Below are positions 1 through 23,553 of a stretch of DNA of 23,553 bases, piece after piece. Source of the stretch: a virus; the IMG/VR virus record IMGVR_UViG_3300032562_001053, positions 1-23,553 of that record; one strand, 5' to 3'. Every line of letters begins with the position of its first letter. Within the stretch, counting starts at the first letter, position 1. Made by a program: the position numbers and the translations under genes. Under the pieces are notes generated by a model. That model worked only from the letters and a program-made list of their open reading frames with translations, searched no databases and was not told the DNA's origin.

Positions 1-60
1 AATCGAACCCGCCTAGATAGGTTGAAAGCCTATTGACCTAGCCCAGAAGTCTAACGCTAT
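1..60 (-). tRNA. tRNA-Glu(TTC), 3' end cut off by window edge
   Basis: Read on the minus strand, a D-arm (GACT/GGTC), an anticodon stem ATAGG/CCTAT around loop CTTTCAA (anticodon TTC), a 4-base variable loop and the T-stem plus TTCGATT loop follow each other at normal spacing. The 3' half of the T-stem and the acceptor strand lie beyond position 1. The acceptor 5' strand (ATAGCGT) is unusual for Glu, so the 5' end is approximate. Confidence 0.8.
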
Positions 61-66
61 ATAAAC

Positions 67-141
67 TGGCAGAGGTGCTTGGAATCGAACCAAGGTAAAC
101 GAGTTCAAAGCCCGTTGTATTAGCCACTATACGACACCCCA
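67..141 (-). tRNA. tRNA-Gln(TTG)
   Basis: A complete cloverleaf with encoded CCA: acceptor TGGGGTG/CACCTCT, D-stem GTAT/ATAC, anticodon stem ACGGG/CTCGT with loop CTTTGAA (anticodon TTG), T-arm CTTGG-TTCGATT-CCAAG, then G-CCA. Pair 1-72 is T-T instead of the usual U-A of bacterial tRNA-Gln. Confidence 0.92.
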
Positions 142-151
142 ACAATAAAAC

Positions 152-207
152 AGGATGCATTTTCTTTTTCCAATAAAAGTGAAATTTGAATTTGCTGTTA
201 GCATCCT
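152..207 (-). other. tRNA-spaced inverted repeat, possible tRNA relic
   Basis: A perfect 7-base inverted repeat (AGGATGC/GCATCCT) encloses 42 bases and sits between the Gln and Ile tRNA genes. On the minus strand the first arm is followed by TA, as at tRNA positions 8-9. No T-loop or anticodon arm can be drawn, and at 56 bases it is too short for a working tRNA. It may be a decayed tRNA or a plain spacer hairpin. Confidence 0.25.
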
Positions 208-212
208 AAAAT

Positions 213-286
213 TGGTACCCTCGACAAGAATTGAACTTGTAATAAAGGCTTATCAAGCCTCCGTTATACCATTTAACTACAAGGGT
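213..286 (-). tRNA. tRNA-Ile(GAT)
   Basis: A complete cloverleaf with encoded CCA: acceptor ACCCTTG/CGAGGGT, D-stem GTTA/TAAC, anticodon stem GAGGC/GCCTT with loop TTGATAA (anticodon GAT), T-arm ACAAG-TTCAATT-CTTGT. Confidence 0.92.
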
Positions 287-291
287 AAAAT

Positions 292-366
292 TGGCGGCTC
301 CAAGGGGAATCGAACCCCTATTAATGGCGTGACAAGCCACCGTACTAACCATTATACTATGAAGCC
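292..366 (-). tRNA. tRNA-Asp(GTC)
   Basis: A complete cloverleaf with encoded CCA: acceptor GGCTTCA/TGGAGCC, D-stem GTAT/GTAC, anticodon stem GTGGC/GCCAT with loop TTGTCAC (anticodon GTC), T-arm AGGGG-TTCGATT-CCCCT, discriminator G. Confidence 0.95.
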
Positions 367-372
367 AAATTT

Positions 373-458
373 TGGTGGAGGAAGTAAGATTCGAACCTAC
401 TCATCCTTAGGAAACAGATTTACAGTCTGCCGCGCCTCTCCAACTGCGCCGTTCCTCC
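373..458 (-). tRNA. tRNA-Tyr(GTA)
   Basis: A class II tRNA with a long variable arm and encoded CCA. Acceptor GGAGGAA/TTCCTCC, anticodon stem GCAGA/TCTGT with loop CTGTAAA (anticodon GTA). It is the first tRNA of the row; its 5' end lies nine bases after the -10 box of the promoter at 467-495, so all five tRNAs probably come from one precursor. Confidence 0.95.
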
Positions 459-466
459 ATGTGTTA

Positions 467-495
467 ATTGTAACACTCTCCTTTGACTATGTCAA
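467..495 (-). promoter_or_regulatory. Consensus sigma70 promoter of the tRNA row
   Basis: On the minus strand TTGACA (490-495) and TACAAT (467-472) are separated by exactly 17 bases. The predicted transcript start is within two or three bases of the 5' end of tRNA-Tyr. A small hairpin (AACAGC/GCTGTT, 494-512) overlaps the edge of the -35 box and could be an operator or the end of upstream transcription. Spacing and box sequence match the promoters at 973-1001 and 1073-1101. Confidence 0.85.
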
Positions 496-520
496 CAGCT
501 TTCAGGGCTGTTAGGAAAGT

Positions 521-576
521 GTGTATTAAAAAGTTCTTTAATATATTTTTACAAATTAAAGAACACTTTAATACGC
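521..576. repeat. Long inverted repeat (about 22-bp stem)
   Basis: The arms 521-542 and 555-576 pair over about 20 of 22 positions around a 12-base AT-rich loop; the inner 10 bp (GTTCTTTAAT/ATTAAAGAAC) are perfect. It lies just upstream of the tRNA promoter. It may insulate the tRNA row as a bidirectional terminator or bind a protein. No gene is visible in it. Confidence 0.6.
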
Positions 577-589
577 TACCATTTTACAA

Positions 590-608
590 TTCTAGTTATC
601 GCCTAGAA
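590..608. repeat. Small perfect hairpin
   Basis: TTCTAG and CTAGAA pair around a 7-base loop. It covers the last codons of the possible relic reading frame at 596-679. Confidence 0.4.
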
Positions 609-679
609 CTTACCATCCGGTAGGCCGCCCACATTAAGCCGATGTTTTAAGTGCCAGCAGGGTCGCGTTCCCTATACAC
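596..679 (-). pseudogene. Possible relic of a short coding region with an in-frame stop
   Basis: This GC-richer island reads in one minus-strand frame VYRERDPAGT, stop, NIGLMWAAYRMVSSRR, stop (596-598). The internal TAA is at 647-649. The unbroken, protein-like reading either side of one stop suggests a decayed gene end, but there is no ribosome binding site, and a structured RNA would look similar. I do not recognise the parent family with certainty. Confidence 0.25.
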
Positions 680-695
680 ACTTTTTCGAAAGTCT

Positions 696-731
696 AAAAA
701 CAAAAAACCCCAGGGTTGTTAATCCTAGGGT
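696..731 (-). terminator. Rho-independent terminator
   Basis: On the minus strand ACCCTAGG pairs with CCTGGGGT (7 Watson-Crick pairs plus one G-U) around a 9-base loop, followed by TTTTTGTTTTT. The wobble pair works only on the minus strand, which fixes the direction. It ends the transcript that starts near 966. Confidence 0.85.
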
Positions 732-762
732 CCTTAAAGTTTTGGAAATTTGTTAGTTGTTA

Positions 763-966
763 CTAACCATCCCAGCCCTCCGTGGACCCTAAAATCTCTG
801 GTAAACGATCATTTGATAGACTGACTGTACTATTAATCGTTAGCCAATAAGAGGGCATAAAGCCTTCCGCCTGGGCTATCGAATGTTTAATACATTGTCT
901 ATTGAGTGATTGCATTTTTTGCTCTTGTTTACTTTCTGAAAATTTTGTTAGCGGAATTGCTAACAT
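763..966 (-). CDS. Possible small protein (67 or 50 aa), or the body of a small RNA
   Basis: The open frame lies exactly between a consensus promoter (973-1001) and a strong terminator (696-731), so this stretch is a transcription unit of about 270 bases. The ATG at 966 falls at the predicted transcript start and would be leaderless. A second in-frame ATG at 915 has AAGAG six bases upstream and would give 50 residues. The product has no membrane segment and I recognise no domain. The short unit with its own terminator could equally be a non-coding RNA. Confidence 0.4.
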   Translation of the reverse strand: MLAIPLTKFSESKQEQKMQSLNRQCIKHSIAQAEGFMPSYWLTINSTVSLSNDRLPEILGSTEGWDG

Positions 967-972
967 GTTCTT

Positions 973-1001
973 ATTGTAGTGCCTCTTGGCACTGTTGTCA
1001 A
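973..1001 (-). promoter_or_regulatory. Consensus sigma70 promoter P1
   Basis: On the minus strand TTGACA (996-1001) and TACAAT (973-978) are 17 bases apart. The spacer holds an inverted repeat, GTGCC-AAGA-GGCAC, a possible operator. It reads into the small unit ending at 696-731. Confidence 0.85.
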
Positions 1002-1017
1002 CTACTCTTTAAATCTT

Positions 1018-1039
1018 TTTGTTGTTTTTGGACAACAAA
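1018..1039. repeat. Hairpin between promoters P1 and P2
   Basis: TTTGTTGT and ACAACAAA pair perfectly around a 6-base loop. The T-run follows only on the plus strand, where no gene is read, so a terminator role is doubtful. It lies in the leader of the P2 transcript. Confidence 0.4.
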
Positions 1040-1072
1040 CTTTTTTAACTAGTTCTTAACAACGATGATTCT

Positions 1073-1101
1073 ATTGTATGTTTATTTAGTCTTTGTGTCA
1101 A
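1073..1101 (-). promoter_or_regulatory. Consensus sigma70 promoter P2
   Basis: On the minus strand TTGACA (1096-1101) and TACAAT (1073-1078) are 17 bases apart, exactly 100 bases upstream of P1. A 7-bp hairpin (AATACCA/TGGTATT, 1100-1124) lies at the upstream edge. Confidence 0.8.
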
Positions 1102-1135
1102 TACCATATATGAAATGTGGTATTTTTACAACGAT

Positions 1136-1306
1136 TTAAAACAAAACAGTATAACCACCCATTGATCTCAATTCTGATACAAGCCGACGATGTGTCATTA
1201 CACGTTCGTACTCCTGTGTCATTCTTATGAAAACATCTTCGTCGCTTTCATAATTTAGAGATATTTGTTTGATCCACTGTAGTAATTGTATTATCTTTTG
1301 TTTCAT
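1136..1306 (-). CDS. Small hypothetical protein (56 aa)
   Basis: The start codon overlaps the stop of the amidotransferase gene by one base (TGATG), a typical sign of translational coupling, so this is the last gene of the 2634-1136 group. The product is hydrophilic, probably helical, rich in charged residues (SDEDVF, QEYERVM, THRRL), with no signal peptide or membrane segment. I recognise no family. Hypothetical, but well supported as a gene by its position. Confidence 0.6.
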   Translation of the reverse strand: MKQKIIQLLQWIKQISLNYESDEDVFIRMTQEYERVMTHRRLVSELRSMGGYTVLF

Positions 1307-1860
1307 CAGTCAACCTCTAGTAAGTCTTTAACTTTCTTTGGCAGTACAGGATGTTTCATTCTCTCTGGATGCCAAACGATACCGTAGATTGGCTTTGACG
1401 TATGTTCAAAGGCTTCGGTGTTACCGTCTATGTCTGTAGCAGTAGTTATCATATCAGCACCCATGGTCTTAATGAACTGGCTGTGATAGCTGTTTACAGT
1501 ATGTGTACTGCCTTCCATGTTTATTAAGTGTGATGTATCTGTATGATCATCAATGTAACCGTTTACTCCTCCGGTCAGATCATTCACAGTAAAAGCGCCG
1601 TGGCAAACGCCAACAATAGGTTTGCCCAATTTAAGTGCATGAGCAAATAATAAATCTTCGGTAGTATGTCTTGCAATACTATCGGGTCCTCCTGTAAGGA
1701 CTAGGCAATCAAATTCTATACTTTCATCGATTGCGCCAATATTGGCAACAGGTATAAGTGTATGTTTATGTAACAGTTCATACCAACTGCGTTCTAGTGC
1801 GTCAAATAAAAAGTTATTGGGAGGGATGCGAACATCCCTCTGACTCATTAAAATCCGCAT
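1306..1860 (-). CDS. Class I glutamine amidotransferase-like protein (184 aa)
   Basis: A stand-alone class I (triad) glutamine amidotransferase domain. The nucleophile elbow GVCHG has Cys86, and the VWHPE motif gives the catalytic His164 and Glu166; LTGGPDS near residue 56 matches the oxyanion region. Enzymes of this fold hydrolyse glutamine, or a gamma-glutamyl compound, and pass ammonia to a partner. No synthetase is fused here. Its nearest possible partner in the window is the PP-loop protein at 6832-7854; that pairing is a guess. It starts 9 bases after the ferritin-like gene, and its stop overlaps the next small gene. The substrate cannot be told from sequence alone. Confidence 0.85.
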   Translation of the reverse strand: MRILMSQRDVRIPPNNFLFDALERSWYELLHKHTLIPVANIGAIDESIEFDCLVLTGGPDSIARHTTEDLLFAHALKLGKPIVGVCHGAFTVNDLTGGVNGYIDDHTDTSHLINMEGSTHTVNSYHSQFIKTMGADMITTATDIDGNTEAFEHTSKPIYGIVWHPERMKHPVLPKKVKDLLEVD

Positions 1861-1869
1861 AAAGTCCTA

Positions 1870-2634
1870 TTAGGCTACAGCTTCCTTGCCATTGAACGCA
1901 ACACATAGGTTACGATGTGGCTCGCCATATGCTTCTAGCATAATTTGTTGAACTTCTGGACTAGCTGTCTTGAAGTCGCCTAAACTTGTGCATGAACACT
2001 CGAATAGATCCCAAATCATTTCTTTAACATAAGATAGGCACTCTTGCTGTGCTTCTTCTGTTGTGCATAGTTTTTCTAACATCATACGGCCAATATTGCT
2101 GTGGAACTTTTCGTCACGTGCAACACGGTCATAACGCTTTTGAATGAACTCATCGCCAGCACAATCAGCCATTGTAGCCCAAACATGGCTAGCACGACCT
2201 TCAGCCATATACTGATACAAGTGCATCATGATTGGATTGTTTTGTGCTTCGTATTTCTGGATCAAGCTAGCACCCATACGAACGTCAACTTTACCATATG
2301 ATTTCCAAATTTCTTCTAGATCTGGCTTTTCACCTGTCAAATGTTCTAGGATTTCGTATACAATACGGAAGTGTTCTGCTTCATCCCATGCTTGCTTTGA
2401 TAGCAAACGGCAATCTTCTGGATCTGTCAAAGCTGGTAATTCGCTTACTTTTTTTGACAATTCAATCATATTCATACGCTCGTTGCTTAAACGAATATGA
2501 AAGAAATTTTCTAATTCTTTTTTGTCCTTACCGCGTTCTGCGAAGAACTGACGTGTTTGGATTTCAGCCACTTTGTGTAACGGCATGAATGAATCCCACA
2601 AATCGTCTAAAAATTCTTTTGCTGGCTTTGTCAT
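1870..2634 (-). CDS. Ferritin-like di-iron protein, copy 1 (254 aa)
   Basis: An all-helical protein with the ligand pattern of ferritin-like di-iron carboxylate proteins: Glu52 (NERMNM), Glu85-x-x-His88 (DEAEH), Glu145 (MAEGRA) and Glu175-x-x-His178 (RDEKFH). This pattern is seen in di-iron oxygenases and oxidases such as the PaaA/PaaC-like group; the reaction is unknown. It is about 40-50% identical by eye to the protein at 4475-5182, with every ligand conserved. Copy 1 has a longer C-terminus with extra cysteines (FECSC). An AAGGAA ribosome site precedes the ATG, and a GATAAATA motif overlaps the stop of the upstream TctC gene. No signal peptide, so cytoplasmic. Confidence 0.85.
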   Translation of the reverse strand: MTKPAKEFLDDLWDSFMPLHKVAEIQTRQFFAERGKDKKELENFFHIRLSNERMNMIELSKKVSELPALTDPEDCRLLSKQAWDEAEHFRIVYEILEHLTGEKPDLEEIWKSYGKVDVRMGASLIQKYEAQNNPIMMHLYQYMAEGRASHVWATMADCAGDEFIQKRYDRVARDEKFHSNIGRMMLEKLCTTEEAQQECLSYVKEMIWDLFECSCTSLGDFKTASPEVQQIMLEAYGEPHRNLCVAFNGKEAVA

Positions 2635-2675
2635 GTTAATTCCTTAATTTTAATGAGTGAGTAAAGTACTCTTTT

Positions 2676-3638
2676 TTATTTATCCGTTTTTTTCAGGACC
2701 GTATCTACTAAAGGTTTCCACTGAATTTCACGATCTTTTACATATTTAGTATATGCTGTTTGAGTGCTTAATTCGGGTGTTTCTAGCATTAAGTTGTTTT
2801 CGTACATTGTACGCACATCCTCACTCTTTAAAGCTCTAGTAAATTCTGTATGGTACCAGTCTTGCACATCCTTGGGAGTGCCAGCAGGCAACATTAGCCC
2901 CCAAGTTCCGCTAATGTTAAATCCAGGAATCGCTTCACTTAAGAGTGGTACTTCTGGCATCTGCGATAATTTGTGATTACCAGACAATGCTATGATACGG
3001 ATTTTATGATCCTTATAAAAAGCATTGGCAACTAGTACAGGTACAACTGCAAAACGCACACTTCCATTGACTACATCAGTTAGTGCCGCTACAGGACTTT
3101 GATGATCAACACGTACAATATGTTCCTTGTCTTCTTTCAAGTTTAATTTAACAGCCATTTCTTCGTAGACTAGTCTGGCGCCGCCTGTGGCCGCAATACT
3201 TACTTGTCTAGTTTGTATTGCTCTTGTAAAAAGTTTAACATTATCGATAGGATCGTTGATATTTGCAACTATAGCAAACGGACTGCTGGCCGCAAAAAAC
3301 GGATAATCAAAACTGGCAGTGGTATATGTACGCCCTGGTCCTGGAACAGCAATTTTGTCCATTGCGGCTAGTCCTGGAATACTTACCATTGTAACACTAT
3401 ATCCATCTGCGGGCTTGTGACTAAGTTCTTCTGCTCCAACTACACCGCCAGCACCGCCTCTGTTAATAACAACAAATTTAGCACCTGTGTTTTCTTCTAC
3501 CTGTTTGCTCAATGCACGAAACACTAGTTCGTTGACACTACCTGGTGCCCATGCAATTATAGCTTCGATAGGTTTAACTGGTTCCCATGCAAAGCATAGT
3601 GTTGGTACTAGTAATAGTACTGCTAATAACTTTTTCAT
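2676..3638 (-). CDS. TctC/Bug-type periplasmic solute-binding protein, copy 1 (320 aa)
   Basis: The start is placed at 3638, not at the ATG at 3683, because the protein then begins with a clean signal peptide (MKKLLAVLLLVPTLCFA) and the ATG overlaps the upstream stop by four bases (ATGA). The mature part has Bug family features: a PIEAIIAWAPGS first strand, VVINRGGAGG and PADGYSV. These proteins bind carboxylates in the periplasm for tripartite tricarboxylate transporters or act as orphan sensors. Where the family usually has an Asp in the GGxxD loop, this one reads GSVNE. No TctA or TctB membrane gene is in the window. Length is normal for the family. Confidence 0.9.
   Translation of the reverse strand: MKKLLAVLLLVPTLCFAWEPVKPIEAIIAWAPGSVNELVFRALSKQVEENTGAKFVVINRGGAGGVVGAEELSHKPADGYSVTMVSIPGLAAMDKIAVPGPGRTYTTASFDYPFFAASSPFAIVANINDPIDNVKLFTRAIQTRQVSIAATGGARLVYEEMAVKLNLKEDKEHIVRVDHQSPVAALTDVVNGSVRFAVVPVLVANAFYKDHKIRIIALSGNHKLSQMPEVPLLSEAIPGFNISGTWGLMLPAGTPKDVQDWYHTEFTRALKSEDVRTMYENNLMLETPELSTQTAYTKYVKDREIQWKPLVDTVLKKTDK
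2677..2684 (-). promoter_or_regulatory. Late-promoter-like motif GATAAATA
   Basis: It differs from the T4 late consensus TATAAATA at one position and lies 43 bases before ferritin-like copy 1, inside the end of the TctC gene. The same octamer is found upstream of ferritin-like copy 2 at 5265-5272. Confidence 0.35.
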
Positions 3639-3892
3639 TCTTGTACCTCTATAATTTCTCGTCCCCATTGGAACATGTTCCATACTCTATCATGTACATA
3701 ATACATCAATGCATTGATAGTAAACTGACAAACAAAAATAACACTTGCTGTTTCGCCAGCACTTGCTCCTGATTTAGCAACAAAATATACAATCGCGGCA
3801 GTTGTCGATCCGCCGATTATTCTCCAACTTACAAGTCTTGCAATACTACGTTTACGCCAATCATTAAATTTTTTCTTCACTTTCGTCTCCAT
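3635..3892 (-). CDS. DUF2061 small membrane protein (85 aa)
   Basis: It matches the DUF2061 pattern: basic N-terminus, RSIARLVSWRIIG (15-27), a first hydrophobic segment (about 28-40), a second (about 49-63), then YYVHDRVWN (64-72) and a tryptophan/glycine tail. It is an inner-membrane protein of unknown function, found widely in bacteria and in some marine phages. Its start overlaps the methyltransferase gene by 16 bases and its stop overlaps the TctC gene by 4, so the three are translated as a unit. Confidence 0.85.
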   Translation of the reverse strand: METKVKKKFNDWRKRSIARLVSWRIIGGSTTAAIVYFVAKSGASAGETASVIFVCQFTINALMYYVHDRVWNMFQWGREIIEVQE

Positions 3893-4413
3893 TCCGAATA
3901 TATTCTATTTCCAGTGTCCCATCGTAGTTCTAAAATCTTGAATCCAAATAAGTCAGCTAATCTGATATGTTCCTCAAAGCTCCATGGATAAAATTCTATA
4001 TATTTACATTCCTCTGTTCCATGATCTTTTAATCCTGGATTGCAACGCCAAAAGATACGTCCTTCGGGTCCTACTAAACTTGTTACCAATCCAACTTGCT
4101 GTTCAATATAATCTTTATCTCCAAAATTAATACTACCTAGACACAATGCTACATCATATGTCATGGTAAATTTTTTGCAATACTGTTCCAAGGTCAACTG
4201 ATAGTCAGCTTCTGGAAAAGCAGGATCGATACCAATTACATTTGGTAAATGCTTTTTGAATTCGTTAGTACCACAGCCGATGTCTATAACAGTCTCTGAT
4301 GATTTAATTTTATTCAATAAAGCCATGCCCGAGAACTCAGGCAAGTTCAAATTGTTGTATTGTGTGTTGCGCCACACTTTACCAAAGTAGTTGTTTAAAT
4401 AATTTTGATCCAT
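3877..4413 (-). CDS. Class I SAM-dependent methyltransferase (178 aa)
   Basis: Motif I, VIDIGCGTN (42-50), and the acidic end of strand 2, GIDPAF (61-66), mark the Rossmann-type SAM-binding fold; YDVALCLGSINF is motif IV-like and LVGPEGRIFWRCNPG the motif VI region. It is short for the class and has no added substrate domain, so a small-molecule or sugar substrate is as likely as a macromolecule. It is the first gene after the terminator at 4427-4457 and overlaps the DUF2061 gene. Confidence 0.85.
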   Translation of the reverse strand: MDQNYLNNYFGKVWRNTQYNNLNLPEFSGMALLNKIKSSETVIDIGCGTNEFKKHLPNVIGIDPAFPEADYQLTLEQYCKKFTMTYDVALCLGSINFGDKDYIEQQVGLVTSLVGPEGRIFWRCNPGLKDHGTEECKYIEFYPWSFEEHIRLADLFGFKILELRWDTGNRIYSEWRRK

Positions 4414-4426
4414 AATTTTTCGAGAT

Positions 4427-4457
4427 AAAAAAACTGCGGGGTATTACGCCCGCAGTT
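4427..4457 (-). terminator. Rho-independent terminator after ferritin-like copy 2
   Basis: On the minus strand a perfect 9-bp stem (AACTGCGGG/CCCGCAGTT, 8-base loop) is followed by a run of Ts. It lies 18 bases after the stop at 4475. A TATAAT with the same GTAG prefix as two other promoters here sits just upstream of the stem (4462-4467) and could restart transcription for the methyltransferase group. Confidence 0.9.
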
Positions 4458-4474
4458 GTTATTATACTACCTTT

Positions 4475-5182
4475 TTAGGCGTATGTATAGTTATACGCTT
4501 TTTCCATCATCTCACGTGCTTCTGGAACTGGCTTGGTGTTAATACAACTAATTTTATATAGTTTCTTACGCATTTGATCTGCCAATGCTAGTGCATGTGC
4601 TTGAGCTTCTGGAGTGTCAACTAACTTCTCTAGTTTCCACTGTCCAATATTACTGTGAAATCCTTCATCACGAGCAACCTTAGTATAACGATGGCTGATA
4701 AAATCATCTTCGATGGTTTCAGCCATTTGGTGCCAAACTGCTTCTGCACGACCTTCAGCGATTGTTTGATACAATGCTAGGGCGATCGGATCTTCGTGTG
4801 CATTGAATTCATCAATCAATGCGGCACCTTTACTAGTAATACGTGTTTCCCAGCTATCGATAGCCGCTTCTAGGTCAACTTCTTCACCTGAAATGTGTTC
4901 GATAACTTCTTTAACTAGACGATAGTGTAGTGCTTCGTCCAAAACTTGCTTGCTCAATAACTGTAGTTCGATAACATCTGTATCTTTTGGCATTTCTGAA
5001 ATTGTTTTTGCAATTTCTACCATATTCATACGTTCATTAACCATACGTCCAGTAAAGTGATCAATTAGTTCTTCTTTGCTTGGTTTGCTTTCAAAGTATG
5101 CTTTAACTTGCATCGCACTGGCTTTGAAAAGGGTTTGATTGTTCTCAACTAATTCGTTGACGAACTGTTTTGCTGTTTTCAT
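4475..5182 (-). CDS. Ferritin-like di-iron protein, copy 2 (235 aa)
   Basis: A paralogue of the protein at 1870-2634 with the same four-helix ligand set: Glu50 (NERMNM), Glu83-x-x-His86 (DEALH), Glu143 (IAEGRA) and Glu173-x-x-His176 (RDEGFH). The shared ARDE-x-FHSNIG block is the best-conserved part. It lacks the Cys-rich C-terminal extension of copy 1. It has an AAGGACC ribosome site and an 85-base structured leader of its own, then a strong terminator, so it may be expressed apart from the operon upstream. Known family roles are iron-dependent oxidation or oxygenation; the substrate is unknown. Confidence 0.85.
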   Translation of the reverse strand: MKTAKQFVNELVENNQTLFKASAMQVKAYFESKPSKEELIDHFTGRMVNERMNMVEIAKTISEMPKDTDVIELQLLSKQVLDEALHYRLVKEVIEHISGEEVDLEAAIDSWETRITSKGAALIDEFNAHEDPIALALYQTIAEGRAEAVWHQMAETIEDDFISHRYTKVARDEGFHSNIGQWKLEKLVDTPEAQAHALALADQMRKKLYKISCINTKPVPEAREMMEKAYNYTYA

Positions 5183-5186
5183 TTTT

Positions 5187-5272
5187 TAGGTCCTTAAATT
5201 GAAAAATTAAAGGCCGCTGGGGTAAGAGCTTACCGCTGGGGAATAACACATCCTGTGTTATAACTATTTATC
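5187..5272 (-). promoter_or_regulatory. Structured leader of ferritin-like copy 2
   Basis: In minus-strand order it holds GATAAATA (5265-5272, late-promoter-like), a perfect 8-bp hairpin (ATAACACA/TGTGTTAT, 5243-5261), two direct copies of CCCCAGCGG (5214-5222 and 5233-5241) flanking a GGTAAG/CTTACC hairpin, and a weaker pairing that can cover the AAGGACC ribosome site. This arrangement could regulate translation or end upstream transcription. I do not recognise a known riboswitch. Confidence 0.35.
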
Positions 5273-5873
5273 TTATAATTGCAACACTTATATCTTCTTG
5301 AAAATAGTATTGATAATATTCGTCAGGAGGACGTTTTATTTGCAAAAAGTCGCATAATTCTCTGTTACTAGATGGAGTAAGAGTATCGTGTACATGTTGG
5401 GCAGTTACGATATTAAAATTTTGCTCTTCTATATGACTGGCCATGGTAGCTAGATCAACATAGTAATCATAGCAAGGATACTTGATATTAAAGTGCCCGC
5501 ATTTAACCCACCAACCTAAACATGCATCGTCACCACGATAAACTAACACTACAGGGCAGTTGGGCCATGTAGTTCTTAAAAAATCTATGTGATTACTTAG
5601 TACATGGCTTTTAATAATGCGTGTGCCTGTTCCTGTAAATGGGCTATCGAATAATTGTTCAACAGCTTCTTTAGGCATGTCTTCTATGTTAGCAGGAATT
5701 TCAAATTCCATACCTGGATCAAAGTATGCACCCATGTGCATGACACCTGCGTGATGCTTATAAGTACGATCTTCTGTATAATCGCTACGATCTATATCTG
5801 GACTAAAATAAATGTTCTTAGCAACACTTGACCATTTACTGCCAGGAGCACCTACTACGAATATGTACTTCAT
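5268..5873 (-). CDS. Sulfotransferase-like P-loop protein (201 aa)
   Basis: The N-terminal GAPGSKWSSVAKNI (8-21) resembles the 5'-phosphosulfate loop of PAPS-dependent sulfotransferases, and RIIKSH (85-90) with VVLVYRGDDACLGWWV (108-123) resembles the 3'-phosphate region. The protein is at the short end for the family. It is probably cytoplasmic and would sulfate a sugar or small molecule if active. Its start overlaps the stop of the TctC gene by 4 bases. Related short proteins are common in modification clusters of marine T4-like phages. Confidence 0.7.
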   Translation of the reverse strand: MKYIFVVGAPGSKWSSVAKNIYFSPDIDRSDYTEDRTYKHHAGVMHMGAYFDPGMEFEIPANIEDMPKEAVEQLFDSPFTGTGTRIIKSHVLSNHIDFLRTTWPNCPVVLVYRGDDACLGWWVKCGHFNIKYPCYDYYVDLATMASHIEEQNFNIVTAQHVHDTLTPSSNRELCDFLQIKRPPDEYYQYYFQEDISVAIIR

Positions 5874-6835
5874 TGTTTAATATCCTTTAGTACAGGATAA
5901 AATGTCTTGCGTAGACGTTCTCTGTAGACTTGTACACCTTGTGGAGTTAGTTCACGTTCGTCTATAGTAATTAAATTATCTTCACGCCATTTTTTATATT
6001 CATCGCTACGCACAATAGGAGCAAATGTTTTTGCGTACCAGTCTACAATTTCTTTAGGTGTGTTAGGCGGTAAAGTTAGTACCCATGCACCGTAAACATT
6101 GATACCGGGAGCGATATCATTAAGTAAGGGAACATCTGGTAATTGTGCTAGTTTGCGTTCGCCAGCAACACCAATAGCTTTTACTTTGCCTGCATCTATA
6201 AATGGTTTAGCAATAGCAACAGGAATCATTCCAAACTCCGTTCCAGACTTGCCATCATACTGTGCTACGCTTAACAATGTAGGATTAGGTCCATTGAATA
6301 TAATGAACTGTACTTGACTTTTATCGCCTTTAGTTTTTGCCATTAGATATTCATAACCTGTACGATGTGCTCCGCCGCCGATTGCAAAATTAATAGGGCG
6401 AGTAGGTTTGTGTATTAACTGTGCAAACTCCTTAGGAGTGTTTATAGGACTTTTAGGACTTGCAATTAGGATTAAAGGACTTTTGCCTGTTGTTAGCACT
6501 TCGCTAAAGCTATCGTAATTGTATTTCTTTACTCCAGCTTCCCATACATCATTTGTAATCCATAAACTCATATGACTTAATACTGCTACAGTATAACCAT
6601 CTGGTGCGGCTTCGTATAAAGTGTTGGCCGCAATAGCACTATCGGCACCTGGTTTGTTTTCAACAACAAACTTAGTTTTATCGCCTGTGCTTTCTAATAT
6701 TTTTGCTAGTTCTCTAAAACTAATTTCGTTACCACTACCCGGGGCAGTTCCAATAATAACTTTGACAGGCTGTGTAGGTTCCCAAGCGAATGCTAATGCT
6801 GGCACTAATAAGAGTATTGCTAGTAGTCTTTTCAT
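5870..6835 (-). CDS. TctC/Bug-type periplasmic solute-binding protein, copy 2 (321 aa)
   Basis: The protein starts with a signal peptide (MKRLLAILLLVPALAFA) nearly identical in layout to copy 1, then WEPTQPVKVII, GTAPGSGNE, FVVENKPGAD and PDGYTVAVLS, all Bug family landmarks. As in copy 1, the loop that usually reads GGxxD reads GSGNE, so the change is shared and not a chance mutation. Ribosome site AAGGAC; start and stop both overlap neighbours by 4 bases. It would act in the periplasm of the infected cell and needs a host transporter or sensor as partner, since none is encoded nearby. Confidence 0.9.
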   Translation of the reverse strand: MKRLLAILLLVPALAFAWEPTQPVKVIIGTAPGSGNEISFRELAKILESTGDKTKFVVENKPGADSAIAANTLYEAAPDGYTVAVLSHMSLWITNDVWEAGVKKYNYDSFSEVLTTGKSPLILIASPKSPINTPKEFAQLIHKPTRPINFAIGGGAHRTGYEYLMAKTKGDKSQVQFIIFNGPNPTLLSVAQYDGKSGTEFGMIPVAIAKPFIDAGKVKAIGVAGERKLAQLPDVPLLNDIAPGINVYGAWVLTLPPNTPKEIVDWYAKTFAPIVRSDEYKKWREDNLITIDERELTPQGVQVYRERLRKTFYPVLKDIKQ

Positions 6836-7854
6836 TTAAAGTCCTTTAAGTATAAATTTGTTCCATCTTCTAACATCATTACCCATTCATGTTCTAGTAT
6901 GTGATAATGACTAGTTTGTACAATCTTGTTCATAGGGTAATCATCCGATTTCATTAATTTTTGAAGCAGTAATTTAATTGCCCACTTGTGTGTTGTTTTA
7001 TCTGCACTGAGATATTTTTTAGCGTAGCGACCAATACTCCATTTTTGAAAGTCTACAGTTTCGTAAAAATTAATCATACGGTCTGCAATATCTTTAGGCA
7101 TATTACGCATACGATTAGTCTTGCCCATTTGCCACTTGCTGTTAAGTTCATTAAATGACAAAAATTCAGGAACTGTAACAATAGGTTCACCTGGAAAATT
7201 TGCTACAATACGTTCCATTACTTCTACTTGATCCTTGTTCAAGTAGTCTTTCCAATTCATTGTAAAGTGCTCAGGTTGTAGATTATGATATTGACCAAAC
7301 AACTGGTCGCCTAAATATCCACTTACAATAAGTCCTTCATCAAATGTAGGATGCATAAGCGGAGTTGTTAGAGAATACTCTATACCTCTACCTTTAATAT
7401 AAGTATCAAATACCGAACCTGATTCAACTATACTATTATAGTTACAAAATACTTTTAACTGCTTAGGGTCTGCAAATTCCATTAGACTAAACAATGCACC
7501 TGTACTGTCTAACCCGCCACTCCAACTTACACTTATTCTTTGTCCGTCAGCACGTTGAACGATTGCCTGTGCGGCTCCTAATGCTATATCGGTAAATGAT
7601 TTATTATAGCTAGGATCATATTCTGGCAATGGTTCCCAGCCGCCCATCTTTAAATAGTGTGGCAATGTTCTGGTACGATCTTGAAACATGCCCATATTGC
7701 CCATGCTACAACGGCTACCTAACTCAGTCCAGTTTTCTAATTCGCATCGCTGATATAATTCTAACAACTCGTCAAAATTATCAGCCTTGTAAGGATCTAA
7801 TTTTGGACTGTTAATAATTTCTTTAAGTCTATGTACTAATACATTTACTATCAT
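6832..7854 (-). CDS. Asparagine-synthase-like PP-loop ATPase (340 aa)
   Basis: The central SGGLDS (112-117) is the PP-loop that binds ATP in the synthetase domain of asparagine synthetases, and SGYLGDQLFG (178-187) matches the second conserved block (usually G-x-GGDELFGGY). The N-terminal glutaminase domain of AsnB is absent; the first 100 residues are unlike it and lack an N-terminal Cys nucleophile. It would therefore adenylate a carboxylate and use free ammonia or ammonia from a separate glutaminase. Such proteins in phages and O-antigen loci modify sugars or peptides. It is tightly coupled on both sides by 4-base overlaps. Confidence 0.75.
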   Translation of the reverse strand: MIVNVLVHRLKEIINSPKLDPYKADNFDELLELYQRCELENWTELGSRCSMGNMGMFQDRTRTLPHYLKMGGWEPLPEYDPSYNKSFTDIALGAAQAIVQRADGQRISVSWSGGLDSTGALFSLMEFADPKQLKVFCNYNSIVESGSVFDTYIKGRGIEYSLTTPLMHPTFDEGLIVSGYLGDQLFGQYHNLQPEHFTMNWKDYLNKDQVEVMERIVANFPGEPIVTVPEFLSFNELNSKWQMGKTNRMRNMPKDIADRMINFYETVDFQKWSIGRYAKKYLSADKTTHKWAIKLLLQKLMKSDDYPMNKIVQTSHYHILEHEWVMMLEDGTNLYLKDFK

Positions 7855-8156
7855 AGATCAGTCCTTATAAACGGACGCAAGCGCCAACTGCCATTGTAGT
7901 CTGTAACAAGTATGGGTTCTTGTGTTGAGATAAATTTTTCTTTGTTTGTTCTAACGTACTCTAAATCTTCTGGAGTATTTTGTATAATAGATTCTGGAAC
8001 TAGTATTTCGTATCCTTCTGTAAATGGTACAAAGGCAAGAGGATCACTACTGTCGTACCAAAAAATGCTTTTGAGTATTCTGTAGTCTCGATTGAATTTA
8101 GGGCTGACAGGATAAAAAGGTATCTCCCATACCCAGCCTTTTAGAGTAGGTTCCAT
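7851..8156 (-). CDS. Hypothetical protein (101 aa), first gene of the operon
   Basis: Rich in aromatic residues (GWVWEIPFYP near the N-terminus), no signal peptide or membrane helix, family not recognised. There is no ribosome binding site, and the only Met codon in the frame lies 7 bases after the -10 box of the promoter at 8164-8191, at the predicted transcript start, so it may be translated leaderless. Its stop overlaps the PP-loop gene by 4 bases, and the operon continues through the TctC gene to the sulfotransferase-like gene. Confidence 0.7.
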   Translation of the reverse strand: MEPTLKGWVWEIPFYPVSPKFNRDYRILKSIFWYDSSDPLAFVPFTEGYEILVPESIIQNTPEDLEYVRTNKEKFISTQEPILVTDYNGSWRLRPFIRTDL

Positions 8157-8163
8157 ATCACTA

Positions 8164-8191
8164 ATTATACTATCTTAGAAATTTTAGTCAA
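8164..8191 (-). promoter_or_regulatory. Sigma70 promoter of the 8156-5268 operon
   Basis: On the minus strand TTGACT (8186-8191) and TATAAT (8164-8169) are 16 bases apart. The sequence around the -10 (AGATAGTATAATTA) is repeated at the promoter at 11990-12017. The -35 box directly follows the ahpD terminator. Confidence 0.8.
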
Positions 8192-8193
8192 GA

Positions 8194-8217
8194 ATAAGGC
8201 TACCGAAATAGCCTTAT
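8194..8217 (-). terminator. Terminator hairpin after ahpD
   Basis: A perfect 9-bp stem (ATAAGGCTA/TAGCCTTAT) with a 6-base loop containing TTCG on the minus strand, four bases after the ahpD stop. The T-rich tail (TCTTG) is short, so termination may be partial. Confidence 0.65.
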
Positions 8218-8220
8218 CTT

Positions 8221-8727
8221 TTAACCGTTCAATACTTTTGCTACTGAATTCATAACACTGGCAATACGACCAATGTCGCGTAAGTTTTCTACTGTGTAGC
8301 CTTCTTGCTTGAGTGTGTCATAGTGTGCCTTAACACAGAAATGACATTTACCAACAATACTTGCGGCAAGACTGAATGCCTCAAAGTTTGCCTTTGTAGT
8401 TCCACCATGTGACGCAATAGCATTCATGCGTAACTGTGCTGGCAAGCCTTTTAACTGTTCATCATCAGCCATTTCAACATAGGGGTACCAGATATTGTTT
8501 TGCGACATGATGCTTGCGGCAGTCATTGCTGAGTCAGCAAACTTTGGTGCGTCTGCTAACATAACACTTAATACTTTTCCGTTACCAGTTGCGGCAAGTG
8601 CGGCCACTGCACATCCTATGGCCACATCTGCATCCAATGTACTACGCAAAAGGACAGCGTCCAAGTTTAACTTGGTGTCCTTTGCATAGTCTGGTAATGC
8701 CGGTTTAACTGTTTCAATAAAACTCAT
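8221..8727 (-). CDS. ahpD: AhpD-type alkyl hydroperoxidase / AhpC reductase (168 aa)
   Basis: Member of the carboxymuconolactone decarboxylase/AhpD family. The catalytic set Glu116, Cys128-x-x-Cys131 and His135 (KCHFCVKAH) keeps the spacing of mycobacterial AhpD, and the length fits. AhpD passes electrons from lipoylated proteins to AhpC, so the host lipoamide system would drive it. It shares an operon with ahpC (9899-10438), which fits this role. Ribosome site AAGGAAAA. A TTGACG upstream has no matching -10, so it is probably read from the ahpC promoter. Confidence 0.92.
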   Translation of the reverse strand: MSFIETVKPALPDYAKDTKLNLDAVLLRSTLDADVAIGCAVAALAATGNGKVLSVMLADAPKFADSAMTAASIMSQNNIWYPYVEMADDEQLKGLPAQLRMNAIASHGGTTKANFEAFSLAASIVGKCHFCVKAHYDTLKQEGYTVENLRDIGRIASVMNSVAKVLNG

Positions 8728-8756
8728 TTTGTTTTCCTTTTAATGTTATTCATTCG

Positions 8757-9113
8757 TCAACTCCATTGTATTGCCGCTATCGTAGCATACTTGGCATATT
8801 TCTGTCTAATCTTTATTGTTAGGCGATTTTCGGTGGCATCCATATTAGCCATACCCCAATTCCAATCCCATCCTTGACGACCTACATGCTGTTCCATCCA
8901 AGGGCGATAGTGATCGTTCGGGTCTGCTGATTCTGCTGATACTTTAGATCCATCTAGTGATTCGTGCAAGACTACCCAGCCTTTGGGCCAACGCACATTG
9001 ATAACAACTCCGGGCATGAATCTCCACCAAAGTTTCTCTTTGATGTTGAGCCCGCAAGGCAACCAATAGTTTTGTTTCCAGAAGTATAACCCGTTGATTT
9101 CTAGTTTACTCAT
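8757..9113 (-). CDS. Hypothetical protein (118 aa)
   Basis: Unusually rich in Trp (11 by eye) with motifs such as FWKQNYWLPCG and GWDWNWGMANMDATENR; no signal peptide or membrane segment. I do not recognise the family. Its start overlaps the homing endonuclease stop by 4 bases (ATGA). Without the endonuclease it would follow ahpC directly, so it is part of the ahpC-ahpD operon and may have a related role. Confidence 0.75.
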   Translation of the reverse strand: MSKLEINGLYFWKQNYWLPCGLNIKEKLWWRFMPGVVINVRWPKGWVVLHESLDGSKVSAESADPNDHYRPWMEQHVGRQGWDWNWGMANMDATENRLTIKIRQKYAKYATIAAIQWS

Positions 9114-9859
9114 ACTCTACTCTTACAGTTATCAAAGTGTCTTCTAACGATATTATGTTTAACTCCAGTAGCACCACAATGTGGGCAAGATACTACTTGT
9201 AATATCCTACCATTTTTCCATCCTAAGTCTGTATAACCTGATAGAGCACTTACACTAACCTTCTTTTGTTCGGTGCCGTTGTTGATCCATCTTGTCTGAC
9301 TCACTATATCAGACAGTTTAGACTTAGTATCGGTATTGTGACTTCTACCAATTGCCTTTTCTCTTATTTTGTTTCTTCTGCTTTCTTCTCTATCTGCCGG
9401 CCTATTAAGTTGAGACAACGACATACGCTTTTTTGTATCTTCAGAAATAACTCTACCCATCAATGACGCTGATCGTTTGGCGTTCCCTTCCGGAGTCTGT
9501 TTTTTCTTTCTTTGCGATGCTAATGCTTTTTCACTTGCTGGTCCAACATTTCTAAACTTTTCACCGCCGAGGTTTTCATTGAGCCACTCACTCTTGTCAA
9601 GAGCACCGACTTTCTTGAGAAACCTATATTCATAATTAAGTGCTTGGTCAGGACTTTCAAATACTTTCCTTACCTCAGCCTTAAAAGAATCTATTCCGTA
9701 TTCGTTTAATAAGTTCTTAACCTTAACAGAAGAAGTAAAATACCCACCGGACCTCCAAAATGTTTCAGGGTTTGAACCCTTTCCATATTTAGATCCGTAA
9801 TATTTCAATCCGGTGGGTATGTGTAAAACAAAATAAGTGTAGGGTATTCGATCAGACAT
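9110..9859 (-). CDS. GIY-YIG homing endonuclease (249 aa)
   Basis: The N-terminal GIY-YIG nuclease domain has Tyr9, KYYGSK (19-24), an Arg at 36 and a likely catalytic Glu near 78. The middle part carries NUMOD3-like DNA-binding repeats (GRVISEDTKKRMS near 135, GRSHNTDTKSKLS near 171), then WINNGTEQKK. The C-terminus is a zinc-finger-like CPHCG (225-229) with His and Cys at 241 and 245. This is the layout of T4 Seg/Mob-type endonucleases. It is a free-standing selfish gene between ahpC and the 118-residue gene; both flanking genes look intact. A hairpin covers its start codon. Confidence 0.9.
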   Translation of the reverse strand: MSDRIPYTYFVLHIPTGLKYYGSKYGKGSNPETFWRSGGYFTSSVKVKNLLNEYGIDSFKAEVRKVFESPDQALNYEYRFLKKVGALDKSEWLNENLGGEKFRNVGPASEKALASQRKKKQTPEGNAKRSASLMGRVISEDTKKRMSLSQLNRPADREESRRNKIREKAIGRSHNTDTKSKLSDIVSQTRWINNGTEQKKVSVSALSGYTDLGWKNGRILQVVSCPHCGATGVKHNIVRRHFDNCKSRV

Positions 9860-9888
9860 AAATGTTCCTGTTAGTATATTTATGTCTG
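9853..9888 (-). promoter_or_regulatory. Start-codon hairpin and late-type promoter of the homing endonuclease
   Basis: CAGACATAAAT and ATTTATGTCTG form a perfect 11-bp stem around a 14-base loop. The ATG lies in the stem and the AGGAA ribosome site in the loop, so read-through from ahpC should block translation. The upstream arm contains CATAAATA (9877-9884), one base from the T4 late consensus, which would start a transcript lacking that arm. This copies the known control of T4 I-TevI and relatives. Confidence 0.7.
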
Positions 9889-9898
9889 TCCTACGGAC

Positions 9899-10438
9899 TT
9901 ACAGCGTTTCGCCCCCGATAGTTCTTGAACAGGCACACAGTTCCCCCGTTTGAAGACTATCTAAGATTCGAAGTGTTTCTTCTGGACTACGACCTACATT
10001 TAGGTTATTGACTGTGACATGTTGGATAACATTATCTGGGTCAACGATAAATGTTGCTCTCAGTGGTGCTCCTGCCGGGGCAAAAAATACACCCAATTGC
10101 TCGACTAAACTTAGTTCGCCTCGTTGTGTATCGGCAAACTGAGTATGTGTAATTTTCTTCAAGTCTGCGTGGGCATTTTGCCAGGCAACCGCACAGAATT
10201 CGTTATCTGTTGAGCCTGTAAGTAATACAGCATCTCTATCAATAAAATCTTGGTTCAATTTGTCATACCCAACAATTTCTGTGGGGCAAACAAAAGTGAA
10301 AGATTTTGGATAGTAAACGATTACTTTCCACTTGCCTTCAAAACTTTGATCGGTAATTGTAAAGTATGCGTCTTCTGGTTGTCCTGGCTTAACACCAGTA
10401 ATTGCGAAAGCTTCTAATTTATTTCCAACTGTTTTCAT
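9899..10438 (-). CDS. ahpC: AhpC-type peroxiredoxin (179 aa)
   Basis: A 2-Cys peroxiredoxin. The peroxidatic Cys51 lies in SFTFVCPTE, and the C-terminal ELCACSRT gives two resolving cysteines (168, 170), the three-Cys arrangement of mycobacterial-type AhpC that works with AhpD. It reduces hydrogen peroxide and organic peroxides in the cytoplasm. Strong ribosome site (AAGGAGA) and a sigma70 promoter at 10498-10526. It is the first gene of the ahpC, endonuclease, 118-residue gene, ahpD operon. Confidence 0.95.
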   Translation of the reverse strand: MKTVGNKLEAFAITGVKPGQPEDAYFTITDQSFEGKWKVIVYYPKSFTFVCPTEIVGYDKLNQDFIDRDAVLLTGSTDNEFCAVAWQNAHADLKKITHTQFADTQRGELSLVEQLGVFFAPAGAPLRATFIVDPDNVIQHVTVNNLNVGRSPEETLRILDSLQTGELCACSRTIGGETL

Positions 10439-10495
10439 ATCATTCTCCTTATGTGTGTGTTTGAAAACTAATAACTCAGTGTTTGTACTGATATG

Positions 10496-10526
10496 TTATT
10501 GTAATAGTATTTAACAATAAGATCAA
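10496..10526 (-). promoter_or_regulatory. Promoter of the ahpC operon with a palindrome in the spacer
   Basis: On the minus strand TTGATC (10521-10526) and TACAAT (10498-10503) are 17 bases apart. An inverted repeat TTATTGT/ACAATAA (10496-10502 and 10514-10520) covers the -10 and the spacer and is a candidate operator. I see no clear OxyR half-sites. A second inverted repeat (10535-10545/10573-10583, 11 bp) lies upstream, after the stop at 10589, and may end that transcript. Confidence 0.55.
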
Positions 10527-10588
10527 GCATTTTAATTGATTTTTTCAATAATTATTTCAATGACCGTTATTAAAAAAATCAATAATGA

Positions 10589-10795
10589 TTATGATATTTT
10601 TGGTTCTTCTTTATGTTCTGCCAAATCTTCTCGAGTAACATACATTGGATGATCCATGATACGCATCCACTTGATTGGTTTCCAATATTTGGAAAGAAGA
10701 TTATTGATGATTACTACGCCAATAAAAATTACGATAAACCCTAAGGTTGTTAAAATACTGCCAGCTAAAAATACTGCCGCTTGATCCATGTCCAT
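10589..10795 (-). CDS. Small single-pass membrane protein (68 aa)
   Basis: One strong membrane helix at about 8-33 (AVFLAGSILTTLGFIVIFIG and following), then a basic YWKPIKWMR segment and a charged C-terminal tail of about 22 residues. By the positive-inside rule the tail is cytoplasmic. An AAGAGAG ribosome site precedes the ATG, directly after the terminator of the outer-membrane protein gene. Family not recognised. Confidence 0.75.
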   Translation of the reverse strand: MDMDQAAVFLAGSILTTLGFIVIFIGVVIINNLLSKYWKPIKWMRIMDHPMYVTREDLAEHKEEPKIS

Positions 10796-10810
10796 TTTAA
10801 TACTCTCTTA

Positions 10811-10834
10811 ATAAAAAAGGGCCCGTAGGCCCTT
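10811..10834 (-). terminator. Rho-independent terminator after the beta-barrel gene
   Basis: On the minus strand AAGGGCC-TACG-GGCCCTT is followed by TTTT: a perfect 7-bp GC-rich stem with a T-run. Confidence 0.92.
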
Positions 10835-10852
10835 ATACTGTCTAATCAAAGA

Positions 10853-11425
10853 TTAGAATGAATGTGCATAACCTACACGAGTAATACCAGCTTGTGTATC
10901 ACCACGCATACGATCATAACCTACATACACGTTGTCTGCCTTGGTAATGTTGTAACCAAGATCGGCACGCCATGTACGTGTTTCCCACTGATTTGCATCT
11001 TGATCAAACGGAGCACGATAACGCCATGCTACTGTTGCTGTTACACCTGTCGATGCAACTGGAATATTCACACCTGGCTCAATAGAGTAGTATGAATAAT
11101 TTGTAGTTGTTGTATAACGCTCACCTAGACCTACACGAACATATGGTGTAGCTAGACCCATAACATTATACTGACCTGTAACACCTGCTTCTAGTTGTGA
11201 ACTAGAAAGTCCTGTTTCAGTGTTGTCAGTCTTACCAACAACTGTCAAAGTTTTAACATCAACTGCAAAGTTATCGTTAACTGCTTGCTTAACGCTTAAC
11301 TGATAGTTGTCTGATTTTGGGCCATTGTTTTTACCCAATTGGTCTTGAAATTCAACACCAACTTCGACAGCACTTGCTGTTACTGCCACTAGGGCTAAAA
11401 GAGTTGCTAATGCAATTTTCTTCAT
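10853..11425 (-). CDS. Outer-membrane beta-barrel protein (190 aa)
   Basis: A signal peptide (MKKIALATLLALVAVTASA) is followed by about 170 residues of alternating polar/hydrophobic strands with turns such as KNNGPKSDN and PFDQDANQWE. The chain ends in a C-terminal Phe (RVGYAHSF), the signal used by the BAM machine to insert outer-membrane barrels. The size fits an 8-strand barrel. In a phage such a protein could change the host surface, for example to block superinfection. It has its own promoter-like TATAAT at 11475-11480 and a strong terminator. Ribosome site AAGGAAG. Confidence 0.8.
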   Translation of the reverse strand: MKKIALATLLALVAVTASAVEVGVEFQDQLGKNNGPKSDNYQLSVKQAVNDNFAVDVKTLTVVGKTDNTETGLSSSQLEAGVTGQYNVMGLATPYVRVGLGERYTTTTNYSYYSIEPGVNIPVASTGVTATVAWRYRAPFDQDANQWETRTWRADLGYNITKADNVYVGYDRMRGDTQAGITRVGYAHSF

Positions 11426-11455
11426 TTGTTTTACTTCCTTTTTATTAATAAAAAT

Positions 11456-11480
11456 GACATGTTGTCATGTCTCTATTATA
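11456..11480 (-). promoter_or_regulatory. Promoter-like -10 box and palindrome upstream of the beta-barrel gene
   Basis: On the minus strand TATAAT lies at 11475-11480 with only a weak -35 (TTGCTC, about 18 bases upstream). A perfect GACATG-N4-CATGTC palindrome (11456-11471) lies near the predicted transcript start and could be an operator or a leader hairpin. Read-through from the tmRNA is an alternative source of transcript. Confidence 0.5.
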
Positions 11481-11507
11481 TATCCGTATTAGTACAGAGA
11501 GCAATAG

Positions 11508-11533
11508 AAAATGGCTACTTTCGTAGCCATTTT
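11508..11533 (-). terminator. Terminator hairpin of the tmRNA gene
   Basis: AAAATGGCTAC and GTAGCCATTTT form an 11-bp stem, closed on the minus strand by a GAAA tetraloop. The outer A-T pairs supply the T-run. Confidence 0.8.
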
Positions 11534-11581
11534 GGTTAAGTTGGGTGACAAGGATCAACCAATCCTCGCGAGGGCAGTTTC

Positions 11582-11611
11582 TTAGGCTGCGATTGCAAAT
11601 TCGTCATTAGC
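11582..11611 (-). other. tmRNA tag reading frame (ANDEFAIAA)
   Basis: The resume codon is probably GCT (11611-11609), preceded by ATCAGT, and the frame ends with TAA. The encoded tag ANDEFAIAA compares with ANDENYALAA of E. coli and keeps the AA end recognised by ClpXP-type proteases. Confidence 0.88.
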
Positions 11612-11744
11612 ACTGATGCTAACTGGAACTTGGAAATACTCGAATGTATTTGCTTTTGCATTTACGTTATTTGCTTGATTTACAGTCATCGCCTACTGTG
11701 TTGCCGTCTCTACTATCTCGCCACGTCGAAGCCAATACAGGCCC

Positions 11745-11823
11745 ATCAAAAGAAAACTCAGATCCTTTCACGGTTGGCTCCATTACTGGTTAGCCGCAGT
11801 ATGCATCCTGCCGAATTTTCTTT
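11745..11823 (-). other. Intervening segment of the permuted tmRNA precursor
   Basis: This segment lies between the CCA end and the 5' acceptor strand. Its borders pair: CAAAAGAAAA (starting in the CCA) with TTTTCTTTTG just before GGGCCTG, a perfect 10-bp stem extending the acceptor helix. This would be removed by tRNA-type processing to give the two mature pieces. Confidence 0.8.
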
Positions 11824-11896
11824 TGGTGGACCTGCCGGGGGTCGAACCCGGGTCCGCAACGCCTTCGCTTTGAAGGGATTACAACAATTCTTTAAA

Positions 11897-11965
11897 TTAA
11901 CGCTTTTTCTTAGTAGCTCGCATTGCGGCTTCACGAATACGTTTTTTTGCGATTGGTCTAGTCAT
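11897..11965 (-). CDS. Tiny basic peptide (22 aa) just upstream of tmRNA
   Basis: The gene has a near-ideal ribosome site (AAGGAG, 6 bases before ATG) and its own promoter at 11990-12017. The product starts MTRPIAKKRIREAA and ends in TKKKR; about half the residues are Lys or Arg, and it is likely a single amphipathic helix. The acceptor piece of the tmRNA begins within about 10-30 bases after its stop, so both share one transcript. Nucleic acid or ribosome binding is a guess from charge alone. It is too short for homology, but the signals make it a convincing gene. Confidence 0.65.
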   Translation of the reverse strand: MTRPIAKKRIREAAMRATKKKR

Positions 11966-11989
11966 TTTGGACTCCTTTGTTAAAATTTA

Positions 11990-12017
11990 ATTATACTATC
12001 TTTTGTTTATAAGTCAA
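11990..12017 (-). promoter_or_regulatory. Sigma70 promoter of the peptide/tmRNA unit
   Basis: On the minus strand TTGACT (12012-12017) and TATAAT (11990-11995) are 16 bases apart. It shares AAGATAGTATAATTA with the promoter at 8164-8191 apart from one base, so the two form one promoter class. Confidence 0.85.
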
Positions 12018-12027
12018 TTATTTCGAA

Positions 12028-14835
12028 TTAACTCATCGCTTCCTGTGTAATCAAATGAGCACCAACGTTAGCTGTTGAACCACTAGTATTAGTAATAGCA
12101 ATAGTCAACGTATCAACTTGGTTACCACGAACGCTGTTGTACATGGCAAAGAAGAATGACAAATCAATCTGTTGTAAACCTGAACCGCCAGCTGGTGATA
12201 CAAACGCAAACACAACTTCGCCGCCGTTAGCGTTAGTACCAGGGTTAACTGCTGGAGTAAGTGCGGTCATACTAGTAGCTGTTGTATCACGTTCGGCAAA
12301 TGAATAAGCACTACCTAACTGGTTCAAAGGTGTCCATGCTGGATTAGTCAATGTTGCTGTGTTACTTACTGATCCTGCAATTAATTCTACCACGCACTTT
12401 TGGTCAGCTGTAATAAACATAGTCTTAGGCAATAACTGTCCACGGTTGGCCAGTCCAACGATGTAGCCTTGTACAAATGTATATGTACTTGCTGTAACGT
12501 TAGTAGTTAATGGCAAACTGATAGTGATATAACTGTTGGTAACAACGCTGGATACAACTGTACCTGCCTGTACGCCAACACCAGTTACACTCTGTCCTGC
12601 AAAAATACCAGAAGTATTTGCAATCTGGATAATTTGGCTACCTGTAGCACCAACGGTATAACCATTAACTGTTGATACGCTTGAACCGTTATATGTGATT
12701 GAACCACCGCTAGCTGAAGCTGATGCTGTTACAGCTGAAGTAGCTGGTGATGCTAATGTAGTTCCGCTTGGAGCCGCACCAATTACATAGTCTGCCATAT
12801 AAAGCGTAGCTGTACTATTTGTTGTAATACGAGCTATTTGTCCAAAACCATTTGAACCTAATCCTGGGAAGTAAATTGCACGACCTTGGAATTGGTTAAT
12901 TGATAATACTGCTGTCAGTGTACCGCTAACTGCACCTGTTACAAGTGTGTCAACTTGAATAGTAAAGTTTGGACTTGTACCTGATATTGTTAGAATCTTT
13001 GAACCAACTCCGATACCCGTTCCACTTACTGTATCGCCTACTGCAAATACACCAGTTTGTGTACCACTAGTAGTTAGTGTATATGGGTTGGTATACCATG
13101 TAAATGTTTGATTGCTAGTACCTGCTGTTGTTGTTACTACTGTTGTACCGCCTTGTGTTGTTACTAGTGTAAAACTATTTGATGTAGCTTGTGCTACACT
13201 AAGTGGAGCAACATAATAAGTACCTGCCGCGATATAAGTTGCAGTACCACCTGATATAGTAACAGGAGTTCCAGTTGGTAATGGGTTCGCAGTGGCAGTA
13301 CCATAAGTTATTACTCCACCTACTGCTATAGTAATTGTACCACCTAGCGTTGTAGTTGCAGTAGCAACTGCTGTATTGTTAACAGTATTGTTTAAACCCA
13401 ATGTTAGTACGTTTGCGTAAATCGGTGTTGATGTAATAGCTGTGATGTGATTTTGACTTACTTGATATGTACCAACACTGCCTGGCGTGTAAAAACTAAT
13501 TGCGGTTGTGCTTAGTGCGGCTGTTGTCGCAACTGGCAAACCAAATTTATCAACCAAGTTAACTGTTGTGCTAGTTGTGTAATTGCTTGGTACAAATGTT
13601 CCTGCTGGAATACCTGCGGCTGTAATTAATTGTCCTGCTACAATACCTGTACTAGCTGATACTGTAATACTTGTGGCGCCCAGTGTAGCTGTTGCGGTTA
13701 ATCCACTAGTTGCACTTGAACCAGTTGATGTTAATTGTGTAACAACAAAAGTTCCCCACAGGACACCAGTACCTTGTAGCTGTTGTCCTGTTACAATTGA
13801 TCCACTATTCACGTTTGTAACTGTCATCGTAGTGCCTACGATACTAGCCGCTACGTTGCCTGCTGTATTGGTTGCTGATGTAATAGCACCACCATTACTT
13901 AAACCATTGATGTTTCCGTATTCTTGTGTTCCCATAGGACGACTACGAATACTCAATAATGGAAAACGTGTAGTACCTGTTGGAATAGCACGAGTTGGTG
14001 CATTTAATGGCATACCATAAGAGTACGTAAATCCACGCTGATCGTTTTGTCCACCTTCAATAATAACTGACACACCATAATGGTACATGTCGTTAGTACC
14101 AGCTGTGTTGGTTGTATTGCGTTGTTCGTAACGAACCGGTAAGTTACCAGTACGTGCCCACGGTGCCAATTGTCCGCCACCTGTTAATGGGTTAGCATAG
14201 TTACCCCATCCAATTTGGTGAGCAATGATTGGTTCACCGTTGACCCAGAATCCCCAACGTGTTGCACCAGCACCGTACCATCCGTATTCTAACCAGAACA
14301 TCTGAATACGTGTAAAATCGATAGTAGCCAATGTAGCACGGTCGCCGTTCCATTGATCTAAACCTACACGAGTTTCTTGTATCACACCGTTTACGTCTGT
14401 ACGCACTACAGCATAGATACCAAATGGATTATCTGGAGTCACTACGCTTTGTTCAAAAAATACACCGTTGGAATCGTCAAAGAATCCCACACGTTGTACG
14501 TTACCCGATAATGCAGTACCTAAGTTACAACCTGTAGCCATAAACATAGTCTTACCTGGTTGGTAGCGATGATATGGACGTGACTGACGAATTGTCATAT
14601 CTCCTGGACTTGAACCTAAACGCATACGTACACCGCCACTTGATGGAACTTGTTGTACGCTAGTCAATCCGCTGACGTTGTTGGTAAAAATCTCCCAACG
14701 CATTGGCTGTGTGCCGTATTCAAAGTCAGCTTCATAAATGTTTTGATGCATTGTGACTTTTAAACGCCCTAGTACATCACGTACACGTGGGGGCATTGCA
14801 CTGCCGAATCTGTCGCTATTATTGGTATATGCCAT
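12028..14835 (-). CDS. Large repeat-rich virion structural protein (935 aa)
   Basis: The first ~290 residues (starting MAYTNNSDRFGSAMPPRVRD, with YEADFEYGTQPMRWE and YHRYQPGKT) resemble a conserved structural protein of T4-like cyanophages and pelagiphages. From about 310 to 790 the chain is Thr/Ser/Gly-rich, with diverged beta-type repeats of the form G-x-x-V-x-G-T-G-V-x-x-G-T-x-V, as in GQQLQGTGVLWGTFV, GDTVSGTGIGVGSKI and GQSVTGVGVQAGTVV. The last ~140 residues form a separate, less repetitive domain. No signal peptide. An AAGAGAG ribosome site and a GCTAAATAC late-type motif (14865-14873) precede it. Probably a tail or head fibre or decoration protein. Confidence 0.8.
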   Translation of the reverse strand: MAYTNNSDRFGSAMPPRVRDVLGRLKVTMHQNIYEADFEYGTQPMRWEIFTNNVSGLTSVQQVPSSGGVRMRLGSSPGDMTIRQSRPYHRYQPGKTMFMATGCNLGTALSGNVQRVGFFDDSNGVFFEQSVVTPDNPFGIYAVVRTDVNGVIQETRVGLDQWNGDRATLATIDFTRIQMFWLEYGWYGAGATRWGFWVNGEPIIAHQIGWGNYANPLTGGGQLAPWARTGNLPVRYEQRNTTNTAGTNDMYHYGVSVIIEGGQNDQRGFTYSYGMPLNAPTRAIPTGTTRFPLLSIRSRPMGTQEYGNINGLSNGGAITSATNTAGNVAASIVGTTMTVTNVNSGSIVTGQQLQGTGVLWGTFVVTQLTSTGSSATSGLTATATLGATSITVSASTGIVAGQLITAAGIPAGTFVPSNYTTSTTVNLVDKFGLPVATTAALSTTAISFYTPGSVGTYQVSQNHITAITSTPIYANVLTLGLNNTVNNTAVATATTTLGGTITIAVGGVITYGTATANPLPTGTPVTISGGTATYIAAGTYYVAPLSVAQATSNSFTLVTTQGGTTVVTTTAGTSNQTFTWYTNPYTLTTSGTQTGVFAVGDTVSGTGIGVGSKILTISGTSPNFTIQVDTLVTGAVSGTLTAVLSINQFQGRAIYFPGLGSNGFGQIARITTNSTATLYMADYVIGAAPSGTTLASPATSAVTASASASGGSITYNGSSVSTVNGYTVGATGSQIIQIANTSGIFAGQSVTGVGVQAGTVVSSVVTNSYITISLPLTTNVTASTYTFVQGYIVGLANRGQLLPKTMFITADQKCVVELIAGSVSNTATLTNPAWTPLNQLGSAYSFAERDTTATSMTALTPAVNPGTNANGGEVVFAFVSPAGGSGLQQIDLSFFFAMYNSVRGNQVDTLTIAITNTSGSTANVGAHLITQEAMS

Positions 14836-14865
14836 GGAATTGCTCTCTTAAAATAAGTATCTTTG

Positions 14866-14873
14866 TATTTAGC
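14866..14873 (-). promoter_or_regulatory. Late-promoter-like motif of the 935-residue protein
   Basis: GCTAAATA followed by C, 31 bases before the ATG. It shares the TAAATAC core with 15589, 17131 and 22968. Confidence 0.45.
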
Positions 14874-14878
14874 TTGTA

Positions 14879-15568
14879 TTATGTAAGTTTTCTAAAGTGC
14901 TCGTTATCCTTTTTTGCAAGATACACATTTTCAGGTATTATGTCAAAGGATATAGTAATTCTAGAAATAGTTGTTTCATTTTTGGCAGTTTTATGGTTAA
15001 CCCAACTAGGAAAAAATAAACATTCTCCATCGATGTTGTCGATACCCACTATATCTCTCTGCGCCTTAGGCCCGCCGCCTAGTGTAAAAGAGCTTTTAAA
15101 ATAAGTTTGTGTATTATTTGTGCGTATGGGTATATTTCCGCTGACATGCGGGCACGGACCTGGTTTGATATCAGTATTACTAACCGCATCAAAATGAGTA
15201 TGCCATGTTATTTCATGCTGAAATCTTAATTCATTCGCCCACATACGTATATACGATCCAGCTGTTTCAAAACCCATGGCAGACATATAGTTTTTGTATT
15301 CTTCTGCAACGAAATCTTTCAAATATCTTATTTCTTCATAATCTAAATCTAAAAAATTATAACTGCCGTATCTTCCAGTGAGCCAAACTGGACTTTTAAT
15401 AAAATCTGGCTGTTTTGAAATTTCTAAAATGAAGTCTTTTTCTTTTAAAACAATTTCAGCTAGAGCTGTATGAACTCCAGGCTTCATCATGGCTGTATAG
15501 AAACACACATCTACCGATGGTATTAAGGGAGGCTGTCCTGGAAAATTAATAGTTAACAGTTTCGTCAT
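14879..15568 (-). CDS. 2OG-Fe(II) oxygenase-like protein (229 aa)
   Basis: The start is placed at 15568 rather than the ATG at 15640, because the longer form would overlap the divergent gene and its promoter. The iron triad is visible: His125-x-Asp127 (WHTHFD), the distal His192 (FPSWVNHKT) and Arg203 for 2-oxoglutarate (SRITISFDI). This fits the phage oxygenase group related to TIGR02466. The enzyme would hydroxylate or otherwise oxidise an unknown target in the cytoplasm. It lies 43 bases upstream of the structural gene. The ribosome site is weak. Confidence 0.75.
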   Translation of the reverse strand: MTKLLTINFPGQPPLIPSVDVCFYTAMMKPGVHTALAEIVLKEKDFILEISKQPDFIKSPVWLTGRYGSYNFLDLDYEEIRYLKDFVAEEYKNYMSAMGFETAGSYIRMWANELRFQHEITWHTHFDAVSNTDIKPGPCPHVSGNIPIRTNNTQTYFKSSFTLGGGPKAQRDIVGIDNIDGECLFFPSWVNHKTAKNETTISRITISFDIIPENVYLAKKDNEHFRKLT

Positions 15569-15588
15569 CTTGTATTTACGCCTGCTAT

Positions 15589-15596
15589 TATAAATA
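15589..15596 (+). promoter_or_regulatory. T4-type late promoter, exact TATAAATA
   Basis: An exact match to the T4 late consensus, 26 bases before the start at 15622. It is followed by CT, giving the TATAAATACT form. Confidence 0.7.
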
Positions 15597-15621
15597 CTAC
15601 TATAATCCGGGAGCGAATCAA

Positions 15622-16212
15622 ATGGCTTTAATAGACTCAATTTTAAATTTAGTTACTAAACAACCAAAAGACCCAAACGCAGTAAAACCACCAATAGGTA
15701 GTCGTAGTGAGCGTGAGGCAAAAATCAAAGACAAGGCAGGTATGGTTATCAGTGTATTTGCCCTGATACTAGCTGTCAACAGTTGGTACGGCGGTAAGTT
15801 AAGCAGTTTAACACTTAATAACACTATTGCGGCCAACGATGTTTGGAGTTTTTACGAAGCTAAAAGCATCAAACAAATGCTAGCTGAACAATCATTAGAT
15901 GATGCTATTGTTCGTAAAGACACAGCTAAGATCGAAAAACTAGAAGCTAAGATTGCACGTTACGAAAGTGAACCTGCAACTGGTGAAGGTAAAAAAGAAC
16001 TAATGGCCAAGGCCAAAAAATTAGAAGCTGAACGTGATCAAGCTAAAAAGCAAAGCCCATGGATTGGTTATGCCAGTACACTTTATCAGTTGAGTATTGT
16101 TGTATTATCAGCAAGTATATTAGCAGTAAGTATGTCTATGTTCTGGGGTAGTTTCTTTGTCGCAGGATTAGGATTACTGTTGTCAGCACAAGGTGTATTC
16201 CTCTGGTTCTAA
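15622..16212 (+). CDS. DUF4337 membrane protein (196 aa)
   Basis: It resembles DUF4337: an N-terminal amphipathic part, a first membrane helix (about 40-53, MVISVFALILAV), a conserved NDVWSFYEAKSIKQ block, a charged coiled-coil (about 100-142) and two C-terminal membrane helices (about 150-168 and 173-196). Proteins of this family occur in bacteria and T4-like marine phages; function unknown. Ribosome site GGGAG before ATG, late promoter upstream. First gene of the plus-strand late block. Confidence 0.8.
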   Translation: MALIDSILNLVTKQPKDPNAVKPPIGSRSEREAKIKDKAGMVISVFALILAVNSWYGGKLSSLTLNNTIAANDVWSFYEAKSIKQMLAEQSLDDAIVRKDTAKIEKLEAKIARYESEPATGEGKKELMAKAKKLEAERDQAKKQSPWIGYASTLYQLSIVVLSASILAVSMSMFWGSFFVAGLGLLLSAQGVFLWF

Positions 16213-16224
16213 GGAGCCAGTGGT

Positions 16225-16995
16225 GTGGATCCGTTAACACTCTTTGCCCTTGCCAACGGAGCCGTATCTGCGGTTAAAGCAGGGTGTAAACTATACAAGG
16301 ACATCAAAAGCGCCGCAGGCGATATTAAAGACGTCCTTAAAGATTTAGATAATCAATTTAGCAGTCGACATAAAGACGCTCCTCCTACCGTTGAACAACG
16401 TAATCAATACGTACAAGAACGCAATCGTGTAGTCGAATTAAACAAAAAAGCCAATGCCGAAGAGCATACTGGAATTTATCAAGAAATTGGCGACAAACTA
16501 GGTGAATATTACGATAACATGTACAAATGCATGGCTATCTTTGCCGAAGAAGAACGCCGTGCTAAAACTGAAATTTACAAAGGTGATGCCAGTCTAGGCA
16601 AACGTGCTCTACAGCGTGTTCTAATGCGTAAACAATTAGAGCAAATGAGTACAGAACTACGTGAGCTAATGGTTTATCAAAGTCCTCCTGAACTAGGTGC
16701 ATTGTACACCGAAGTCGAAACAATGATGAAACAAATGGGTGAAGACCAAAAGGTTCTTATTGCTCGTCAGATGCAGGCTCAGGCTAGACAAGAAGCACGT
16801 AAAGCGGCACGTATGAAACGTCTTACTGAAGAAGCAATAATTGGAGTTATCATACTCATACTATTATTGTCTATCATGTTTATGATGATGTGGGTAGCTT
16901 GGGACCGACAACAAAAATATCCTCAATATGGAAATGGTATCATTCCAATTAATCCTAATCATAAAGAAGAAAAATACATTTACATAGGTAGGTAA
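16225..16995 (+). CDS. Membrane-anchored coiled-coil protein (256 aa), GTG start
   Basis: The start is GTG, eight bases after a perfect AAGGAG (16211-16216); no suitable ATG is near. The chain is a long helical, charged protein (about 25-200, with coiled-coil stretches such as EQMSTELRELMVYQ) followed by one membrane helix (204-226) and a short polar tail. The layout suggests a tail-anchored protein facing the cytoplasm or the virion interior. Family not recognised; similar proteins sit next to DUF4337 genes in marine phages. It starts 12 bases after the DUF4337 stop. Confidence 0.75.
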   Translation: MDPLTLFALANGAVSAVKAGCKLYKDIKSAAGDIKDVLKDLDNQFSSRHKDAPPTVEQRNQYVQERNRVVELNKKANAEEHTGIYQEIGDKLGEYYDNMYKCMAIFAEEERRAKTEIYKGDASLGKRALQRVLMRKQLEQMSTELRELMVYQSPPELGALYTEVETMMKQMGEDQKVLIARQMQAQARQEARKAARMKRLTEEAIIGVIILILLLSIMFMMMWVAWDRQQKYPQYGNGIIPINPNHKEEKYIYIGR

Positions 16996-17000
16996 ATAAA

Positions 17001-17098
17001 GTATCACCTTAGGACCGGTACTCGTTACCGTGGTGTAGGAGGCTCCTGCCTTGGAACAAGCGATTCGCTACCGCGACTTTCTAAAGTGGCACTTGTAA
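17001..17098 (+). ncRNA. Structured intergenic segment, possible RNA element
   Basis: Four short hairpins can be drawn in 98 bases: CACC/GGTG (17005-17008 with 17032-17035) enclosing CGGTA/TACCG (17016-17030); AGGAG/CTCCT (17037-17047); AGCG/CGCT (17059-17069); and an ACTTT/AAAGT pairing (17076-17087). It is GC-richer than its surroundings and lies between two late genes. It may be a terminator/attenuator or an RNA element. No known family recognised. Confidence 0.35.
17051..17098 (+). CDS. Possible 15-residue leader peptide with TTG start
   Basis: A perfect AGGAGG (17037-17042) stands eight bases before TTG, opening a frame MEQAIRYRDFLKWHL and a stop. The same AGGAGG can pair with the adjacent CTCCT, which could hide it. 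Very short and unproven. Confidence 0.2.
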   Translation: MEQAIRYRDFLKWHL

Positions 17099-17130
17099 TT
17101 TCAACGTAATCTTAATCTGCTACTATTATG

Positions 17131-17138
17131 TATAAATA
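17131..17138 (+). promoter_or_regulatory. T4-type late promoter, exact TATAAATA
   Basis: An exact consensus octamer followed by CA, 26 bases before the glycosyltransferase start at 17164, the same distance as at 15589. Confidence 0.7.
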
Positions 17139-17163
17139 CATGAAATTAAGTAGCGAGAGCCAA

Positions 17164-18222
17164 ATGTCAAAAAAAGTCCTATTCCTTTTAAAACGTAGAG
17201 AAGATTATCACGCCATTGTACATGCTGAGGTTGGCCTCAGCACAGGTCTATATAATAGTGCAAAATTTATTCACGACATGTTAGAAGAAAATAAAATAGC
17301 AAGTGTATTAGAAGTTGCTATAGATAATAATTGTATAGATAGATTAGTTACAAAACATCAACCAACACATGTGATTATTGAAGCGTTATGGGTAGTGCCT
17401 ACTAAGTTTGCAGTTCTATGTAAACTACATCCTAATGTAAAATGGATTATTCGTCTACACAGCGAAATGCCATTTATGGCAGGCGAAGGTATGGCTATGG
17501 ATTGGATTGGCGATTATAGCGGATTTAAAAATCTTATTATTGGTGTAAATGCTCCACGTATGATGCGTGAGATAGCTATGTATTTGCAACACAGAAACAG
17601 TTGGACTGACGAACAAACTGCTGAAAAAGTAATTTATCTCCCCAATTTCTATCCGCAAGAATACAAACCCTACAGTAAAATTGATAAAAAAAGCGATACT
17701 ATAGATATTGGGTGCTTTGGTGCTATCCGTCCATTAAAAAATCATTTGCTACAGGCATTTGCCGCGATTGATTTTGCTAATCAAATTGGCAAAAAATTAC
17801 GTTTTCACGTAAATGCAGGACGTATTGAAATGCAAGGACAACCAGCTATCAATAATCTTAAAGGATTATTTGAACAAATTAGCGGGCACGGTCATCAATT
17901 AATTAACCATCAGTGGCGTCCTAGAGAACAATTCCTAGAGTTGTGTGCAGAAATGGACATAGGTATGCAATGCAATTTTAGTGAAACATTTAATATTGTT
18001 AGTGCAGATTTGATTAGCCAAGGAGTTCCTATTGTCGGAACAGCTGATGAAATTCCATGGGCTGTACCTGCTTTCTGTGCAGATCCTAACGACAGCGTAG
18101 ATATAGTTAAAACATTAAAAACTACTTATAGTGCTCCTTGGATTAATGTTAAATCCAATCAATGGAACTTAACTCGTTATACTAACCAAACTACTAAAAT
18201 TTGGACTAAATACTTCAGTTAA
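17164..18222 (+). CDS. GT-B fold glycosyltransferase (352 aa)
   Basis: The start is placed at 17164 rather than 17128, since the earlier ATG overlaps the late promoter; a GAGAG-type site precedes the chosen ATG. The C-terminal half has the GT4-like nucleotide-sugar signature: GCFGAIRPLKNH (183-194) opens the domain, and SETFNIVSADLISQGVPIVG (273-292) is the donor-binding block. The N-terminal half holds the acceptor domain (HAEVGLSTGLYNSA near 20). It would transfer a sugar to a phage or host component; its late block suggests virion or surface glycosylation. Confidence 0.8.
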   Translation: MSKKVLFLLKRREDYHAIVHAEVGLSTGLYNSAKFIHDMLEENKIASVLEVAIDNNCIDRLVTKHQPTHVIIEALWVVPTKFAVLCKLHPNVKWIIRLHSEMPFMAGEGMAMDWIGDYSGFKNLIIGVNAPRMMREIAMYLQHRNSWTDEQTAEKVIYLPNFYPQEYKPYSKIDKKSDTIDIGCFGAIRPLKNHLLQAFAAIDFANQIGKKLRFHVNAGRIEMQGQPAINNLKGLFEQISGHGHQLINHQWRPREQFLELCAEMDIGMQCNFSETFNIVSADLISQGVPIVGTADEIPWAVPAFCADPNDSVDIVKTLKTTYSAPWINVKSNQWNLTRYTNQTTKIWTKYFS

Positions 18223-18232
18223 GGAGACATTC

Positions 18233-18427
18233 ATGTCAAAACATAAAGTTAAAACACATAATTGGAATAACGGGATTTTAGAAACTCTCGATCATTTCTT
18301 TGATGATTTACGTTCTGCTAATTTATTTGCCAACAACATCGAAGCTCATACAGTAAAAGTATACGATCCAGATGGCAATTTATTAACTTCAAAATCATCT
18401 GCTTCAGCTTCTGACACTTACGCTTAA
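18233..18427 (+). CDS. Small hypothetical protein (64 aa)
   Basis: It begins 10 bases after the glycosyltransferase stop with an AAGGAGA ribosome site, so it is surely translated. Polar, with ETLDHFFDDLRSANLFA suggesting a helix, VKVYDPDGNLL a beta hairpin, and a Ser/Ala-rich tail. No family recognised. Confidence 0.65.
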   Translation: MSKHKVKTHNWNNGILETLDHFFDDLRSANLFANNIEAHTVKVYDPDGNLLTSKSSASASDTYA

Positions 18428-18434
18428 TAGTATT

Positions 18435-18665
18435 ATGAACAAGTATAAGGCAGTTATTCTCACATGGTTGCAAAATAGAGAAAGCAACCATGAAATTGCT
18501 TGGAGATTTTTTGAAGCTGAAACACCAGAAGCTGTTATTGCATTGGTTCGCGGAGACGAATTCCCCAACGCACATTTAATTCGTGTATTTGCAGAAGAAG
18601 ATACCGAACATACTACAGAACTAGCGAGAGACGAGAATAATTTTTTAACACCGTTTAAATCTTAA
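18435..18665 (+). CDS. Small hypothetical protein (76 aa)
   Basis: It follows the previous small gene by 7 bases and overlaps the desaturase start by one base (TAATG). A soluble alpha/beta-looking protein, acidic in its second half (AEEDTEHTTELARDE), no membrane segment. No family recognised; operon position supports it as a gene. Confidence 0.65.
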   Translation: MNKYKAVILTWLQNRESNHEIAWRFFEAETPEAVIALVRGDEFPNAHLIRVFAEEDTEHTTELARDENNFLTPFKS

Positions 18666-19372
18666 TGAATTTAGTATTTTATACATTGATAGTCACGCAT
18701 ATCACTATAGTATGCGTGACTTTATTTTTGCATCGTGGACAAGCACACAAAGGAATCATATTCCACCCAATCCTCGGACACTTCATGCGTTTTTGGCTAT
18801 GGCTAACAACTGGCATGGTTACCAAGCAATGGGTAGCTATACATCGTAAACATCATGCGTTTAGTGATAAAGAAGGTGATCCACATAGTCCACACGTATA
18901 TGGAATCAAACGTGTCTTTTTTAAGGGTGCAGGCTTATATCACCTGGCCAGTAAAGACACAGACATGGTTAACAAGTTTGGTGTTGGTACTCCAGACGAT
19001 TGGATGGAGCGTAACATTTATACACCCCATAGCCGCCTTGGTATTCTTTTAATGCTGGTCATAGACTGCCTGTTCTTTGGACCATGGGGTTTTATAGTGT
19101 GGGGTGTACAAATGATATGGGTTCCATTTCATGCCGCAGGTGTTATTAACGGATTAGCTCATTGGTATGGTTACAAAAATGGTCCAACTAAAGATAAATC
19201 ACGTAATCTTATACCTTGGGGTGTATGGATTGGTGGAGAAGAGCTACACTCAAATCACCACGAAGAACCTGCTAATGTTAAACTAAGTCGTAAGTGGTTT
19301 GAGTTTGACATTGGTTATTTTTATCTTCGCGTATTTTCCATCTTGGGACTTGCCCGTATCGTTCAGAGGTAG
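18665..19372 (+). CDS. Membrane fatty acid desaturase (235 aa)
   Basis: All three histidine boxes of delta-9 acyl-CoA/lipid desaturases are present: His23-x4-His28 (HRGQAH), His60-x2-His63-His64 (HRKHH) and His195-x2-His198-His199 (HSNHH), plus His166 in NGLAHW. Membrane segments lie at about 3-22, 35-53, 125-140 and 143-160. It would insert a double bond into membrane fatty acids using oxygen and a host electron donor. It is short (about 235 against 300 or more) but no box is missing. Last gene of the plus-strand late block; likely taken from a host. Confidence 0.88.
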   Translation: MNLVFYTLIVTHITIVCVTLFLHRGQAHKGIIFHPILGHFMRFWLWLTTGMVTKQWVAIHRKHHAFSDKEGDPHSPHVYGIKRVFFKGAGLYHLASKDTDMVNKFGVGTPDDWMERNIYTPHSRLGILLMLVIDCLFFGPWGFIVWGVQMIWVPFHAAGVINGLAHWYGYKNGPTKDKSRNLIPWGVWIGGEELHSNHHEEPANVKLSRKWFEFDIGYFYLRVFSILGLARIVQR

Positions 19373-19391
19373 GATTACATACTAGAAAATA

Positions 19392-19559
19392 CTATTTTTT
19401 AAACCATAAACAGGTATCTAAAACCTTTAGAATTTCTTCAATTGTGGTACGATTGTGGTTTGCCGCTAGTTGGGCAAAGTCTAACCATCTGGAAGCATAG
19501 AATTCGTTTCCTTGAATCCATTGCTGGTACATCATTTCAAGGAAACGTTTATCTACCAT
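19392..19559 (-). CDS. Small hypothetical protein (55 aa)
   Basis: It starts one base after the TAA of the coiled-coil gene, so it is probably translationally coupled. Aromatic-rich and helical-looking (MMYQQWIQGNEFYASRWLDF), no signal peptide. Its stop is 19 bases from the convergent desaturase stop. No family recognised. Confidence 0.6.
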   Translation of the reverse strand: MVDKRFLEMMYQQWIQGNEFYASRWLDFAQLAANHNRTTIEEILKVLDTCLWFKK

Positions 19560-19560
19560 A

Positions 19561-20058
19561 TTAATGTGCTAGTGGATTGTCTAGAGCTTTCTGAATCTTG
19601 TTATCGATATCTTTGCTCATTTGCTTCAAATCTTTACGTACATCTTGCACATCTTGTTGTGTTTCACGTTGTGTCTGTTTAGCACTACGTTCAACTTGGT
19701 CAACTTGATCGCTAGTTCTGCGAATGTCAGCTTTTAAATCGTTCTTGATATTATTAACATAGTCCAATTCTTTTTGACTATTTTGTTCAATAACACTTAA
19801 ACGTTTATCAAACTCTGATAAGTCTGGCGCAACATACTTAGTAATTTTAACTTTCATATCTTGATAGTCTTTGTATACTTCGAATGCACCATACAATCCG
19901 CCTAAGATTGAACTTACTAGAGTAAATGCAACCATTAGTTTTGCTGGAGTAAACTCATATCCACCTATACTAATAACTGTGTCTTTACTGGCGTATTTCT
20001 TTACTGCTTCTTCTGCGTTATCAATTGCGGCATTAACGTCTTTTATTTCTTCTGTCAT
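19561..20058 (-). CDS. Single-pass membrane protein with long coiled coil (165 aa)
   Basis: The start is placed at 20058 because GGGAGAAG lies just before it; the longer form from 20130 would begin inside the upstream gene. One membrane helix (about 39-61, AKLMVAFTLVSSILGGLYGA) is followed by a charged coiled coil to near the end (KELDYVNNIKNDLKADIRR). Spanin-like, holin-like or structural roles are possible, but no diagnostic motif is visible. One base separates it from the upstream stop. Confidence 0.75.
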   Translation of the reverse strand: MTEEIKDVNAAIDNAEEAVKKYASKDTVISIGGYEFTPAKLMVAFTLVSSILGGLYGAFEVYKDYQDMKVKITKYVAPDLSEFDKRLSVIEQNSQKELDYVNNIKNDLKADIRRTSDQVDQVERSAKQTQRETQQDVQDVRKDLKQMSKDIDNKIQKALDNPLAH

Positions 20059-20059
20059 T

Positions 20060-22399
20060 TTACTTCTCCCTATTATATTGTGATTCAACCATTTCGTTAT
20101 GCAGTTGATCAGTTGGTCCGAACAATCCACGACCTAATCTTCTGTTGTCGACTGTTTGTTGATTACCATATATCGAATATGGTTTATAAAATTGTGTTTG
20201 CACAATTAATTGTTGACTATAAGCATCAAATCCAGGCTTATAGGCCATAGCTGAAATAACTACCCCTTGTAGTTGTTTTTGAGCTTCCATGTTAGATGCT
20301 TTGCCCATTTCATTAGCAACGTTCTTAGCATTAGCGGCCGCTTCCTTCTTCTGTGCTTCTGCTTTTCTTTCCGCTAATTCTTGGCGAGCAGTCTTAGGTT
20401 GATCTTTATTACCATCTTGTTGTCCACTAGCCATTTGGCTTGGGCCTGCTGGTTTATCATCATCAGATTTTTTATCTTCTTGTTTTTTATCACCACTAGG
20501 TTTATCACCACTAGGTTTATCATCAGATTTTTTATCGTTAGAACTAGATGCTTGTTGAGCAGGAGCCGCAGGAGTTGGAGCCGCAGGAGCAGGAGCTTGT
20601 GCAACTAACTGTACAGGTGCGGCTGGTGCGGCAGCAGGTGCGGCTGAAGCAACTGGAGCGGCAATCGCTTTATCTACAGTTGTATTACCAGTTGCTGATG
20701 GTGCTACAGAAACAGTACCGCTAGAACTAACAGTTGGAGTTACAGAACCAACTGCTACTGTTGTAGTTGTAGTAGGTGTAGACGATGATGTTGTTGTAGT
20801 GGTGGTCGTAGCAGTAGTAGTAGTTGTAGTGGTAGGCGCAGTTGATGCAACCACTCCGGCTGTTGCTACAGTTGATGCCATATTCTGCTGTTCAAGCACC
20901 ATTCTAGTTGCGTAGGCAGTTGCGTAATTTGGACAAGTTCTATCATATAATCCATTTAACGAGCACTGCTGATTAAAGTATGCTTGTGCATATCCTGGAC
21001 AATCAGACATGTATAATGGGTTTGCTGTACATTGCTGACTATGGTATGCCTGTGCATATCCTGTACAATCTGTTGCATATAACGGATTAGCTGTACATTG
21101 TTGATTATGATACGCTGTTGCATATCCCGGGCAATCACTAGCGAACAATGGACTAATACTACATTGTTGATTGTGATACGCCTGTTGATATCCAGAGCAG
21201 TCTGTTGCATACAATGGGTTAATTGTACATTGTTGATCGTGATACGCTTGTTGATAACCCGAGCACGTTGTCGAGTACAATGGATTAAGGCTACATTGTT
21301 GATCTAGATAAGCGGCCGCGTATCCAGGACAGTCAGTAGCATAAAATGGATTAAGACTACATTGCTGATCGTGATACGCTTGTTGATAACCAGAACAACT
21401 TGTAGAGTATAAAGGATTAACACTACATTGTTGAACTGTATATGCCGCTGTATATCCCGGGCAAGATGTATTAAAAAGCGGATTAATTGAGCATTGCTGA
21501 GTAGTGTATGCCGCCGCATATCCTGGACAGGATGGTGAATACAACGCATTTACAGTACATTGTTGTGTAGTGTATGCCGATTGGTATCCTGGACAAGTAG
21601 TAGATGATAACGGATTGATTACACATTGATCAACAGGAGCAGTTCCGTTAGCCGACCAACTTAATCCGGTTGTCGGCACATTAAACCCCTGTCCGTGATA
21701 GTATTGAAAGTACTCGCCATTTGCAAGATTTCCAGTCATACCGGCTGTTACAGTATGTCCAGTAGATATAAATGCGCCGCCATACTTGACATTAATGCCA
21801 CCACTAGAATTGATATTCAACTCAAATGTACTTGAATTATTTGTTCCGTATTCTTTAGTACCATACCAACCGTAAGTCATAGAACTACCAGTACCTTTGT
21901 ACCAAGTAGCTTGACCAGTTGTATCGATTAAATCTGTCCATAATGGTGCAATCAAATAATTGTACACAGAATTTCGTGTTCCTTGATTAGCAATGCCAGC
22001 CAAATCTTGTCCACTACAACACCCAGCTCCTGGAATACCCCCAGTACTAAAACTAACTAGTCCGTTAGAGTACATCCAGCTGTTAGAAAAGTTTTGTCCG
22101 TAGAACGGAAATACAAAGCCAAGAGGAACTGGTTGTGAACTATCATCTCCTAGTTGTAGATGGGTGGCACCAGCTGTGCCAGCAATATTTTCTAAAGGCA
22201 ATGCCGCAGATCCTGTAGCGACAGATACCGCAAGGCCGGAGCCTCCAGGAATTGGAATAGACACTAGTGTACCTGTTCCCCCATTCACCGGAGTCACAGT
22301 CATACCTTGCGGATTAAAAACTACCTGTGCATGAACCTTGTCGCAGTTAGTTAATCCTGCAATTAAGATTACAGAAAATATTACTGCTAAAAACTTCAT
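20060..22399 (-). CDS. Secreted or virion protein with 11 Cys-rich repeats (779 aa)
   Basis: The signal peptide (about 1-24, perhaps lipoprotein-like with a Cys at 19) is followed by a NIDO-like beta domain (about 30-255, with FPFYGQNFSNSWMYSNGLVSF). Next come 11 tandem 22-residue repeats (258-499, C-x2-NPLY-x3-C-x-GY-x2-AY-x2-QQ), a Thr/Ser-run region (about 515-555), a Pro/Ala region, a Lys/Asp-rich stretch (KPSGDKPSGDKKQED) and a charged C-terminal domain ending near a QTQFYKPYSIYG motif. Two Cys per repeat suggest disulfide-linked units. It overlaps the upstream gene by one base. Probably an external virion or envelope protein. Confidence 0.8.
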   Translation of the reverse strand: MKFLAVIFSVILIAGLTNCDKVHAQVVFNPQGMTVTPVNGGTGTLVSIPIPGGSGLAVSVATGSAALPLENIAGTAGATHLQLGDDSSQPVPLGFVFPFYGQNFSNSWMYSNGLVSFSTGGIPGAGCCSGQDLAGIANQGTRNSVYNYLIAPLWTDLIDTTGQATWYKGTGSSMTYGWYGTKEYGTNNSSTFELNINSSGGINVKYGGAFISTGHTVTAGMTGNLANGEYFQYYHGQGFNVPTTGLSWSANGTAPVDQCVINPLSSTTCPGYQSAYTTQQCTVNALYSPSCPGYAAAYTTQQCSINPLFNTSCPGYTAAYTVQQCSVNPLYSTSCSGYQQAYHDQQCSLNPFYATDCPGYAAAYLDQQCSLNPLYSTTCSGYQQAYHDQQCTINPLYATDCSGYQQAYHNQQCSISPLFASDCPGYATAYHNQQCTANPLYATDCTGYAQAYHSQQCTANPLYMSDCPGYAQAYFNQQCSLNGLYDRTCPNYATAYATRMVLEQQNMASTVATAGVVASTAPTTTTTTTATTTTTTTSSSTPTTTTTVAVGSVTPTVSSSGTVSVAPSATGNTTVDKAIAAPVASAAPAAAPAAPVQLVAQAPAPAAPTPAAPAQQASSSNDKKSDDKPSGDKPSGDKKQEDKKSDDDKPAGPSQMASGQQDGNKDQPKTARQELAERKAEAQKKEAAANAKNVANEMGKASNMEAQKQLQGVVISAMAYKPGFDAYSQQLIVQTQFYKPYSIYGNQQTVDNRRLGRGLFGPTDQLHNEMVESQYNREK
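20903..21628 (-). repeat. Eleven tandem 66-bp coding repeats
   Basis: Eleven units of 66 bases, each encoding 22 residues with two Cys and a conserved NPLY and GY/AY pattern. The units differ at DNA level, mostly at variable protein positions, so the array is old or selected, not a recent expansion. Confidence 0.9.
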
Positions 22400-22938
22400 T
22401 ACTCTTTGCTCTTAACTTTTTGTGGTTGACGATCAGGGTTAGTTGTCCAAATTTCTTTTGCTTGCTCACCAATTTTACCATCTACTGGACATGGTGTGCC
22501 AGCGTTCATCATGGCAGAGAACACACGTTCGTCTTGGCACATAATTGATACTGCGGCAACCTTCATTCCCATATCGTAAATACCACGTGCTAATTTTAAT
22601 CTTTCACAATTTTTGTCAGTTGTTGCACCACCAAAAGATATACCTAAGATTTGAGTTTGTGCGGCGCCAGAATAACCAACAGCACATACATCACTGTTAA
22701 TAATGGTTACAGCCGGTGCTACTGCTGTAGGTGGTGGACTAATAACTTTAGTCGTAGTACTACCGTTGTTTGTATTAGTGCTTGTACTGTTACTATTTTG
22801 TGTACTAACACTTGTAGATGTACTAGTGCTTGTGCTATTAGAATCACTAGTACTCTGTGTAACAATTGGATCACTATAAGCTACTGTGCTCATGGTTAAA
22901 AACATGGCGGCAATGGCTGTTGATAATACTTTTTTCAT
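22399..22938 (-). CDS. Secreted Ser/Thr-rich protein with conserved Cys domain (179 aa)
   Basis: A signal peptide (MKKVLSTAIAAMFLTMSTVA, cut near YS) and a Ser/Thr/Asn linker (30-65) lead to a conserved domain with four Cys (VCAVGYSGAAQTQILGISFG, NCERLKLAR, IMCQDERVF, GTPCPVDGKIG). Similar domains occur in structural regions of T4-like marine phages; function unknown. Ribosome site GGGAGCG, late-type AGTAAATAC motif 30 bases upstream of the ATG. It is coupled to the 779-residue gene by TAATG. Confidence 0.8.
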   Translation of the reverse strand: MKKVLSTAIAAMFLTMSTVAYSDPIVTQSTSDSNSTSTSTSTSVSTQNSNSTSTNTNNGSTTTKVISPPPTAVAPAVTIINSDVCAVGYSGAAQTQILGISFGGATTDKNCERLKLARGIYDMGMKVAAVSIMCQDERVFSAMMNAGTPCPVDGKIGEQAKEIWTTNPDRQPQKVKSKE

Positions 22939-22967
22939 ATTTTCGCTCCCACTAATTATGGTATTAG

Positions 22968-22975
22968 TATTTACT
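22968..22975 (-). promoter_or_regulatory. Late-promoter-like motif of the 22938 operon
   Basis: AGTAAATA followed by CT, 30 bases before the ATG; shares TAAATACT with 15589. Confidence 0.45.
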
Positions 22976-23015
22976 AGTAGGAAGCAAAGAATTAAACTAT
23001 GCTGTTATTAATTTT

Positions 23016-23037
23016 ACATGTTAAAAAAATAACATGT
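23016..23037. repeat. Perfect 8-bp hairpin with A/T loop
   Basis: ACATGTTA and TAACATGT enclose six As; ACATGTTAAAAAA also occurs as a direct repeat. It lies directly downstream of the terminator at 23035-23077 and may back it up. Confidence 0.5.
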
Positions 23038-23077
23038 TAAAAAACCAACACCTATTGTGGTGCCTTGTGTGTTGGTT
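23035..23077 (-). terminator. Terminator overlapping the end of the last gene
   Basis: On the minus strand AACCAACAC and GTGTTGGTT form a perfect 9-bp stem followed by Ts. The last codons and stop (TAG, 23052-23054) of the coding region lie in the stem and 17-base loop, so translating ribosomes could affect folding. Confidence 0.8.
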
Positions 23078-23553
23078 TATATTCACCTAAGTCAATAATC
23101 TGTTGTCCCTTGGGAGGAGTATGTCTACTATACATACCCATAGGATGGAAACCTTTATATTCTGGTTTGGTACGCAAAACCATCTGTTCAGCTTCCCAAC
23201 CTTTACCACCAGTTATTTTATACACAGGTAAAGTTGTATCTTCCAAACTACCTATATACCAAATGTCTTTGAACTTTTCATGCTGTGGCTTTTGTGCAGA
23301 TTGTCTATGTTCAGGTGCCGCACCTTTCTCAATAGCAAATGTATAGCCGCCATGTTTTCTAATATTTTCATATTTAGGATCGGCCATCATCTCCTCGTAA
23401 GGAACTACATGCCAGCCCAACTGTGTGCTTACACGTTTGGCTAGTGCATCGTACATTCTTGCACGACTTTTTTCGCTAGCATTAAATGTTATAGTATGTA
23501 CACCCTTCCATTTTGCCACGTATTCTTTTACTGCTTGTATAACGGTGGCAAAG
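23052..23553 (-). CDS. Hypothetical protein, N-terminus beyond window (at least 166 aa)
   Basis: A GTG at 23519 is open as a start, but the frame stays open to the window edge and reads naturally (FATVIQAVKEYVAKWKGVHT), so the gene most likely begins outside. The visible part has an HTITFNASEKSRARMYDALAKR-type basic helix split here as SRARMYDALAKR, then KITGGKGWEAEQMVL and a Pro/Lys C-terminus. Soluble; family not recognised. Its terminator separates it from the 22938 operon. Confidence 0.7.
   Translation of the reverse strand, partial: FATVIQAVKEYVAKWKGVHTITFNASEKSRARMYDALAKRVSTQLGWHVVPYEEMMADPKYENIRKHGGYTFAIEKGAAPEHRQSAQKPQHEKFKDIWYIGSLEDTTLPVYKITGGKGWEAEQMVLRTKPEYKGFHPMGMYSRHTPPKGQQIIDLGEYKPTHKAPQ

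Follow-up and report, generated by a model that had tools for sequence, protein, structure and literature searches.

A permuted phage tmRNA gene with a 25-residue tag frame and a conserved tag front shared among viral contigs

A stretch of 23,553 bases from an IMG/VR virus record (hereafter the window, meaning the whole stretch of DNA that was analysed) contains on its minus strand, at about 11,886-11,508, a permuted (two-piece) tmRNA gene. It is probably a working phage ssrA whose 25-residue tag joins a phage-specific extension to a degron of the ClpXP/ClpAP type. What is new here is the long tag with its conserved front; the rescue RNA is otherwise of a known kind.

The merged permuted-tmRNA model of Rfam, RF04321, matched positions 11886-11582 (minus strand) with 135.4 bits (gathering threshold 47; E = 7.9e-27), and its model positions 1-213 were covered in full. 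The three older permuted models compete as one clan, of which the betaproteobacterial RF01850 was the best, matching 11925-11506 (minus strand) with 124.9 bits (gathering threshold 84; E = 5e-38), and ARAGORN called a permuted tmRNA at 11916-11491 (minus strand). An earlier note, made from the letters of the window, had proposed a permuted gene, and its structural claims were borne out by these strong matches and by the parts themselves (Table 1): the CCA-ended acceptor half comes ahead of the 5′ half in the gene, GGGCCTG (GGGCCUG in the RNA) pairs with CAGGTCC (CAGGUCC) over 7 bp including G3:U70, and a 10-bp pairing (11825-11816 with 11756-11747) joins the two flanks of the intervening segment. 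The T-arm, the D-loop motif and the CCA are all present. G3:U70 is the alanine identity element of the acceptor stem, and G3:U was kept in 104/104 viral genes. The further claim that a promoter and a terminator frame the unit stands for the hairpin that ends it, and is less secure for the promoter-like site, given how often weak scans of that kind find one by chance. Judged by its sequence, the gene is in form a true, ordinary-looking phage permuted tmRNA.

Table 1. Features of the tmRNA gene and its immediate neighbours, in window coordinates
Feature	Position	Strand	Basis or remark
Acceptor piece (3′ half of the tRNA-like domain: P2 strand, T-arm, CAGGUCC acceptor strand, ACCA)	11824..11886	-	RF04321 and RF01850 alignments
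Intervening segment, 79 nt, putatively removed to give two pieces; ends pair	11745..11823	-	Fold and covariation
5′ (mRNA-like) piece: GGGCCUG acceptor strand, D-loop UUCGAC, pseudoknot-1 stem ACAGU/ACUGU, tag frame, downstream pseudoknot region; 3′ end putative	11534..11744	-	RF01850 alignment, ARAGORN
Tag frame: AKANTFEYFQVPVSISANDEFAIAA and TAA; GCA at 11659 to TAA at 11582	11582..11659	-	
Tag residues 1-16, phage-specific extension; residues 17-25, host-like degron			
Terminator-like hairpin, 11 bp, AAAATGGCTAC-GAAA-GTAGCCATTTT	11508..11533	-	Sequence; last hairpin of RF01850 model
Sigma-70-like promoter, TTGACT-16-TATAAT	11990..12017	-	Consensus match only, 11/12; such weak scans give 1.8 chance sites per kb
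Micro-ORF, 22 codons, MTRPIAKKRIREAAMRATKKKR, with AGGAG ribosome-binding site; ends just upstream of tmRNA	11897..11965	-	
Virion structural protein, phrog_1645, upstream neighbour	12028..14835	-	30-36% identical to T4-like cyanophage proteins
Outer-membrane beta-barrel-like protein, downstream neighbour	10853..11425	-	Homologue also adjoins long-tag tmRNA in two further loci (L022, L023)

The acceptor stem and intervening segment together fold with -43.8 kcal/mol (z = -6.6; 0/200 shuffles). In the 104 viral loci, which offer 46 distinct pairs of arms, 95.2% of cells were paired over the 10 positions of the flank helix, with many pair types at each position, against a mean of 66.5% and a maximum of 74.1% when 5′ arms were re-dealt to the 3′ arms of other records in 1000 rounds. 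As pairing drops when arms are re-dealt, the precursor helix is under selection as RNA, and such selection would fit a need for tRNA-like processing of both ends.

ARAGORN read a tag of 25 residues, about 2.5 times the length of bacterial tags, and the frame has a resume signal, a degron end and a stop codon. The tag previously proposed for this gene, ANDEFAIAA, was wrong, as these nine residues are the last nine of the longer peptide. Before the long start, U at -5 and A at -4 were found in 78/78 viral genes, with the search pattern fixing A at -4 and leaving U at -5 free, and in E. coli the resume codon is set chiefly by the A at -4 (A86; PMC2481249). The long start is also the resume position of the betaproteobacterial consensus (UAAAU-GCC in RF01850), and U-A at -5/-4 preceded the internal AND-type start in none of the genes. 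All 72 distinct tag DNAs were free of stops in frame 0, and the other two frames contained stops in 71 and 68 of them. The test for synonymous excess is biased for codons 1-8, whose residues were fixed by the search pattern, so that codons 9-18 were tested apart; in the best-sampled tag class (F-T-G-N), a minimum spanning tree gave them 42.7 synonymous changes and 42.3 others. The synonymous fraction is thus 0.50, versus 0.295 expected for changes placed at random (0/1000 simulations). These patterns argue that the tag extension is translated. The small sample of the window's own tag class (F-E-Y/F type) gave 9 synonymous and 28 other changes, which is not significant, and translation of the window's own extension therefore rests on its open frame and resume signal.

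Long-tag relatives were reached by four independent routes, namely the exact acceptor half, the downstream neighbour protein, the upstream structural protein and a pattern for the 5′ tRNA-like part, and a degenerate pattern for the tag front placed them in at least 119 viral contigs, where every match examined was a tmRNA, or a cut-off tmRNA, with a long tag. The viral long tags comprise 55 distinct peptides of 22-31 residues, with a conserved front, A-[NK]-A-[DNS]-T-F-[DE]-[FY], and usually a host-like degron at the end. In many lineages this end is a complete host-like tag (ANDSRFALAA, ANESRFALAA, NDERFELAA or ANDEFAIAA), in others it is only F/V-ALAA, LVAA or LVA, and 38/55 distinct peptides end in LAA. 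A sample drawn only on the tRNA-like domain was bimodal, with tags of 10-13 or 25-31 residues and none between.

In 84,980 bacterial and archaeal species genomes, the tag-front pattern occurred at 21 places, at none of which a tmRNA was called. A bacterial source of the tag was rejected as a candidate on these 21 matches, five of which were also read through. Beta-type tags from the bacterial order sampled were almost all of 10-11 residues and ANDExFALAA-like (e.g. ANDERFALAA), whether the gene was permuted or one-piece; in two deviant permuted calls (L277, L304), ARAGORN seems to have misplaced the frame. This bacterial sample consists of the loci returned from 300 genomes of the order, and its 16/300 over the cut-off is far too low to serve as a census, as 7 of about 100 candidates were scored per genome. 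The tag peptides had no match in isolated phages by tblastn up to E = 10 and only chance matches in the PDB (E = 1.3 and 3.1), and a search for a second copy of the tag motif in the phages' own proteins gave one weak match (E = 0.04, in G018). No description of extended phage tags was found in the literature within a scope that excluded most subscription journals and database sequence tables.

Between phages, the tRNA-like parts agree by as much as 99%, and the nearest sampled bacterial one reaches only 72%. The tRNA-like part of locus L007 is 97% like that of the window, yet its tag is the ten-residue ANDSVYSLAA; since so close a relative has a short tag, the extension is dispensable for tmRNA function as such. 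Conversely, L021 and L112 have the same tag front as the window but a tRNA-like part only about 69% alike. A tree of the tRNA-like parts, with few columns and many open forks, showed tags and tRNA-like parts shuffling, with 8 changes of the long label and no firm origin. From these mismatches, tag and tRNA-like domain are seen to exchange freely. The suggestion that the phage took a permuted ssrA from a betaproteobacterial host is upheld insofar as the phage gene is permuted and closest to the betaproteobacterial of the three permuted models, and not upheld as a recent capture from a host, given the kinship of the tRNA-like parts and the phage-specific tags. The bacterial order sampled contains both permuted and one-piece forms, and therefore the host need not carry a permuted gene. 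Of the two purposes suggested in the note, a change of the tag is the more interesting one; a tmRNA supply kept up during host shutdown is a further conjecture.

The gene lies in a phage context, as first supposed, and not on a bacterial chromosome, its flanks being viral. The upstream structural protein found relatives on 173 viral contig stretches (the best 80 of 173 were kept), on contigs of up to 265 kb, and long-tag tmRNAs occur on contigs of 212, 266, 270, 278, 280 and 383 kb. The phage itself would be large and, judging from the kind of its relatives, freshwater-type. Seven sister loci (L005, L007, L008, L017, L021, L110, L112) have, in the same place as the window's micro-ORF, an ORF of 21-40 residues with 38-48% Lys/Arg. 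These ultra-basic micro-ORFs of the window's lineage lie 13-20 nt upstream of the tmRNA and often end in RATKKKR, and the other lineage (L006, L181) has a cold-shock-like protein in their place.

Other genes of the window were noted along the way. Two TctC-family solute-binding proteins of the tripartite tricarboxylate transporter (2676-3683 and 5870-6835, minus strand) are unusual phage cargo. Two similar-looking proteins of 254 and 235 aa (1870-2634 and 4475-5182, minus strand) gave, respectively, a weak, below-cut-off match to the phenylacetic acid catabolic family and no family match. The window also holds AhpD-like and AhpC-like peroxidase genes and a DesA-type fatty acid desaturase (8221-8727 and 9899-10438, minus strand; 18665-19372, plus strand), with a homing-endonuclease-like protein (weak group I intron endonuclease match; 9110-9859, minus strand) between the peroxidase genes. 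Four tRNA genes (Gln, Ile, Asp, Tyr) lie at the record edge (67-458, minus strand). A protein of 779 aa (20060-22399, minus strand) without a Pfam family has a long run of near-identical repeats around NPLYxTxCxGYxxAYxxQQC and is perhaps a surface or fibre protein. Models of defence systems had no match among ten window proteins.

Possible protein partners of the tag were looked for in the phages themselves. SmpB was found in none of 25 viral records, an absence that is weak evidence as completeness estimates are lacking for these records; because of it, the phage tmRNA presumably uses the SmpB of its host. SspB was found in none of 11 phage records, and 7/11 phage records searched encode a PF00574 protein. 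A strong ClpP type (220-272 bits) occurs in five long-tag phages (G003, G015, G018, G019, G020), and, of three proteins tested against the NCBIfam ClpP subfamily NF001368 (cut-off 249), those of G020 and G003 pass and that of G018 falls just short, at 240.8. All proteins of this strong type retain the catalytic motifs MGQACSMG or VGQAASMG and MIHQ/MIHR. A second, weaker ClpP-like type (89-122 bits) is shared by phages with long and with short tags, and in G017, G018 and G019 its gene is some 3 kb away from the tmRNA. The large long-tag phages G003, G015 and G017-G021 (loci L403-L410) carry a true ClpP and/or a divergent ClpP-like protein.

Among long-tag phages of at least 74 kb, 5/9 have ClpP, versus 0/7 similar-sized records with short-tag or unclassified tmRNAs, the strong type not having been found in those seven (G361-G367, 70-202 kb). 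Strong ClpP was likewise not found in Melnitz or HTVC008M, and no ClpP match was found in the long-tag records G004 and G016, both of more than 100 kb. The window is a fragment, so that the ClpP evidence comes from sister phages rather than from its own phage; its closest large relative, G003, has the tag AKANTFEYFQVPVTLATANDAEFAIAA and a strong ClpP. With small numbers and related phages, the association of long tag and ClpP is a lead, not a result. ClpP is not the tag-reading part of ClpXP.

The gene, its permutation, the covarying precursor helix and the long frame with its conservation are legible in the sequence itself, and from them we infer a course of processing, charging, use of host SmpB and degradation and, above all, a role for the extension. 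In a single transcript, one long helix would arise from both acceptor strands together with the sequences on either side of the intervening segment, and host tRNA-processing enzymes could then excise that segment to leave a two-piece tmRNA. This RNA would be charged with alanine through G3:U70, would act with host SmpB, and would add its tag to proteins on ribosomes stalled on broken mRNA during infection. By homology, we have high confidence that rescue proceeds as in known tmRNAs. The C-terminal part of the tag would act as a host-like ClpXP/ClpAP degron, and the N-terminal 16 residues, phage-specific and conserved at the protein level, would most likely offer a protease or adaptor something further to recognize; among sister phages, a phage-encoded ClpP may be that partner. 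Our best guess is that the extension adds a recognition element and is more than a plain linker, a tentative reading for which we would claim somewhat less than an even chance.

A mere linker would hold an adaptor-binding front apart from the ClpX degron and so prevent competition between adaptor and unfoldase, and its sequence would matter little. The first residues, A-(A-N-A-D-T-F), do resemble the SspB-reading front of host tags, tags range in length between 22 and 31 residues, and rapid degradation in the presence of SspB has been described for an engineered tag in which four residues separate the SspB site from the ClpX site (PMC8138137). Nevertheless, T-F-D/E-F/Y and F-T-G-N-S/T-V are kept with synonymous excess, which is unexpected for a mere linker, and position 2 in the window's tag class is lysine, not asparagine, so that we regard this explanation as unlikely. 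Somewhat less likely still, the extension could divert tagged proteins to a different protease, for instance Lon or FtsH, in the way that the long Mycoplasma tag leads to Lon; in Mesoplasma florum, Lon reads a tag that exceeds the E. coli one in length (PMC9382460), and the phage extension is rich in aromatic residues, but the ClpXP-like tag end with its prevalent LAA is kept. A role as a decoy, with the phage RNA titrating host SmpB or tmRNA function, is very improbable, as selection maintains the tag frame, the stop codon and the resume signal here, although the tag-less tRNA-like domain of mycobacteriophage DS6A was reported to inhibit tmRNA (PMC11915505). Resumption at an internal GCU, with the upstream 48 nt as a spacer and ANDEFAIAA as a tag that alone resembles a normal one, is scarcely credible, given C rather than A at -4, upstream codons conserved at the protein level in the sister class and a long start at the bacterial resume position.

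Returning to the reading of the extension as a recognition element, the wider proposal that large uncultured phages run their own protein disposal, with a bipartite tag written by tmRNA, a phage or host reader and possibly a phage ClpP, is possible but doubtful at present. If it were true, proteins from broken mRNAs in infected cells would be handled by the phage's rules. A tag class confined to phages, with a conserved front of 15-20 residues, suggests that phages rewrote the fate of proteins rescued from stalled ribosomes, and the question of why phages carry tmRNA becomes directly testable, since the extension must have a partner to look for. The long tag could also be used as a metagenome marker for its phage group and may supply new degron parts.

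Permuted tmRNAs have already been reported in aquatic phages. Buchholz and co-workers found 53 two-piece forms among 133 unique tmRNA structures, with 402 of 18,146 phage genomes concerned, and 50 of the 53 came from marine or aquatic samples (PMC9004378). The roles discussed there for phage tmRNA are that hijacked machinery is kept running or that host proteins are tagged (PMC9004378). The marine, T4-like aquatic phages Melnitz and HTVC008M likewise have a permuted tmRNA, that of Melnitz grouping with Alphaproteobacteria (PMC9004378), but their tags, ANDNYVPVDYALAA (14 residues) and ANFNEYALAA (10 residues), are without extension. In the 2025 tmRNA database, which holds 79 phage sequences, the commonest tag length is 10 residues (PMC11915505). 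The ssrA tag of Mesoplasma florum (Mollicutes) resembles the phage tag in exceeding 10 residues by far and in joining an additional front part to a short degron end, and differs in being bacterial, read by Lon and ending in NYAFA (PMC9382460).

Phages of Samunavirus (Pseudomonas) and Bosavirus (Stenotrophomonas) also match RF04321, with 108.7-118.6 bits, but are unrelated phages with 12-residue tags, ANDTSFDVRLAA and ANDSVYAQAIAA. Their permuted beta-type genes (L002 and L004 in Samunavirus, L003 in Bosavirus) are unannotated as tmRNA in the records, and their gammaproteobacterial hosts are expected to have a one-piece tmRNA. With the betaproteobacterial permuted tmRNA (RF01850, RF04321), the phage gene shares the gene order, the acceptor pairing with G3:U70, the T-arm, the D-loop motif, the intervening segment, the PK1 stem, the resume site, the terminator hairpin and a degron-like tag end. 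It differs in its RF01850 score of 124.9 bits, versus 160-331 for the bacterial members above the cut-off, in a phage genome in which no smpB was found, and in a tag of 25 residues instead of 10 (ANDExFALAA). Its membership of RF01850 stands, and a ten-residue tag is not a defining feature of this RNA family.
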